The translations under genes and the position numbers were made by a program. The notes under the pieces are model-generated. The model ran no database searches. It was not told where the DNA came from and was given only the letters and a program-made list of their open reading frames with translations. Below, in pieces: positions 1-64,000 of a stretch of DNA of 64,000 nucleotides (the stretch's first letter is position 1; the number at the start of each line of letters is the position of its first letter). Source of the stretch: Gimibacter soli (GTDB lineage: Bacteria; Pseudomonadota; Alphaproteobacteria; Sphingomonadales; Kordiimonadaceae); assembly GCF_028463845.1 (NCBI RefSeq), contig NZ_CP116805.1, forward strand, positions 1 to 64,000. Direction: 5' to 3'.

Positions 1-68
1 TTCAGTCCCGACGTCCGACATCAAGTGTCGAACCGGACCACCGTCCGCATCTCCCTTCCAAATCACAA

Positions 69-128
69 TGTCAAAGAGCGAAGTAGGCCTGACCGAAAAT
101 TTCAGTCTGTCAAACAGATCCTCTGTTT
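69..128 (-). promoter_or_regulatory. rRNA operon leader: boxB-like hairpin and boxA antitermination site
   Basis: Read on the minus strand, positions 79-69 give GCTCTTTGACA, the alphaproteobacterial form of the rrn boxA element bound by NusB/S10. About 32 nt upstream of it (128-112) lies a perfect 6-bp hairpin, AAACAG with loop AGGAT and CTGTTT, in the place where boxB precedes boxA in rrn leaders. The order promoter, boxB, boxA is that of a ribosomal RNA operon leader transcribed leftward. The 16S gene itself must lie beyond position 1 and is not visible. Confidence 0.72.
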
Positions 129-181
129 TGGGCAGGCTTTGTACCGGACCGGACATTTCGTCAGCGTGCGGCAGGGCGACT

Positions 182-211
182 TGTATATGGCGACTGGCGT
201 CACCGTGTCAA
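182..211 (-). promoter_or_regulatory. Strong sigma70-type promoter for the leftward rRNA operon
   Basis: On the minus strand a perfect TTGACA -35 hexamer (211-206) is followed after 18 bp by TATACA (187-182); a 17-bp spacing gives ATATAC. Transcription would start near 175, about 95 nt before boxA. No coding sequence lies between the promoter and the window edge, which fits an rrn P1 promoter. Confidence 0.72.
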
Positions 212-212
212 G

Positions 213-228
213 CGTGATTTGCATCACA
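213..228. promoter_or_regulatory. CRP/FNR-family palindrome next to the rrn promoter
   Basis: The + strand reads CGTGA, six bases, TCACA, which is TGTGA-N6-TCACG on the other strand and close to the E. coli CRP consensus TGTGA-N6-TCACA. Its centre is about 45 bp upstream of the inferred start and it nearly abuts the -35 box. The inner part also fits an FNR-like dyad only loosely. Function is inferred from motif and position. Confidence 0.45.
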
Positions 229-460
229 TTCGCCATCCGAGCAGTTTGGCATTCCTTCAGGCGTCTTGGCGTCTCCGCCGCGTCGCCGTCAGAGCAGCGC
301 GCCCCGTCGGTGGAGCGGTTTCTAGGGGGATGACCGGTCAAAGGCAAGGGCTTTTTTCCGGAAAATCGGTTTTTTTGGTCGTCGATCTACATAACCTATA
401 TATTTCAACAAGTTAATTCATCGTCTACTTCCAAGAAGGCCCGGAGACACCGTTTTCCGC

Positions 461-1984
461 ATGGCAGCCCTGTTGCCCTATATAGATAAAGACGATATGA
501 AAGCTTCAACGGGGGCGCCGGGGGAATCAGCGGCGTCGATATTAGTTATAAGGATACGCGGACGCATGCTGGGGAAGTGGCACCGCCTTCAGGCGCGCCT
601 GAGCACTATTACGGGTTTCTCGGGGGGAGATTCGGCAAAGCGCACGCAGCATATGATGCTGTTTGGAACCGCGCTCGCCGGTGGCCTTGCCCTCACACTG
701 CTTATGGGCGGCACGAATGAAGCCCCAACGCCCGCGCCCGAAGAGGCTGCCGTATCGCTGCTTGCGGACAGCGCCGCAGCCGACTACCAGCCCGAATCGC
801 TGCTTCCTGCCGAACCCGTCGAGGAAGCCTTCCATCTGAAATCCGGTGAAACACTGACCGAGCTGTTCGCCCGCGCCGGGATCGAGCGCGGCGAAGCGCA
901 TGCCGCTGTTGCAGCCCTGCGCCCCGTGATCGACCTGCGCCGCCTGAAAACCGGCCAGGATGTCCGCCTGATTCGCGCGAGCGGAGAGAAGGGCCGCATT
1001 GAAAGCCTGCGCATGCGCGCGGCCTTTGACCGCGAAGCCGTGCTGACCCGTACCGACGAAGGCCTGAAGGCTGAAGCTGCCGACCTGCCGACCGTCGCGC
1101 TCACCCATTATGCCGAAGGGCATATCGAAGACAGCCTCTATCTGTCTGCCAAGCGGGCCGGCCTGCCGGACAAGGTCATCGTCGATATGATTCGCCTGAT
1201 GAGCTTCGATGTGGACTTCGAACGCGACATCCGCGAGGGCGATGCCTTTGAAATCTATTTCGAGCGCCGCTATTCGCCCGTCTTCGGCGATACCGACGAA
1301 GGCAATATCCTGCGCGCCAAGCTCGTCACCCGCCGCACCACGCTTGAGGCCAATCGCTTCGTGCATGCCGACGGTGAAGCCGACTATTATGATTCGGAAG
1401 GCAAGAGCACGCGCAAGAGCATCATGCTGACGCCGGTGGACGGCGCCCGCCTGACCTCCAAGTTCGGGCGTCGCAAGCATCCGGTGCTCGGCTATACGAA
1501 AATGCACAAGGGCCTCGACTTCGGCGCGCCGCGCGGTACACCCGTGATGGCGGCCGGCGACGGCATTGTCGAAAAGGCAGGCCCCTACAGCAGCTATGGC
1601 AATTATATCCGCATCCGTCACGGCGACAGCCACTACAAGACGGCCTATGCCCACCTCAACGGCTTCGCCAAGGGTGTGAAGGCCGGGGCGCGGGTACGCC
1701 AGGGCCAGATCATCGGTTATGTCGGCACCACCGGCCGCTCGACCGGGCCGCACCTTCACTATGAGATCCTCGCCGGCAACACGCAGGTCAATCCGCTTGG
1801 CATCAAGCTACCAACGGGTCGCAAGCTGAAGGGTCAGGAAATGCTGGCCTTCCAGGAGAACCGCGAGCTGATGCTGGCTGACATCGGGCAGATTCGCACC
1901 GTGAACACGGTGCTGCTGGCCGAAGCCACCGATGCCCCCGAGCAGGAAAATGCCGAAGCGCCGGTCATGGCCGGTCGCCGCTGA
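461..1984 (+). CDS. M23 family metallopeptidase (LytM/DD-endopeptidase type)
   Basis: Periplasmic zinc endopeptidase family that cuts peptidoglycan cross-links, or activates amidases when the zinc site is lost. Here the site looks intact: HxxxD at about H349/D353 (HKGLD) and HxH at about H431/H433 (HLHYE). One membrane segment lies near residues 65-85 (MLFGTALAGGLALTLLMGG). A LysM/OapA-like N-terminal part follows (FHLKSGETLTELFARAGI) and the LytM domain occupies residues 325-455. The start at 461 is uncertain because its ribosome site is weak; an in-frame ATG at 497 would only shorten the cytoplasmic tail. The C-terminal extension of about 50 residues is not conserved-looking. Stands alone, with the next gene 59 bp downstream. 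Confidence 0.88.
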   Translation: MAALLPYIDKDDMKASTGAPGESAASILVIRIRGRMLGKWHRLQARLSTITGFSGGDSAKRTQHMMLFGTALAGGLALTLLMGGTNEAPTPAPEEAAVSLLADSAAADYQPESLLPAEPVEEAFHLKSGETLTELFARAGIERGEAHAAVAALRPVIDLRRLKTGQDVRLIRASGEKGRIESLRMRAAFDREAVLTRTDEGLKAEAADLPTVALTHYAEGHIEDSLYLSAKRAGLPDKVIVDMIRLMSFDVDFERDIREGDAFEIYFERRYSPVFGDTDEGNILRAKLVTRRTTLEANRFVHADGEADYYDSEGKSTRKSIMLTPVDGARLTSKFGRRKHPVLGYTKMHKGLDFGAPRGTPVMAAGDGIVEKAGPYSSYGNYIRIRHGDSHYKTAYAHLNGFAKGVKAGARVRQGQIIGYVGTTGRSTGPHLHYEILAGNTQVNPLGIKLPTGRKLKGQEMLAFQENRELMLADIGQIRTVNTVLLAEATDAPEQENAEAPVMAGRR

Positions 1985-2043
1985 TCCGACTGCCTGCATC
2001 CGCCTGTCCTTCCATCGTATCAGGATAACGAGGTCCCGTTCCC

Positions 2044-2640
2044 ATGCGCAGCACCGCCTATATATATAAGTCTGTCCTTGCAGCTTGCGGCGCGGGTGTC
2101 CTGATGGCGAGCATGCCGGCAACCGCAGACGATGCCACGGCCGCCCTTGCTGCCTTCCGCGCCTGCACGAATATCAGCGATGACACGTCGCGACTCGCCT
2201 GTTTCGACAAGGCGGCCGGTGCCGGCGGCCTTGCCGCTGCCGAGCGCGCCCTTGCTGACGCCCGTGCAGCCCAAGTCGAGGCGGCTGCCGCGAAGGCGGA
2301 AGCCGAACGCAAGCGCCGCGAGGCAGAAGCAGAAGCAGCAACCCTTGCCGCCAAGGCAGCCGAGAAGAAGGCCGCTGATGCGATGTCCTTCGGTGCCGAC
2401 CGGGACCGCGCCGATGCCGATGAGATAACGGCAACGGTAACCCGCATTGTGGCCACACCGGTCGGTCGGGTCCTCTTCTATCTCGATAACGGCACGATCT
2501 GGGAGCAGACCGACACGAAAGCGGTCCGCGAGAACCGGATTCTCAACACCAGTGTGATCGTCAAGCGTGCAGCCCTGGGTGGATTCGTCCTCACCATATC
2601 GGACCTCGGGATCGTGCACCGAGTGAAGCGTCGCCGCTGA
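2044..2640 (+). CDS. Exported hypothetical protein with Cys-pair motif and Ala/Glu/Lys coiled coil
   Basis: Not assigned to a named family. Residues 1-28 form a signal peptide ending in MPATA-DD. Next comes a short segment with two cysteines (FRACTNISDDTSRLACFDKA), a pattern seen in small periplasmic proteins including type VI-associated VasI/TagO-like ones. Residues 60-120 are an Ala-rich charged helix, probably coiled coil. The C-terminal 70 residues look like a small beta domain (ATVTRIVATPVGRVLFYLDNGTIWEQTD). GAGG lies 9-10 bp before the ATG. It follows the M23 gene on the same strand by 59 bp and may be co-transcribed; no type VI genes are present, so that function is not claimed. Confidence 0.72.
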   Translation: MRSTAYIYKSVLAACGAGVLMASMPATADDATAALAAFRACTNISDDTSRLACFDKAAGAGGLAAAERALADARAAQVEAAAAKAEAERKRREAEAEAATLAAKAAEKKAADAMSFGADRDRADADEITATVTRIVATPVGRVLFYLDNGTIWEQTDTKAVRENRILNTSVIVKRAALGGFVLTISDLGIVHRVKRRR

Positions 2641-2767
2641 CGGGCAACGCTTCGCGCGCCCATCCCGCCCCACACAAAACCCAGCGTTTCTGCGGCTTCA
2701 CTAGTTGCCGCAACCCCCGCCGCTCACCCATAGTTTATATCTGTTGCAGGAAAAACACACCATCGTG

Positions 2768-2783
2768 TTAATCCGAAGTTAAC
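2768..2783 (+). promoter_or_regulatory. CtrA-type binding site TTAA-N7-TTAAC
   Basis: TTAA (2768-2771), seven bases, then TTAAC (2779-2783) is an exact match to the full CtrA box of Caulobacter-type alphaproteobacteria. It sits 122 bp upstream of the TonB-dependent receptor start, in the only gap between that gene and the preceding one. Regulation by CtrA is inferred. Confidence 0.5.
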
Positions 2784-2804
2784 GCCCTCCCGAATGTGAA
2801 AGTT

Positions 2805-2825
2805 TTCTGTCAACTCGCGACAGAA
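2805..2825. promoter_or_regulatory. 21-bp palindrome upstream of the TonB-dependent receptor
   Basis: Perfect 7-bp arms TTCTGTC and GACAGAA flank a 7-base centre. The dyad lies between the CtrA-type site and the start of the receptor. It could be a dimeric repressor operator or, if transcribed, a 5'-UTR hairpin. It has no T-run and is not a terminator. Confidence 0.4.
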
Positions 2826-2904
2826 TCTGGCTAGAGCTAGGGGGCGGATAAAATTTTCCGCCATTCCGAGTGCTTGGAAAGCAATAATAGAGAGGAAACG
2901 CAGA

Positions 2905-5886
2905 GTGTCTAAGGAACTCTTGAACCTGCGCCGCGCCGCCCTTCTGGGTAGCGCTGCTACGCTTCTCGCTTCGTCCTTCACGGGCGTCGCAGTTGCACAA
3001 GACCAATCCGGTGACGACGAGTTCGTCATCGAAGAAGTGATCGTAACCGGCTCGCTGATTCGCAACCCGAACCTCGTTCGTTCGGCTCCGGTTGCCGTGG
3101 TCTCGACCGACGAGATGACCTTCCAGCAAACCAACGTTGCCGAAGAAATCCTTCGCGAGATCCCGGGCATGGTCCCGTCGATCGGCTCGAACGTGAACAA
3201 CGGTAACGGCGGCTTCTCGTACGTCAACCTGCGCGGTATCGGCTCGAACCGTAACATCGTTCTGATCGACGGCCAGCGTCTGTCCCCGTCGGAACTGAAC
3301 GGTCGTTTCGACCTTAACAACGTTCCGCTCGCTCTCGTTGAGCGCGTTGACGTGCTGACCGGCGGTGCTTCGACCACCTACGGTGCTGACGCCCTCGGCG
3401 GCGTGGTCAACTTCGTGACCAAGCGCGACTTCAATGGCGTTGAAATGAACGCTGCTTACGGCGTCACCGAAGAAGGCGACGGCGACACCAAGCGTTTCGA
3501 AGTCACCATGGGTACTGACCTCGGCGACGGCAAAGGTAATGCCGTTGTGAGCATCGGCTACCAGGACTCGAAGCCGGTTTACCAGGGCGACCGCGCCTAT
3601 TCCGAGTGCTCGCTCGGTTCGGGCAATGGTCTCTGCGGCGGTTCGGGCCTCGGGCCGTTCAACACCCGCTTTGGTAACGTGAACCCGACCGGCACCGACG
3701 GCGGCAACCTGGCGCTTGGTGGCGTTCAGGACGACCGTACCTTCGGCGCGGCCTTCACGCCCTTCAACTTCAACCCGTTCAACGTCTATCAGACCCCGTT
3801 TGAGCGCTACAACATCTATGCTGCAGCGAACTACGAGATCGCTGAGGGCGTAGAAGTTTACACCCGTGGTATCTTCTCGCGTAACGTTGTCGAGACCATC
3901 ATTGCTCCTTCGGGCGCATTCGGTGACTCGGTAACTGTTTCGCTCAGCCACCCCTACCTGTCGGACGCTCAGCGTAACGCATTCTGCGCCTTCGACACCC
4001 AGGCTGGCGCCGGCTACACCCCGCTCTTCACGCAAGCAGAGTGCGATGCAGCTGCAACCGCAACCAGCCAGAGCGACCCGAACTACCGTGAAGTCGACAC
4101 CCAGCTGCGTCGTCGTAACGTAGAAGGCGGCCCGCGTATTTCCGAATACTCGGCTGACTACTTCGATTACCAACTCGGCTTCCGTGGCGACATCACCGAG
4201 AGCATCAGCTGGGATGTCTTCGGCTCGTACGGCGAAAGCCGTCAGTCGCAGCTCCAGCAGGGCTACTGGCTGAAGTCGCGCTTCCGTCAAGGCCTGCTTG
4301 CTGGTCCGGACGGCTGCTTCGACGCGTCGAATGGTTGCGTACCGGTAGACTTCTTCGGTCCGACCGGCTCGATCAACGAAGAAATGACTGCCTTCCTGCA
4401 AGGCGGCGAGTCGACCGTTGTCACCAAGTTTGACATGGCTCAGGTTAAGGGCGTTGTCAGCGGTGAAACCGGCTGGACCCTGCCGTGGGCTTCGGAAGCT
4501 GTTAACTTCGCAGTTGGTGGCGAATACCGTAAGTACACTGGTGCCCAGAAGTCTGACCTCCTCTCCAAAGGTGGTGACCTCGGTGGTGCTGGCGGTGCAG
4601 CTCCGGACATCTCCGGTGGCTACAGCGTTTACGAAGGTGTTGCGGAATTCGTAGTTCCGGTTGTGAGCGACGCTTCGTGGGCCAAATCGCTGAACTTCGA
4701 AGCTGGTATCCGTTATTCGGACTATTCGATCGACGCCGATACCAACCCGTCGTTCTCGACCACGACCTGGAAACTGGGCACGAGCTGGACGCCGGTTGAT
4801 GACCTCACCTTCCGCGCTACCTTCGCTCGCGCAGTTCGCGCTCCGAACATTGCCGAACTGTTCGCTCCGGTAACCACCAACCTGACCAACCTCGGCGACG
4901 ATCCGTGCGCCTCGGTTGACGATAACGGCCAAGTGGTCAACTCCGGCCCGACTGGCGTTGTCCGCGACGTCTGTATCGCTCAGGGCGCTCCGGCAGGTGC
5001 AATCGGCGCCATTCCGTTCCCGGCAGCTGGCCAAGCCAACTACACGGGCGGTGGCAACATCGACCTGACCCCGGAGAAATCGGACAGCTGGACGCTTGGT
5101 GCGATCATCCAGCCGGCTGCTGTTCCGGGCCTGACGGTCACCATCGACTACTACAACATCAAGGTTAAGGAAGCGATCGCTCAGCCGACTCCGAACGACG
5201 CTCTTGACGCTTGCTTCGACAATCCGTCGACTTCCAACCCGGCTTGCCTTGCCATCGTTCGTTCGCCGATCGACGGTAGCCTCTCGGGTGACGAAGCAGT
5301 TGTAAAAGGTCTGCCGCTGACCTACTCGAACTCGGGTAACCTCGCTACCGACGGTATCGACGTGACCGTTTCGTACGGCCACACCTTCGGTGCGGTTGAC
5401 TGGAACTCGACCTTCGCTGGTAACTGGACCAACAGCTCGACCTTCGAGGCCGTGACTGGTGTTTCGGGTCAGCGCGAGTGCGTGGGCCTCTACAGCGCGA
5501 ACTGCGCCTCGATCCAGCCGAAGTTCAGCTGGAACTGGCGTAACACCTTCTCGGTGGACAAGTTCGACGTTTCGGTCATGTGGCGCCATATCGATGGCAA
5601 CGCCTACGAGTTCGAAGGCGACCTGTTTGAAGGCGAGCTGCCGAACAACCTCGGCTACGCTAACTTCAACAAGATCGGTTCGTACGACTACTTCGACCTC
5701 TCGGTCCGCTACAACGTTCTCGAGAACGTTTCGATCACCGGCACCGTGTCGAACCTGTTCGACAAAGAGCCGCCGATCGTTGGTAACGACACCGGTTCGA
5801 CCTCGTACAACAGCGGTAACACCTACCCGTCGACCTACGACGCTCTGGGCCGCCGCTACGGCATCTCGGCTAAAGTTACCTTCTAA
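2905..5886 (+). CDS. TonB-dependent outer-membrane receptor
   Basis: Outer-membrane beta-barrel transporter that takes up a ligand using TonB-ExbBD energy; the substrate cannot be told. It starts with GTG, 7 bp after AGAGGAAA. A signal peptide ends near residue 32 (VAVAQ-DQ), followed by a TonB-box-like stretch (EEVIVTGS) and a plug domain (EEILREIPGM, VNLRGIGSNRNIVLIDGQR). A long barrel with extracellular Cys-containing loops ends in aromatic Phe (SAKVTF). The length, 993 aa, is at the large end and typical of Caulobacter/sphingomonad/Xanthomonas-type receptors. Codon use differs sharply from neighbours (many GCT, GGT, CGT, GTT, TTC and AAC codons), as expected for a very highly expressed gene. 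A strong terminator follows and a sulfotransferase/hydroxylase pair lies next to it. Confidence 0.93.
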   Translation: MSKELLNLRRAALLGSAATLLASSFTGVAVAQDQSGDDEFVIEEVIVTGSLIRNPNLVRSAPVAVVSTDEMTFQQTNVAEEILREIPGMVPSIGSNVNNGNGGFSYVNLRGIGSNRNIVLIDGQRLSPSELNGRFDLNNVPLALVERVDVLTGGASTTYGADALGGVVNFVTKRDFNGVEMNAAYGVTEEGDGDTKRFEVTMGTDLGDGKGNAVVSIGYQDSKPVYQGDRAYSECSLGSGNGLCGGSGLGPFNTRFGNVNPTGTDGGNLALGGVQDDRTFGAAFTPFNFNPFNVYQTPFERYNIYAAANYEIAEGVEVYTRGIFSRNVVETIIAPSGAFGDSVTVSLSHPYLSDAQRNAFCAFDTQAGAGYTPLFTQAECDAAATATSQSDPNYREVDTQLRRRNVEGGPRISEYSADYFDYQLGFRGDITESISWDVFGSYGESRQSQLQQGYWLKSRFRQGLLAGPDGCFDASNGCVPVDFFGPTGSINEEMTAFLQGGESTVVTKFDMAQVKGVVSGETGWTLPWASEAVNFAVGGEYRKYTGAQKSDLLSKGGDLGGAGGAAPDISGGYSVYEGVAEFVVPVVSDASWAKSLNFEAGIRYSDYSIDADTNPSFSTTTWKLGTSWTPVDDLTFRATFARAVRAPNIAELFAPVTTNLTNLGDDPCASVDDNGQVVNSGPTGVVRDVCIAQGAPAGAIGAIPFPAAGQANYTGGGNIDLTPEKSDSWTLGAIIQPAAVPGLTVTIDYYNIKVKEAIAQPTPNDALDACFDNPSTSNPACLAIVRSPIDGSLSGDEAVVKGLPLTYSNSGNLATDGIDVTVSYGHTFGAVDWNSTFAGNWTNSSTFEAVTGVSGQRECVGLYSANCASIQPKFSWNWRNTFSVDKFDVSVMWRHIDGNAYEFEGDLFEGELPNNLGYANFNKIGSYDYFDLSVRYNVLENVSITGTVSNLFDKEPPIVGNDTGSTSYNSGNTYPSTYDALGRRYGISAKVTF

Positions 5887-5911
5887 TTCAGGTAACCAGT
5901 CTGGAATATGG

Positions 5912-5942
5912 AAGGCGGGCCTGCGGGCCCGCCTTTCTTTTT
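5912..5942 (+). terminator. Rho-independent terminator of the TonB-dependent receptor
   Basis: A perfect 10-bp stem AAGGCGGGCC / GGCCCGCCTT with loop TGCG is followed by TCTTTTT, 25 bp after the receptor stop codon. Confidence 0.9.
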
Positions 5943-6035
5943 GGGTAAATTCGGCTTTGATGCGCCAATGCACAGCCAAGCATCAGCGCACACCACAAGG
6001 TGCGCGCCGCGCAATCAAGCTTCAGATGGTTTGGA

Positions 6036-7046
6036 TCAGATAAGTGCCGACGGCAGTGTCAGCGGCACGCCAGCATTCTTTGCCACCGCTGCTGCCCAGA
6101 CGGTGACTTTCTCGATCTCGTCCGCATGCAGCGCCTCACCACTTTCGCGTTCGCTTGCGCGTTCATCGGCGCCGAACGCTGTATCCGACTTGGAATGCCG
6201 GTTGAAAACAGGCCCTTCCACAATCTCTTTCACAGCTTCTGCCCCGAGCGGCACCTGGAAAAGAGCCGCAAGCGCCGTCATCGCCTTGTCGGGCGATGCC
6301 ACAAGCGTTTCGCTATCAAGCGTGCGGACACGCGCGCCAAATTGCCGGCTCATGCCCACAAACAAGGCCTGCTGGGCAAGCCAGCCGACAGCCGCTGCCT
6401 GCAGATCGGTGAGGCCCAGATAGTCTTCACCCTGGAACCCCAGCTGGATAAGCCCGTCACGAAGCTGCTTGACCATCAGGTCCCGCACCCAGAGGCGGCC
6501 CCACATGCCTTTGCGGGCGATCGACGCCAGAAAGACCGGCAACGGTGCATGCAGGAGCAAGGCATGGGCCTCAGGCAGAAGTTTCAGCATCAGGGGCGCA
6601 TAGCCGTTGATCAGGTTCGACGGCTTCACAACCAATGTCTCGCCGGGCTCGAACGGGCGGGCCAGAAGCCGCAGGGCATCCGTCATCACGGCCACGATCT
6701 GTTCAGGCCGTGCGCCCCGGTTTTTCCAGCCGGCGATATCGTTGAAGATAACGGGTTCTTTCAGCCCCATCGACAGACCCGGCAGGTCGAACGCGCGTGC
6801 CAGCAGTGTCGAGCAACAGAACGCCGAATGGAAAATGAAATGCATGGGAGCCGCGGCCCCCTGTGCTGCCACAGCTTCGCGGCGCGCGACAGGCTTCGGG
6901 CTCTTCGCACCTTTCAGATACTCGTCTGTCAGGAACACGGCGGCGCGGTGATCATCGCGCGAGGCCGGGATATAATGCACGGCATCGCGGTTCGGATCAT
7001 AGCGGTGCGGCCACCAGTCCGGATTGCTGGCTATCGTGCTCGTCAC
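6036..7046 (-). CDS. Sulfotransferase-like P-loop protein
   Basis: Probably a PAPS-dependent sulfotransferase relative. Near residue 70 the sequence HFIFHSAFCCSTLLARAFD has the position and shape of the 5'-phosphosulfate loop, although the usual RSGTT is replaced by AFCCSTLL. KEPVIF and ETLVVKPSN follow, as in sulfotransferase-fold proteins. Start chosen at GTG 7046, 6 bp after AAGGGA; an upstream ATG at 7118 lacks a ribosome site and would add 24 atypical residues. It is convergent with the TonB-dependent receptor and divergent from the aspartyl hydroxylase gene, with 161 bp between the two starts. Substrate unknown. The family call is moderate because catalytic residues cannot be verified by eye. 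Confidence 0.6.
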   Translation of the reverse strand: MTSTIASNPDWWPHRYDPNRDAVHYIPASRDDHRAAVFLTDEYLKGAKSPKPVARREAVAAQGAAAPMHFIFHSAFCCSTLLARAFDLPGLSMGLKEPVIFNDIAGWKNRGARPEQIVAVMTDALRLLARPFEPGETLVVKPSNLINGYAPLMLKLLPEAHALLLHAPLPVFLASIARKGMWGRLWVRDLMVKQLRDGLIQLGFQGEDYLGLTDLQAAAVGWLAQQALFVGMSRQFGARVRTLDSETLVASPDKAMTALAALFQVPLGAEAVKEIVEGPVFNRHSKSDTAFGADERASERESGEALHADEIEKVTVWAAAVAKNAGVPLTLPSALI

Positions 7047-7207
7047 ATCGTGTCCCTTTGCTGCGGCTTTTCCCGACCCTTCTGTCTCTAACGTTCCTGC
7101 CGGCCAAGGGGAAGTCAAGTTCTGGCCAATGCGACACTTTTACGTCTTGAGTTTTGCCCATCGTTCGGCGAAGCCTAGTGGAAGCTGCCGCTAAACGAGG
7201 ATTTGCC

Positions 7208-8494
7208 ATGAGCCAACTTTCAGCCACCGCCGCCACCCATCTGCGGTCCGCGGCCGACGCACGGGCGAGCGGCAATCCGATCCTCGAGCTGCAGCATATC
7301 GAAGCGGCGCTGAAGGATGCCCCCGGCCACCCGGCTGTGCTCAACAGCCGTGGTATCCGTGCCCTTGCAGACCGGGAATTCAGGCTGGCCGCCGATTGCT
7401 TCCGGCAGGCTGCCGAGACGGATAGCGGCGCCCCCGCCCTGTGGCTCAACCTTGCCACCGCTGCCCGTGGCCTCAAAGACACCAAGCTGGAACTGGAAGC
7501 GCTCGACCACATTCTGAAGATCGATCAGGCGGACCTGATGGCGAACATCCGCCGCGCCGAGGTGCACGAGATTCTGGGCGAGACAAGCCAGACGTTGCGC
7601 TTCTGGTCACAGGCCATTGCCATTGGAGGGGCAATCCCCTCGCCCTCCCCTATGGTGCAGGAACTGTTGCAGCATGGCCGGCGATTTGTTGCCGCCCAGC
7701 AGTCCCGGCTTACCGACCGGCTGGACAACCGCTTCCGCGAGATGGCGACCGGACAGGGCATTGCCGCGTCACGTCGCATGCAGGCAGCGGTGGATGTCGC
7801 GCTCGGGCGCCGGCGGGTCTATCACAATGAATGTCACGGCCTGCACTTCCCCTTCCTGCCCGAGGACGAGTTTTTCGAGCGGCATCATTTCCCCTGGATG
7901 GCAGAAATCGAACGGCACACGCCAGCGATCCGCGCGGAACTGGAAAAGCTGCTGACCGAAGGCATGCCCGGCGCCCGCCCCTACGTGCGGATGGACCCCG
8001 GTACGCCCCGCAACAAATGGAGCGATCTCGACAATTCAGAGCGCTGGAACGCCTATTTCCTGTGGCATCATGGCACAAGGGTGGAAGAGGCCTGCGCGCG
8101 CTGCCCCGCGACGGCAGCCGCCCTTGATGCCGTTCCCCGATCTACCATCCCGGGCCGCGCACCAACGGCCTTCTTCTCGCTTCTCGCGCCGAAATCCAAA
8201 ATCCCGCCGCATACCGGTGTCACCAACACGCGGGCGATCGTCCACCTGCCCCTGATCGTTCCGTCCGGCTGCGCTTTCCGCGTCGGCGGTGAAACACGGC
8301 CATGGATCGAGGGGGAAGCTTTCGCCTTTGACGACACAATCGAGCATGAGGCCTGGAACGACAGCGACGAGCTGCGCGCGGTGCTCATTTTCGATGTGTG
8401 GAACCCGCACCTGACGACAGACGAGCAGGCCCTGCTGAGCGCTTTCTTTGAGGAAGGCGCAGCCCTTGGTATTAGCACTGTTGTAGAGGGTTAA
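7208..8494 (+). CDS. TPR and aspartyl/asparaginyl beta-hydroxylase domain protein
   Basis: Fe(II)/2-oxoglutarate-dependent hydroxylase of the AspBH type fused to an N-terminal TPR region. Residues 1-150 hold three to four TPR-like repeats (HPAVLNSRGIRALADREFRLAADCF, APALWLNLATAARGL). Residues 220-410 are the hydroxylase: His335 (PPHTGVTNTR) and His380 (DDTIEHEAWN) are the likely iron ligands, and the Arg of NTR and later basic residues would hold 2-oxoglutarate. Start at ATG 7208, 5 bp after ACGAGGA; a TTG at 7154 is less likely. The likely substrate is a protein or peptide side chain, by analogy with AspH; the target is unknown. Neighbourhood with a TonB-dependent receptor and sulfotransferase-like gene suggests a joint role. 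Confidence 0.82.
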   Translation: MSQLSATAATHLRSAADARASGNPILELQHIEAALKDAPGHPAVLNSRGIRALADREFRLAADCFRQAAETDSGAPALWLNLATAARGLKDTKLELEALDHILKIDQADLMANIRRAEVHEILGETSQTLRFWSQAIAIGGAIPSPSPMVQELLQHGRRFVAAQQSRLTDRLDNRFREMATGQGIAASRRMQAAVDVALGRRRVYHNECHGLHFPFLPEDEFFERHHFPWMAEIERHTPAIRAELEKLLTEGMPGARPYVRMDPGTPRNKWSDLDNSERWNAYFLWHHGTRVEEACARCPATAAALDAVPRSTIPGRAPTAFFSLLAPKSKIPPHTGVTNTRAIVHLPLIVPSGCAFRVGGETRPWIEGEAFAFDDTIEHEAWNDSDELRAVLIFDVWNPHLTTDEQALLSAFFEEGAALGISTVVEG

Positions 8495-8504
8495 AACGCG
8501 AGCT

Positions 8505-9536
8505 TCAGCCCGCCAGCGCCTCGCGCTGCAGGATGCCGTTCATGCGGGTGGCCGCTTCATCGATGGCTTGTCGCAGCGCAAATTCGCCCAGCGGCCGGAC
8601 AAGGCAATGCACTGTCGCGTCACCGATCTGCACGCAGGTGTCACCGGCCCCATCGCGCGGCTCCACGATCAGTACGAAACCGACCCGCTGGTTCAGCGCG
8701 CGGGCACGTTCGATCAGCTCCAGCCCGGTCATGTCGCCGAGCTGCTCGGCAACCACAAGGACATCGACCTTGTCGGCGCCGAGGATGGCCATCGCTTCGC
8801 TGCCTGCTTCCACCATCTTGAGCTGATAGCGATTGGCAATGCGCTGGATCGGCCGACCGAAATCGGCCACTTCCATCGCCGCCAGCACGTTGGGCTGGCC
8901 GGCCCGTAGTGCCAGCATCGCGGCCTCACCCAAAATGGCGGGGGCGGTATGATCCACTTCCACGCCGTCAATGGCTACCTTCGTGCCCATCGTATCAAGG
9001 AAGGCCCAGCATTTGCCGCTGAGCCGATCGAGCCGTACCTTGCGACCGAGCGACAGATAATTCTGGGCAATGATCCGCTCCAGGAGATCCGATCCGACGG
9101 AAAGATGATCGCGCGGGTCGGCTTCCACAAAGGTTGCGCCCTGCCCCAGCAACAGCGTCTCGCCCGTCGCGTCATCGCGGACCGGCAGGAGGCACCATTC
9201 GGCATCCTTGTGGCGGTGGCCGTATAGATAGCGGCTCTGGCGCACCACGCCGATCTTCTGCTCGAAACAGGGCAGCAGAATCTGTATCTGCAGTTTCTTG
9301 ATTGCTTCGGGGAAGATCAGGGCTATCGATTTGCCTGTCAGATCAACGCCTGCGACCTCGCTGATACTTTTGCCGCACCGGTCATAAATGATGTCATCGC
9401 CAACCCGTCTGAAAACGGCTTCAGCACCTTTGAATTTTGGAAATAAATCCTGAAAAGCGGATAAAGGCGGCAGGTCTTCGTCTGCCTTTGCAGACTGCCA
9501 ATAGGATAGCAATTCATTGGATGCCGGATGCTTCAT
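8505..9536 (-). CDS. PAS domain protein with a degenerate receiver domain
   Basis: Residues 15-150 resemble the alphaproteobacterial PAS_5 type (FKGAEAVFRRVGDDIIYDRCGKS, VDLTGKSIALIFPEA). The middle (165-215) is unassigned. Residues 220-340 align with a response-regulator receiver: DVLVVAEQLGDMTGLEL matches the beta3/alpha3 segment, but the phospho-accepting Asp is Ala, and the late Lys is Arg (VRPLGEF). It is therefore probably a phosphorylation-independent sensor or adaptor. No output or kinase domain is present. It stands alone and is convergent with the hydroxylase gene, with 10 bp between their ends. Confidence 0.7.
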   Translation of the reverse strand: MKHPASNELLSYWQSAKADEDLPPLSAFQDLFPKFKGAEAVFRRVGDDIIYDRCGKSISEVAGVDLTGKSIALIFPEAIKKLQIQILLPCFEQKIGVVRQSRYLYGHRHKDAEWCLLPVRDDATGETLLLGQGATFVEADPRDHLSVGSDLLERIIAQNYLSLGRKVRLDRLSGKCWAFLDTMGTKVAIDGVEVDHTAPAILGEAAMLALRAGQPNVLAAMEVADFGRPIQRIANRYQLKMVEAGSEAMAILGADKVDVLVVAEQLGDMTGLELIERARALNQRVGFVLIVEPRDGAGDTCVQIGDATVHCLVRPLGEFALRQAIDEAATRMNGILQREALAG

Positions 9537-9650
9537 CTATGGTTCGCCTGATCGTTTACTTAGGGTGCCTGTTCAACCTGTCCGTGTCAAGTTTTGTGCC
9601 TCGCTATGTCAATACCCACAATTTATTGTGATTCGTGACAGGATGATGAC

Positions 9651-9682
9651 AAAGGGCCGGGTGAAATTACACCCGGCCCTTT
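9651..9682 (-). terminator. Terminator downstream of clpB
   Basis: A 13-bp stem (GGGCCGGGTG / CACCCGGCCC extended by three A-T pairs) with a 6-base loop lies 21 bp past the clpB stop. It ends in a short T stretch on both strands, TTTGT on the minus strand. Confidence 0.8.
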
Positions 9683-9702
9683 TATGAGTTATAGCTGCGC
9701 GC

Positions 9703-12303
9703 TCAGGCGGCAGCGCTGGCTGCGGCCTCCTCGGGTGTCAGCGCAAGGGCACCATCGCCCGCATCCACCTTCACCCGGTCGCCCGGCTTGACCTCGCCCT
9801 TCAGGAGCGCTTCGGCGAGCGGGTCCTGCAGATATTTCTGCACAGTGCGTTTCAATGGGCGGGCGCCGTACACAGGGTCATAGCCTGTCGCTGCCAGCCA
9901 GTCACGCGCATCGACCGAAAGGTCGAGCGTGATCTTGCGCTCGTCCAGAAGCTTCTGCAGGCGCGCCACCTGGATATCGACGATGCCGCCCATATTGTCG
10001 CGGCCAAGTCGGTGGAACAGCACGATCTCATCGAGACGGTTCAGGAATTCGGGGCGGAAGGCACCGCGCACCACTTCCATCACACCGTCCCGTACGCTTT
10101 CCACTTCCTCGCCTTCGCCGAGCCCCGCAATCAGGTGCGAGCCGAGGTTGGAGGTGAGGATGATCAGTGTGTTGGTGAAATCGACCGTCCGACCCTGACC
10201 ATCGGTCAGGCGGCCGTCATCCAGCACCTGCAACAGCACGTTGAAGACATCGGGGTGAGCCTTTTCGACCTCGTCAAACAGCACGACCTGATAAGGCCGG
10301 CGCCGCACGGCTTCGGTCAGCACGCCGCCTTCTTCGTAGCCGACATAGCCCGGAGGAGCACCGATGAGGCGCGATACGGCATGCTTCTCCATGAATTCGG
10401 ACATATCGATACGGACCATCGCTGTGTCGTCATCAAAGAGGAAACCCGCCAGTGCCTTCGTCAGTTCGGTTTTGCCAACGCCCGTCGGCCCCAGGAACAG
10501 GAAGCTGCCAAGCGGCCGGTTCGGGTCCTGCAGGCCGGCCCGCGCGCGGCGGACCGAGCGGGAAACAGCGGCCACAGCCTCGGCCTGGCCGATCACCCGG
10601 CGGCCGATCTCGTCTTCCATGCGCAGGAGCTTGTCGCGCTCGCCTTCCAGCATCTTGTCAACCGGTACACCGGTCCAGCGGGAAACGACACCGGCGATAT
10701 CCTGCGCCGTCACCTCTTCGCGCAGCATGGCGCTTTCGTTGACGGTTGCGGCTTCCTGCAGGCGTGCTTCAAGGCCGGGGATCACCCCGTGCTGCAACTC
10801 GCCCGCACGGCCGAAATCACCCCGGCGCTGGGCTTGCTCGAGCTCCAGCCGGGCAGCTTCCAGCTTTTCCTTGATCTGGGTTTCGCCGTGGATCTTGTCA
10901 CGCTCGGCCTGCCAGCGCACCGTCAGTTCGGCCGATTTCTGTTCAAGGTCCGCCAGTTCCTTTTCCAGCTGCTCCAGCCGGGTTTTGGACCCTTCGTCCT
11001 TTTCCTTTTTCAGCGCTTCGCGTTCGATCTTCAGCTGGATGATGCGGCGGTCGAGCTCGTCGATTTCCTCGGGCTTCGATTCCGTTTCCATGCGCAGTCG
11101 GCTCGCAGCCTCGTCCATCAGGTCAATGGCTTTATCCGGCAGGAAGCGGTCGGTGATATAGCGGTTGGAAAGCTGGGCCGCCGAGACAAGCGCGCCATCG
11201 GTGATGCGCACGCCGTGGTGCAGCTCGTACTTTTCCTTCAGGCCGCGCAGGATCGAGATCGTGTCCTCAACGGTCGGCTCGCCCACAAACACAGGCTGGA
11301 AACGCCGCTCGAGCGCTGCGTCCTTTTCCACATATTTGCGGTATTCATTGAGTGTCGTGGCACCGATGCAATGCAGCTCACCGCGTGCTAGTGCAGGCTT
11401 CAGAAGGTTCGAGGCGTCCATGGCCCCGTCCGTCTTGCCGGCCCCCACCAGCGTGTGCATCTCGTCGATGAACAGCACAACATCGCCTTCGCCGGCAGCC
11501 ACTTCCTGCAGCACGCCCTTGAGGCGTTCCTCGAACTCGCCGCGATATTTGGCACCGGCAATGAGCGCACCCATGTCGAGCGCCATGATCTTCTTGTTCC
11601 GAAGGCTATCCGGGACGTCCCCATTGGCGATGCGGAGGGCGAGGCCTTCGGCAATCGCGGTTTTACCCACGCCCGGTTCGCCAATCAGCACCGGGTTATT
11701 CTTGGTGCGGCGGGACAGGACCTGGATGGTGCGGCGGATTTCTTCGTCGCGGCCGATCACGGGGTCCAGTTTGCCCGAGCGTGCCCGCTCCGTCAGGTCC
11801 TGCGCGAAGCGCTTCAGCGCGTCGTAGCGGTCCTCGGCGGAGGCGGTGTCGGCCGTGCGGCCCTTGCGGATATTGTTGATAGCCGTATTCAGCGCCTGCG
11901 GGGTAACCCCGGCAGCGGCCAGAATACGGGCACTTTCGGCCTTCGATGTCATCAGGAGGGCAAGGAGCATGCGTTCGGCAGTGACGAACTTGTCGCCCGC
12001 CTTCTCGGCCACTTCCTCGGCCTTGGCAAAGACCTGTGCGGTCGCAGGATCAAGATGCAGTTGCCCTGCCCCGGTGCCTTCCACGCGCGGCAGTTTCGCC
12101 AGCGTCTCTTCCGTATCCTTCAGCGCCTGTTCCGGCTTGCCGCCAGCGGCCCGGATGAGGCCGGCAGCCAGGCCTTCCTTGTCATCAAGCAGCACCTTCA
12201 GGATATGCTCGGGCGTGAAACGCTGATGGTTTTCACGCAGCGCCAGCGATTGGGCGCTCTGGATAAAGCCGCGGGTGCGGTCGGTATATTGTTCGATATT
12301 CAT
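9703..12303 (-). CDS. clpB: ATP-dependent disaggregase ClpB
   Basis: Hexameric AAA+ chaperone that, with DnaK/DnaJ/GrpE, pulls polypeptides out of aggregates in the cytoplasm. The architecture is complete at 866 aa: Clp N domain (1-145), first AAA module with Walker [14 protein letters not shown] near residue 207 and [12 protein letters not shown], a coiled-coil middle domain (about 410-520, with [15 protein letters not shown]), a second AAA module with Walker [13 protein letters not shown], and the C-terminal D2-small domain. It is transcribed alone. A heat-shock-type promoter candidate lies about 100 bp upstream and a terminator follows. Confidence 0.98.
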
Positions 12304-12404
12304 GTGTCATCAACCCCATGTCCGTGCGCGTCCTTCATCAGAAGCAACGTCACTTGTTGAAATTGCTGGCCGCCCTCTTCGAGGCACAGCCGGGCTTGTC
12401 CATG

Positions 12405-12433
12405 ATGTGGGGTAGAATAGCACAGACGACAAG
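12405..12433 (-). promoter_or_regulatory. Putative RpoH (sigma32) heat-shock promoter of clpB
   Basis: On the minus strand CTTG (12433-12430) is followed by 17-18 bp and CCCCACAT (12412-12405). The alphaproteobacterial RpoH pattern is CTTG, 17-18 bp, CYTATNT, and five of seven -10 positions fit. It lies about 100 bp before the clpB start and after the terminator of the upstream gene. ClpB is a classic RpoH target. Confidence 0.5.
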
Positions 12434-12477
12434 ACCCGGGAGCGAGTGAAATTGTCGCAGCCTACATCAGCCTGAAT

Positions 12478-12515
12478 GCAAAAGGCCGCCCCGCGGTTAC
12501 GGAACGGCCTTTTGC
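12478..12515 (-). terminator. Terminator downstream of the DUF4167 gene
   Basis: An 11-bp perfect stem GCAAAAGGCCG / CGGCCTTTTGC with a 16-base loop lies 21 bp after the DUF4167 stop codon. The stem itself supplies the TTTT on the minus strand. Confidence 0.7.
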
Positions 12516-12535
12516 TGATGCTTCTGGTGCTGGCC

Positions 12536-13252
12536 TCAGGCGGCCTCGCCACCTTCGCTCGGCGTATCGCCTGATGTGCGCGGACGGCGCGGCGCACGCG
12601 GACGGCGCGGCTTAACTTCGCGCAGCGCCCCGCCTTCGAACTCGAGCTCGGGGTGCACTTCCACGGGCTGATCGCTGTCCGAAGGGTCGGCGGCGCGGCG
12701 GCGGCCACGCGGTGCGGCAGGTGCCAGCGGCAGTTCGCCTTCGTTACCAGCGCCTTCATCGTTGCCGCGATTGCCAGCAGTGTCATCGTCGCTGCCGTTG
12801 TCGCCGTTTGCGTCATCCTGCTGGCGCCCGCCACGACCGCGACCACGGCCACGACCACGGCGTCCGCGGTCCCGGCGATCGTCGTTGTCGGACTGCTGCT
12901 GACCCTGGCCTTCGCCCTCGCCTTCGCTGTCGCCGTCGTCATCGTCGTCGGACGAGACGTCGTCGCCATCCTGGTCGGCATCATCGTCATAGAAACGATC
13001 CGGCCCGCGCAGTTCGTTCAGGACGCGCTGATAGTGATCGGCAAACTGGAAATAATATTCAGCCTGCACGCGGTCGCCGGCCTGCATGGCCTCACGTGCG
13101 AGGTTCTTGTATTTCTCAAGATGCTGCTTGGGATTACCCCGCACCCGCACGTCGACGCGATTGCCGGGGCTATTGCCGCCATTCTTCGCCCCACCCTTGT
13201 TACGAGACGAGGAGCGCGCGCGGGATTTCCGCGAATTTTGTGGTTGTTTCAT
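12536..13252 (-). CDS. DUF4167 domain protein with acidic and RG-rich disordered region
   Basis: Alphaproteobacteria-specific protein without an established biochemical role. The conserved DUF4167 domain is at residues 30-85 (NPKQHLEKYKNLAREAMQAGDRVQAEYYFQFADHY by key residues), preceded by a basic Arg/Ser/Lys N terminus. Residues 88-165 are low complexity: a long Asp/Glu/Gln run, then repeated Arg-Gly (GRRGRGRGRGRGG), then Asp/Asn/Gly. The C terminus is Pro/Arg-rich. Basic ends and RG repeats suggest nucleic-acid binding; that is inference. The gene precedes clpB and follows prmC, as in many relatives. Confidence 0.9.
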   Translation of the reverse strand: MKQPQNSRKSRARSSSRNKGGAKNGGNSPGNRVDVRVRGNPKQHLEKYKNLAREAMQAGDRVQAEYYFQFADHYQRVLNELRGPDRFYDDDADQDGDDVSSDDDDDGDSEGEGEGQGQQQSDNDDRRDRGRRGRGRGRGRGGRQQDDANGDNGSDDDTAGNRGNDEGAGNEGELPLAPAAPRGRRRAADPSDSDQPVEVHPELEFEGGALREVKPRRPRAPRRPRTSGDTPSEGGEAA

Positions 13253-13435
13253 GCGAAATCACTGTTAACGATTTTCAGAAATAACGTCTTCGCGGCGCCT
13301 TTAAGCGCCCTTGGTTCCGATATCGTCAAATCCAATTGTCGGAAGTGTCCTGAGACTTGCGGCCCTCTTTCATCCCGCATGTCTGGCGAAGACAGGGCCA
13401 CCCTAGCGCCTCAGGCCCGGCATTCCAAGGCCAAT

Positions 13436-14302
13436 TTACCGATTTCTCGCTTTTTTTGCCGCCACCACGCGGTCAATCCCGGCGAGATCCTGCCGGATGC
13501 GGATATCAGTCAGCCCGGCGGCAGCAAAAAGCCCTGCCACATCACGCGCCTGCCCCTCGCCGACCTCAACGGCCAGCAGCCCGTCATCTGCGAGCCGCGC
13601 CGGCGCCCCGCTTGCGATGATGCGATAGGCCGCAAGGCCATCCGGGCCACTTGTCAGCGCGGTATAGGGCTCAAAGTCCCGCACGTCCTTCATCAGGCCC
13701 ACGACGTCGGCCTCGCCGATATAGGGCGGGTTCGAAAGGATGGCGTCAAAGCCACCTTCGGGTACAGCCACAGAAGCGAACCAGTCAGACTTCACGAGCG
13801 TCGCGCGCCCGGCGAGCCTGAGGTGCGCGGCATTGTGCCCGGCCACTGCAAGTGCGGCGTCGCTAATATCAGCGCCGGTGCCAAGGGTGCGGGGCCGTTC
13901 ATGCAGCAGGCTCAGGAGAATGCAGCCGCTGCCGGTGCCAAGGTCAAGAACGGTACGCGCCGCATCCGGCGGCAGGTGTGCCAGCGCCGTTTCCACCAGC
14001 GTTTCGGTATCGGGCCGCGGGATCAGCGTGGCGGGCGTGACCGTGAAATCGAGACCCCAGAATTCCTGGGTGCCTACGATATAGGCCACAGGCTCCCCCG
14101 TTTGCCGCCGTGCGATGAAAGCCTCGAACCGGGCTGCACTTGCGGCATCCGGCGCTTCGCGAGCGTCCATCACAAGGCGCGATTTGGTCCAGCCCGTAGC
14201 GGCAAGGAACAGACGTTCGGCATCGATCCCGGCGCAGTCGCCTGCCACACCGGCAAGGGCGGCAGCAGCATCGCGCACCAGTTCGAACGCCGGCTTACTC
14301 AA
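13436..14302 (-). CDS. prmC: Release-factor glutamine N5-methyltransferase PrmC
   Basis: SAM-dependent methyltransferase that modifies the GGQ glutamine of peptide release factors. Residues 1-80 form the helical release-factor-binding domain. The catalytic domain shows the SAM motif [13 protein letters not shown] near residue 118 and the signature NPPY ([11 protein letters not shown]) near residue 190. IPRPDTE is also present. Full length at 288 aa. Its start overlaps the stop of prfA by 4 bp (ATGA), so enzyme and substrate are translationally coupled. Confidence 0.96.
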
Positions 14303-15381
14303 AGGGCTGCCTCCATGGCGGACAGGCGCGCAGCCTGATCTTCGCCGATCAGGGCATCGATCACTTCGCCAAGCGCATCGCCTGATAGCACGAGCTCGAG
14401 CTTGTGGAGCGTGAGACCGATCCGGTGATCGGTCACCCGGCCTTGCGGGAAATTGTAGGTGCGGATGCGTTCGGACCGATCACCCGATCCGACCTGGGCG
14501 GCACGGGCATCCGAGCGCTCCTTGGCGGCCTTTTCGCGTTCCAGATCATAAAGCCGGGCGCGCAGGATCTTCATCGCCTTGTCGCGGTTCTTGTGCTGCG
14601 ACTTTTCCGACTGCGTCACCACAATGCCGGTCGGCAAGTGGGTGATGCGCACGGCGGAATCGGTCGTGTTGACGTGCTGGCCACCGGCACCCGACGAACG
14701 CATAGTATCGATCCGGATATCCTGCTCGCGGATTTCGATATCCACATCCTCGGCTTCCGGCAGCACAGCCACGGTCGCGGCGGAGGTATGGATACGCCCG
14801 CCCGATTCCGTCACCGGTACACGCTGCACGCGGTGCACACCGGATTCAAACTTGAACTTGGCGAACACGCCCTTGCCCGAAACACTGGCAATCACTTCCT
14901 TGAAGCCGCCAACCTCGGCTTGCGATGCTGAGATCATCTCGACCTTCCAGCCCTGCAGGGACGCGTAGCGTTCGTACATGCGGTAAAGGTCGCCCGCGAA
15001 CAGGGCAGCTTCATCGCCGCCAGTGCCTGCACGGATTTCAAGGATGGCGGAACGCTCGTCGGCAGAATCCTTGGGCAGAAGCTCGATCGACAGATCATGC
15101 TCCATATCCGGCAAGCGGTCCTTCAGGGCAACAAGCTCTTCTTCCGCGAGCTCGCGCATCTCGGCGTCACCGGATTTCAGCATGTCCTTCAGGTCGACAA
15201 GCTCCAGCCGCGCGGCCTTCACCGCCCTGGCTGCGTCCACGACGGGGCCAAGGTCGGCATACTCTTTCGAAAGCTTCACGAACTCGGCGGATGAATGCGC
15301 CGACGGGTCACCCAACTGGTGGGCGAGATAATCATAGCGGACCAGAAGCTGCTCGATCCGCTCGTCGCTGATCGTCGCCAT
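14299..15381 (-). CDS. prfA: Peptide chain release factor 1
   Basis: RF1 recognises UAA/UAG and triggers hydrolysis of peptidyl-tRNA. Near residue 235 the catalytic GGQ sits in [33 protein letters not shown] follows as in class I factors. 360 aa is the usual length. hisS ends 3 bp before its start and prmC overlaps its end, giving a hisS-prfA-prmC run. Confidence 0.97.
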
Positions 15382-15384
15382 ACC

Positions 15385-16623
15385 TCAGGCCTCCAGTGAT
15401 GCCGCAAGCTCGGCGAGTGCGATCTCGCGCTGGTCGCCGCTGTCGAGGTCTTTCACAACCGCCACGCCCTTCTCAAGCTCGCTATCGCCAAGGATCACCG
15501 CATAACGGGCATTGGCCTTGGCAGCACGGGTGAGGCGCTTGCCGAGGTTGCCGGAACGGTCCTGCGTGACCAGATGGCCGGCATCGCGCAGGGCTTCGGC
15601 CACAACAAAAGCCTTCACCGTGGCGGCGTCCCCCATCGGCAGCACGATAGTGCTGCGCGGGGTGCCGGGGTCTTGCGCCAGCAGCATCGACAGGCGCTCG
15701 ATCCCGCCGGCCCAGCCGATCCCTGCCGTTGCAGGGCCGCCAAGCTGGGCGATAAGGCCGTCATAGCGACCACCCGCCAGCACCGTGCCCTGCGCACCGA
15801 GCTGCGAGGTCACGAACTCGAACGCCGTGTGGGTATAATAATCAAGGCCACGCACAAGGCGCTCGTCATGCACATAGGGCACGCCAACGGCTTCGAGGCC
15901 GGCTTTCACTCGGTTGAAGAAATCGAGCGAGGCTTCGTTCAGGAACTGCGACATATTGGGGGCATCCGCTACCAGCACGCGGTCGCCCTCGTCCTTGCTG
16001 TCCAGAATGCGCAAGGGGTTCGTCGTCAGGCGGCGCTGGCTGTCTTCGGAAAGCTTGTCCTTGTGCGCGCTGAAATAGGTGACGAGAGCGTCGCGGTATG
16101 CCGCGCGGCTTTCAACGTCACCGAGCGTATTCAGGTGCAGCACCACGTCTTTCGAAATGCCAAGCGTTTTGAGGATGCGCCAGGCGAGGGCCAGCATGTC
16201 AACGTCAGCTTCGGGATCAGCAGGCCCCAGAAGCTCGGCATTGATCTGGTGGAACTGGCGGTAGCGGCCCTTCTGCGGGCGCTCGTACCGGAACACGGGG
16301 CCATGGCTCATCAGGCGGCACGGCAGGTTCTGCTGCATGCCGTTCGAGATGAAAGCGCGGCAGACGCCCGCCGTGAATTCGGGGCGCAGGGTCACTTCCT
16401 CGCCGCCACGGTCGGTGAAGGTGTACATCTCCTTGGAGACGATATCGGAGGCATCCCCCAAGGGGCGTTTGAACACTTCGGTGAATTCGAAAATCGGAGT
16501 GGCGAGGTCTTCAAAGCCATAGGCAAGGCCGACCTTGCGGAAGGTGTCGATCACCTTCTGCATGCGCCGCATGTCTTCGCCAAAAAGGTCGCGCGTGCCC
16601 CGCGCCGGTTGCAGTTTGGACAC
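15385..16623 (-). CDS. hisS: Histidine-tRNA ligase
   Basis: Class II aminoacyl-tRNA synthetase charging tRNA-His. Motif 2 with the family signature is visible (GPVFRYERPQKGRYRQFHQ), as are the histidine-A motif LVRGLDYYTHTAFEF near residue 260 and a C-terminal anticodon-binding domain. 412 aa, normal bacterial length. It begins 23 bp after ispG ends and is followed by prfA after 3 bp. Confidence 0.97.
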   Translation of the reverse strand: MSKLQPARGTRDLFGEDMRRMQKVIDTFRKVGLAYGFEDLATPIFEFTEVFKRPLGDASDIVSKEMYTFTDRGGEEVTLRPEFTAGVCRAFISNGMQQNLPCRLMSHGPVFRYERPQKGRYRQFHQINAELLGPADPEADVDMLALAWRILKTLGISKDVVLHLNTLGDVESRAAYRDALVTYFSAHKDKLSEDSQRRLTTNPLRILDSKDEGDRVLVADAPNMSQFLNEASLDFFNRVKAGLEAVGVPYVHDERLVRGLDYYTHTAFEFVTSQLGAQGTVLAGGRYDGLIAQLGGPATAGIGWAGGIERLSMLLAQDPGTPRSTIVLPMGDAATVKAFVVAEALRDAGHLVTQDRSGNLGKRLTRAAKANARYAVILGDSELEKGVAVVKDLDSGDQREIALAELAASLEA

Positions 16624-16646
16624 TGGTCTGATCCTTGAAAGAATAG

Positions 16647-17759
16647 CTATTCGGCAGCTTTGGCTGCCGCGTCGATTTCGGCCGCCTTGGCCTCGACAAG
16701 CTCGACAATATGGTCAACGAGCCGGTCATCGGTGATCTTGTGGTCGGTGACGCCCGACAGATAAACCATATGGTTGCCCTGCCCGCCGCCGGTGAGGCCG
16801 ATATCGGTCTCCCGCGCTTCGCCGGGGCCGTTCACCACACAGCCGATGATCGACAGACTGAGGGGCGTATGGATATGCGCAAGGCGTTCTTCCAGCAGTT
16901 CCACCGTCTTGATTACCGGGAAAGCCTGCCGCGCACAGGACGGGCAGGAAACGATGCGCACACCGCGGTGGCGCAGGCCCAGCGACTTCAGGATTTCGAA
17001 GCCGGCTTTGACTTCCTCGACCGGTTCCGCCGACAGCGAAACGCGGATCGTGTCACCGATCCCGGCCCAGAGGAGCGAACCGATGCCGATGGCGGACTTG
17101 ACCGTACCACCGCGCAGGCCGCCGGCTTCGGTGATGCCGAGGTGCAGCGGATAATCGCAAGCGTCGGCGAGGCCGTAATAGGAGGCAACCGCGAGGAATA
17201 CGTCCGAGGCCTTCACGCTGATCTTGAATTCGCGGAAGTCGTTGTCCTCAAGGATACGGGCATGCTCGAGCGCACTTTCGACCAGCGCTTCGGGGCACGG
17301 CTCGCCGTATTTCTCAAGGAGGTGACGTTCGAGCGAGCCGCCGTTCACGCCGATCCGCATCGAGCAGCCGTTTGCCTTGGCGGCGCGAACGACCTCCTTC
17401 ACGCGCTCGGCAGAGCCGATGTTGCCGGGGTTGATGCGCAAGCACGCGGCACCGGCGTCAGCCGCTTCTAGGGCGCGCTTATAATGGAAATGGATATCGG
17501 CGATGATCGGCACACCCGCCTCGCGGCAGATTTCCGGCATCGCGGCGGTGCTGGCCTCATCGGGGCAGGAAACGCGCACGAGATCGGCGCCGGCTTCCAC
17601 CGCCTTGTGGATCTGTTCGATCGTCGCCTTGGCGTCGGAGGTCAGCGTGTTCGTCATCGTCTGCACGGCAATCGGCGCGTCGCCACCGACCGGCACGTTG
17701 CCGACCATGATCTGGCGCGATTTGCGGCGGCTGATGTCTCTCCACGGACGGATGCTCAT
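16647..17759 (-). CDS. ispG: 4-hydroxy-3-methylbut-2-en-1-yl diphosphate synthase IspG
   Basis: Iron-sulfur enzyme converting MEcPP to HMBPP in the MEP isoprenoid pathway. An N-terminal TIM barrel runs from residue 15 ([17 protein letters not shown]), with cluster cysteines in CPSCAR and CVVNGPGEA. Start placed at ATG 17759, 7 bp after GAGGAA; an ATG 14 codons upstream lacks a site and adds atypical sequence. 370 aa. First gene of the ispG-hisS-prfA-prmC run. Confidence 0.96.
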
Positions 17760-17886
17760 GTCCGGCTTCCTCGTACTGCGCTGAAAGGACGGGACGGCCA
17801 CAGCAAAGGGCTCGTCACCTCGCGCCTATACATGATGAAGCACGGGCCGCAACGCAAGAAGAATCACGGAAATCTTGGCGGAAAAC

Positions 17887-18828
17887 TCAGCCCTGCGTCG
17901 CCGGAACACGGCTGGCATCAAGGCGGAGACCGGCGATAATCTCGCCGCGCTCGCCAAGGGGGCCAAGGGCCTGGTTCTGGAAGCTGATGCTGACCCCGCC
18001 GGCATTGCTGGTGGTCAGGAAAATGGCGCCACCCGATACCGCCGGACGGAAGGTCTCGCCTTCCTTCAGCACACCGGACCAGACTTCCGAGCCATCGACA
18101 CCTTCAAGGCGGACCCAGCTGTCTTCCGTGGCACTGATCATCAGCGCATTGGGCGACAGGGTCGAGGCCGGGCCTTCCGATGCCACAGCGGCCGGGAAGA
18201 TCGATGTGGGCGGCGTGCGGCGCGCAAAGAAGGGCCGTGCATCGGCATATTGCTCAAGCGGTGCCGGGGTTTCCATCACCGGTGCCGACTGGCCTTCGGT
18301 GGCAGGCGCCGTCTCGGCGCCGGTTGCCGGGGCGCTATCCGCGGCGGCAGTTTCAGGCGAGGTTTCGGCGAGGCGCGATTTCACCTCGTCAAGCTCGGCG
18401 CGCTCGATCGCTTCGCGGTCATGCGGCAGCACTTCAGCCGTCTGGTAGGTTGCAAGCCCGCTCGAAACCGTGAACCAGGCGCCAAGCGCGAGGGCAAGGC
18501 CGGCGGTGGAGCTGAACCAGCGCGGCAGGGCGCGCTTCGGCGCTGCCATCTGCGGCGGGATCACGATGGGTTGCGCAACGCTCAGGCCATGCTCGGTGCG
18601 GAAGTCGGCGGCCATAGCGGCGCCATCCAGACCGAGGGCCTTCGCATAACTGCGTACAAAGCCAGCGGCAAACGTCGGCTCCGGCAAGGCGGAGATGTCA
18701 TCGCGTTCGATGGCTTCCAGAAAATTGCGGCGCAGGCACAGCTCACAGGCCATCTCGTCAAGCGAGCGGCTCCGGGCTTCGCGTGCCATTTTCAATTTTG
18801 TGCCGACGGTCATCTTTTCGTCGTTCAT
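17887..18828 (-). CDS. RodZ-like HTH and DUF4115 membrane protein
   Basis: Cytoplasmic N-terminal Xre-type helix-turn-helix (residues 8-75, MTVGTKLKMAREARS, YAKALG), a Pro/Arg linker, one membrane span near residue 125-145 (WFSSTAGLALALGAWFTV), an Ala/Glu-rich periplasmic linker and a C-terminal DUF4115 domain (EDSWVRLEGVDGSEVWSGVLKEGETF). This is the layout of RodZ, which links MreB to the wall elongation machinery. Start at 18828 is decided by AGGAGG 8 bp upstream. A 7-bp hairpin (18841-18861) ends directly before that ribosome site and could influence initiation. 313 aa. Confidence 0.85.
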   Translation of the reverse strand: MNDEKMTVGTKLKMAREARSRSLDEMACELCLRRNFLEAIERDDISALPEPTFAAGFVRSYAKALGLDGAAMAADFRTEHGLSVAQPIVIPPQMAAPKRALPRWFSSTAGLALALGAWFTVSSGLATYQTAEVLPHDREAIERAELDEVKSRLAETSPETAAADSAPATGAETAPATEGQSAPVMETPAPLEQYADARPFFARRTPPTSIFPAAVASEGPASTLSPNALMISATEDSWVRLEGVDGSEVWSGVLKEGETFRPAVSGGAIFLTTSNAGGVSISFQNQALGPLGERGEIIAGLRLDASRVPATQG

Positions 18829-18899
18829 TTCAACAGCCTCCTGCCGCCTGCTTCGCGGCAGATTGCCCCAGTCGCCAGTTTGCACCCTTAGCGGCTGAG

Positions 18900-18920
18900 G
18901 TAAAAGGGCCCTGAGGACCC
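18900..18920 (-). terminator. Weak terminator candidate in the ptsP / rodZ-like gap
   Basis: On the minus strand GGGTCC, loop TCA, GGGCCC (one G-T pair) is followed by TTTTA. It lies about 180 bp beyond the ptsP stop. Short stem, so low certainty. Apart from this and the hairpin ahead of the rodZ-like ribosome site, nothing recognisable was seen in 18829-19101. Confidence 0.35.
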
Positions 18921-19101
18921 GCCCCCATTTTTCTTTTTCCGCGCTGTCGGTCGCCCGGCGTTTGTCGCCAGGTCGGAATTTGTCTGTCAGATGAACATGG
19001 GCAAGTGAAAAAGCATTTAAGAACTGCTGTCAAATAGAATCAAATTCGTGAAGCCAATTTCTCCGGAAACTGGCCTATTCGACGGAAAATGCAGGATAAA
19101 A

Positions 19102-21363
19102 TCAGATTTTGATGCCGTGGTCGCGGGCGAAATGGACAAGAGAGTCGCGAATCGAGTGGTCGGTTGAATCGAGCCGTGCATCAAGGAAAACCCTCAGTTC
19201 ATCGAGATTGAGGGTGCGAATCATCCGTTTTACCGGCCCGATGGAGGTCGGCGAGGTTGAAATACGCCGCAGCCCGAGGCCCACAAGCGCCATCGCCTCA
19301 AGCGGGCGACCACCCATCTCGCCGCAGAGCGTCACGGGCACGTTCGCGGCGTTGCACGAAGCGACAACCCCGCGCAGGAAGGTCAGCACCGAAGGCGCGA
19401 GCAGATCATAGCGCCCCGCCAGCCGCGGGCTCGACCGGTCGCACGCGAAGAAGAACTGCATCAGGTCGTTGGTGCCAATGGACAGGAAGTCGACTTCTTT
19501 CAGAAGCGCGTCCAGCTGCCAGGCAAGCGAGGGCACCTCTAGCATGCAGCCGACATAGACCCGCCCCGGCGGCTCCTTGCCCAGGCCTTCAAGGCGCTCG
19601 ATCTCCTTCTGCAGGATTTTCCGGCAGGCGCGGAACTCGGCAACCTCGGCGATCATCGGGAACATCACATGGAGCGTACGTCCGGCTGCCGCGTAAAGAA
19701 GGGCACGCAGCTGGTAACGCAGAAGCGCCGGCCGGTCGAGCGCCACGCGGATGGCGCGCCAGCCCATGGCCGGGTTTTCTTCCTCGTCACGCGGCAGGAA
19801 GGGAACCTGCTTGTCACCGCCGATATCGAGCGTGCGGAACACAACGGGGCGTTCGCGCGCGGCATCAAGGGCTGCGGAATAGATGCGGGTCTGCTCTTCC
19901 ACCTTCGGCAAGGTGGAGGCGACCATGAACTGGAACTCGGTGCGGAACAGGCCGATGCCTTCGGCTCCCGTCGCATCAAGGCTCGCGAGATCAGCCGTCA
20001 GGCCGGCGTTCATCAGCAGCGTGACATCGGTGCCGTCCAGCGTTTTGGCCGAAAGGGCACGTTCGGCCTCGTATTCGGCAAGGAGCCGGGCCCGGTCGCG
20101 GATGGCCTGCCGGTAAGTCTCGACCACATCCTCGCCCGGCCGCACGAACACATGCTGGCTTTCGGTATCGACAACGACCAACTCGCCGGGCTCGACATGC
20201 TCCAGAAGCCCCGACACACGCCCCAGCACCGGCACGCCCATGGCACGCGCCACGATGGTCATGTGACTGGTGGCCGAGCCTTCTTCAAGCACGATGCCCT
20301 TGAGAAGGCGGCGGTCGTAATCCATCAGCTCGGCCGGGCCGACCGCGCGGGCGATCAGGATACTGTCTTCCTTCAGCTTGCGGTCGTCTTCCTCGCTCGC
20401 CCCCTGGATGATGCGGATCAGCCGCCCGGCAAGGTCGTCAAAGTCCGACGCCCGCTCGCGCAGGTAAGGGTCGCGGATTTTCATCATCCGCGCGCGGGTA
20501 TCCAGCTGCACACGGTTCACCGCCGCATCCGCCGTGAGGCCGGAATTGACCGCATCGCGCATCTTGTCCTGCCAGCCCTGGTCGTAGGCGAACATGCGAT
20601 AGGTCTCGAGAACCTCGCGGTGCTCGCCGCCGTGGGCAAGGTCGGGATGCTCGATCATTTCCTCAAGCTGCAGCCGCATCTGGGCGATGGCGTCTTCAAG
20701 GCGCACCCGTTCGGCATCGATATCGTCGGCCACCGTGCGGGTGATTTTCACCTGCGGCACATGGAAGACAGCCTTGCCAAGCGCCACGCCCTCGACAAGC
20801 TTCATACCGTCGAGCGTGACCGGGGCGCCGGTCGCCAGCGCGTCCTCGCTCAGTTCCTCGGGGTCGACAAGTTCGGTGCTGCCCACCAGTTCGGCGATCA
20901 CCATGGCGATCGTCTGCAGTGCCTCTACTTCCTCGCTCTGGTAACGGCGAGGCGTGACGTTCTGCACAACCAGTACGCCCGCCACCCGGCCGGTGCGCAT
21001 GATCGGCACGCCGAGGAAGCTGTGATACAGGTCCTCGCCCGTTTCAGGACGGTAGGAGAAGCGCGGGTGCTGCGGGGCTTCGGAGATATTGAGGGGCAGT
21101 GCACGTTCGGCCACGAGGCCCACAAGGCCCTCGCCGAACTGCATCCGGGTGCGGTGCACGGCTTCCGCCTTCAGACCTTCGGTGGCGAACAGCTCCAGCA
21201 CCCCGCCCGCCCGGACAAGATAGATCGAGCACACCTCCGCAACCATATTCTGGGCGATAAGGCGCACCACCTGGCCGAGACGATCCTCCGCCGCCCCGCC
21301 ACCGGCCATAAGCCCGTGGAGGCGCCGCAAGAGCAGGCGCGGCTGGCTGACTACGTCCGGCAA
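19102..21363 (-). CDS. ptsP: Phosphoenolpyruvate-protein phosphotransferase of the nitrogen PTS (EI-Ntr)
   Basis: First enzyme of the regulatory PTS-Ntr chain: it takes phosphate from PEP and passes it to NPr. An N-terminal GAF domain occupies residues 10-160, followed by the EI N domain and the phospho-histidine segment GSATSHMTIVARAMG near residue 365. The C-terminal PEP-utilising TIM barrel includes GIGLFRTEFQFM, GGDKQVPFL and the active-site Cys region VTLCGEMGG. 753 aa is normal for EI-Ntr with GAF. It lies in the conserved lysC-ptsP-prfA neighbourhood, here interrupted by extra genes. Confidence 0.96.
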   Translation of the reverse strand: MPDVVSQPRLLLRRLHGLMAGGGAAEDRLGQVVRLIAQNMVAEVCSIYLVRAGGVLELFATEGLKAEAVHRTRMQFGEGLVGLVAERALPLNISEAPQHPRFSYRPETGEDLYHSFLGVPIMRTGRVAGVLVVQNVTPRRYQSEEVEALQTIAMVIAELVGSTELVDPEELSEDALATGAPVTLDGMKLVEGVALGKAVFHVPQVKITRTVADDIDAERVRLEDAIAQMRLQLEEMIEHPDLAHGGEHREVLETYRMFAYDQGWQDKMRDAVNSGLTADAAVNRVQLDTRARMMKIRDPYLRERASDFDDLAGRLIRIIQGASEEDDRKLKEDSILIARAVGPAELMDYDRRLLKGIVLEEGSATSHMTIVARAMGVPVLGRVSGLLEHVEPGELVVVDTESQHVFVRPGEDVVETYRQAIRDRARLLAEYEAERALSAKTLDGTDVTLLMNAGLTADLASLDATGAEGIGLFRTEFQFMVASTLPKVEEQTRIYSAALDAARERPVVFRTLDIGGDKQVPFLPRDEEENPAMGWRAIRVALDRPALLRYQLRALLYAAAGRTLHVMFPMIAEVAEFRACRKILQKEIERLEGLGKEPPGRVYVGCMLEVPSLAWQLDALLKEVDFLSIGTNDLMQFFFACDRSSPRLAGRYDLLAPSVLTFLRGVVASCNAANVPVTLCGEMGGRPLEAMALVGLGLRRISTSPTSIGPVKRMIRTLNLDELRVFLDARLDSTDHSIRDSLVHFARDHGIKI

Positions 21364-21425
21364 GTCTCAGTCCCCCGGTTTGACTTCGGTCTGCCGCCGG
21401 CAGGGCGCCGACAGCGGCTGGTAAC

Positions 21426-22463
21426 TTATGCGGCGGGCTGCGGCGCTGCGTCACGCGCGCCAAGGCAGTTTGCCGCCTGATCGACGATCTCGGCAATGAT
21501 TTCGGCGGTCGGCGCTTCGCGGGTCACCATGCCCACGCTTTGGCCAGCCATTACCGAACCCATCTCGATATCGCCGTCGATCACGGCACGCCGGAGTGCC
21601 CCACCCCAGAAATGCTCGATCCGGAGCTGGGCGTCTTCCATGCTGACTTCCCCCGCCTGATAGGCGTTAACCACCTCGCGCTGCGTCTGCAGGAAAGCCT
21701 CGGTGGAGGCATTCTTCAGGGCGCGCACCGGGATGACCGGGAAGCGGTTGTCGATCTGGACGCTTGCCACCGCGTCGCGGGCGGCGGCACGGATGAAAGC
21801 TTTCTTGAAATTCGGGTGCGCGATGCATTCGTTCGCCACCACAAAACGGGTGCCGAGCTGCGCGCCCGATGCCCCCATCTCGAGATAGGCGGCAATCGCC
21901 TCGCCGCGGCCAAGGCCGCCTGCCACAAACACCGGCACGTCCCGGATGATGGGCAGGATTTCCTGCGCCAGCACATTGAGCGACACGGGGCCGATATGAC
22001 CGCCTGCTTCACTGCCCTCGATCACAATGGCGTCAGCGCCCGAGCGAACGAGCTTTTTGGCAAGCACCGCGGCGGGCGCGAAGCACATCAGCTTGGCGCC
22101 GTAATCCTTCACGGCAGCAATCGCGGCACCGGTCGGGATACCACCCGCCAGCACCACATGGCTGACGCCCGCCTCGCGGACGACGGCGATATGATCCATA
22201 TGCTGCGGATGCAGGGTTATGAGGTTGACACCGAACGGCTTGTCGGTCAGCGCGCGGGTCGCGGCAATCTCGGCTGCCAGCTGGTCGGGGGTCATCCCGC
22301 CGCAGGCGATAACGCCGAAGCCGCCCGCGTTCGAGATCGCAGCCACCAGATGACGTTCCGACACCCAGGACATGGCCCCGCCGAGAATGGCATAGCGGGT
22401 TCCCAGAAAATCTGTCCCGCGTTTCCACAAGGCATCCAGCCGTTGCATCCCGGTTTCGGTCAT
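21426..22463 (-). CDS. Nitronate monooxygenase family (2-nitropropane dioxygenase-like) flavoprotein
   Basis: FMN-dependent TIM-barrel enzyme that oxidises alkyl nitronates; some relatives are enoyl reductases. Seen: YAILGGAMSWVSERHLVAAISNAGGFGVI at the N terminus, DAIVIEGSEAGGHIG near residue 150 and VFVAGGLGRGEAIAAYLEMGASGAQLGTRFV, which are flavin-binding elements of the family. Start at ATG 22463, 4 bp after GAGGAAGG; an upstream in-frame ATG at 22514 is less supported. It lies between lysC and ptsP, 61 bp downstream of lysC; 345 aa. Confidence 0.85.
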   Translation of the reverse strand: MTETGMQRLDALWKRGTDFLGTRYAILGGAMSWVSERHLVAAISNAGGFGVIACGGMTPDQLAAEIAATRALTDKPFGVNLITLHPQHMDHIAVVREAGVSHVVLAGGIPTGAAIAAVKDYGAKLMCFAPAAVLAKKLVRSGADAIVIEGSEAGGHIGPVSLNVLAQEILPIIRDVPVFVAGGLGRGEAIAAYLEMGASGAQLGTRFVVANECIAHPNFKKAFIRAAARDAVASVQIDNRFPVIPVRALKNASTEAFLQTQREVVNAYQAGEVSMEDAQLRIEHFWGGALRRAVIDGDIEMGSVMAGQSVGMVTREAPTAEIIAEIVDQAANCLGARDAAPQPAA

Positions 22464-22524
22464 ATGCCCTTCCTCACACTCGATTGCCTGACTGCCGGTT
22501 ATTTCCGGCAGCACCGGTCAGACA

Positions 22525-23757
22525 TCAAGCCGACGCAGCCGGTGCATCAAGTCCATATGCCGTATGAAGCGCCCTGACTGCAAGCTCGGTATATTCGGAA
22601 TCGATGATTACGCTCACCTTGATCTCGGAAGTCGAGATCACCTGGATGTTGATTCCCTTCTCGGCAAGCGTATCGAACATCTTGCGCGCAACGCCTGCGT
22701 GGCTGCGCATGCCAACGCCCACAACGGACACTTTCGTGACTTCGCCGTTATACTGGATGTCCTGATACTGGAGCTGGTCCTTGTGCTCTTTCAGGATTTT
22801 CACGGCGCGCAGCAGATCGTCCTCGGGGATGGTGAAGGTCACGTCCGTGGCCTCGCCGTTGTCCGATGCCGACTGCACGATCATGTCGACGTTGATATTC
22901 GCGTCGGCCAGCGGGCCGAAAAGATGGCTCACCTGACCCGGACGGTCCTTGAGGCCGACCACGGTGACTTTCGCTTCGCCGCGCGAATAGGCGATGCCGC
23001 TGATTACTTCCTGTTCCACAATCTCATCCTCGCCAACAATCAAGGTGCCGGGCTTGTCCTCGAAGGACGACAGCACCTGGGTCCGAACCCCGTGTTTCAT
23101 TGCCAGTGCCACGGACCGCGTTTGCAATACCTTGGCACCGACAGATGCCATTTCAAGCATCTCTTCATAGGAGATTTTATCAAGTTTGCGGGCGCGCGGC
23201 ACGATACGCGGGTCGGTCGTATAAACGCCGTCCACATCCGTATAGATATCGCAGCGCTCGGCCTTGATCGCCGCCGCTACCGCCACAGCCGATGTATCGC
23301 TGCCGCCACGGCCAAGCGTGGTGATGCGGCCATCGTCGCCAATACCCTGGAAGCCGGCGATCACCGCCACGCGGCCTTCCTTCAGGCAGGCTTCAAGGCG
23401 TTCGGTCGGGATATCCTCGATCCGCGCCGAACCATGCACCGAATTCGTTTTGATCGGCACCTGCCAGCCAAGGAACGACCGGGCAGGCACGCCCAGTTCC
23501 TGCAGGCAGATTGCCAGAAGGCCGCTGGTGATCTGCTCGCCAGCCGCTACGACCGCGTCATACTCGCGCGCGTCATGCAGCGGTGCGGCGTCACGGCAGT
23601 AGGCGACAAGCTGGTTGGTGACGCCCGACATGGCCGACACGACGACGACCACTTCGTGGCCTTCCTTCACCGCGCGCGCCACCCGGTTCGCCACGTTGCG
23701 AATCCGGTCCACATCGCCAACCGATGTGCCGCCAAACTTCTTCACTATCCTTGCCAT
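22525..23757 (-). CDS. lysC: Aspartate kinase
   Basis: Phosphorylates aspartate, the first step to lysine, threonine and methionine. N-terminal kinase domain with KFGGTSVGD at residues 7-15 and GRGGSDTSAVA near 150. Two C-terminal ACT domains (AKVTVVGLKDRPGQVSHLF, and VSVVGVGMRSHAGVARKMFDTLAEKGINI) provide feedback control. 410 aa, usual length. A 7-bp hairpin (22492-22511) without a T-run sits just after the stop. Confidence 0.97.
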   Translation of the reverse strand: MARIVKKFGGTSVGDVDRIRNVANRVARAVKEGHEVVVVVSAMSGVTNQLVAYCRDAAPLHDAREYDAVVAAGEQITSGLLAICLQELGVPARSFLGWQVPIKTNSVHGSARIEDIPTERLEACLKEGRVAVIAGFQGIGDDGRITTLGRGGSDTSAVAVAAAIKAERCDIYTDVDGVYTTDPRIVPRARKLDKISYEEMLEMASVGAKVLQTRSVALAMKHGVRTQVLSSFEDKPGTLIVGEDEIVEQEVISGIAYSRGEAKVTVVGLKDRPGQVSHLFGPLADANINVDMIVQSASDNGEATDVTFTIPEDDLLRAVKILKEHKDQLQYQDIQYNGEVTKVSVVGVGMRSHAGVARKMFDTLAEKGINIQVISTSEIKVSVIIDSEYTELAVRALHTAYGLDAPAASA

Positions 23758-23964
23758 ATCGACCGTTCCAGACGTTTACCATGAGCACCCTTCAAGGCTT
23801 CGCCGGGGCGGGAGACGTGAACATCGCCAAGTCCCTTGACCCGACCCCTCAAACGGTGCGTAAAAGAGGAGCTTGCTCGGGCATCTGTTTAATGGCTGGC
23901 CGGGGGGTGCGCAAGGGATCATCAGGACCCCCTGCCGCTAATTTTTCTGCGCGGATGGGCCGAA

Positions 23965-24765
23965 ATGAGTAAGAAAATGTCGACTGAGAACAATTCAGGG
24001 TCGAAACAAGCCACTACAGGCCGCATGGCCGAGGGCGTGACCGTGAACGAGGACGAGGTTGCCTTCTTCGCCCGCATTGCCGACCAGTGGTGGGATGAGA
24101 ACGGCCCGTTCCGGCCGCTGCATCTCCTCAACCCCACGCGGCTTGCCTATATCCGCGCCGCCATCAATGCCCACACGGGCACCAGCGAGACGAGCCTGAA
24201 GCCGTTCGAGGGCATCAGGGTCCTCGATATCGGCTGCGGCGGCGGGCTCCTTTCGGAGCCGCTTTCCCGCCTTGGCGCCAGCGTCACCGGGGTTGATGCC
24301 TCCGAGCGCAATATCGAGGTCGCGAAAATTCATGCGGCCCGCATGGGCCTCACCGTCGATTACCGCAACACCACAGCCGAAGCACTCGCCGAAGCCGGCG
24401 AGCAGTTCGATGTGGTGGTGAATATGGAAGTAGTGGAGCATGTGGCGGACGTGCCCGCCTATCTCGCCGCTTGCCGCGCGCTTGTGAAGCCCGGCGGCCT
24501 GATGCTGATGAGCACGCTCAACCGCACCGCCCGCAGCTTCATTTTCGCCATCGTAGGCGCTGAATATGTGCTGCGCTGGCTACCCATCGGCGCGCATGAC
24601 TGGAACAAGTTCCTCACCCCGCGCGAACTGGCCGATGCCCTGAAGACAGCTGGCTTTACGCCTGAAGCCCCGACCGGCTTCGTCTTCAATCCGCTGACCG
24701 GCAACTGGAAGCTTTCGGACCGCGACGTGGCGGTGAATTACGCGGTGGCGGCAGTGGCCGCCTGA
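23965..24765 (+). CDS. ubiG: Ubiquinone biosynthesis O-methyltransferase UbiG/Coq3
   Basis: Carries out both O-methylations in ubiquinone synthesis with SAM. Seen: FFARIADQWWDENGPFRPLHLLNPTRLAYI at the N terminus, the SAM motif VLDIGCGGGLLSEPL near residue 75, the acidic GVDASERNIEVAKIH and the family signature VVNMEVVEHVADVPAYL. 266 aa. It is divergent from lysC with a 207-bp gap in which no clear promoter was picked out. Confidence 0.96.
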   Translation: MSKKMSTENNSGSKQATTGRMAEGVTVNEDEVAFFARIADQWWDENGPFRPLHLLNPTRLAYIRAAINAHTGTSETSLKPFEGIRVLDIGCGGGLLSEPLSRLGASVTGVDASERNIEVAKIHAARMGLTVDYRNTTAEALAEAGEQFDVVVNMEVVEHVADVPAYLAACRALVKPGGLMLMSTLNRTARSFIFAIVGAEYVLRWLPIGAHDWNKFLTPRELADALKTAGFTPEAPTGFVFNPLTGNWKLSDRDVAVNYAVAAVAA

Positions 24766-24773
24766 AGGCTGCC

Positions 24774-25229
24774 TCAGGCGTCGGTGCGGCGACCGGTCGG
24801 CAGGGGTAGGACCTCGATACCTTCCTCGATCAGGGCCTGGGCCTCATCTGCGCTGGTGGCGCCGTAAATGCCGCGATCCTCGGCTTCGCCGTAATGGATC
24901 TTGCGGGCTTCCTCGGCGAAGTTCTCGCCGACATCTTCACAGTTCGCTTCCACATGCTGTTTGAAAGCCGCCATCATTTCGGCGAAGGCGGCGGGCGCGT
25001 GCGCCACGGGCTGCTGCTTTTCCGAAGGTGCGGCGGGGGCCGGAGCTTCCGCCTTGCGGTTGCCCTTCACGCCCACGTTCGGCGCCATGATCGCTTTTTC
25101 AATCTGCGTGCTATCGCACACCGGGCAGGATACGAAACCTGCCGCGAGCTGGGTTTCATAATCACCGGACGAGCGGAACCATGCCTCGAAACGGTGGGCC
25201 TGTTCGCATCTGAGATCGAAAACGATCAT
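24774..25229 (-). CDS. DUF1178 family protein
   Basis: Small alphaproteobacterial protein of unknown function. The N terminus MIVFDLRCEQAHRFEAWF and the CPVC pair near residue 38 resemble a one-half zinc ribbon (first Cys at C8). The middle is Ala/Pro-rich and the C terminus (YGEADDRGIYG-like, EARKIHYGEAEDRGIYG) is the conserved end of the family. Overlaps the nitrilase gene by 4 bp and is the last gene of the comF-grxC-nitrilase-DUF1178 run. Confidence 0.9.
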   Translation of the reverse strand: MIVFDLRCEQAHRFEAWFRSSGDYETQLAAGFVSCPVCDSTQIEKAIMAPNVGVKGNRKAEAPAPAAPSEKQQPVAHAPAAFAEMMAAFKQHVEANCEDVGENFAEEARKIHYGEAEDRGIYGATSADEAQALIEEGIEVLPLPTGRRTDA

Positions 25230-26053
25230 GGGGTCTCTGTCCTGGTGACGCTGAAGGTGCGCGTATGGTCAAGCGATGGCACCTTCTGCCGTGCCGCATC
25301 GACCTTGGCAAGATCGATATCGAAAAGTGTGACACCGGGCGCAGTGCCGGCATCCACCACCACCTCGCCCCACGGGGCAATCACAAGGCTGTGGCCATAG
25401 GTCGCCCGGCCGGTTTCATGATCCCCTGTCTGGGCGGCGGCAATCACGAAGGCGCCGTTCTCGATCGCCCGGGCACGCAGGAGCGCATGCCAGTGCGCTT
25501 CCCCGGTCGGTCGGGTGAAGGCAGCCGGCACCAGCAGGATACGCGCACCAGCACCCGCGAGCGCGCGGTATAGATAAGGGAAACGCAGGTCATAACAGAC
25601 GCTCATGCCGACGAGGCCGAAGGGGGTGTCCGCCACCACGGCTTCCCGGCCCGCTTCATAAAGTGCGGATTCGCGGTAAACCTGCCCCTCGCCGAGATCG
25701 ACATCGAAAAGATGGATCTTGTCGTAGCGCGCCTTGATCGCGCCGTCCGGGCCAATGAGGAAGGACCGGTTGGCCAGGCGGTCGTCCGCCACCTTCACCA
25801 TGATCGAACCGAGACTGAGCCAGACGCCTGCCTCCAGTGCCAGCGCCTGCAAGGCGGCGAGCGCCTCGTCTTCGGCTTCGTACCGGGCTTTTTCGAGCAC
25901 ATCGGCGCGGCGGGTTTCCATCATCAGGCTGGTTTCGGGCGTGAAGACAAACTCTGCCCCCTCGGCGACGGCGGCGCGGATATGCGCTTCCAGCACCTCG
26001 AGGTTCGAGGCAACCGTACGGCCGGATGTCAGCTGGACAAGGGCGCCACGCAT
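25226..26053 (-). CDS. Carbon-nitrogen hydrolase (nitrilase superfamily, Nit1/Nit2-like)
   Basis: Amidase-type hydrolase. The Glu-Lys-Cys triad is visible: Glu in FTPETSLMM (about residue 41), Lys in RYDKIHLFDVDLG (about 111) and Cys in MSVCYDLRFPYLYR (about 151). Close to the Nit/NIT2 group that hydrolyses deaminated glutathione or omega-amides; the exact substrate is inference. 275 aa. Overlaps DUF1178 by 4 bp; grxC ends 6 bp upstream, so it is probably in one operon with a thiol-redox gene. Confidence 0.9.
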   Translation of the reverse strand: MRGALVQLTSGRTVASNLEVLEAHIRAAVAEGAEFVFTPETSLMMETRRADVLEKARYEAEDEALAALQALALEAGVWLSLGSIMVKVADDRLANRSFLIGPDGAIKARYDKIHLFDVDLGEGQVYRESALYEAGREAVVADTPFGLVGMSVCYDLRFPYLYRALAGAGARILLVPAAFTRPTGEAHWHALLRARAIENGAFVIAAAQTGDHETGRATYGHSLVIAPWGEVVVDAGTAPGVTLFDIDLAKVDAARQKVPSLDHTRTFSVTRTETP

Positions 26054-26059
26054 GAGGGG

Positions 26060-26323
26060 TCAGCCTGCAGCGGCAAGCATGGGGTCGAGCGCGCCGCGAT
26101 CGTCCAGTGCATGCAGGTCATCACTGCCGCCGACGTGCTGGCCGTTGATGAAAATCTGCGGCACCGTGTTGCGGCCATTCGCCTTTTCGCGCATTTCGCG
26201 GCGCGCGGCGGGGTTCATGTCCACACTGATTTCGCGGAACGCTGCGCCCTTGCGCTTCAACAGGGATTTGGCCCGGAAGCAATAGGGGCAGAGGTCGGAA
26301 CTATAGATTACGATATCGGCCAT
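26060..26323 (-). CDS. grxC: Glutaredoxin 3
   Basis: Glutathione-dependent dithiol reductase. CPYC active site at residues 11-14, then the GSH-binding TVPQIFING and GGSDDLHALD. Start at ATG 26323, 8 bp after AAAGGAG; a GTG three codons earlier sits on top of the ribosome site. 87 aa, typical. In line with comF upstream and nitrilase downstream. Confidence 0.95.
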   Translation of the reverse strand: MADIVIYSSDLCPYCFRAKSLLKRKGAAFREISVDMNPAARREMREKANGRNTVPQIFINGQHVGGSDDLHALDDRGALDPMLAAAG

Positions 26324-26375
26324 TGCCGTCACTCCTTTACGAATAGCCCCATATTTAGGGGAAAAGGGCCAGAAA

Positions 26376-27185
26376 TCAAAGGTCCGTGCTCGACAACGTG
26401 ATGTTGTCCGTCATGCGACCCACCCGCGTCGGGTCGACCCGGGCGAAGGTGAGAACGCCAACCGACGCCGCCCCCGCCCGCTTCAAGGCGCCCGCACAGG
26501 CCGAAACGGTCGCCCCCGTTGTCAGTACGTCGTCAACCAGAAGGACATGGCGGCCTTTCAGGGCGGCAGCGCCACCCTCCACCACCCGGAACGCCCCCTT
26601 CACATTGCGGAACCGCGCCTTGCGGCCAAGCCCGCCCTGGCTTTCTGTCGCCCGCACGCGGTGCAAGAGCTGCGGCATCACAGGCAGGCCGGTCAGTTGC
26701 CCCAGCGCCTTGGCCAGCACATGGGACTGATTGTAACGCCTACGGAATAATCGTTTGCCATGCAGCGGCACAGGGATGATCACTTCAATCGCATGCCCGC
26801 AATCCTGTGTGTCGAGCGCGGTCTTCATCAGCCGCGCCATCGCCATGGCCCCATCAAGCCCGTCACCGTGCTTCAGCGCCAGCACCATATGGCGGGCGAG
26901 GCCGTCGTAGGCGCAGGCTGCCCGTACCCAATCGAACCGGGGCCTTGCCGCCAGGCAGGCAGCGCAAAGGCTGCCGGGCAAGTGCACACCGGGCAGCGCG
27001 GTATCGAACGGATGGCCGCAGCAGGCACAGACCGGCCCGTCTATTCGCCCGACCCGACCCCAGCAAGTGGCGCACAGGCCGCCGTGCGCGCCGATCACGT
27101 CGCCGCACGCGGGGCAACGCGGCGGCATCAGGAGGTCGGCAAGGCGCCGAAGCGCTGCCCTTGATTGTGCGATCATGCGACTCAT
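26376..27185 (-). CDS. ComF family phosphoribosyltransferase-like protein
   Basis: Type I PRTase fold protein linked in other bacteria to DNA uptake. The N terminus has Cys pairs (CPACGDVIG, CATCW, CACCGHPF, CAACL) expected to bind zinc. The C terminus has the PRPP-loop VLLVDDVLTTGATVSACAGAL near residue 230. Start taken at ATG 27185 (MSRMIAQ), with 27176 as alternative; the frame stays open further upstream to 27533 but that part overlaps the divergent methyltransferase. No other competence genes are here. Confidence 0.87.
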   Translation of the reverse strand: MSRMIAQSRAALRRLADLLMPPRCPACGDVIGAHGGLCATCWGRVGRIDGPVCACCGHPFDTALPGVHLPGSLCAACLAARPRFDWVRAACAYDGLARHMVLALKHGDGLDGAMAMARLMKTALDTQDCGHAIEVIIPVPLHGKRLFRRRYNQSHVLAKALGQLTGLPVMPQLLHRVRATESQGGLGRKARFRNVKGAFRVVEGGAAALKGRHVLLVDDVLTTGATVSACAGALKRAGAASVGVLTFARVDPTRVGRMTDNITLSSTDL

Positions 27186-27294
27186 GGATGCAGGATAACG
27201 CCGCGCCGCAACTTGTGAAGCCGCGAAGGACTTGAGCCCGCCGCCGCCGCGCGCTAGGAAGGCCGCAACTGAACAGCAACGCCGGAGCCCCGCC

Positions 27295-28176
27295 TTGGCC
27301 GCCACCGCAGACAGACCCGACTGGCAGGTATTTGACCGCGCCGCCCTCGTGCGCCAGCGCCAGCGTGCCGCCGCGCGGTTTGGCGCGCATGATTTCCTGC
27401 ACCGGGAAGTGGGCGAACGGCTCCTTGACCGGCTGGCCGATATCAACCGCAGCTTCGAGGCGGGTATTGACCTTGGCGGCAACCTCGCCCGGCTCGGCCT
27501 CCTGCCCGCCGCCGGCGAGTGGCAAGTTTGCACCGAAGGTGTTCCGCTCGGTGGCGCCCGGATGATCGAAGCCGAAACCCTGCCCGCCGAGCCCGGCTCG
27601 GCTGACCTTGTGGTATCGAACCTTTATCTTCATTCGGTGAATGACCTGCCCGGTATGCTGGCGCAGGCACGCGCCGCGCTACGGCCCGACGGCCTGTTCC
27701 TTGCGGCCCTTTTCGGCGGCCATACGCTGACCGAGCTTCGCCATGCCTTTCTGGAAGCCGAGGCCGAGGTCACGGGCGGCGCCAGCCCGCGTGTATCGCC
27801 CTTCGCCGATGTGCGCGATGCCGGCGGCCTGTTGCAGCGCGCCGGTTTTGCCCTGCCGGTCGCGGACGCCGACGTGATCACTGTTGAATATGAAAGCCCG
27901 CTCCGGCTGATGGCGGACCTGCGCGGCATGGGCGAAGCCAATGCGCTTGCCGATCGCAGCCGCAAGACGCTGCGCCGCGATGTGCTGGCCCGGATGCTCG
28001 ATATCTATATGGGTCGCCACGCCACGGCCTCGGGCCGCGTGCAGGCCACGTTCGAGATCGTCTGGCTGACCGGATGGCACCCGCATGAAAGCCAGCAAAA
28101 GCCGCTTCGACGAGGCAGCGGCAGCATGCCGCTTGGCGAGGCGTTGAAGGCAGCGATGGACAAGCCCAAGGGCTGA
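27295..28176 (+). CDS. NDUFAF5/BioC-like SAM-dependent methyltransferase
   Basis: Class I methyltransferase fold resembling the alphaproteobacterial homologue of the complex I assembly factor NDUFAF5. Seen: VFDRAALVRQRQRAAARFGAHDFLHREVGERLLDRL by key positions at residues 10-45, the degraded SAM loop GIDLGGNLARL, NLYLHSVNDLPGML near residue 110 and LFGGHTLTELRHAFLEAE. TTG 27295 is chosen as start because GGAG lies upstream and family homology begins there; another TTG at 27232 is possible. Divergent from comF. It could methylate or hydroxylate a respiratory-chain subunit; substrate not shown. Confidence 0.8.
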   Translation: MAATADRPDWQVFDRAALVRQRQRAAARFGAHDFLHREVGERLLDRLADINRSFEAGIDLGGNLARLGLLPAAGEWQVCTEGVPLGGARMIEAETLPAEPGSADLVVSNLYLHSVNDLPGMLAQARAALRPDGLFLAALFGGHTLTELRHAFLEAEAEVTGGASPRVSPFADVRDAGGLLQRAGFALPVADADVITVEYESPLRLMADLRGMGEANALADRSRKTLRRDVLARMLDIYMGRHATASGRVQATFEIVWLTGWHPHESQQKPLRRGSGSMPLGEALKAAMDKPKG

Positions 28177-28179
28177 CGT

Positions 28180-28620
28180 TCAGATAAAGTCCCGCAGCAT
28201 CGCGACAAGCGGCAGGTCCGCCGGCGGCATCGGATAATCGCCCATATCAAGCGGACGCACCCATTTCACGCGCTGGCCTTCCTGCGGCACGATAAGCCCG
28301 TCCCATTTGCGGCAGAGATAAAGCGGCATCAGGAGGTGGAATTTCTCGTAGGAATGCGAGGCGAAGGCGAAGGGCGCCAGGCACGAGGCCGAAACATCGA
28401 TCCCCAGTTCTTCCTTGGCTTCGCGGATCAGGGCCGCTTCGGGGATTTCGCCCTCTTCGACCTTGCCACCGGGGAATTCCCACATGCCCGCCATCGATTT
28501 ACCGGCAGGCCGCTCGGCAATCAGCACCCGGCCTTCGATATCAACAAGCGCAATGGCTGCGACAAGGACGGTCGGCAGGGCCGCATCAAGGCGGACAAAG
28601 CTGTCAGGGCATTCTTCCAT
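28180..28620 (-). CDS. mutT: 8-oxo-dGTP diphosphatase-type Nudix hydrolase (MutT-like)
   Basis: Hydrolyses oxidised dGTP to avoid mutations. The full Nudix box is present at residues 52-74: GGKVEEGEIPEAALIREAKEEL. RPAGKSMAGMWEFPGG precedes it, as in MutT. Start set at ATG 28620; a TTG at 28656 is possible but neither has a good ribosome site. 146 aa. It is convergent with the methyltransferase gene (3 bp apart). Confidence 0.87.
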   Translation of the reverse strand: MEECPDSFVRLDAALPTVLVAAIALVDIEGRVLIAERPAGKSMAGMWEFPGGKVEEGEIPEAALIREAKEELGIDVSASCLAPFAFASHSYEKFHLLMPLYLCRKWDGLIVPQEGQRVKWVRPLDMGDYPMPPADLPLVAMLRDFI

Positions 28621-28659
28621 GGGCCGAGGCTTAGAGGCAGTTTGAGGCAAATTCAAGCA

Positions 28660-28674
28660 TTAAGCACTTGTTAA
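28660..28674 (+). promoter_or_regulatory. CtrA-type binding site upstream of the Flp pilin gene
   Basis: TTAA, seven bases, TTAA (followed by G) lies 87 bp before the pilin start, in the divergent gap with mutT. On the opposite strand the same spacing holds. CtrA activates pilA in Caulobacter, so a CtrA box here is coherent; binding is inferred. Confidence 0.5.
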
Positions 28675-28760
28675 GCCCTGACGCCCAGTGTCGGTCTATT
28701 GTGAAGGCAGGCGCCTTGACCCATAATGGCAGACGGGTCAGGGCTCAAGAGAGGTGAAAC

Positions 28761-28970
28761 ATGATGAACGCTTTGGCAGGAAAGCGGTTCTTCCGGCAGC
28801 TGCGTGACGATTACACGGGCGCCACCGCAATCGAATACGGGCTTATCGCGGCGCTGATCGCCGTGGCCGTGCTGTTGTCCACCGGTTCGCTTGGCGAAAC
28901 CATGGTTCTGATGTTCGATAACCTTCTGGGCGCCGCCGAAACCGGGAAAGAAGCAGCCTCCAGCGAATAA
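28761..28970 (+). CDS. Flp family type IVb pilin
   Basis: Structural pilin of Tad/Flp pili. Short basic leader (residues 1-18), then the processing site and hydrophobic helix TG-ATAIEYGLIAALIAVAVLL, with the Glu and Tyr of the mature Flp motif at positions 5 and 6. 69 aa. Ribosome site AGAGGTGA ends 3 bp before the ATG. No cpa/tad assembly genes are in this window, so it is an orphan pilin whose machinery must lie elsewhere. A CtrA-type site precedes it. Confidence 0.93.
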   Translation: MMNALAGKRFFRQLRDDYTGATAIEYGLIAALIAVAVLLSTGSLGETMVLMFDNLLGAAETGKEAASSE

Positions 28971-28986
28971 GTCCGGGCGTGGCCGC

Positions 28987-29223
28987 TCAGGCCATCGCCC
29001 CGTGACCAAAATCCTTGGATGCCGGCTTCGTGGCTGTGCGGTCGTCATCCTCAAGGATGCGGGCGGCAACAATGCGCCGGGCATGGTCCACTTCGGCCTG
29101 CATGAATTTCAGTTCGGCAAGTTTTTCCGGTCCATCGGCAGAAAAACGCTGCATCGCATCGGCAAGTGCAGCCTCAAGATCGTTCAGAAACTTAAGCTGC
29201 AATTCAAGATTCACGGTTGGCAT
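28987..29223 (-). CDS. Hypothetical small helical protein
   Basis: 78 aa, not recognised. Predicted almost fully helical and charged (LELQLKFLNDLEAALADAMQRF, AELKFMQAEVDHARRIVAARIL by key stretches), with no membrane segment or Cys. ATG 29223 is 8 bp after GGAG; a GTG one codon earlier is possible. It lies downstream of argJ on the same strand (104 bp) and is convergent with the pilin gene. Confidence 0.6.
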   Translation of the reverse strand: MPTVNLELQLKFLNDLEAALADAMQRFSADGPEKLAELKFMQAEVDHARRIVAARILEDDDRTATKPASKDFGHGAMA

Positions 29224-29327
29224 CACTCAATCTCCACATCGACATCACCTGTCGTGGGCACCCCTGCCCGTGGAGATATATTCAAATGCCATGCCAACCG
29301 TGATGCGACGCCGGGGCGCCGTCGGCG

Positions 29328-30575
29328 TCAGCTCCTGTAGTCGCCGTTGATGCGGATATATTCATAGGTCAGGTCGCAGGTCCAGACGGTCGCCTTGCCC
29401 GTGCCGATGCCGCCCACATCCACCCGAAGGTCGATATATTGCCCCTTCATATGGGCGCTTGTTTCTTCTTCCGAGTAACGCGGATGCACCGCGCCCTTGT
29501 GGGCCACAAGCTGGCCACCGATCCAGATCATCAGCTTGTCACGGTCAGCCTTCTCGCCCGCCTTGCCGACAGCGGCGACAATCCGGCCCCAGTTGGCGTC
29601 CTCGCCCGCAATCGCGGTTTTCACGAGCGGGCTGTTAGCCACCGAAAGGCCGATTGTGCGGGCGGCAGCGTCGTCTTCCGCCCCTTCGATGGTGATCGTC
29701 ACGAACTTGGTGGCGCCCTCGCCGTCTTTCACGATCTGCTGGGCAAGATCGACGGCGATTTCCTCGAACTTCGCACGGAAATCATCAAGGCGCGGGTCTG
29801 CAGGGTCGCTGATCGTATCGCCGTTCGCATGCACGCCGGTCGCGAAGGCCATCACGCAGTCGTTCGTCGAGGTATCGCCGTCCACCGTGATGCTGTTGAA
29901 GCTGCGGTCGGTGACCTCGGACAGGATCGATTGCAGGCAGGCGGGCGAAACGTTGGCATTTGTGAAAATGAAGCCGAGCATCGTTGCCATATCGGGCGCG
30001 ATCATGCCCGAGCCCTTGGTGAAGCCGGAAATGACTACAGGCTTGCCCTCGATCTCCGCCACCCGGCTGGCGCCCTTGGCGAACGTGTCGGTCGTCATGA
30101 TTGCCGATGCTGCCTCTTTCCAGAGCCCGGCTGAAAGGCCGTCCTTCATGCGCTCGATCGCCTTGCGGAAGGGCGCGGTGTTGAGCGGCACGCCGATCAC
30201 ACCGGTTGAGGCCACCATCACTTCATTCAGATCGCAGCCGATCACATCGCTGGCGTCCGTCGCGATATCGAGGGTAGCCTTGGCGCCCTTTTCGCCCGTG
30301 AAGGCATTCGCGTTGCCGGCATTGCACACCACCACGCGGGCCTTGCCGCCGGTCGCGCCAAGCGCTGCCTTGCACCAGTCAACGGGGGCCGCCGGCGCTT
30401 TCGACCGGGTGAAGACCCCGGCGGCGCTCGTCCCCTCGGCCAGTACCGCCATCATGATATCCGGGCGGTTCTTGTATCGGAGGCCAGCAGCAAAAGCCCC
30501 AAGCTCAACGCCCGGAACAGGCGTGATGTGCGGGAACTGTGCGGGTGCGAGCGGCGAAAGCTTGAGCGTGGCCAT
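29328..30575 (-). CDS. argJ: Bifunctional ornithine acetyltransferase / N-acetylglutamate synthase
   Basis: Transfers acetyl from N-acetylornithine to glutamate (and often from acetyl-CoA) in cyclic arginine synthesis. The autocleavage site with the nucleophilic Thr is visible as VASTGVIGVPL near residue 180, splitting the chain into alpha and beta subunits. GSGMIAPDMATML and the C-terminal CDLTYEYIRINGDYRS match the family. 415 aa. It is divergent from secA with about 270 bp between starts. Confidence 0.97.
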   Translation of the reverse strand: MATLKLSPLAPAQFPHITPVPGVELGAFAAGLRYKNRPDIMMAVLAEGTSAAGVFTRSKAPAAPVDWCKAALGATGGKARVVVCNAGNANAFTGEKGAKATLDIATDASDVIGCDLNEVMVASTGVIGVPLNTAPFRKAIERMKDGLSAGLWKEAASAIMTTDTFAKGASRVAEIEGKPVVISGFTKGSGMIAPDMATMLGFIFTNANVSPACLQSILSEVTDRSFNSITVDGDTSTNDCVMAFATGVHANGDTISDPADPRLDDFRAKFEEIAVDLAQQIVKDGEGATKFVTITIEGAEDDAAARTIGLSVANSPLVKTAIAGEDANWGRIVAAVGKAGEKADRDKLMIWIGGQLVAHKGAVHPRYSEEETSAHMKGQYIDLRVDVGGIGTGKATVWTCDLTYEYIRINGDYRS

Positions 30576-30720
30576 AAGACAATCCTGTATCTAAAGGGAA
30601 CCCGGCAGCATGACAGGCCGGGCGCAGACAAGACCTGTATCATGGCGCGAACGTCGCTTTCCGGCAAGGGGCGAGCCGTTTGCCGCCGCCATTTCTTTTG
30701 GCCTTGGCCGGGGGCGCAGG

Positions 30721-30749
30721 TTGACACATGCGTGTGCGGCGCTTATCTC
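30721..30749 (+). promoter_or_regulatory. Sigma70-type promoter of secA
   Basis: TTGACA (30721-30726), 17 bp, TATCTC (30744-30749), about 90 bp before the secA start codon in the argJ/secA gap. Confidence 0.6.
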
Positions 30750-30846
30750 ATGCAAAACCATATCAACTGCCGCTTTCCGCCGGTGTCAGCTTCTGTTCAG
30801 AGAGCCCACGGCGCACGCCGCAAGTCAGGGGCCGGGGACAATCACC

Positions 30847-33525
30847 ATGCTGGGCAAACTAGCCAAACGCCTTTTCGGGTCGTCGAACGACCGATATCTG
30901 AAAAAACTTGAACCCAAGATCGCCGCAATCAATGCGATGGAAGCCGATTTCATCGCCCTTTCGGACGATGCCCTGAAGGGCAAGACCGCCGAGTTCCGCG
31001 CGCGCCTTGAAAAAGGTGAAAGCCTCGACAGCCTGCTGCCCGAAGCCTTTGCAACGGTGCGTGAAGCCGCGAAACGCACGCTTGGCCAGCGCCACTATGA
31101 TGTGCAGCTGATCGGCGGCATGGTGCTGCATGATCGTTCCATCGCCGAAATGCGCACGGGTGAGGGCAAGACGCTTGTAGCGACCCTCGCCGCTTACCTC
31201 AATGCGCTGCCGGGCAAGGGCGTGCATGTGGTCACCGTGAACGATTATCTGGCCAGCCGCGATGCCGGCTGGATGAGCCGCGTTTACGGCTTCCTCGGCC
31301 TCACAACCGGGGTGATCGTGCCGGGCCTGACCGACGCCGAGCGCCGCGCCGCCTATGCCTGCGACATCACCTACGCCACCAACAACGAGCTCGGCTTCGA
31401 TTACCTGCGCGACAATATGAAATTCCGCCGCGAGGAAATGGTACAGCGCGAGTTCGGCTATGCCATCGTCGACGAGGTGGACAGTATCCTTGTCGATGAA
31501 GCGCGCACGCCGCTCATTATTTCGGGCCCGACCGAAGACAAATCCGAGCTTTATGTGACGATCGACAAGGTGATCGCCGAGCTCGGCGAGGGTGATTTCG
31601 AAAGGGACGAAAAGTCCCGCAGCGTCAGCCTCACCGATGAAGGCACCGAACGGGTCGAGGCGCTGCTGCGCGAGCAGGGCATCCTGAAGTCCGAAGACCT
31701 GTACGACTATGAAAACACGGCGATCGTCCACCATGTGGACCAGGCCCTGAAGGCGCGCACGATGTTCGAGCGCGACAAGGACTATATCGTCAAGGGCGGC
31801 AAGGTCATCATCATCGATGAATTCACCGGCCGCATGATGGATGGCCGCCGCTACTCGGGCGGGCTTCACCAGGCGCTGGAAGCCAAGGAAAATGTGGCGA
31901 TCCAGCCGGAAAACCAGACGCTCGCTTCCATCACCTTCCAGAATTATTTCCGCATGTACCCGAAGCTTTCGGGCATGACCGGCACGGCCGCGACCGAAGC
32001 GGAAGAATTTGGCCAGATCTACGGCCTTGGTGTGATCGAGATCCCGACGAACGTCCCCGTCGCCCGCAAGGACGAGCATGACGAGTTCTACCGGACCGCG
32101 GACGAGAAATATGCCGCCATTGTCGAGGATATCAAGGAAGCACAGGCCAAGGGCCAGCCGGTTCTTGTCGGCACCGTATCGATCGAGAAATCGGAGCATC
32201 TCTCCGAAATCTTCAAGAAGCACAAGATCACGCACAATGTGCTGAACGCCCGCTTCCACGAGCAGGAAGCCTATATCGTGGCGCAGGCCGGGCGCTTTGG
32301 GGCGATCACCATCGCCACCAACATGGCGGGTCGCGGTACTGACATCCAGCTTGGCGGTAACGCCGAGATGCGGATTGCCGAAGAAACCCAAGGCATCGAG
32401 GACGAGGCCGAAATCGCCAAGATCACCGAGCGTGTGAAGGCCGAGATCGCCGCAGAGAAGCAAAAGGTTCTGGAAGCTGGCGGCCTTTATGTAATGGGTA
32501 CCGAACGCCACGAAAGCCGCCGCATCGATAACCAGCTGCGCGGCCGTTCGGGCCGTCAGGGCGACCCCGGCCGTTCGAAATTCTATCTTTCGCTCGCCGA
32601 CGACCTGATGCGCATCTTCGGCCCCGAACGGATGGACAAGATGCTTGTCACCCTCGGCATCGAGGAAGGCGAGGCGATCATCCACCCGTGGATCAACAAG
32701 GCCATCGAAAAGGCGCAGACCAAGGTTGAAGCCCGGAACTATGACATCCGGAAAAACCTTGTCCGCTTCGACGATGTGATGAACGACCAGCGCCGCGTGA
32801 TCTATGAACAGCGCCGCGACATCATGGACGCCGACGATGTGGCCGAACTCGTGAAGGGTATGCGCGCCGATGTGGTCCACCATCTGGTGGAAACCCATAT
32901 CCCGCCGAAATCCTATCCCGAGCAGTGGAACCTCACCGGGCTGCAGGAAGACGTGTTCAAATATCTGGGTGTCGAGCTGCCGGTTGTCGCCTGGGGTGGC
33001 GAGAACGGTGTGGATGAAGTTGCGATCATCGAGCGCATCACCAACGAAGCCGACCGCTTCATGGCTGCCAAGGCCGCGAACTATGGGTCCGACCTGTGGC
33101 GCCATGTCGAGAAAAGCCTGCTGCTGCAGGTTGTCGATCAGGAATGGAAGGATCACCTTGCCAACCTCGATCACCTGCGGCAGGGCGTGGGCCTGCGCGC
33201 CTACGGCCAGCGCGATCCGCTGAACGAATACAAGACCGAAGCCTTCGGCCTGTTTGAAAGCATGCTTTTCCACACCCGCGAGAGCATCACGCAGCTTCTG
33301 GCCCGTGTCGAACTGGCCCCGCAGCCGTCGGTGGAGCCTACAGCCCCGGTCGCCCCGCCGCGCCCGGCTGCCATCGTGGAACAGCATCTGGACCCGGTGA
33401 CAGGCGAGAATGAGATGGCCCGTGTCGATCCGAACGATTCGAGCACATGGGGCGATCTCAACCGCAATTCGCCCTGCCCCTGCGGCTCCGGCAAGAAATA
33501 CAAGCATTGCCACGGCGCGCTCTGA
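30847..33525 (+). CDS. secA: Preprotein translocase ATPase SecA
   Basis: Motor that drives unfolded preproteins through SecYEG. Seen: Walker [18 protein letters not shown] near residue 101, the DEAD-like [20 protein letters not shown] near 205, the second ATPase domain [17 protein letters not shown] near 490, the helical scaffold ([26 protein letters not shown] by key residues) and a C-terminal zinc motif [14 protein letters not shown] for SecB binding. Start at ATG 30847 ([11 protein letters not shown]); the frame is open far upstream but that part is non-homologous. 892 aa. Confidence 0.98.
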
Positions 33526-33549
33526 CCGGCGCCCGATACAAAAACACAG

Positions 33550-33581
33550 AAAGGCCTGCCATCCGGCGGGCCTTTTCTTTT
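33550..33581 (+). terminator. Rho-independent terminator of secA
   Basis: 11-bp stem AAAGGCCTGCC / GGCGGGCCTTT with one G-T pair, loop ATCC, then TCTTTT; 24 bp after the secA stop. Confidence 0.85.
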
Positions 33582-33673
33582 AAGGAGGTGCATGCCGGCA
33601 ACCGCATGCTAGGCTCGCCCCGATTGCTCATCCCGATTACTCGTCTCGATTGCCCCGCCCAAAAGGAACCGCC

Positions 33674-34213
33674 ATGAAACATGCCCTCTATGCCCTGACC
33701 GCGCTGCTCGCCATCGCTGGCCCTGCCAGTGCCATCGAAGGCTTCAAGGCCGGCCCGGTGATCCCGGACTTCGGCCCGATTGCCGACAACCTGAAGCCCG
33801 ACGTGGCAACCCCCAAGGATCAGGACTATCGCGTTTCCTTCGATATCGCGGACGGGGCAACGCCCGGCGAGAAAAGCCGGCAGATTGAAACGCTTGCCCG
33901 CTTCATCAATATGATGGTCGATGCCGGTGTCCCGAAGGAACGGCTGCATGTGGCCGCAGTGTTCCACGGTGGCGCCACGGTCGATGTAGCGAAGGATGAT
34001 TACTACACAGCGAACAAGCAGGCAGCGAACGGCAATGCCGCGCTCATCGCGGCCCTCGTTGAAGCGGGTGCCGAGATTTATGTCTGCGGGCAAAGTGCCA
34101 CGCGCTACGGCGTCACCAACACCGACCTGCTGCCGGGCGTGAAAATGGCCCTCTCGGCCATCACCGCGCATGCGATGCTGGCCAATCAGGGCTTCCGCAC
34201 CAATCCCTTCTGA
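33674..34213 (+). CDS. Exported DsrE/DsrF-like family protein
   Basis: Signal peptide at residues 1-20 (LTALLAIAGPASA-IE). The rest resembles the DsrE-like fold: YRVSFDIADG, IETLARFINMMVDAGVPKERLHVAAVFHGGAT, and the late VEAGAEIYVCGQSATRYGV containing the single conserved Cys. Such periplasmic DsrE-like proteins are linked to sulfur-compound or persulfide handling, but the substrate is unknown. GGAA lies 6-7 bp before ATG 33674. 179 aa. Monocistronic, convergent with the antiporter gene. Confidence 0.75.
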   Translation: MKHALYALTALLAIAGPASAIEGFKAGPVIPDFGPIADNLKPDVATPKDQDYRVSFDIADGATPGEKSRQIETLARFINMMVDAGVPKERLHVAAVFHGGATVDVAKDDYYTANKQAANGNAALIAALVEAGAEIYVCGQSATRYGVTNTDLLPGVKMALSAITAHAMLANQGFRTNPF

Positions 34214-34220
34214 TCCCGGA

Positions 34221-35966
34221 TCAGGCCTTTGCCTCGCCTTCGGGCGGGGCCGTGCCTGAAAGATCGGTCTGGCAGTGGGCGTTAAGATCGGCATAGCCGA
34301 GTGTGCGAAGATCCGCTGCACTCGCCTGTGCCTCGGCCTCCGCGATGCCGACGGAAAGCGCCACACCGACCCCCAATTGCAGGCTGCCCTCGAACGCCTC
34401 GGGCACCGCCCGTGCCGCGCCGAGGTCCAGAAGATGCGACGCCGCCGTCAGGCTGTGGGCGCGCATATGGACCGGGAGGCCGGGGTTGCACATGCGGGCG
34501 TTCATCAGCGTCGCTTCCGCCGTTTCGGGATTATCGAGCGTGATGACAAGGGCCGCTGCCTTGCCTGCCCCCACCGACACCAGCACCTCCCGCCGGCGCG
34601 CGTCACCCAGAAAGACATTGGCGCCGTCCGCGCGCGCCGCCGAGACATTGGCCTGATTGCCATCGATGGCGATCCACGGCACGCTGTGCCGGTCCAGAAG
34701 CCGGGCAACCGTGCGCCCCACCCGGCCGAAGCCGGCGATCAGCACCGGCGGGGTGGCCGGGCATTCTTCTTCCGTCATCACCGGGGTCGGCAGTTCGCGG
34801 TCGAAGCGTTTCATCAGCCGGTCAGTGAGCGGCACCACGAAGGGCGTGATAACAAGCGTGATGACGATCACCGAGTTCAGCGTCGCCTGCATGTCGCCCG
34901 CCAGCACCGCCTGCGAAACCGCCACGGCAAAGAGCACGAAGCCGAACTCGCCAGCGCCGGAAAGGAGCGTGGCAGCGCGTGCCGCATCGGGCCAGTCGAG
35001 CCCGCCGGTGAAGCGCCCGACGATGGTCATGATGATCGCCTTGATCAGCATCAGGCCAACCGCAGCACCAAACACCAGCAGGGCATTATCGAGAAGATGC
35101 TGCAGGTCGAGCCCCATGCCGACCGTCATGAAGAAGAGGCCGAGAAGCAGGCCGCGGTAGGGCTGGATATCGCCTTCCACCTGGTGGCGGAACTCGCTTT
35201 CGGCCAGCATAATCCCGGCGAGGAAAGCGCCCATCGCCATCGAAAGCCCGGCGATTTCCATGAGCCACGCATAGCCGACAACGATCAGGATCGCGGTTGC
35301 CGAGAACATCTCGGCCGAGCGCCGGTTGGCAACCATTCGGAGGATGGGGCCGAGGAGATAACGCCCGGACAATAGCGTGACGCCAAGGATGGCGATCGTT
35401 TCGGCAAAGGCCAGAAGGAAGGATGTGAAGGTTCCGCTCGTCTTGCCCTCCAGCATCGGCAACAAGGCCAGAAGCGGCACAACGGCCAGATCCTGCAGCA
35501 GAAGGACGGCAAAGGCGGTGCGGCCGCGTTGGCTGTTCAGCTCGCCCCTCTCTGTCATGATCTGCAGGCCGAAGGCGGTGGACGACAGCGCGAGGCCCGA
35601 GCCCGCCACCACCGAGATCGGCACAGACAGGCCGAAGAAGGCATGAAGCCCCCACGCTAGCACAACGCTGGTGATCAGGAACTGCGCCCCGCCGACCCCG
35701 AAGACCATCCGCCGCATCACATACAGGCGTCGCGGCTTCATCTCGATCCCGATGATGAAGAGAAGGAAGATCACGCCGAACTCGGCAACCCCCGCCACCC
35801 GCGCGGGGTCCGGGATCACCTTCAGGACCGACGGCCCGATCAGGAACCCGGCAAGCAGGTAACCGATCACGGTGCCAAGCCCGAGACGCATCATCAGCGC
35901 CCCGCACGCCACCGCCGCCCCGAGGATCGCCACCAGTTCAAAAACGCCGGTCGAATGATGCTCCAT
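34221..35966 (-). CDS. Kef-type monovalent cation:proton antiporter (CPA2) with RCK domain
   Basis: Inner-membrane potassium or sodium/proton exchanger. About 12 membrane spans in residues 5-385 (VAILGAAVACGALMMRLGLGTVIGYLLAGFLIGPSV, FGVIFLLFIIGIEMKP) form the Na_H_Exchanger domain. Residues 408-525 are a Rossmann RCK/TrkA-N domain with PVLIAGFGRVGRTVARLLDRH and the acidic IDGN for nucleotide. This is a KefB/KefC architecture; glutathione gating cannot be confirmed. 581 aa. No KefF/KefG partner nearby. Confidence 0.9.
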   Translation of the reverse strand: MEHHSTGVFELVAILGAAVACGALMMRLGLGTVIGYLLAGFLIGPSVLKVIPDPARVAGVAEFGVIFLLFIIGIEMKPRRLYVMRRMVFGVGGAQFLITSVVLAWGLHAFFGLSVPISVVAGSGLALSSTAFGLQIMTERGELNSQRGRTAFAVLLLQDLAVVPLLALLPMLEGKTSGTFTSFLLAFAETIAILGVTLLSGRYLLGPILRMVANRRSAEMFSATAILIVVGYAWLMEIAGLSMAMGAFLAGIMLAESEFRHQVEGDIQPYRGLLLGLFFMTVGMGLDLQHLLDNALLVFGAAVGLMLIKAIIMTIVGRFTGGLDWPDAARAATLLSGAGEFGFVLFAVAVSQAVLAGDMQATLNSVIVITLVITPFVVPLTDRLMKRFDRELPTPVMTEEECPATPPVLIAGFGRVGRTVARLLDRHSVPWIAIDGNQANVSAARADGANVFLGDARRREVLVSVGAGKAAALVITLDNPETAEATLMNARMCNPGLPVHMRAHSLTAASHLLDLGAARAVPEAFEGSLQLGVGVALSVGIAEAEAQASAADLRTLGYADLNAHCQTDLSGTAPPEGEAKA

Positions 35967-36132
35967 ACCTGTCCCTTACTCTGTCGAAATCTGGCCGAAA
36001 CCGTTCATTTCCAATGTCGGCACATTGCTTTCACCACGATTAGCACCATCATAGGATTTTCGGTCAATCAATAGGTGTGAAAAATGAATAACGCCGGGCA
36101 AGCCTCTTGCGCCGGCGCTATCGGGATAGACG

Positions 36133-36159
36133 ACTGGCCAGAGAGAATCTCCGGCCAGT
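36133..36159 (-). other. Strong hairpin at the 3' end of the CocE-type hydrolase gene
   Basis: 12-bp arms with one G-T pair (ACTGGCCGGAGA / TCTCTGGCCAGT on the minus strand) around TTC, beginning 10 bp past the stop. There is no T-run, so it may be an mRNA 3'-end stabiliser or a Rho-linked processing site rather than an intrinsic terminator. The rest of the 200-bp gap to the antiporter gene shows nothing recognisable. Confidence 0.45.
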
Positions 36160-36168
36160 ATGCTTTCC

Positions 36169-38076
36169 TTAGTCTTTAACGATGGGCAGCCACACGGCGC
36201 TGGCTTCGGCCCCGCCTGTCGCCACGCTTTGCGTTGCCGCCTTATAGTCCCCGGCCTTCGCGTTGAAGATGTTCGGCACGAAGGTTTGCGGGTTGCGGTC
36301 GTAAAGCGGGAAGAGTGTCGATTGCACCTGCACCATGATGCGGTGGCCGGGCTGGAACACATGGTTCACGTTCGGCAGTTCGAACTTGTAGTTTTCCACC
36401 TTGCCCGGCGTCAGGGCAGCGGGCGCATCGAAGCCATGGACATAACGGCCCCTGAAAATCTCGATCCCCACGCCCATCTGGTAGCCCGCCATTTTCGGAA
36501 CCGCCGAAAACTCCTCGGGCGATACGTCGATCAGTTTCACGACCCAGTCGCTGTCGGTGCCGGTGGTTGCCGCAAACAGGTCCACCAGCGGTGCCCCGGC
36601 GATATGGACCGGGGCATCAAGGGGCCCGGTCACATAGGTCAGCACATCGGGGCGACCATCCACAAAGCGCTGGTCGGCCACAAGCCATGGCTTCCACTGG
36701 TCCGCGTCGCCCATATCCACCGGGCGCGGGATGAAAGGCACGGGCTTGGCGGGATCGGAGACATAGTCATCCTTCGCCTCTGCCTTCGGCTTTTCAAAGC
36801 CGAGCCCACCGCCCGCCTGCAGGTAGATGGGCGTGGGTTTGCCGCGCGGCCACCCGTCGCTCACTTCCCAGCGGTCGGCGCCGGTGGCGTAGGTCAGCAC
36901 CGGCGGGGTTTTCACCTTCGGCGCGCCGTCCTTCAGGTAACGGTCAAGGAAGGGCTTCATATAGTCCCGGCGGAACTCGAGCCCCGTATCGCCCTTGAAA
37001 TCAAGTGCAGCAAGCGACCGGGCTTCATAATTCACACCGCTGTGGCGCCACGGCCCGATGACCAGCGAGACCATGTCGTTCTTCTTGTCCTGCGGCTCCA
37101 GCGCCTTATAGACGGCGGGGGCGCCGTAGCTGTCTTCCTGATCCCACTGGCCGACGACCAGCATCGTCGGCACCGTAAGCTTGCGCTCGCCCAGGATCTT
37201 GTCCACGGCCTGAAGCTTCCAGAAATCGTCATAGGCCGGATGGTTCATCATCTTCTGCGTCTGGCCGAAGGCATCAAGGCCGAAGCGCCGGGCGAAATCA
37301 CCCGCCGAACCGGACGAGAGGAAAAGCTCATATTCATCCCCCGTGCCCTGCGGCACCGGGCCATTGCCCTTGCGCGCCATCTGGCCTGTGAAATAACCGA
37401 AGGAATTGAGGCGGAAGGCCCCGTTATGGAACCAGTCGTCCCCGATCCAGCCATCCACCATCGGGCTTTGCGGCACGGCGGCCTTCAGGGCCGGGTGCGG
37501 GTTCACCAGCGCCATCAGCGTGGTGAAGCCAAGGTAGGACGAGCCCGTGATGCCGACTTTGCCGTTTGTCTCGGCCACATTCTTCACGAGCCAGTCGATG
37601 GTGTCGTAAGCGTCGGTCGAATGGTCGATGCCTGAATTGTTCAGCGGGCCGGTGAGCGGCCGGTTCATCACATAGTCGCCTTCGGACTTATAAAGCCCGC
37701 GCACATCCTGATAGACACGGATATAGCCGTCGTTCACGAACTCGGCGTCCATCACTGTCAGGATTTCCTCGATCTTCTGGCTGGGGTTCCGCCAGGTTGC
37801 TTTCGAGGCATTGTAGGGCGTGCGGCTGAGGAGGATCGGCGCATCCTTGGTGCCCTTGCGCATCACGACAACGGTGAAAAGCTTCACGCCGTCACGCATC
37901 GGGATCATGATTTCACGGCGGATGTAATCGGCTTCGGCGCGAACGGGATCGTAAACTTCGACCGTATCCGGCCGCATCGCTTCCTGCATCAGCGCTGTCG
38001 CATCATCTGTGTGCGCGCTGCCGGTCGCGGCCAAAATCGCCATCAGGGCCAAAGGCCCAACCATTTTCTTATGCAT
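36169..38076 (-). CDS. Exported CocE/NonD family hydrolase
   Basis: Alpha/beta-hydrolase of the X-Pro dipeptidyl-peptidase S15 / cocaine esterase / glutaryl-acylase group. Signal peptide at residues 1-22 (LALMAILAATGSA-HT). The hydrolase domain begins with IPMRDGVKLFTVVVMRKG; the nucleophile Ser sits in VGITGSSYLGF near residue 165. C-terminal jelly-roll XPP domain with GRYVHGFDAPAALTPGKVENYKF and PGHRIMVQVQSTLFPLYDRNPQ. Substrate unknown: ester, amide or peptide. Start ATG 38076 follows GGGGG by 6 bp. 635 aa, single gene. Confidence 0.9.
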   Translation of the reverse strand: MHKKMVGPLALMAILAATGSAHTDDATALMQEAMRPDTVEVYDPVRAEADYIRREIMIPMRDGVKLFTVVVMRKGTKDAPILLSRTPYNASKATWRNPSQKIEEILTVMDAEFVNDGYIRVYQDVRGLYKSEGDYVMNRPLTGPLNNSGIDHSTDAYDTIDWLVKNVAETNGKVGITGSSYLGFTTLMALVNPHPALKAAVPQSPMVDGWIGDDWFHNGAFRLNSFGYFTGQMARKGNGPVPQGTGDEYELFLSSGSAGDFARRFGLDAFGQTQKMMNHPAYDDFWKLQAVDKILGERKLTVPTMLVVGQWDQEDSYGAPAVYKALEPQDKKNDMVSLVIGPWRHSGVNYEARSLAALDFKGDTGLEFRRDYMKPFLDRYLKDGAPKVKTPPVLTYATGADRWEVSDGWPRGKPTPIYLQAGGGLGFEKPKAEAKDDYVSDPAKPVPFIPRPVDMGDADQWKPWLVADQRFVDGRPDVLTYVTGPLDAPVHIAGAPLVDLFAATTGTDSDWVVKLIDVSPEEFSAVPKMAGYQMGVGIEIFRGRYVHGFDAPAALTPGKVENYKFELPNVNHVFQPGHRIMVQVQSTLFPLYDRNPQTFVPNIFNAKAGDYKAATQSVATGGAEASAVWLPIVKD

Positions 38077-38232
38077 GAAATGCCCCCTGCTGTCTGGCTG
38101 CCGCCAGACTGTCACGGCTCCCCGCCGGGGGTCAACCGGCGAGGATGAATGTCATATGAACATGCCCCTCAGCTTACGCTCAAGCTTGACGCGTTAGGGT
38201 TGGCCTATCGATTAGCGAGAGGAGCGATCCAG

Positions 38233-39048
38233 ATGAGAAACGCCCGTGAGAAAGTGTCCATCGTCCGCCGTTTCGGCATTTCAGCGGCGCTCGTAGCTGG
38301 CCTCGTAACGGCCGCTACCTACAGCGCCCGTGCCCATGATGCCGCCCACGATGCCCGCAGCCACGACAAGGGACAGCGCCACAGCGCCTATCCCTTCTAT
38401 GTGGCGGTGAAGCTGGATACGCGCCACGGTCGGCACGATGCCCCGGCGCTGGATCAGACCCGCGTGATGGACGCCATCGCCCGCTCGCTGCCCTCGGGTG
38501 TGCGGCTGGTGGACCCCCGTGACCGCCGCGTGCGGCCCGATATGGTCCTGGCCGTCAACGAGCGTACGTTCGACCTGGATTTCAACGTGCTGAACAGCAA
38601 GCGTGCGAGCGCACCCTACCGGACCGGCACCTTCCTTGCCGGCTGCGGCCCGCTTTACGGCGCCAGCTTCGTCCGGGTGACCGAACAGGCAACCGCCCGC
38701 TACAGCTATGATGTCCGGGTCAACAACCGCTTTGCGCCCGATCATGTTGCCACAGTGCACGGCCTGCAAAGCGACAGCTTCAACTATGGCACCGGCCTCA
38801 CCGGTCATGGCGCCTGCGGGACCGTTGCCCACGCCCCGATGCCTGCAAGCTGGGTGGGTGACCTGTTCGACCGCGATGACCTGAGCACCCGCCACGGCAT
38901 GGCAGACGGCATCCGCCGCACCGCTGCCGAGGATATGGGCCGCAAGATCGCAGGCCTTATCCGCAACGAACAGGACCGGGTGCAAAAGGCAGAAAACGAC
39001 TGGCGCGGCCATGACCGCCAGTATGCGGATGCCCGCGGCAGGCGCTGA
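38233..39048 (+). CDS. Exported hypothetical protein
   Basis: Not recognised. Residues 1-38 form a long signal peptide (VRRFGISAALVAGLVTAATYSARA-HD), then a His/Asp-rich stretch (HDAAHDARSHDKGQRH). The mature part has mixed beta features (PFYVAVKLDT, PDMVLAVNERTFDLDFNVLNS) and two Cys (LAGCGPLYG, HGACGTV) that could form a disulfide. A charged C-terminal helix ends in GRR. Start ATG 38233 after GAGAGGAG. 271 aa. It is divergent from the CocE-type gene and is followed by a hairpin-rich region and a terminator. Confidence 0.72.
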   Translation: MRNAREKVSIVRRFGISAALVAGLVTAATYSARAHDAAHDARSHDKGQRHSAYPFYVAVKLDTRHGRHDAPALDQTRVMDAIARSLPSGVRLVDPRDRRVRPDMVLAVNERTFDLDFNVLNSKRASAPYRTGTFLAGCGPLYGASFVRVTEQATARYSYDVRVNNRFAPDHVATVHGLQSDSFNYGTGLTGHGACGTVAHAPMPASWVGDLFDRDDLSTRHGMADGIRRTAAEDMGRKIAGLIRNEQDRVQKAENDWRGHDRQYADARGRR

Positions 39049-39059
39049 CCGGCGAAAGA

Positions 39060-39249
39060 ATGAGTTATCGGACGGCCGTCACTATGGCCCCTGTTTTGAG
39101 TAGAGGGTCGTCCGACTGCCGCCAGGGCACTTTCCAAAGTGTCCGCGGCGAAAGCCCCTCCCCGGCGCCACACGCCCGCCCTCGCTGGGGCCGGCGCCGG
39201 GGAGCGCGGCTAAACCTTCCGGCCCGATTGGCTCTCGGGCCGGCTTTTT
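39060..39249 (+). ncRNA. Candidate structured RNA or 3'-UTR: four helices ending in a terminator
   Basis: Read on the + strand the gap contains in order: a closing helix TCGGACG / CGTCCGA (39068-39074 with 39109-39115) around two small hairpins (GCCGT-CACT-ATGGC and CCCT / AGGG); a 14-bp hairpin 39118-39149 (GCCGC, 2-nt bulge, GGGCACTTT / AAAGTGTCC, GCGGC, one G-T pair); a perfect 12-bp helix 39158-39169 with 39193-39204; and a terminator at 39219-39249. No convincing ORF lies here. It could be an independent small RNA or a processed 3'-UTR of the preceding gene. It does not match 6S, SRP, tmRNA or RNase P RNA features I know. Confidence 0.4.
39219..39249 (+). terminator. Rho-independent terminator ending the hairpin-rich region
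   Basis: 9-bp stem CCGGCCCGA / TCGGGCCGG, loop TTGGCTC, then CTTTTT. Confidence 0.85.
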
Positions 39250-39269
39250 GTTGCAATGGCCCAAAAAGG

Positions 39270-39300
39270 AAACGCCGGGAAATACCCGGCGTTTTTGTTT
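39270..39300 (-). terminator. Bidirectional terminator after nrdB
   Basis: 10-bp stem AAACGCCGGG / CCCGGCGTTT with loop AAATA. It has a T-run on the + strand (TTTTTGTTT) and T-rich sequence on the minus strand (CGTTTCCTTTTT), so it can stop nrdB from the right and backs up the preceding terminator from the left. Confidence 0.8.
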
Positions 39301-39319
39301 ATCTTCGATGGCCTGCCTC

Positions 39320-40279
39320 TCAGCTGAAGGCTTCGTCCCAGCTTCCGCGGGTTGCCGCCTTCGAATATTCGGTGGCACGGTTTTCGAAGAAGTTGGTGTG
39401 TTCCACCGCGTTCAGCATGTTATCGAGCCACGGCAGCGGGTTATCCTCGATCTGGTACATGGCGTCGAAGCCAAGCTGGCCAAGGCGGCGGTCAGCGATA
39501 TAGCGGATATATTGCTTCACTTCCTCGGGCTTCAGGCCCTCGATCTCGCCCATGCCGAACGACAGGTCGATGAAGGCATCTTCGTGCTCCACAATCGTGC
39601 GGCAGGCATCAACGATCTGGGCTTTCAGGTCGTCGGTCCAGATTTCCTTGTGTTCGGAGATCAGCGTCTTGAAAAGCTTGATGATGCTGTCGCAGTGCAG
39701 GCTTTCGTCGCGCACCGACCAGGAAACAATCTGGCCCATGCCCTTCATCTTGTTGAAGCGCGGGAAGTTAAGGAGCATTGCGAAGGACGCAAAAAGCTGC
39801 AGCCCCTCGGTGAAGGCCCCGAACACGGCAAGCGTCAGCGCGGTCGACGATAGGTCGTCCGAGTTGAACTGCTGCATGTAATCGTATTTATCCTTCATTT
39901 CCTTATACTTAAGGAAAGCGGAATATTCGGTTTCCGGCATGCCGATCGTATCGAGAAGGTGGCTGTAGGCCGCGATATGGATGGTTTCCATATTCGAGAA
40001 GGCCGAAAGCATCATCTGCACCTCGGTCGGTTTGAAGACCTTGGTATAATGCTTCATGTAGCAGTTATTCACCTCGATATCCGACTGGGTGAAGAAGCGG
40101 AAAATCTGGGTCAGCAGGTTCTTCTCGGACGGGGTCAGCTTGTTCGCCCAGTCGCGCACATCCTCGGCCAGCGGCACTTCTTCCGGCAGCCAGTGGATCT
40201 GCTGCTGCTTCAGCCAGGCTTCATAAGCCCAGGGATAGCGGAAGGGTTTGTAGACGTGGCGTTCTTCAAGAAGCGACAT
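39320..40279 (-). CDS. nrdB: Class Ia ribonucleotide reductase, beta subunit
   Basis: Holds the di-iron centre and tyrosyl radical that feed NrdA. Seen: iron-ligand region FTQSDIEVNNCYMKHY, the ETIHIAAYSHLLDTIG segment equivalent to the radical tyrosine region, and a second ligand helix SVRDESLHCDS. No ATP-cone at the N terminus. Start ATG 40279 is 8 bp after GAGG. 319 aa. It follows nrdA by 86 bp on the same strand. Confidence 0.96.
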   Translation of the reverse strand: MSLLEERHVYKPFRYPWAYEAWLKQQQIHWLPEEVPLAEDVRDWANKLTPSEKNLLTQIFRFFTQSDIEVNNCYMKHYTKVFKPTEVQMMLSAFSNMETIHIAAYSHLLDTIGMPETEYSAFLKYKEMKDKYDYMQQFNSDDLSSTALTLAVFGAFTEGLQLFASFAMLLNFPRFNKMKGMGQIVSWSVRDESLHCDSIIKLFKTLISEHKEIWTDDLKAQIVDACRTIVEHEDAFIDLSFGMGEIEGLKPEEVKQYIRYIADRRLGQLGFDAMYQIEDNPLPWLDNMLNAVEHTNFFENRATEYSKAATRGSWDEAFS

Positions 40280-40365
40280 GGGCAAAGCCTCGAAACGAAA
40301 GGGTCGGGGTCAGGCGGGACGGCTGCATTTGCCGCCCCGTTCGCGAAAAGGAGCTACCTGCCGCC

Positions 40366-42252
40366 TTATTGGCAGGCCAGGCATTCCTCGTAATTGGTGG
40401 TCGTCTGCACCGGCATCTCGGCAAGGGCGAGCTGCACGGCTTCGGGCGATTTCTTCTTCAGCGTATCGTTCGAGACAACCTCGGCACGCTGGATCGATTT
40501 CGACCGGCAGTAATAAAGGCTCTTCAGGCCCTTCTTCCATGCCTGGAAGTGGATCTGGTGCAGGTCGCGCTTGTGCACGTCGGCCGGCAGGAAGATATTC
40601 ACCGACTGGGCCTGGCTGATGTAGGGCGCGCGGTCGGCGGCAAGTTCCACCACCCAGCGCTGGTCCAGCTCGAACGCGGTCTTGAACACAGCCTTTTCCT
40701 CGTCCGAGAGGAAATCGAAATGCTGCACCGAGCCCTCGTTCACGGTGATCGAGGTCCAGACGGCTTCAGTGTTCATGCCTTTTTCTTCCAGAAGGCGGGT
40801 CAGTGCGCGGTTGCGCACGTTGAAGCTGCCCGAAAGCGTCTTCTGGTTATAGCTGTTGGCCGCGATCGGCTCGATGCCGGGGCTCGACCCGCCACAGATT
40901 GTGGAGATCGAAGCCGTCGGCGCGATGGCCGTCTTGTTCGAGAAACGCTCCATGATGCCATAGTCGGCGGCATCCGGGCACGGCCCGCGCTCCAGCGCCA
41001 GCTCGTGCGAGGCACGGTCCACCTCGGTCTGGATATGCTTGAAGATGCGGTTGTTCCAGGCTTTGGCGAGCGCGCTTTCGAACGGGACCATATTGTCCTG
41101 CAGGAAGCTGTGGAAACCCATCACGCCAAGGCCGACCGAACGCTCGCGCATCGCGGCATAGCGGGCCTTCACCATGCTGTCGGGCGCACGGTTGATAAAG
41201 TCCTGCAGCACGTTATCAAGGAAGCGCATCACATCGGGGATGAACTGCTTGTCGTCTTTCCATTCCTTGTAGGTTTCAAGGTTCAGGCTCGACAGGCAGC
41301 ATACCGCCGTGCGCTCGTTGCCAAGGTGATCAACACCCGTCGGCAGCGTGATCTCGGCACACAGGTTCGAGGTCTTTACCGTGAGGCCGGCGAGCTTGTG
41401 ATGTTCGGGAATCTGGCGGTTCACGGTGTCGGAATAGATGATATAGGGCTCGCCGGTTTCCACACGCGCGGTGAGGAGGCGAATCCACAGGGCGCGGGCC
41501 GAAACGGTCCGCACGGCATGGCCGTCCTTGGGGCTCGTCAGCGCGAACTGCTCGTCGGCTTCCACCGCGCGCATGAATTCGTCGGTCACGAGCACGCCGT
41601 GGTGCAGGTTCGGCGTCTTGCGGTTCGGGTCACCACCGGTGGGGCGACGCAGCTCGATGAATTCCTCGATCTCCGGATGGTGGATCGGCAGGTAAACGGC
41701 GGCCGAACCACGGCGCAGGCTGCCCTGGCTGATGGCGAGGGTCAGGCTGTCCATCACCCGCACGAAGGGAATGATGCCGCTGGTCTTGCCCACACCGCCG
41801 ACGGTTTCGCCGATCGAGCGCAGATTGCCCCAGTAGGAACCGATGCCGCCGCCACGGGCCGCGAGCCATACGTTCTCGGTCCACAGGCCGACGATGGAAT
41901 CAAGCTTGTCCTGTGCTTCATTGAGGAAGCAGGAAATCGGCAGGCCACGGCTGGTGCCGCCGTTCGACAGAACGGGCGTTGCCGGCATGAACCACAGCTT
42001 CGAGATATAATCATAGAGCCGCTGCGAGTGTTCCTTGCTGTCGCCGTAATAGCTGGCCACACGGGCAAACAGATCCTGGAAACTTTCACCGGGCATCAGA
42101 TACCGGTCCGACAAGGTCGCCTTGCCAAACTCGGTGAGGAGATCGTCGCGGCTGCGGTCAATCTGGACCGCGCCACCGTGCTCGTAATGCGTGACCTCAA
42201 ACATGGTGCCCATAACTCCCTTTACCACCTGATTCGGAATCGTTCTCTTCAT
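40366..42252 (-). CDS. nrdA: Class Ia ribonucleotide reductase, alpha subunit (no ATP-cone)
   Basis: Reduces NDPs to dNDPs. Catalytic pieces visible: ISCFLNEAQDK (redox Cys equivalent to E. coli C225), SNLCAEITLP (thiyl Cys and Glu), AVCCLSSLNL, and the C-terminal shuttle CLACQ. GSSPGIEPIAANSY and VGLGVMGFHSFLQ also match. At 628 aa it is about 130 shorter than E. coli NrdA and starts directly in the ten-stranded barrel lead-in (LSDRYLMPGESFQDLF), so the N-terminal ATP-cone that senses dATP is missing. Start at 42252 or 42213. Tandem NrdR boxes lie upstream. Confidence 0.95.
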   Translation of the reverse strand: MKRTIPNQVVKGVMGTMFEVTHYEHGGAVQIDRSRDDLLTEFGKATLSDRYLMPGESFQDLFARVASYYGDSKEHSQRLYDYISKLWFMPATPVLSNGGTSRGLPISCFLNEAQDKLDSIVGLWTENVWLAARGGGIGSYWGNLRSIGETVGGVGKTSGIIPFVRVMDSLTLAISQGSLRRGSAAVYLPIHHPEIEEFIELRRPTGGDPNRKTPNLHHGVLVTDEFMRAVEADEQFALTSPKDGHAVRTVSARALWIRLLTARVETGEPYIIYSDTVNRQIPEHHKLAGLTVKTSNLCAEITLPTGVDHLGNERTAVCCLSSLNLETYKEWKDDKQFIPDVMRFLDNVLQDFINRAPDSMVKARYAAMRERSVGLGVMGFHSFLQDNMVPFESALAKAWNNRIFKHIQTEVDRASHELALERGPCPDAADYGIMERFSNKTAIAPTASISTICGGSSPGIEPIAANSYNQKTLSGSFNVRNRALTRLLEEKGMNTEAVWTSITVNEGSVQHFDFLSDEEKAVFKTAFELDQRWVVELAADRAPYISQAQSVNIFLPADVHKRDLHQIHFQAWKKGLKSLYYCRSKSIQRAEVVSNDTLKKKSPEAVQLALAEMPVQTTTNYEECLACQ

Positions 42253-42419
42253 TCCGCCTCAGGCGCCAGAAACCCAGCATGCCTGAAAATGGAACAAATG
42301 TCGAACATCCCGACATTTCTCTATATTTTGCTTGAAGTTGGGGGACAGCCGCCCTCAGTGCCCCGCTAGCAACGCACCCCCGAACTCGAAAATCGAGAAT
42401 AAGGACAAACCGGGTGGCT

Positions 42420-42466
42420 CGTCAACATAAAGGGCAAAATGTTGGAACCGCTACAATATATAGTGG
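42420..42466 (-). promoter_or_regulatory. Tandem NrdR boxes upstream of nrdAB
   Basis: Box 2 (42454-42465, CAATATATAGTG) matches the NrdR core CwAtATaTwGtg at 12 of 12 positions. Box 1 (42423-42434, CAACATAAAGGG) matches 9 of 12. They are exactly 31 bp apart, three helical turns, the standard spacing of NrdR box pairs. They lie about 170-250 bp before the nrdA start, past the accA terminator. NrdR represses nrd genes when dATP is high. Confidence 0.75.
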
Positions 42467-42477
42467 CCGATAGCGGC

Positions 42478-42509
42478 AAAAAAGGCGCCGGATTTTGGCC
42501 CGACGCCTT
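42478..42509 (-). terminator. Rho-independent terminator of accA
   Basis: On the minus strand a 10-bp stem AAGGCGTCGG / CCGGCGCCTT with one G-T pair and an 8-base loop is followed by TTTT. It lies 48 bp after the accA stop and separates accA from the nrdA promoter region. Confidence 0.85.
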
Positions 42510-42557
42510 CATTCTTGCCGATTCGCGGTCCCTTCGCAGGGTCGCGTCCGAAGAGGC

Positions 42558-43514
42558 TTAATTGATGCCCTTGGCACCCATCGCGAGGAATTTTTCACGG
42601 CGCACCCGGCGCAGCCGTTCGCCGTCCATCCCAGCCATGGATTTGAGGCTTTCCTCGATGGCATCGCCAAGCATGTTCATGGCGCGCTCGCGGTCGCGGT
42701 GAGCGCCGCCCAATGGCTCCGCGACGATCTTGTCGATCACGCCAAGGGTCAGGAGATCCTGCGCGGTGATCTTGAGCGCGGTTGCCGCGTCCTTCGCCTT
42801 TTCGTTGGTACGCCACAGGATCGAGGCGCAGCCTTCGGGCGAGATCACCGAATAGATGGCATGTTCGAACATCAGGACGGTATTGGCCGCTGCAATGGCA
42901 ACAGCACCACCCGAGCCGCCCTCGCCCACAATCGTGGTCACAAGCGGCACACCGAGCGACAGGCATTTGTCGGTCGAGCGCGCGATGGCCTCGGCCTGGC
43001 CGCGTTCCTCAGCGCCCACACCGGGGTACGCCCCCGAGGTATCGACAAGCGTGATGACCGGCAGGCCGAAGCGGTCGGCCATATCCATCAGGCGGATAGC
43101 CTTCCGGTAGCCTTCAGGCCGCGCCATGCCGAAATTGTGTCGGATGCGGCTTTCGGTGTCCGAGCCCTTTTCGTGGCCGATGATCACACAGGCTTCACCG
43201 CGGAAACGGGCAAGGCCGCCGATCACGGCTTCGTCTTCCCCGAAGGTGCGGTCACCGGCCAGCGGCGTGAAATCTTCGGTAAGGTGCGCCACGATATCCT
43301 TGAAGTGGGGGCGCTCCGGATGACGCGCCACCTGCATCTTCTGCCAGGGCGTCAGGTTTGCGTAGGTATCTTTCAGGAGGCGACCAAGCTTGCCTTCAAG
43401 CTGGCCGACCTCGGAGCCAATATCGAAATCGCGGCCGTGGCTGAAGCTCCGAAGTTCGCGGATCTTGCCCTCGAGTTCGGCAATCGGCTTTTCGAATTCG
43501 AGAAAAGTCATCAT
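42558..43514 (-). CDS. accA: Acetyl-CoA carboxylase carboxyltransferase subunit alpha
   Basis: With AccD transfers CO2 from carboxybiotin to acetyl-CoA, the first step of fatty-acid synthesis. Begins with [19 protein letters not shown], typical of AccA; the carboxyltransferase core shows [24 protein letters not shown] (as [10 protein letters not shown]) and [38 protein letters not shown] in pieces. Start ATG 43514 after AAGGGCGAA. 318 aa. Single gene with its own terminator. Confidence 0.97.
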
Positions 43515-43671
43515 CTGGCGTTCGCCCTTTTCAGTTGGGACTGTTTTATTATCACGCGTCACGGGGCACGCCTCTCCACGTCTGTTGCTCCGGACTTCGG
43601 GCGCAAAATCCCCGAAGCCTCCCGGCCTGTCAACACAAGAACCAGCCGGTCCAGTAATCAGTATGGCACGC

Positions 43672-45828
43672 TCAGAGGCGCGTTGAAGATGTTTTTTCCG
43701 CCATCAGGGCATCCCGGTCAAGGGGCACCTCGCGTTCCACTTCGCGCGCGAACATATCCATCTGGTCGGTATGATGGGGTGAATCCGGCCGGCCAGCCGC
43801 CGCGCCAAAGCTGTGCGACGAGTGCGCCGTGAAGCCACCCTTGCCGTCCCAGTCGGCGAAAAGGATATAGCTGTCACCCGCCACATCGCGCATGCGACCG
43901 TCAGCGTCCCGTTCGCCGTAAACCGCACGCAGGATATCGGGCCCGCCGGCAATCGGCAGATCGATCCCGCCACGGCGCAGGCGGCTTACCTCGCCCCACT
44001 CGGGGTCCATCCGCCCGAACCGGGTGACAAGATAGTTCAGCGCCACCGGCAGCCGTCCCCACACTTCCGGCATCGGCTCGTCTGCTTCCCATGCCTTGAT
44101 CATGGGATAGAGAAGCGCGACGCCAAGGGCGGCAGAGCGGTCATCAAGGGCGGTGCCTCCCCGCCAGCGGCGCAAGAGGTCCACCCCTTCGCGTTCCTCG
44201 ACCCCAAGCCATACGGGTGGCTCCAGGAGCGCTGTCCGCAGCGCCACGAGCGGCGGGTAGGAGGGATCGAAAATCTTGTCATATTTGATCTCGCGGAAGG
44301 CTTCGGGGCTGACGGGGGCGGCAAGCGTCAGCAACCGGTTCAGCCGCAGCGCCCGGTTCGTCAGGTTGCCCTGCACGCCAAGGCGGGCCGGGAAATCGTC
44401 CGGCACCGGGGCACCCGCACCCGTTGTGGCGAGATACGGGCTGTTGTTGGCGTTGAAGACGATACCGCTTTCCGGGTTCACCGTTTTGGGCGTGGCGCTG
44501 AAAGGCTCGTAGCCTTCGACGAAGATCGAGCTCCGGTCCCCCGGCAGCAGCTTCTGCCAGTCCAGGCCCGGCACATTCGGGCGCTTCGGGAACTGGGCAT
44601 TATAATAATGGGCGACATCGCCTGTGGCCGTCGCCATAACATAATTGAGGCTCGGCAGGCTGCCACGCGCCAGTGCGGTTTCGAAGTCCGCCTTGTCCTT
44701 CGCCTTGTTCAGCCCGTACATGGCATCCAGCATGCCAAGCTCGCGGTAGCCCGCAAACCGCACCGCATAATAGGCGCCGTTCACCTCGACCGCCGGGCCG
44801 AACAGGGTTTCATAGACCGTGCGCTCGACCGTCCAGTAGAAAGGCCCCCAAAGCTTCACGCGAATGGGCACGGTGCGCGCCGTCATCGGCGCCCATTTGT
44901 TATCAAGCGTATAGGCAAGCGCCCCGCCCGGATGCCGCCGGATCTTGAACACGTCAACAAGGTCGGGCTTGTTCACCGTATTGGCCCAGCCGAGCGCCGG
45001 CCCGGCACCGTGCAGGATGAGGGGCGCGCCGGGGAAAGTGCCGCCGACCATGTCCCAGCCTTCTTCCGATTTCACCCGCGCCTCATACCAGGCAACGGGG
45101 CCGGTGAGCGGCTGGTGGCTATTGACCAGAAGCCGGGTGTGGCCATCTGTCGTCGCCTTCGGGGCGAGCGCCACGCCCTGACTGCCAACGGGCAGGCTTT
45201 CCTCTTCTTCCTTGGGCCGCACGGTTCCCGGCATGCCGGGATAGGTGCCCGCAAACAGCGCCGAGATTTCCTTGTCGAAGCCATAGAAAAGCGGGGTTTT
45301 GAAGGTGAAGCCCGCCACCACATCCTCGCCCTTCACCGGCAGCAGCAGGTTTGATGCCTCGCCCGGATGCGTAGCGACATAATGGTTGATGCCATCGGCA
45401 TAGGCTTCTGCAAGCGCCCGCGCCTCGGCGCTCACCTTCGTCGCATAGCCCTCCTCGACCGTGCGCTTCACATCCATGAAGCCGACAAGGAAATCGGCAG
45501 GCGCCGCCGAGGCACCTTTTTCAGCCGCCAGCATGCCACGGGTGGCGAGCACCACATCCTGAATGGTCGGGAAGTCATCCTCGGCATGCGCGAAGGCAAG
45601 GCCGAAGGCCACGTCCACATCCCGCGCGCCATAGATATGCGGCACGCCGTAATCGTCGCGGATGATTTCCACGTCGTAATTATCGGCAAGGCCCAGATAA
45701 CGGTCCGCCGGCACCGGCTTCGGCCCGGTGGCAACGATCCAGAAAAGGCCCCACACGACAAGTGCAGGGACAAGCAAAGCCACGGGATAGCGGGTTTTCG
45801 TGGTCATCATCGGGGCTCCGTCGCTCAT
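43672..45828 (-). CDS. Penicillin acylase family (Ntn-hydrolase) protein
   Basis: Periplasmic S45 amidohydrolase, made as a precursor and self-cleaved to alpha and beta chains. A membrane or signal segment lies at residues 15-34 ([21 protein letters not shown]). The alpha part has [35 protein letters not shown]. The probable nucleophile is the Ser in [13 protein letters not shown] near residue 213, followed by [18 protein letters not shown] and [23 protein letters not shown]. Relatives include penicillin and acyl-homoserine-lactone acylases. An AHL-acylase role would be striking given the luxI 8 kb away, but homology alone cannot decide it. Start overlaps xerD by 4 bp. Confidence 0.9.
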
Positions 45829-46730
45829 GCTTTGTCACTGAGGGGATGGCGGTCGAACACAAGCGCCTTCAGGCGGGCGTCCAGCACATGGGTATAGATC
45901 TGGGTCGTTGAGATATCGGCGTGCCCCAGCATCTGCTGGACAGCGCGGAGATCCGCCCCGTGCGCCAGCAGGTGGGTCGCAAAGGCATGACGCAGCTTGT
46001 GCGGGCTGACGAGATCCAAAGGAACACCTGTATCGATCGCCAGCCGTTCCAGCAACTGACCGACCCGCCGCCGGGTGACATGGCCTTCCTTCGCAGTGCG
46101 TGAAGGGAACAGCCACGGGCTGTCGCCCTGCCCCGCCACCTTCACCGCTGCCTGATAGGCCAGAAGGGCATTGCGGGCCTTTTCGCCCATCGGCACCATG
46201 CGTTCCCGCCCGCCCTTGCCGCGCACCGTCAGAAGCCGCGTTTCCGGCCCCACGGCGCGCCGCGGCAGGCCGACAAGCTCGCTGACCCGGAGGCCGGTGG
46301 CATAGAGCGCCTCGACAAGCGCATGCAGGCGCAAGGCGGCAAGCTCCCCGCCTGCGGCTTCCGCCTCGGCGTGATCAAGCAGCCGGTCGACATGATCTTC
46401 AGACAGAACCTTGGGAAGCGGACGGGCCGCCCGCGGGCTTTCAAGCCCCGCCGCAGGATTGTCGGCGCGCAGGCCGTCACGGTAGAGGAACAGATAGAAT
46501 TGCCTGAGGGCCGACAAGCGCCGGGCAGCCGTGGCAGCCTTGAAGCCGCGCGCCGCAAGGTCCGCAAGATAGCCCCGGATATCGTCGGTGGTGGCAGTGC
46601 CAAGGGGACCGGCGAGCCAGTCCCCGAAATCTTCAAGGTCGCGGGCATAGGCCATGAGGCTGTTTTTTGCCCGGCCTTTCTCAGCCGCCAGCATTTCCAG
46701 AAACTGTTCTATCAGCCGGCTGTCGCCCAT
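45825..46730 (-). CDS. xerD: Tyrosine recombinase XerD
   Basis: Acts with XerC at dif to resolve chromosome dimers. N-terminal SAM-like core-binding domain (residues 5-85), catalytic domain with Arg in ATGLRVSELVGL, Lys in TVRGKGGRERMVP, HKLRHAFATHLL, LGHADISTTQIYTHV with the nucleophile Tyr. 301 aa, XerC/D length rather than phage length. The start is 16 bp after the end of the 678-aa exported gene; the penicillin-acylase gene overlaps its end. Confidence 0.93.
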   Translation of the reverse strand: MGDSRLIEQFLEMLAAEKGRAKNSLMAYARDLEDFGDWLAGPLGTATTDDIRGYLADLAARGFKAATAARRLSALRQFYLFLYRDGLRADNPAAGLESPRAARPLPKVLSEDHVDRLLDHAEAEAAGGELAALRLHALVEALYATGLRVSELVGLPRRAVGPETRLLTVRGKGGRERMVPMGEKARNALLAYQAAVKVAGQGDSPWLFPSRTAKEGHVTRRRVGQLLERLAIDTGVPLDLVSPHKLRHAFATHLLAHGADLRAVQQMLGHADISTTQIYTHVLDARLKALVFDRHPLSDKA

Positions 46731-46746
46731 CGGACCGCGCCCGGGG

Positions 46747-48783
46747 TCAAAGACCCTGGGCGATCAGGATTTCGAGCGCGAGCTGGCGGGCTTCGCCCTC
46801 GAACCCGGCACGCCGCAGCGTCTGGACCACGGACCCCGAAGGCGCCGGCGACACATCGGCAAGGCCCGATTCCGCGACGATCCGATAGCCGTTCGACAGC
46901 ACCAGCGGCCGGTCACCCGCACTCGATGCCAGCAGCAGACGCCGCCACACAGCGGGGGCCGTCGCCGATTGCTCAAGCGCCACAGGGCCTTCCTCAAGCG
47001 AGGACCATGCAGCATCAGGCACGCTTTCACCGAGCGCCTCGAGAAGGCTGAACAGGAGACCTGCACGGGCATAGCGGCGATCATCGGTGCCCTGTGTGCT
47101 CCACCACGACGGCAGCGGACCAGCTTCGGGGCCGGGAACGTCCGGCATCCCGGCCACCAGCATCAGCGGCCATACTTCAGTGAGCAGTGCTTCGTCGGTC
47201 GGACCGGTCATATTGTCGCGCAGGGTGCGGAAATAGGCAGCGACCGTTTCGGTCTGCCCTGCCAGCAGCAGGCTGCGGATCACCGGGCCTGCGACCGCGC
47301 TGTTGGCGTTCGCAGGATCGACATCCAGCCCCATATGGGCAAGCGCACCACCCATGACTGCGACATGACCAAGCCGCACGGCACGCGCCCACAGCTTGGC
47401 AAGCGCCGCCTGACGGGCACCCGCATCACCGTTCGTCACGGCGATATGGGCAAGGGCCGCATCGATGACAAAACTGTCGTTTTCCTCGGTGCCGTCATCC
47501 ATGGCAGCAGCAAGTTCGGCTTCGGTGAAAGCCTGCCCGCCGAGGAAGGCGGCGAGCGTGCGATCATTCACCCAGCCCTGGGTAACGGCGAGCGACACAA
47601 GATCGAACTTGGCATCGCGCGACAGCGTCTGGATCGCGAGGGCGGGGCCAACCGCGAGCGGATCGATTTCCTCGGTCGTCAGTTCACCGATATCAACGGC
47701 GGCAAGGCCTGCCATGGTCACATCCAGAACATCGACCTTCAGCTTGCCTTCAAGGGCAACCGGGGCGGGCGGCACCGGCGCACTGGCGCCACCAGCTGCA
47801 CGGGCCTGTTCGGACGCCACCAGAATGCGTTCGATCATCTGGTGCACTTCGGCACCGACGTCTGTCAGTTCCTCAAGAATACCCATCTGGAAGCGCACGG
47901 CATCGCGGTTACCGTCCACCGCGCTGCAGAAGGCCAGCAGGCGGATCCAGTAGGGATCGCCGGTGTTGGCACGCTGCGTGTCGGCCACGTTGCAGGCCTC
48001 GGCCACGCGGCCCGCCAGCAGGTGAGCGTCCGCCGCCTCATGCGCCAACATCGGCCACGCCTGCCCCTTCGGCAGGTTTTCGAAAAGGCGGGCAAACCCT
48101 TCGCCGTCCCCAGCACGGGCCAGCAGATCAAGCCGTGATTTCACGACCGCCTGCATCGACTGGTCATTTTCAGGGGCTGGCAGCACCGGGCCGGAAAGCG
48201 CAAGGCGCGATGCGATGGAGCCCAGAAGCCGCGAACCGCTCGGTGACGGCAGGCTATCAAGGATCGAAACATAGGCAGCCCGGCTGAGGCCGGTGAAGAA
48301 GCCGGATGGCAGGCCTTCGGATGTCGCGGCCACGGTCGAGGGGTCGAGGTCATTCAACGCCCCTTCCTCGATCGGCACGCCGTCCATCGGGACGACCGTT
48401 TCGGCAGGCGCCTGCAGGCCGGTGCCCTCGGCCACCGGCGGTGTCACGACTTGCGCCTCACCCGCCATTGGGGCGGCCGCCGTCACGCTACCGACCGGCA
48501 CATAGGGTGCGGGCGAGATGGTGCGCGGGGCGCCAAGCGCAGGCGCGGACGACATGCGGCCGGCATTCGTGGCCGTCGGCTTGCCGCCCAGATACCAGGT
48601 ACGGCGCGCTGCATGTTCGGATTGAACCGCCTCGGTCGGCCGCGCCTGATCGGCGGCCGTTTCCTCGGCGACGGTTCCGGTTGTTTCTTCGGTGGCTTCC
48701 TGGGCGCTGGCTGCAGCACCGCCAAGGAAGACGAAGGCGGCTCCGGCGAGGAGCAGGGCCTTACGACGGGAAGCGGTCATCAT
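46747..48783 (-). CDS. Exported hypothetical protein, 678 aa, helical repeats
   Basis: Not recognised. Signal peptide at residues 1-28 (KALLLAGAAFVFLGGAAASA-QE). Residues 30-150 are low-complexity Ala/Thr/Pro/Glu. From about 160 to the end it is almost wholly helical and Ala/Leu-rich, with stretches like AHEAADAHLLAGRVAEACNVADTQRANTGDPYWIRLLAFCSAVDGN that resemble TPR/SEL1-like solenoids without a clean consensus. Its first 23 bp overlap the end of a 46-aa membrane peptide gene, and xerD follows, so the three may be one transcript. A periplasmic scaffold is a guess. Confidence 0.75.
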   Translation of the reverse strand: MMTASRRKALLLAGAAFVFLGGAAASAQEATEETTGTVAEETAADQARPTEAVQSEHAARRTWYLGGKPTATNAGRMSSAPALGAPRTISPAPYVPVGSVTAAAPMAGEAQVVTPPVAEGTGLQAPAETVVPMDGVPIEEGALNDLDPSTVAATSEGLPSGFFTGLSRAAYVSILDSLPSPSGSRLLGSIASRLALSGPVLPAPENDQSMQAVVKSRLDLLARAGDGEGFARLFENLPKGQAWPMLAHEAADAHLLAGRVAEACNVADTQRANTGDPYWIRLLAFCSAVDGNRDAVRFQMGILEELTDVGAEVHQMIERILVASEQARAAGGASAPVPPAPVALEGKLKVDVLDVTMAGLAAVDIGELTTEEIDPLAVGPALAIQTLSRDAKFDLVSLAVTQGWVNDRTLAAFLGGQAFTEAELAAAMDDGTEENDSFVIDAALAHIAVTNGDAGARQAALAKLWARAVRLGHVAVMGGALAHMGLDVDPANANSAVAGPVIRSLLLAGQTETVAAYFRTLRDNMTGPTDEALLTEVWPLMLVAGMPDVPGPEAGPLPSWWSTQGTDDRRYARAGLLFSLLEALGESVPDAAWSSLEEGPVALEQSATAPAVWRRLLLASSAGDRPLVLSNGYRIVAESGLADVSPAPSGSVVQTLRRAGFEGEARQLALEILIAQGL

Positions 48784-48901
48784 TCAGCGTCTTCGTCACG
48801 GGCTGGGCCGGTGCGGGGATATCCCAGGTGAGCAGGAAGATGGTCCCGCCCGCAAGTGCTGCGAGGATAACGATGAAGGACACTTTCTTGAGCTTCGACA
48901 T
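48761..48901 (-). CDS. Small single-span membrane protein, 46 aa
   Basis: MSKLKKVSFIVILAALAGG begins the peptide: a basic N terminus (KLKK), one hydrophobic span (residues 7-25), then a Pro-rich periplasmic tail (WDIPAPAQP) ending NDDRFPS. The signal-anchor shape, a stop overlapping the start of the 678-aa gene by 23 bp, and AAGGG 9 bp before the ATG support a real gene. The overlap would couple translation of the two. No family recognised; it may anchor or assist the exported 678-aa protein. Confidence 0.7.
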   Translation of the reverse strand: MSKLKKVSFIVILAALAGGTIFLLTWDIPAPAQPVTKTLNDDRFPS

Positions 48902-49062
48902 CAACCGAACCCTTTTGATAGAATGACTTGAACTAATGTTTGCAGCGGTTGCATGTCTTTATAGGCCGCCCCGGAGCCCAAGTCCAGCCATGCCCTGATA
49001 ACCCCTGTGTGGCAGCGCAAAAAACCGTGGCTTTGCCTAAGGCGCCCGTGTAAACAACGGAC

Positions 49063-49659
49063 ATGATGACCAAGAGACCCGCCCGCAAGGCAGCCCGTGG
49101 CAAAGCCGGGGCAATGCCGCCCATAGACCGGTCGATCGTCCTTGTCGGCCTCATGGGGGCCGGGAAGACGACCGTGGGCCGCCGCTTGGCGCGGAAACTG
49201 GGGCTTTCCTTCGTCGATTCCGATCACGAGATCGAAGAAGCGGCAGGCATGTCGATCGCCGAGATTTTCGAAACCTACGGCGAGGCCGAATTCCGCGCCG
49301 TGGAGCGCCGGGTGATCGCCCGCCTGATGGACGGCAAGCCGAAGATCCTCGCCACCGGCGGCGGCGCCTTCATCAACGGCGAAACCCGTGCCCTTATCCA
49401 GGAAACCGCCATATCCGTGTGGCTGGATGCGGATGTGAATGTACTGGTCGAGCGAACCGGCCGCCGCAACACGCGACCGCTTCTGAAAGGCGGGGATCCG
49501 CGTGAAATTCTGGCCCGGCTTGCCGCCGAACGCTCCCCCATCTATGCCGAAGCCCAGCTCCGCGTGGTATCGGGCGATGGCCCGCACGACGATGTGGTGA
49601 CCCGCGTGATCGAGGCGCTGACAAACCGCGCCGCGCCGAAGGAGACCGCCCGTGCCTGA
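49063..49659 (+). CDS. aroK: Shikimate kinase
   Basis: Phosphorylates shikimate at O3. Walker A GLMGAGKTTVGRRLA at residues 27-41, shikimate-binding DSDHEIEEAAG and FRAVERRVI, GGGAF, and lid arginines in RTGRRNTRPLL. The N terminus carries about 20 extra basic residues (RPARKAARGKAG), so a later start is possible although no better ribosome site is seen. Overlaps aroB by 8 bp. Confidence 0.96.
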   Translation: MMTKRPARKAARGKAGAMPPIDRSIVLVGLMGAGKTTVGRRLARKLGLSFVDSDHEIEEAAGMSIAEIFETYGEAEFRAVERRVIARLMDGKPKILATGGGAFINGETRALIQETAISVWLDADVNVLVERTGRRNTRPLLKGGDPREILARLAAERSPIYAEAQLRVVSGDGPHDDVVTRVIEALTNRAAPKETARA

Positions 49660-50782
49660 AAGCCCCGAAGCATCCACAGCGTGTGAAACCGTCCGCGTGC
49701 CGCTTGGCGACCGCGCCTACGATATCGTCATCGCTGAAGGCCTTATTGACCGGCTGGGCGCCGAGCTCGCCCCCGTCCTGAAGCGCCAGAAGGTTTTCAT
49801 CGTGACCGACACAAAGGTCGCCGAAGCCCATCTTGGCCGCGCGCTTGCAGCCCTTGACCATGCGGGTATCACGGCCGAGGTCGTGGTGCTGCCCTCGGGC
49901 GAGGCCACCAAATCCTATGGCACTTTCACCGAACTCCTCGACCGGCTTCTGGGCCTTGGCGCCGAGCGCAAGGATATCCTTGTGGCGCTGGGCGGTGGCG
50001 TGATTGGCGATATCACCGGTTTTGCCGCCTCGGTCCTCAGGCGCGGCATGGATTTCGTGCAGGTGCCGACCACGCTTCTGGCGCAGGTGGACAGTTCGGT
50101 TGGCGGAAAAACCGGGATCAACAGCCCCTTCGGCAAGAACCTGATCGGCGCCTTCCACCAGCCGCGCAAGGTGATCGCCGACCTCACGGCGCTTGATACA
50201 TTGTCCGCGCGCGAGCTGAGGGCCGGATACGCCGAGGTGGTGAAATACGGCCTGATCGATGACCTGCCCTTCTTCGAATGGCTTGAAGACGCCGGCCCCG
50301 CGATCCTTGCAGGCAACCGCACCGCACAGGCCCGTGCGGTTGCCCATTCCTGCGCCGCCAAGGCGCGCATCGTGGGCGAGGACGAACGCGAGACCGGCGA
50401 CCGGCGGGCGCTTCTCAATCTCGGCCATACATTCGGCCACGCGCTCGAAGCCGAATGCGGCTATGACGGTACGCTGTTGCACGGTGAAGCCGTCGCCATC
50501 GGCATGGGCATGGCGCTGGATGCGTCGGTGCGGCTGGGCCTTGCGCCGGAGGCCGACAAGGTCCGCTATCTTGCCCATCTCGCGAAGGTCGGCATGAAGG
50601 CCCGCGCCGCGGACATCGGCCGCAGCTTTGATGTGGACAAGCTGATCGGCCATATGGCGCAGGACAAGAAGGTTGACGCCGGCAAGCTGACCTTCATCCT
50701 TGGCCCCATCGGCGGCGCGCGCATCGTGCAAAACCCCGATCTCGCCGCCATCAGGGCGAGCCTTGAGGATTCCCTTGCCTGA
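49652..50782 (+). CDS. aroB: 3-dehydroquinate synthase
   Basis: Converts DAHP to 3-dehydroquinate using NAD and a divalent metal. Seen: SGEATKSYGTF near residue 85, the NAD-binding GGGVIGDITGFAASVLRRGMDFVQVPTTLLAQVDSSVGGKTGIN region, EVVKYGLI, and metal histidines in LNLGHTFGHALE and LLHGEAVAIG. 376 aa. Translationally coupled to aroK (8-bp overlap); corC follows after 22 bp. Confidence 0.97.
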   Translation: MPESPEASTACETVRVPLGDRAYDIVIAEGLIDRLGAELAPVLKRQKVFIVTDTKVAEAHLGRALAALDHAGITAEVVVLPSGEATKSYGTFTELLDRLLGLGAERKDILVALGGGVIGDITGFAASVLRRGMDFVQVPTTLLAQVDSSVGGKTGINSPFGKNLIGAFHQPRKVIADLTALDTLSARELRAGYAEVVKYGLIDDLPFFEWLEDAGPAILAGNRTAQARAVAHSCAAKARIVGEDERETGDRRALLNLGHTFGHALEAECGYDGTLLHGEAVAIGMGMALDASVRLGLAPEADKVRYLAHLAKVGMKARAADIGRSFDVDKLIGHMAQDKKVDAGKLTFILGPIGGARIVQNPDLAAIRASLEDSLA

Positions 50783-50804
50783 CCCCAGAGGATGGTGACG
50801 ATCA

Positions 50805-52088
50805 ATGACTGAAGACATATCAGGCCTCAGCGGCGACATCTGGATCACCGCCGGGATCATCATCGTCCTTCTGATGCTGTCGGCGCTCTTTTCAGGCTCC
50901 GAGACCGGCCTCACGGCTTCGAGCCGCGCCCGCATCCACCATCTGGCCAAGGAAGGCGACCCGCGTGCCCGCCGCGTCGAAAAGCTTCTGGAAAATCAGG
51001 AACGCCTGATCGGCGGCATCCTCCTTGGCAACAACCTTGTCAATATCAGCGCCTCGGCCCTGACCACCGGCCTGTTCCTGCAGCTGTTTGGCGACGAAGG
51101 CGTGGTTTACGCCACGCTCGTGATGACCGCCCTTGTGCTGATCTTTTCGGAAGTGCTGCCGAAATCCTATGCAATCTCGAACCCAGACACAGTCGCCCTG
51201 GCGGTTGCCCGCGTCATCGGCATAATCGTGGCGCTTTTCGCGCCGGTCGTGGCTCTTGTGCAGCGGATTGTCCGCTTCACGCTCGGCATCTTCGGGATCG
51301 ATATTTCCTCCAGCCAGAGCATCCTTTCGGCTCACGATGAAATCCGCGGCACCATCGACCTGCACCATCAGGAAGGCGGCCTCGTGAAATCGGATCGCGT
51401 GATGCTCGGCTCCATCCTCGATCTCGACAATGTGGCGGTCGAGGATGTGATGGTGCACCGCCGGGCGATGCAGGTGCTGGATGTGGCCACAAGCCCCGAC
51501 GAGCTCATCAACCAGGTGATGCGCAGCACCTATACCCGGCTGCCGATCTTCGAGGGCAACCCTGAAAACATCATCGGCATCCTGCACGCCAAGGACGTTC
51601 TCAGGGCCCTGAAGCGCGCAGGCAACCAGACAAACCGCTTCAATGTGCGCCGCGTGATGACAAGCCCCTGGTTCATTCCGGAAACCACGACCCTGCGCGA
51701 GCAGCTTTCGGCCTTCCTTGAAAAGAAGAACCACTTCGCGCTTGTTGTTGATGAATACGGCGATCTGCAGGGTCTTGTGACCCTTGAAGACATCCTTGAA
51801 GAAATTGTCGGCGATATCGCGGACGAGCATGATTCGGCCGTTCCAGGCGTTCGCGTGCTGGAAAGCGGCTGGATTGAAGCCGAAGGCACGGTATCGATCC
51901 GCGAGCTGAACCGTACTTTCGACTGGGCGTTGCCGGACGACGACGCCACCACAATCGCCGGTCTTGTAGTCTATGAATCCGCAACGATTCCCATCGTTGG
52001 CCAGAAATTCCGCTTCTATGGCTGCGAGTTCGAAGTCACCGCGCGGCGCCGGAACCAGATCACCGGCCTGCGCGTACGCAAGGTCTGA
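50805..52088 (+). CDS. CNNM/CorC-HlyC family membrane transporter
   Basis: Probable magnesium or other divalent-cation transporter. DUF21 membrane domain at residues 10-190 (ITAGIIIVLLMLSALFSGSETGLTASSRARIHHLA, GGILLGNNLVNISASAL), a CBS pair at 210-330 (VMVHRRAMQVLD, TRLPIFEGNPENIIGILHAKDVLRAL, LVVDEYGDLQGLVTLEDILEEIVGDI) and a C-terminal CorC_HlyC domain (ARRRNQITGLRVRKV). 427 aa. Same strand as aroKB, 22 bp after aroB. Confidence 0.92.
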   Translation: MTEDISGLSGDIWITAGIIIVLLMLSALFSGSETGLTASSRARIHHLAKEGDPRARRVEKLLENQERLIGGILLGNNLVNISASALTTGLFLQLFGDEGVVYATLVMTALVLIFSEVLPKSYAISNPDTVALAVARVIGIIVALFAPVVALVQRIVRFTLGIFGIDISSSQSILSAHDEIRGTIDLHHQEGGLVKSDRVMLGSILDLDNVAVEDVMVHRRAMQVLDVATSPDELINQVMRSTYTRLPIFEGNPENIIGILHAKDVLRALKRAGNQTNRFNVRRVMTSPWFIPETTTLREQLSAFLEKKNHFALVVDEYGDLQGLVTLEDILEEIVGDIADEHDSAVPGVRVLESGWIEAEGTVSIRELNRTFDWALPDDDATTIAGLVVYESATIPIVGQKFRFYGCEFEVTARRRNQITGLRVRKV

Positions 52089-52178
52089 CTGCATTCTTCT
52101 TTCTTGCGCCCGGCGCCCGGTGGCCTCAAAATGACCCTATCCAGATGTATCGGACGGTTAAGAGGTTAAAGCGCGGCA

Positions 52179-52904
52179 ATGGCTGGGATCGATAGAGAAA
52201 CCGGTGACATGCTTGAACGGATCGGACAGGTGTCCGATCTGGACGGCCTGAGACATGCCGCGCAAAACGCCGTCGAGGCCCTTGGCATGCGGGGCTATTA
52301 TTTCGCCGTTTCCGACCCGGCAAAGGTGCGCCATATGGTCGACGACCGGCCGAAGGAATGGCTGGACCGCTACCGCCACAAGGGCTATTTCGCCTTCGAT
52401 CCCGTCTATACGGCCATGCTCGGTCGCACGCGCACCTTCACTTGGGATGAGGTCTATGCCGAAAGCGATCTCAGCCGACCGGCTTTCCAGAAGCTGCAGG
52501 AAGGTCGCGAGTTCGGCCTGACGAACGGCCTTGTGATCAAGCACAATCGCGGACCGCACGACCGGTCCGCCTTCTGTTATTATTCGGATGCTGACCGCGA
52601 TTTCTTTCACCTTGTGAAAGCAAAACGTCCGAGTCTTGTGGGGGTCAGCCACGCAATCATCGAGAAGTATAAAAGTATGATGGGTCCAACAGCCACACTT
52701 CCCGTCCTGTCCGGTCGCGAAATCGAATGCCTGAACTGGGCAAGCGCCGGCAAGACGAACGACGAGATCGCCGGGATCCTGTCGATCTCGTCGAGCACTG
52801 TGAATTCGCACCTGCAGAAGGCCGGGCTAAAGCTCGGCACACACACCAAGATCAGCGCAATCGTCAAGGCGGTACAACTTGGGATCGTGAGCCCGCACTA
52901 TTAA
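52179..52904 (+). CDS. LuxR family acyl-homoserine-lactone-responsive regulator
   Basis: Binds AHL and then DNA. Ligand pocket residues of the TraR/LuxR type are all in place with a +4 shift: W61, Y65, D74, P75, W89, and Gly in TNGLVIKHN. The C-terminal GerE helix-turn-helix is LSGREIECLNWASAGKTNDEIAGILSISSSTVNSHLQKAG across residues 175-220. 241 aa, full length. luxI follows after 98 bp. Two GGTTAA repeats (52156-52169) lie just before its start; their role is unknown. Confidence 0.95.
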   Translation: MAGIDRETGDMLERIGQVSDLDGLRHAAQNAVEALGMRGYYFAVSDPAKVRHMVDDRPKEWLDRYRHKGYFAFDPVYTAMLGRTRTFTWDEVYAESDLSRPAFQKLQEGREFGLTNGLVIKHNRGPHDRSAFCYYSDADRDFFHLVKAKRPSLVGVSHAIIEKYKSMMGPTATLPVLSGREIECLNWASAGKTNDEIAGILSISSSTVNSHLQKAGLKLGTHTKISAIVKAVQLGIVSPHY

Positions 52905-52918
52905 ACCCGCATAGGGTT
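52904..52918. promoter_or_regulatory. Inverted repeat upstream of luxI, possible lux box
   Basis: AACCC, five bases GCATA, GGGTT, starting on the last base of the luxR stop codon and 84 bp before luxI. LuxR operators are usually 18-20-bp dyads at -42 of the luxI promoter; this one has only 5-bp arms, so it may be a lux box or chance. Confidence 0.35.
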
Positions 52919-53002
52919 ATCAAAATCATCGGTTGCGCGACCTGACAAACCCCGCCGCCTTATCCACAATCGGGTTCCACATCCCACGGAAGGAGCCCGA
53001 CC

Positions 53003-53653
53003 ATGGAAGTCATTCTCATCGCCCCGTCGCAGCAGCACCTGTTTGCTGCTGAACTCGATCAGGCCTTCGCCCTCCGTCACAAGGTTTTCAACCATCAGAT
53101 GGGCTGGGGCCTCCCCCACCGCAACGGTCGCGAGAGCGACGTCTATGACGGCCATGCCTGGCACCTGATGGCCTTCGACATGCCGGGCCGCCTTGCCGGC
53201 TACTGGCGCCTGACGCCAAGCACCCACCGCAACCTGACGGCCGAGGTTTTCGGAGACCTTTTCGAAAGCGGTGCCGCCCCTTCCGATCCTTATGTGTGGG
53301 AACTTTCGCGCTATGCCATCGACGGCGACCAGTTCGCCGGGCGCACCCAGACCATGAAGAAGCTGATGCTCGCCATGGGCTGCGGCCTGATGGAGTTCGC
53401 CATCCTGCACGGCATCACCGAGCTTCTGAGCGTGCAGGACGACCATATCGCCCGCCACACCAGCACGCTTCTTGGTGACCCAGAGTGGGTATCTGAAACC
53501 CGCGACTACGGCGCCACCAACGCCACCTGCTACGCCTATGCTCCGTCACTCGAGCGGCTCTATGCGCTGCGGGTCCGCTACAATCTCGGCACGCCTGTGC
53601 TGTCCCAATATCACCTCACCATGCCGACCCTGCAGCGCGCTGCCGCTGCCTGA
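53003..53653 (+). CDS. Acyl-homoserine-lactone synthase (LuxI family)
   Basis: Makes AHL signal from acyl-ACP and SAM. All canonical residues are present: R25, F29, W35, D46, D49, R69, F83 or F87, E100 and R103 (LRHKVFNHQMGW, ESDVYDGHAW, GYWRLTP, WELSRYAI). 216 aa. Ribosome site AAGGAG 7 bp before the ATG. Downstream of its cognate luxR and 29 bp before a 77-aa gene. Acyl chain length cannot be predicted. Confidence 0.97.
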   Translation: MEVILIAPSQQHLFAAELDQAFALRHKVFNHQMGWGLPHRNGRESDVYDGHAWHLMAFDMPGRLAGYWRLTPSTHRNLTAEVFGDLFESGAAPSDPYVWELSRYAIDGDQFAGRTQTMKKLMLAMGCGLMEFAILHGITELLSVQDDHIARHTSTLLGDPEWVSETRDYGATNATCYAYAPSLERLYALRVRYNLGTPVLSQYHLTMPTLQRAAAA

Positions 53654-53682
53654 GGCCTGGACCATTTGAAGGAACCACAGTC

Positions 53683-53916
53683 ATGGACGATATCAAATTC
53701 ATTCTGGAAGGCGACATGATGGCCCTCGGCCCGCGTCTCGCGCCTGATCACAAAGCCCCGCTCGACACCAAAGCCCGCTGGGAAGACAATGTCGCCCGCT
53801 TCTGCTTCGCGGCAGCCCGCATGCCGGCCCCGGTGCTGGAAGGCTTCCTGCAGCTTCTCGAAACCTACGAAGAATCACAGGATATTCGCGTAAACGGCCC
53901 CTGCGGCCACGCGTGA
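53683..53916 (+). CDS. Small hypothetical protein behind luxI
   Basis: 77 aa, not recognised. Soluble, acidic start (MDDIKFILEGDMM), a helical middle (KARWEDNVARFCFAAARMPAPVLEGFLQLLETYEES by key stretches) and a short tail with Cys (GPCGHA). AAGGAA lies 8-9 bp before the ATG. It is 29 bp downstream of luxI with a shared terminator behind it, so it is almost surely in the luxI transcript. A modulator of LuxR or LuxI (as TraM is for TraR) is a possibility only. Confidence 0.7.
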   Translation: MDDIKFILEGDMMALGPRLAPDHKAPLDTKARWEDNVARFCFAAARMPAPVLEGFLQLLETYEESQDIRVNGPCGHA

Positions 53917-53935
53917 AACGGATCAGGCCAACAAA

Positions 53936-53970
53936 AGAAAAGGGCGCCATCAGGCGCCCTTCTTGTTTCA
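53936..53970. terminator. Bidirectional terminator between luxI operon and trxA
   Basis: Perfect 9-bp stem AAGGGCGCC / GGCGCCCTT, loop ATCA, with CTTGTTT on the + strand and TTTTCTTTT on the minus strand. It serves the luxI operon and trxA from opposite sides. Confidence 0.88.
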
Positions 53971-53986
53971 GCAGTGATCCCGCGCG

Positions 53987-54304
53987 TCAGATCGCGCTGT
54001 TGATCCACTGGCTGAGCGCCGCTTTCGGCTTGGCGCCAAGCGTGGTTGCCACCGGCTCGCCGCCCTTGAAGATCAGCAGCGTCGGGATCGAACGCACACC
54101 GAAACGGGTCGGGGTTTCGGGGTTCTCGTCAATATTCATCTTGGCGATGACGATATCGTCGCGTTCGCCAGCGATTTCTTCAAGAACCGGGCCGATCATC
54201 TTGCACGGGCCGCACCAGGGCGCCCAGAAATCGAGAAGAACAGGTTTGCCGGCATTGAGGACTTCGGCTTCAAAGGATTCGTCGGTAACTGCGATGGTAG
54301 CCAT
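53987..54304 (-). CDS. trxA: Thioredoxin 1
   Basis: General protein disulfide reductase. Active site WAPWCGPCK at residues 27-35, buried Asp and the cis-Pro loop [12 protein letters not shown]. 105 aa, standard. Transcribed leftward after addA with a 101-bp gap. Confidence 0.97.
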
Positions 54305-54405
54305 AACTAAAACTCACTTTCTGTCTCTGTCGGCCGGCAAGGCACAGCCATGATTTGTTGCGTTGCGCCTAAGGTAAGGAGGCCCCGCTTGGTGGTCAAG
54401 GCACG

Positions 54406-57400
54406 TCACGCACTGGTGATGCCATCATTTCTGCCGCTCGCCATCAATTCATCTAACGCTTCTTCAAGGCGTTCTTCGGGTAGCTCCATCAACCGGGCAC
54501 CATCGGTCCACAACAGGGCGGCCCGGATGCGCTTGCCCGGATGCAGGGCTTTCAGCGCAGCCCGATACAGTGCCATCTGCTTCATGTAAAGGGGGGCAAC
54601 ACCCTCCACCACCTCAGGCGGCGGGCGGTTGGTTTTATAGTCGACAATCAGGATCTGGTTGCCGATGGCGACAAGCCGGTCCACTTGCCCTGCCAGCGCC
54701 CGGCCCCCGATCACGCCGGCAACCGGCACTTCGGCACGGCTGCCGGGCCCAAAGAGGGGCGCGAACACCGGATCATTGAGAATGGCATCGACCTCGCGGG
54801 CAAGGGCGGCCTGCTCCGCCACTGTCAGCCCGTGTGCGGGCTCGGCCAGATAGCGCGCTGCCGCCGCCGGCCTGTCGGCTGCGTCCATTTCCGGCAGCCA
54901 TTCGAGAAGCGCGTGCACGAGCTTGCCGCGCGCGAACCGGCGCGCCGCACGGGCGGCGAGCGGGCTTGCTGCTGCCGGCTCGTCGTCATCCGGCCGCGAA
55001 GGGGCCAGCGGGCGCGGCGGCACAGGCTCGGACGGTGCAGCCACCCGCAGCCACGCCGGTGGTAGCACAGCGGCACGGGCTGCCTCGCCCTTCTCCGCCG
55101 CTCTCACCTCCGCCGTCTGCTGCACTTCGTGGCGCAGGATCGTCAGCCCGTCCGGGCCGTTCATCTCTGCAGCGCCAAGCCGCTTGAAGCCTTCCTCGAT
55201 GGCGGCGAACCAGCTGTCGTCACCGGCTGCCTTCTTGCCCTGCCAGCCAGCCACATACAGCCGGTCCTCGGCGCGGGTCAGCGCCACATAAAGGAGCCGC
55301 CGGTATTCGGCGATGGCCTTTGCCTTCAGATCGCCCTTGAGGCGGGTGACGAGCGGCAGGGTCGCCCCTTCCTTCGACCACATCAGAAGCGGCGCCCCGC
55401 CGTCTTCCGGCGCGAAATCGAGTATGCGCCCATCCTTCGAAATATCCGGCAGCGAGGTCAGGTCGGTCAGGAACACAATAGGCGCCTGCAGCCCCTTGGC
55501 CCCGTGGCAGGTCATCACGCGGACCGCGCCGCCTGCGGCTTCCATATCGCGTTTGACCTCGGCGCCTGCGCGTTCGACATGCGTCAGGAAGCCGAGCAGC
55601 GACGGGGCCGCCGTGCGCTCATAGGCCAGCGCCTCGGCCATGAAGGCATCGACCGGATCATGGATATCGGCACCGAGCCGCGCCGCCAGCTTCTCGCGCC
55701 CGCCAAGGGGCCCGAGGATGCGGTTCATGAAATCAAACGGGGTCAGATGATCCGCCGCATTCAGCGCCTGCAACATCCAGCCATAAGCCGCCTTCCAGTC
55801 ATCGCGTTCGTGCGCGCGGGCGGCGAGGCTGGCCCAGAGGCTTATCTCGCCGCGGCCATAGGCGAGATCATAAAGCGACTGCTCGCCCACTCCGATGAAG
55901 GGGGATTTCAGCACGGTCGCGAGCGTCAGGTCGTCCCCCGGCTGCAGCACCGCGCGGGCGAGTGCCATCAGGTCCATCACCGGCAATTCTTCGGTCAGCA
56001 CCATGCGGTCCCGGCCCGCGACCGGCACCTGCAGGCGTTTCAGCGCCCGCACCAGATGGTCGGCAATCGCCCCCCGCTTGCGCACAAGGATCAGGATATC
56101 GCCGGCGGTGATGGGCCGCGCCTTGGAGACAAGAATCTCACCCTTCCGGATCATGTCGCGGATGCGCCGCGCGATACGCCATGCGGTGCGCTGGGCGGCG
56201 TCATCTACTTCTTCCTGCACCAAAGGCGGGGTCCACGCTTCTACAGCAGCATCCTCGCTGCCGCGCGGCACCTCAAGCGGCCAAAGCTCCACAAGGCCGC
56301 CCGCACCCTTGCGCGAGAAATCATGCCGCACGCTGGCGTCTGTGGCCGTCAGTCCGAGCCGCGCCGGGGCCTCGTCATGGAACACAGCATCGACAAGTGC
56401 CAGCACCGCCTCGCCCGACCGGAAGGACCGGTCCAGCGGCACGGTATCGGTCGCGGCCTCGGCCCCTTCGGCGCGGGTGAAAAGCCGGTTGCGCGCCTCG
56501 ATGAATTCGCGCGGGTCGGCGCGCTGGAAGGAGAAGATCGATTGCTTGTCGTCACCGACCGCAAAAACCGTGCGCTGCACGTCCCGCGCCCCGGCGCCGG
56601 AGAAGAACTCGTTCGCCACGGCCTCAACCACACTCCACTGATCGCGGTTCGTATCCTGCGCCTCATCCACCAGAATATGGTCAATCTCGCCATCGAGCTT
56701 GAAAAGTATCCAGGCGGCGATCCCCTCGTTCTCCAGCAGTTGTACCGAGCGTTGGATCATATCGTCAAAGTCGATGAGGCCGCGTTCAGCCTTCACGGTA
56801 CGGTAGGCATCGAGCATCGCGGCACCAAGCGCGAGAAGCGCCGCTGTCGTTTCAGCGACCGTCGCCGCCGTCAGCCGTTCCCGCACGAACAGAAGCCGCG
56901 CGGTTTCCTTGGCGATCACCTCGGCAAGCGCAGGGTTCGCCGCCAGTGTCGGCTTGTTGGCGACAGTTTTGCGCGGCTCATATTTCTGGGTGAGGAAAAC
57001 GAGGCTCAGGGCATCGAAAAGCGCTTCACGCTCGGCCTCCTCCGCCGCCATGAAATCGGCGAGCGGCCGGGCGCGGTCCGCTTCAGAAGCCGAGCCTTCC
57101 ATCATCGCTGCAGCAAGGGCGCGAAGCCCGGTTTCGTCCATCGCGGTGGGGGCGCAGGCAGCGGCCCGGATCCTGTCTGCCGTATCGTCCGGCGAAATAC
57201 CAAGCGAACGGCGAAGTGCGGCCACCATCCCGTCTGCCGAGCCATATGCTGCCATCGAGCGCGCCATCAGCGGGCCATAGAAGGCGAGGTCCCCGATCAC
57301 CTCATCAAACGTGTTTTCGGTGACGCGGGCAGCAACGGTATCGAGGGCGGCACGCAGGGCCACTTCATGCTTCAGCCGTGTGCGGGCGAGCATCTCGTCC

Positions 57401-57876
57401 CGCGCGCCAGCCATCACCTCGCCCGCCAGCGCTTCTTCCATGCCTTCAAAGCCCGGTGCGATCCCGGCTTCCAAGGGGAACCGGCCCAGAAGCGACTGGC
57501 AGAAGCTGTGGAAGGTCATGATTTTCAGCCCGCCCGGCAGATCGAGCACGAGGGCAAAAAGCCGCCGCACGCGAGCCAGCATGTCGGCGTTCGCCCGCTC
57601 CCCCGTGCGCACCAGAATGCGGCCCGCGAGCTCGGCGTCTGTCAGCCGTGTCCATTCGCCAAGTTCGGCGAAGATGCGGCTTTTCATCTCGGCCGCCGCC
57701 GCCTTGGTGAAGGTAAGGCAAAGAATTCGTTCCGGATGCGTACCGGTGACCATCAGCCTGAGCACACGTGCTGTCAGGACGTGGGTTTTGCCGGTCCCGG
57801 CGCTTGCTGCCACCCATGCGGTAAGGGCGGGGTTGGTGGCGCGCTCCTGCGCCTTGGTCATCTGGGGGCCGCTCAT
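54406..57876 (-). CDS. addA: Double-strand break repair helicase-nuclease AddA
   Basis: UvrD-like 3'-5' helicase with nuclease, working with AddB as the alphaproteobacterial RecBCD analogue. Walker A VAASAGTGKTHVLTARV at residues 20-35, LCLTFTKAAAAEM, IDFDDMIQ and the DEAQDTN box near residue 385, late helicase motif VMTCHGAKGLQAPIVFL, and a C-terminal RecB-type nuclease motif ILIVDYKTNRPPP. Start ATG 57876 (MSGPQMTK) overlaps the addB stop by 4 bp. 1156 aa. Confidence 0.96.
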   Translation of the reverse strand: MSGPQMTKAQERATNPALTAWVAASAGTGKTHVLTARVLRLMVTGTHPERILCLTFTKAAAAEMKSRIFAELGEWTRLTDAELAGRILVRTGERANADMLARVRRLFALVLDLPGGLKIMTFHSFCQSLLGRFPLEAGIAPGFEGMEEALAGEVMAGARDEMLARTRLKHEVALRAALDTVAARVTENTFDEVIGDLAFYGPLMARSMAAYGSADGMVAALRRSLGISPDDTADRIRAAACAPTAMDETGLRALAAAMMEGSASEADRARPLADFMAAEEAEREALFDALSLVFLTQKYEPRKTVANKPTLAANPALAEVIAKETARLLFVRERLTAATVAETTAALLALGAAMLDAYRTVKAERGLIDFDDMIQRSVQLLENEGIAAWILFKLDGEIDHILVDEAQDTNRDQWSVVEAVANEFFSGAGARDVQRTVFAVGDDKQSIFSFQRADPREFIEARNRLFTRAEGAEAATDTVPLDRSFRSGEAVLALVDAVFHDEAPARLGLTATDASVRHDFSRKGAGGLVELWPLEVPRGSEDAAVEAWTPPLVQEEVDDAAQRTAWRIARRIRDMIRKGEILVSKARPITAGDILILVRKRGAIADHLVRALKRLQVPVAGRDRMVLTEELPVMDLMALARAVLQPGDDLTLATVLKSPFIGVGEQSLYDLAYGRGEISLWASLAARAHERDDWKAAYGWMLQALNAADHLTPFDFMNRILGPLGGREKLAARLGADIHDPVDAFMAEALAYERTAAPSLLGFLTHVERAGAEVKRDMEAAGGAVRVMTCHGAKGLQAPIVFLTDLTSLPDISKDGRILDFAPEDGGAPLLMWSKEGATLPLVTRLKGDLKAKAIAEYRRLLYVALTRAEDRLYVAGWQGKKAAGDDSWFAAIEEGFKRLGAAEMNGPDGLTILRHEVQQTAEVRAAEKGEAARAAVLPPAWLRVAAPSEPVPPRPLAPSRPDDDEPAAASPLAARAARRFARGKLVHALLEWLPEMDAADRPAAAARYLAEPAHGLTVAEQAALAREVDAILNDPVFAPLFGPGSRAEVPVAGVIGGRALAGQVDRLVAIGNQILIVDYKTNRPPPEVVEGVAPLYMKQMALYRAALKALHPGKRIRAALLWTDGARLMELPEERLEEALDELMASGRNDGITSA

Positions 57877-60800
57877 GCCTCGCCCCCTTCGAACGGGTCG
57901 CGGGCATCGCGCCATTCTTTCAGCCGCGCCAGATGGTCATAGTCACCGTAACCATGCTCGTGGGCGCGCGGGTTGGAAAGATAGGCGGTATCGGGGTTCG
58001 CGAAGGCGTCCACCAGCCGCATCAGCCCTTCGGCGGCGGCATCGATGGTGCCGCGCACATCCTTCACCGGGCTCTTTTCTTCCTGGATCGGGTCACCGCC
58101 CGAGATATGCCAGAAAACGAGGTCCCCGACCTGCCCCAGCGGCACATCCTTGAAGCCACCCGCCTCGGCGAGCCAGCCTTCGAGCGGTAATTGCGGCGCA
58201 AAGCCCGCCTCGATACGCTTGGCCGTCGGTACATTGCCGGTTTTGTAATCGATGATCACAAGACTGCCGTCCTCGCGCTTGCGGTCGATCCGGTCGGCCT
58301 TGGCAAAAAGCGTGAAATCCCGCCCCGGCAATGGCCGCTCGGCCCATACTTCGACCGCCAGTGTTTCGTGGGTTTCTGCGCGCACGGCCTCGTTTTCCAC
58401 GAACCAGCGGGCGATGCGCTCGAACCGCGGCCACCAGAAGGCATAAACGCCGGGCTGGCTGAGGACGGGGGCAAAGCTTTCGCGCCCGATGGCCAGAAGC
58501 CGCTCGACCCCTGCCTCGCCCACACGCGGACCGGGCTCAGCGAGGAACCGTTCAAGCGCGTCGTGCAGCAGCGTGCCCTTCTTGGCCGCGTTCGGTGGCT
58601 CGTCGAGGGCATCAAGCACTTCAAGCCCCAGCACCTTGCGCGCATAAAGGCTGTAGGGATCGCGCATCAGGGTTTCCACCTGCGTGACGGACAGGCGCTT
58701 CGGCCGAGCCTCGACAGCCGGTTTCGGTGCCGGTGCCTCGATCCGCACAGGGGCAACGGGTGCGTCGAGGGCTGCTGCCCAATCAAGATAACGATGGGCG
58801 CGCGGCACCGGCTTGCCGGCCAGCGCCTCGATCCGGAAAAGCCAGCGGCTTTGCACGGTCGGGCTGCCCGCCACCTTCAGTGCGCGCGACAGAATCACGC
58901 GGGGGGCAGCAGCCGCCATCAGGAAATCATGGGCCGCCTGACCCACCTTGCGGTCTTCGGACGGCAGGTCGAGCTTGCGGCGCATTTCCCCGTTCATCCA
59001 GGGATCACGCACCGGCTCGCGCGGCCAGCTGCCTTCGTTGAGGCCGCCAAGGATCATCACATCCGCCCGTATGAGACGGGCTTCCAGTGGCCCGAGGATC
59101 ATCAGGCGCGGATGGCGCCCCCACACAGGGCGTACGACCAGCCCGATCAGCCATTCGGCAAAGAGGGCGGCATAGGCATCGCCGCCAATTGGCCCGGCGA
59201 TCGGAGCTTCGTCGATAATCTCGGCAAGGAGGGCGGCAATCGCATTGCCTGCCTCGCCGCGCCACAGCACCACATCGCCGGTGTCATGATCATTGGCGGC
59301 AAGTGCCTCCGCGACCGTCAGGTGCGCTTTCAGCACAAGGCCCGCCGCCTTGTCTTCGTCCACCGCATCCTCGAAGGGCTTCAGGATATGGATCAGCCGT
59401 TCAAGCCGCTTTACGTCTTTCTCAAAGCCCTTGGCCGCCTTGGCGCGGTCCATCAGGCCCGCAAGCCCCGCCGCCGGGCGCGGCCCGCGCAGCACCAGCC
59501 GGTCAAGCCGCCGCACCCAATCGAGGAAAGGCCCGCGCGCCTCGCCCGCCGCCGCAAAAGGATGCTGCAACAGGGCGAGAAGCGGCACCGGCGCGAAATG
59601 CTTGGCCGCCGCTTCAGCGAGCAGCAGCAGGAAACGCCCGGTGAGGCTGAGGATCGCCGGATCGCCCGCCGAATCGTCCACCTTCACCCCGAAACGGGCA
59701 AGTTCCGCCTTCACATAGCGCGCGAGGGCGCGGTCAGGCGTCACAAGCGCGGCAGTACATTCGGGCGTTTCGATGGCCTCGCGCATCACGCAGGCGATGG
59801 CAGCGGCTTCCTCGCGCTCGGTCGGTGCCTCGATCATTTCCATGCCGACGAAAATGTCGACTTCTGCCCGTTCGCGGTATCCGGCGGATTGCCAGTAGCC
59901 GGTGGCTTCCGCCGGGCGCAGGGCATCGATGATGAGCGACAGCCGGCCATCGCTGCCGCCATCCGGTGCAGCGCTTTCATCCCACGGCTCAACTTCATCG
60001 CGGCTGACCTGCATGGTCTCCAGAAGTGCTTTCAGCATGGCCTGCGGGTGGGTCTGGTTGCGGTGCGCTTTCGCGTCGATCACCGCCCACGCATCGGCGT
60101 CGATTTCGGTATCGAGGCCGGGCAGTACTACCATGCCTTCAGGGAGCCGCGAGACGACCTTCAGAAGTTCGGCTGTTGCGGGAACAGAGCCTGTGGAGCC
60201 CGCCGCCACGACCATCCCCTTCGGCGGATGATCCGCCCAAAGTGCAGCAAGCTGGCGGATCATCGTATCGCGCCGCGCCGCCGGGTTCATCGCGCCTTCC
60301 TCGGCAAGCACGGCAGGCCAGATGCGGGTGACGATTTCAAGGAATTCGAGCGTGATGCCCCAGTGTTTCGCAAATTCCTCGGGCACCAGATCCTTGAGCT
60401 TCGCGAAATCGGCGCCTGCGGTTTCCATCTCGTCCATCAGCCGGGCGAGCGTGCGGGCAAGCCGCCAGCCCTGCGCGGGCGACAGGGCGCCAAGATCAAG
60501 CGCGCGGCGGGCTTCTTTCTGCCAGCGGGTCAGGCATTCGAGGAGCAGCCCCAGCCGCCGAATATCGCCGATGGCGGGCGGCAGGGCGCCAGCCTCGGCG
60601 CCGAGCCCGGCTGGCGACAGGATCAGTTCCTCATCCTCCACATCGCCGACCGCGCGCATCACCGGCAGGACCAGGGCACGGTCGCCCCCTGCCCCCGGCA
60701 GCATACGCAGGAAGGCCTCGCGCAGTGCACGCTGGCTGCGGCGGTTGGGCACAAGCAGCGTAACATCGGAAAGCGGAATACCGGCAGCTTCCACCCGCGC

Positions 60801-60881
60801 CATCAGCCCACGTACCAGCGCGTCGGCAAAGGGCAAGGCCGGATCGATGGTGAAGACCTTGGGGGCAGCGGCGCGGATCAT
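57873..60881 (-). CDS. addB: Double-strand break repair protein AddB (alphaproteobacterial type)
   Basis: Partner of AddA with its own nuclease domain. N terminus VTLLVPNRRSQRALREAFLRM as in this family, which lacks an active Walker A. MILGGLNEGSWPREPVRDPW lies in the middle; the C-terminal RecB nuclease motif is LVIIDYKTGNVPT. 1002 aa. Starts 4 bp after murU ends and overlaps addA by 4 bp. Confidence 0.95.
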   Translation of the reverse strand: MIRAAAPKVFTIDPALPFADALVRGLMARVEAAGIPLSDVTLLVPNRRSQRALREAFLRMLPGAGGDRALVLPVMRAVGDVEDEELILSPAGLGAEAGALPPAIGDIRRLGLLLECLTRWQKEARRALDLGALSPAQGWRLARTLARLMDEMETAGADFAKLKDLVPEEFAKHWGITLEFLEIVTRIWPAVLAEEGAMNPAARRDTMIRQLAALWADHPPKGMVVAAGSTGSVPATAELLKVVSRLPEGMVVLPGLDTEIDADAWAVIDAKAHRNQTHPQAMLKALLETMQVSRDEVEPWDESAAPDGGSDGRLSLIIDALRPAEATGYWQSAGYRERAEVDIFVGMEMIEAPTEREEAAAIACVMREAIETPECTAALVTPDRALARYVKAELARFGVKVDDSAGDPAILSLTGRFLLLLAEAAAKHFAPVPLLALLQHPFAAAGEARGPFLDWVRRLDRLVLRGPRPAAGLAGLMDRAKAAKGFEKDVKRLERLIHILKPFEDAVDEDKAAGLVLKAHLTVAEALAANDHDTGDVVLWRGEAGNAIAALLAEIIDEAPIAGPIGGDAYAALFAEWLIGLVVRPVWGRHPRLMILGPLEARLIRADVMILGGLNEGSWPREPVRDPWMNGEMRRKLDLPSEDRKVGQAAHDFLMAAAAPRVILSRALKVAGSPTVQSRWLFRIEALAGKPVPRAHRYLDWAAALDAPVAPVRIEAPAPKPAVEARPKRLSVTQVETLMRDPYSLYARKVLGLEVLDALDEPPNAAKKGTLLHDALERFLAEPGPRVGEAGVERLLAIGRESFAPVLSQPGVYAFWWPRFERIARWFVENEAVRAETHETLAVEVWAERPLPGRDFTLFAKADRIDRKREDGSLVIIDYKTGNVPTAKRIEAGFAPQLPLEGWLAEAGGFKDVPLGQVGDLVFWHISGGDPIQEEKSPVKDVRGTIDAAAEGLMRLVDAFANPDTAYLSNPRAHEHGYGDYDHLARLKEWRDARDPFEGGEA

Positions 60882-60885
60882 TGCA

Positions 60886-61620
60886 TCAGCCCCGGCCGAG
60901 CGCTGTCAGCCGCGCCTCGGCGTCGCGCACCCCTTCGGGCGAGCCCACATGCATCCAGTCCCCCCGGTGCAAAAGCCCGAAAAGCCGACCGTTCCCGGCT
61001 GCCCGGCGGAACATCTGGCTGTTCGACCATGCGCCGTCCGGCGTGCCTTCGTAGGCCGCGGGCGAGGTTATCATGATGCCGCCATACATGAAGGGTGAGG
61101 ACGGCGCCTCCCCCCGGAAGCGCAGCAGTGCGGGTGTCGCCGGGTCGCCACCCGCGAAGAAATCGCCGGTGCCCTCGTAGCCAAGCGCCGCCCCGGTCTC
61201 GACCAGCAGCAACAGCGCGTCCATCCGCGCCGGATCGAACGCGGCGGCAAGTGTGGTGAGGGCGGTTTCCTCGCCCGGCGCATCCAGCCACAAAGCATCG
61301 CTGTTGATGACAAGGAAGGGGGCGCGCCCCAGAAGCGGCAGCGCCTTTTTCACCCCGCCCCCGGTTTCTAGGAGCGCATCGCGTTCATCGCTGATCACCA
61401 CACTGCCCGATGCCATACGGGGGCCGAGATGGGCTTCCATCTGGTCCGCCAGATGATGGACATTCACGACCACCGGGGCAGCCGATATTGCATCCAGCCG
61501 GTCCAGCGCGCGGTCAAGGAGCGTGCGGCCAAGAACTGGCACCAGGGGCTTCGGTAGACGCACCGACAATTCCCCCATCCGCGTTCCCTTGCCCGCCGCC
61601 AGAATCATCGCAGCGGTCAT
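60886..61620 (-). CDS. murU: Sugar-phosphate nucleotidyltransferase, MurU-like
   Basis: Probably N-acetylmuramate-1-phosphate uridylyltransferase of the cell-wall recycling shortcut. N terminus AMILAAGKGTRMGELSVRLPKPLVPVLG is the nucleotide-binding signature; VVVNVHHLADQMEAHL and VINSDALWLD follow. 244 aa. In relatives the kinase gene amgK normally lies between tsaE and murU, but here murU overlaps tsaE directly by 4 bp. Other NDP-sugar pyrophosphorylase roles cannot be fully excluded. Confidence 0.85.
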   Translation of the reverse strand: MTAAMILAAGKGTRMGELSVRLPKPLVPVLGRTLLDRALDRLDAISAAPVVVNVHHLADQMEAHLGPRMASGSVVISDERDALLETGGGVKKALPLLGRAPFLVINSDALWLDAPGEETALTTLAAAFDPARMDALLLLVETGAALGYEGTGDFFAGGDPATPALLRFRGEAPSSPFMYGGIMITSPAAYEGTPDGAWSNSQMFRRAAGNGRLFGLLHRGDWMHVGSPEGVRDAEARLTALGRG

Positions 61621-62099
61621 GCGGCAAGCCCCTTGAGCCGCACATCCCAGCGCGGGGCGCCGTAGAATTCCAGCCGGCGGGTGCCGCGCGCACTTTCCTC
61701 CGGCAGCGTGAGGCGCAGTACAAGCGCGTCATCCAGCCAGTCGGCAGGCAGCCTGTCCGGCCATTCGATCAGCAGAAGGGCTTCGTCCCGCGCGTCCTCA
61801 AGCCCCAGATCGTAAATCTCTTCCGGGTCCTTCAGGCGGTAGAGGTCGGCATGATAGATGGCCGGCGCCCCTTCGGGCTCATACCCCTGCACCAGCGTGA
61901 AGGTGGGGCTTGGCACTTCGGCGGTATTCTCCTTCAGAAGCGCACGGACAAGGGCGCGCGCAAAGGTGCTTTTGCCGGCACCAAGATCACCCGCAAGTGC
62001 GATCAGGTCCCCCGCGCCCACGAGGCCCGCAAGCCGCTGTGCGAGCGCCTGCATGGAAGCTTCGTCGATTGCCTCGAACATCAGGAAGGGGGTGGTCAT
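61617..62099 (-). CDS. tsaE: tRNA threonylcarbamoyladenosine biosynthesis ATPase TsaE
   Basis: ATPase of the TsaBDE complex making t6A37. Walker A GDLGAGKSTFARALV near residue 40, VPSPTFTLVQGY, HADLYRLKDPEEIYDLGLED and LLLIEWPDRL are the family hallmarks. ATG 62099 overlaps the upstream kinase stop by 4 bp; murU overlaps its end by 4 bp. 160 aa. Confidence 0.96.
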   Translation of the reverse strand: MTTPFLMFEAIDEASMQALAQRLAGLVGAGDLIALAGDLGAGKSTFARALVRALLKENTAEVPSPTFTLVQGYEPEGAPAIYHADLYRLKDPEEIYDLGLEDARDEALLLIEWPDRLPADWLDDALVLRLTLPEESARGTRRLEFYGAPRWDVRLKGLAA

Positions 62100-64000
62100 G
62101 CGACGCCCTCGGGTGTCAGCGTGCGGGGCAGTTCGACCATCAGGCGCACACCAAGTTCGCCCCATGCGGTCAGCGTCACCTTGCCTTCGTGAAGCTCGAC
62201 AATCCGCCGCACGAGCGCGAGATCAAGCCCCGTGGCGCGGCGTCCGCGCGGGGCGCCGCCCATGGCGACGGTCATCACAAGCGTTTCGCGCTCATCAAGG
62301 GCAAGGCCGCAATCGGGGTTCACGACAGTGACCAGCACCTTGTCATCCTTGTCTTCGGCGCTGACGGTGAGCGTGCCGCCGTGCGGGGTGAAGCCGGCGA
62401 GCGTCGAGATCATATTGTAGAAAGCCTGTTTCAGGCGACGCGGGTCGCCCTCCACCTCGCCAGGGTCGGCTTTCACATCCAGAACCACATTGATATTGGC
62501 CCGGTGCGCCAGATCGCGCGCGATGATGACGGCATCCGAAAGCGCCTCAGCCACCGGCACCTGCAGATATTCGACATCCATCTCGCCCGCCTCGATCACG
62601 GCGAGATCGAGCACGTCCGAAATCATGTCCCGAAGCTGCGCCGAGGCCTGCAGGATATTGCCGATATAGTCCTTCTGCTGCGGATTGAGCTTGCCGAAAT
62701 ATTCCTGATCCAAAAGCTCCGAAAAGCCGATGATGGAATTAAGGGGCGTCCTCAGCTCGTAGGACATGTTGGTGATAAACTCGCTTTTCAGCCGGTCAGC
62801 GGCTTCGAGCGCGTTTGACCGTTCACGCAGTGCCTGTTCGATCCGGAAGCTGTCGGTCACGTCATTCTGGCTGAGCATCATGCCGCCGTCAGGGAGCGGC
62901 ACCAGCGAGAAATCGACCACCACGCCATCACCCCGATACCAGCGTCCGGTGCGCGGGTTGCGCTCGGAAATCCAGATCGGCAGGCCGTCACGGATATTGG
63001 CGCTGTCGCGGTCAAACCCCGGCGTGATGTTGAGGTGTGGCAGAAGGGTCGTCAGGTGCGGATTGCCCTCAAGCGCGATATCCGGCAACTGCCACAGCGC
63101 CTTGAAGGACGGGTTCGAAAGCTCCAGCCGGCCATCGGCACCGAACACCGCCACACTTTCGCGCATGTTATCAAGCGTTTCACGCTGCACGGCGACAAGC
63201 GTGTTGTAGGACCGCTCAAGCGCCAGCCGGTCGGTCACATCTTCAAAGAGGATCAGAAGGCCGCCAAGGGGGTGGGGCTGGGTCACCACCCGGTGGGCGG
63301 AGCCATCTGGCAGGTGCCACATCTCCTCGAAGGGTTCGAGAAGGGTGGTGTAATATTTGAGGATGCCTTCCTTCCACTGACGGAAGTCGATCTGCTCCGG
63401 CACCCGGCGGCGCTCCCGCAACAGCTCCAGGAGTTCTCCGTGGCGGAGGTCCGATGACAGGATTTCTTCCGATATCTGGGCAAGCCGGGTGAAGGCGCTG
63501 TTGAAGAAGCGCAGTGTCTGGTTCGGGCCGAAAATCGCCACGGGGCTGCGCAGCCGGTTCAGCGTTTCGGACTGGGATTCGAGCACACGGGCAAGCTCGG
63601 CCAGTGCCTCTTCCTCGCCCGTCACATCAAGTGCGACGCCAAGGATATGCCCTTCATTCCCAAGCGGTACATGGCTGACCGTAAAAGCCCGGCGCGAGCC
63701 TTCAACCACACCGAACTGGCGTTCGCGGGTCGGCTGACCGGTCTCGATGGCACGCAGGAGCCCCCGGCTGCGAGCACGGTCGAAAAGCTCGCGTCCGGCT
63801 TCGATCACGTTCCTCGCGTCTTTTGCATCCACGGCGCGCACATAGGCGGCGTTCACTTCAACAAGTTCGAAGTCGGCATTGCGGATCCACACCGGGCATG
63901 GCAGCGCGTTGATCGCGGTCGTCAGTTCCTCAAGCCGCACGGAAAGGGCACGCACGCCCTTGTATCCGCTCGATAGCGCGCGGTTACGGGTTTCCTCGAC
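62096..64000 (-). CDS. divL: DivL-like PAS pseudo-histidine kinase (5' end beyond window)
   Basis: Partial: the frame is open through position 64000. At least three PAS-like domains (LPCPVWIRNADFELVEVNAAYV, SPVAIFGPNQTLRFFNSAF, ESVAVFGADGRLELSNPSF) precede a HisKA helix in which the usual H is Tyr: SEFITNMSYELRTPLNSIIGF (codon 62761-62759). This is the hallmark of DivL, the CckA-CtrA pathway regulator in Caulobacter. The ATPase part is also degenerate: NMISTLAGFTP in the N box lacks the second Asn and DCGLALD replaces DTGIGI, though RRATGLDLALVRRIVELHEG is kept. The gene starts the divL-tsaE-murU-addB-addA run. Confidence 0.82.
   Translation of the reverse strand, partial: VEETRNRALSSGYKGVRALSVRLEELTTAINALPCPVWIRNADFELVEVNAAYVRAVDAKDARNVIEAGRELFDRARSRGLLRAIETGQPTRERQFGVVEGSRRAFTVSHVPLGNEGHILGVALDVTGEEEALAELARVLESQSETLNRLRSPVAIFGPNQTLRFFNSAFTRLAQISEEILSSDLRHGELLELLRERRRVPEQIDFRQWKEGILKYYTTLLEPFEEMWHLPDGSAHRVVTQPHPLGGLLILFEDVTDRLALERSYNTLVAVQRETLDNMRESVAVFGADGRLELSNPSFKALWQLPDIALEGNPHLTTLLPHLNITPGFDRDSANIRDGLPIWISERNPRTGRWYRGDGVVVDFSLVPLPDGGMMLSQNDVTDSFRIEQALRERSNALEAADRLKSEFITNMSYELRTPLNSIIGFSELLDQEYFGKLNPQQKDYIGNILQASAQLRDMISDVLDLAVIEAGEMDVEYLQVPVAEALSDAVIIARDLAHRANINVVLDVKADPGEVEGDPRRLKQAFYNMISTLAGFTPHGGTLTVSAEDKDDKVLVTVVNPDCGLALDERETLVMTVAMGGAPRGRRATGLDLALVRRIVELHEGKVTLTAWGELGVRLMVELPRTLTPEGVA

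Follow-up and report, generated by a model that had tools for sequence, protein, structure and literature searches.

We propose that the last ~190 nt of the mRNA of an exported protein in Gimibacter soli act as a small RNA, which would repress envelope and regulator genes through their ribosome-binding sites; the comparison of related genomes leads us to put the probability of this reading at roughly 0.55. Three of its components can be read in the sequences: the structure of the element, a loop that stays fixed on a changing stem, and the complement of this loop, which is kept at the starts of orthologous genes.

Structure of the RNA element

The window, by which we mean the whole analyzed stretch of 64,000 nucleotides, belongs to a genome of 3.59 Mb assembled as a single contig. 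The element is preceded by the exported-protein gene (38233–39048, plus strand) and followed by the convergent nrdB gene (minus strand, ending at 39320), which encodes the small chain of ribonucleotide reductase; the large-chain gene comes next. The following features were delimited:

39067–39252, plus strand: conserved structured RNA at the predicted 3′ end of the exported-gene transcript, delimited by identity with the sister species and by fold z-score
39068–39115, plus strand: hairpin 1 (z −3.8, 0 of 200 shuffles as good)
39118–39149, plus strand: hairpin 2 (13 bp, z −4.6)
39154–39210, plus strand: hairpin 3, the putative seed hairpin (z −3.0), whose plan is shared with relatives
39179–39186, plus strand: putative loop seed CCCUCGCU, with the core CCUCGCU at 39180–39186, complementary to AGCGAGG(A)
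39219–39249, plus strand: intrinsic terminator, a 9-bp stem (39219–39243) followed by TTTTT, the same in the sister species
39270–39294, no strand assigned: palindromic terminator between the convergent transcripts, probably that of nrdB and outside the RNA

The plus strand of 39049–39256 folds with an energy of −112.4 kcal/mol (z −4.8), better than all 200 shuffled sequences. The minus strand of the same region gave a z-score of −2.8, and a reading of the element on that strand was set aside, since three features favor the plus strand: the terminator, the conserved loop and the association with the exported gene. The original prediction had described a branched helix, a 14-bp hairpin, a perfect 12-bp helix and a rho-independent terminator, all in one orientation. 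The four elements indeed lie on the plus strand, and both the perfect helix (39158–39169/39193–39204, within hairpin 3) and the terminator stem with its TTTTT were found. The first helix exists at 39068–39115, but its lowest-energy form is unbranched, with internal loops and a 10-bp base, and the second hairpin, at 39118–39149, has 13 bp plus a 2-nt bulge instead of 14 bp. The earlier statement that the region resembles no recognized RNA family agrees with the Rfam 15 search, in which no match in the window reached the gathering score; the same threshold gave 0 matches in 20 related loci, and a permissive scan of 39000–39330 returned 7 matches (best E 0.13), all far under the gathering score. 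The mechanically called open reading frame at 39060–39503 (plus strand) overlaps nrdB in antisense.

Conservation of the element and its linkage to the exported gene

In the sister species, the element is identical to that of the window in 174 of 187 aligned columns, compared with 692/816 in the coding sequence, 240/302 in the 300 nt upstream of the gene, 10/18 right after the stop codon and 50/111 past the terminator. Hairpins 1 and 2 are nearly invariant, unpaired bases included, and hairpin 1 is unchanged between the two species of the genus. The arms of hairpin 3 change from GGCGCC/GGCGCC to GGTGTC/GGCACC, so that one C-G pair becomes U-A and another becomes U-G. Conservation of the helices in close relatives, on which the original prediction had staked its case, is thus seen in the sister species, including a double change (C-G to U-A) in the 12-bp helix. 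A DNA similarity search of 59 genomes found the element only in the window's genome and in the sister species.

Past the element, the sister species has another sequence in place of nrdB, with the large-chain gene ~4 kb further on, and the palindromic terminator at 39270–39294 was not found in the aligned sister sequence. The original prediction had left open whether the element is a free-standing RNA or a structured 3′-UTR. Because the element stays with the exported gene while the following gene differs between genomes, the 3′-UTR option fits better. A promoter scan of 38000–40500 gave zero predictions, the region upstream of the exported gene included, and therefore does not help to choose between the two.

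The gene that precedes the element, together with its leader, comprises:

38157–38172, plus strand: TGAAC-N7-TCAG, putative promoter or regulator site, assigned from its conservation
38214–38224, plus strand: AGCGAGAGGAG, the exported gene's own Shine-Dalgarno region, complementary in part to the loop
38233–39048, plus strand: exported protein, function unassigned, encoded by the mRNA expected to contain the element

All family genomes except G002 and G007 (27 of 29) have an ortholog of the exported gene, as do 7 of 167 other genomes examined in the order. Outside the genus, the orthologs are 20–26% identical to the window's protein; in Pseudokordiimonas caeni LB-31 the locus, the only one found in a protein scan of the contigs, is 85% identical. 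The protein gave nothing above the cut-off in Pfam, and a search of the 27 orthologs against Pfam and NCBIfam yielded isolated weak matches in three members in all.

The motif TGAAY-N5-7-TCAG occurs within 150 nt upstream of 22 of the 27 orthologs, mostly 68–78 nt before the start, where ~0.04 would be expected judging by the rest of the loci. Its copy in the window (38157–38172) looks like a promoter or a two-component regulator site, and its conservation suggests that one regulator would control both the protein and the 3′ RNA, an arrangement like that of CpxP and CpxQ. The putative targets described below do not share the motif: a similar sequence was found in 160-nt leaders of 0/23 TonB_C, 1/28 regulator and 0/29 DUF2807 genes.

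The loop of hairpin 3 is conserved on a changing stem

The sequence CCTCGCT occurs within 170 nt past the stop codon in 17 of the 27 orthologs, whereas its frequency in the remainder of these loci (7 in 180,444 nt) would predict ~0.2. Three further orthologs (L013, L027 and L029) carry the near-canonical loops CCTCGC or CCTCGTA, six (L005, L008, L011, L012, L014 and L015) have no such loop, and the last one, L007, is truncated by the end of its contig. In two of these six, the closely similar loci L012 and L015, the canonical loop is replaced by CTCCTTCGC, the exact complement of GCGAAGGAG in the leader of the same gene. The motif lies mostly at the top of a hairpin with a terminator next to it, and its mean unpaired probability in the 17 orthologs is 0.75, compared with 0.31–0.45 for all 7-mers of each region; in L006, L010, L020 and L021 it is lower (0.51–0.58). 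In the window's genome, the loop begins with C and would pair over 7 bp with the sites described below; inside the hairpin, G39184 and C39185 are predicted to be partly paired.

The plan of hairpin 3 is kept in most of the family and changes in its stem compensate each other, the kind of change for which the original prediction had proposed a covariance search, although the hairpins counted, nine out of 20, were picked for a common register and this choice favors structure. In these nine hairpins, 70.6% of the cells pair compared with 51.1% after shuffling (0/500 shuffles as good), the covariation score is 0.519 compared with 0.239 (0/500), and 13 cells have a two-sided change (0/500). Weaker results were obtained when we counted the pairs that change on both sides (6; 52/500) or the additional pair types (13; 24/500). 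All covariation measures fell when the pairing partner was shifted by one to three columns.

None of the seven orthologs from the order's other families has CCTCGC; one, L064, has a hairpin right after the stop codon with UCUCCUCCCCCUC, a general anti-Shine-Dalgarno sequence, in its loop. The loop of the family may have derived from such a general sequence.

A model of the hairpin, run against 29 genomes at E values up to 10, produced numerous weak matches, and among the 30 loci fetched from them there was no clear second conserved locus. At least five of the fetched matches are the known exported-gene hairpins and many others lie inside long open frames; the least explained are L338, L341 and L345. 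L345 (genome G009) contains, around position 1510, a non-coding hairpin whose long stem is GC-rich and whose loop carries UUUUCCUCGCG; it may be a further RNA with a seed resembling this one.

Complementary sites at the starts of other genes

The complement of the loop, AGCGAGGA, serves as the ribosome-binding site in groups of orthologs that span several genera. Followed by ATG 4–9 nt later, it is present in 29/29 genomes of the family (range 7–35 sites), and the window's genome has 31 such sites compared with 5 for the reversed pattern. From G000 (the window's genome), G003, G008, G010, G013, part of G006 (4 of its 11 sites) and 30 loci returned by searches, we collected 80 distinct frames of at least 40 codons, among which similar proteins of different genera cluster. 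When three genomes were compared, similar proteins from different genomes were paired 7 times behind AGCGAGGA sites, in 4 cases across genera, and 0 times behind the control AGCGNAGGA; the control was smaller (19 vs 39 frames), its sites were less often true starts and many lay within coding sequence, and G003 contributed 7 of its 13 test and 7 of its 14 control sites. In the window's genome, 22 frames follow AGCGAGGA, and the 17 scanned with Pfam include TonB_C, DUF2807, MacB_PCD, MatE, HlyD, ABC ATPase and Gcw_chp outer-membrane-like proteins, as well as a LuxR regulator, a serine acetyltransferase-like protein, DJ-1/PfpI, a GFA enzyme and others. Envelope genes make up many of these, though not all. 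Short basic peptides of ~40–47 residues, most of them rich in arginine, are also found behind AGCGAGGA (L078, L085, L087, L095, L111, L132, L148, L153 and L178) in several genomes, among them G007, which has no exported gene.

We then examined the starts of the orthologs of four of these genes. AGCGAGGA is present in 18/23 orthologs of the TonB_C exported protein (GCGAGGA in 23/23), 17/28 of the LuxR-type regulator, 9/29 of the DUF2807 exported protein and 7/26 of the MacB-like permease. The TonB_C rows represent 23 of the 28 genomes with a match (the weak matches of G006, G013, G020, G022 and G027 were excluded, and G023 has no match), the regulator rows 28 of 29 genomes (a partial match in G019 was excluded), and the MacB-like rows 26 of 27 genomes with a match (G028 excluded, distant paralogs retained). 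The counts 17/28 and 9/29 carry two misassigned starts, as the DUF2807 gene of G008 has the site and the regulator gene of G002 has none; the column counts for the regulator include the misassigned G002 start, and the tests of loop against site given below use the corrected values. The targets were selected for sharing the 8-mer; outside the discovery genomes, the exact site is found in 12/17 TonB_C, 12/23 regulator and 6/25 DUF2807 leaders.

In the TonB_C and regulator alignments, the block stands out from drifting flanks, including its AGC, which lies outside the core Shine-Dalgarno sequence; in the DUF2807 leaders the C of the block is A in half of the rows. The start-site controls were unusable: nrdB gave 6 rows, some of them off the true start, and the starts of nrdA could not be assigned. 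For 13 of the 17 canonical-loop genomes, we predicted the duplexes between loop and leader, and 23 of 25 fell between −13.7 and −21.1 kcal/mol. Another sequence, CGACA, occurs within 60 nt from the start in 48/80 TonB_C, LuxR and DUF2807 leaders; it was counted in 8/80 AGCGAGGA frames (40 nt) and 11/179 background leaders (35 nt), an unmatched control of differing lengths.

Co-occurrence of loop and sites, and other explanations

For the TonB_C and regulator genes taken together, exact sites were found in 23/29 cases in genomes with the canonical loop, 5/6 with a near-canonical loop and 6/14 with no loop or no gene. The difference between the first and the last group has a Fisher p of about 0.02, uncorrected for phylogeny and excluding G004; taken singly, the targets do not reach significance (TonB_C 0.15, regulator 0.09, DUF2807 0.37, with 7/17 sites where the loop is present). 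The loop and the sites thus appear to co-occur weakly. Five of the six loop-less genomes (G009, G011, G022, G025 and G028) still have AGCGAGGA before one or more of the three targets. The two genomes without the gene have the exact 8-mer in 0/6 of the three targets, and their totals of AGCGAGGA-start sites (16 in G002 and 11 in G007) are inside the family range; one such site precedes a MacB-like paralog in G002 and one precedes a small Arg-rich peptide (L095) in G007. Since sites persist without the loop or the gene, the seed is shared by other RNAs, or else these sites have functions beyond this RNA. The sites could be held by something else, be it a protein that binds RNA, a second small RNA whose seed resembles this one or a bias toward this sequence among local ribosome-binding sites, with the loop sharing them only partly or by chance. 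The non-coding hairpin of G009 with UCCUCGC in its loop would suit this explanation, as does the persistence just described, but AGCGAGGA is kept at orthologous starts across genera as the exact complement of the loop, and the model search revealed no clear second conserved hairpin locus among the 30 fetched. We consider this explanation unlikely.

The loop might instead pair with the ribosome-binding site of its own mRNA. For icaR of S. aureus, a 3′-UTR motif reportedly pairs with its own 5′-UTR and covers the Shine-Dalgarno sequence. The window's own leader contains AGCGAGAGGAG, the pattern AGCG-N0-3-RGGA is found in 9/27 own leaders compared with 14/179 background leaders, and the pairing of loop and own leader ranks high in L004, L012, L015, L023 and L029, including the exact 5′–3′ complements of L012 and L015. 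However, in the conserved-loop loci L006, L009, L010, L020 and L028 the own pairing is no better than that of about half of the background, and in L016, L024 and L026 it is among the worst. As strong pairing with the own site is limited to a minority of the orthologs and, unlike in icaR, is not conserved across the family, autoregulation was rejected as the main function, and we regard it as decidedly improbable. It is still harder to credit that the hairpins form a plain structured 3′-UTR that just protects the mRNA and ends transcription. Terminators between convergent genes are ordinary, and nrdB is convergent downstream; such a 3′-UTR would account neither for a loop that stays fixed while its stem changes nor for the complementary sequence found at ribosome-binding sites.

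Proposed mechanism and relation to known systems

According to our preferred reading, that of a small RNA acting on other mRNAs, transcription would start at the exported gene's own regulated promoter, with the terminator closing the 3′ end. The 3′ end would then be cut free, probably by RNase E, or would be active inside the full transcript. Hairpin 3 would expose [U/C]CCUCGCU, which could form ~7–11 bp with AGCGAGG(A) of mRNAs encoding the TonB_C exported protein and the LuxR-type regulator and, in some genomes, the DUF2807 exported protein and the MacB-like permease. Pairing over the ribosome-binding site would block the entry of ribosomes, probably with the help of Hfq, which is encoded in the genome. 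Because the pairing covers the Shine-Dalgarno sequence, repression is the predicted outcome. The transcript, its processing, Hfq binding, repression and a role in envelope stress are what we infer from these features.

Besides icaR, the closest parallels come from three described systems. The alpha-r14 RNA NfeR1 of Sinorhizobium meliloti and related RNAs have a fixed, pyrimidine-rich anti-Shine-Dalgarno loop on freely varying stems (PMC10746234, PMC3927594), and NfeR1 represses its targets by pairing over the Shine-Dalgarno sequence. The element resembles them in its fixed loop complementary to ribosome-binding sites and its variable stem, but, as described there, those RNAs have three (or four) hairpins, each with CCUCCUCCC, whereas here a single loop, [U/C]CCUCGCU, appears more specific and lies behind an exported-protein gene. 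Membership in alpha-r14 was rejected, as that family is defined by three CCUCCUCCC hairpins and the element has the single loop CCCUCGCU. CcsR1–4 of Rhodobacter sphaeroides are alphaproteobacterial RNAs processed from the ccaF1 3′-UTR (PMC8625941); they share with the element the origin in the 3′-UTR of a protein gene of an alphaproteobacterium, with processing presumed here, and differ in being four RNAs whose parent gene encodes a small RNA-binding protein, a comparison made on their published description. CpxQ, from the cpxP 3′-UTR of Enterobacteriales, belongs to a 3′-UTR that is conserved above the rest of its envelope-stress gene, and represses envelope genes by pairing (PMC9438474). Here too the 3′-UTR surpasses its gene in conservation and envelope targets are predicted; we claim no sequence relation.

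The element lies behind a protein gene and ends in an intrinsic terminator, as small RNAs derived from 3′-UTRs do, and like the trans-acting members of that class it has a conserved seed with complementary sites at the starts of other genes. It has the defining features of none of the described families with which we compared it, and, judged by sequence, we place it as a new family within a known kind. Literature searches for UCCUCGCU found only work on aptamers in sepsis, and those for Kordiimonas and small RNA only work on coral bacteria.

A broader picture can be drawn only tentatively, and we would not expect it to hold in full. A Cpx-like response with two arms might arise from one regulated transcript, which would encode an exported protein from a family not yet described and also yield a 3′ small RNA. 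Through its extended, specific anti-Shine-Dalgarno loop, this RNA would silence TonB-like, adhesin-like, ABC-export and LuxR genes as one shared regulon, and the genus of the window would have gained two further, nearly invariant hairpins. If the small-RNA reading is true, it would provide a small RNA with a named seed and a testable list of targets for bacteria on whose small RNAs our literature search retrieved a single paper, the one on coral bacteria. It would also indicate that orthologous 3′-UTRs and start sites, compared across genera, can reveal an RNA regulon despite stems that have drifted beyond the reach of DNA searches or Rfam.
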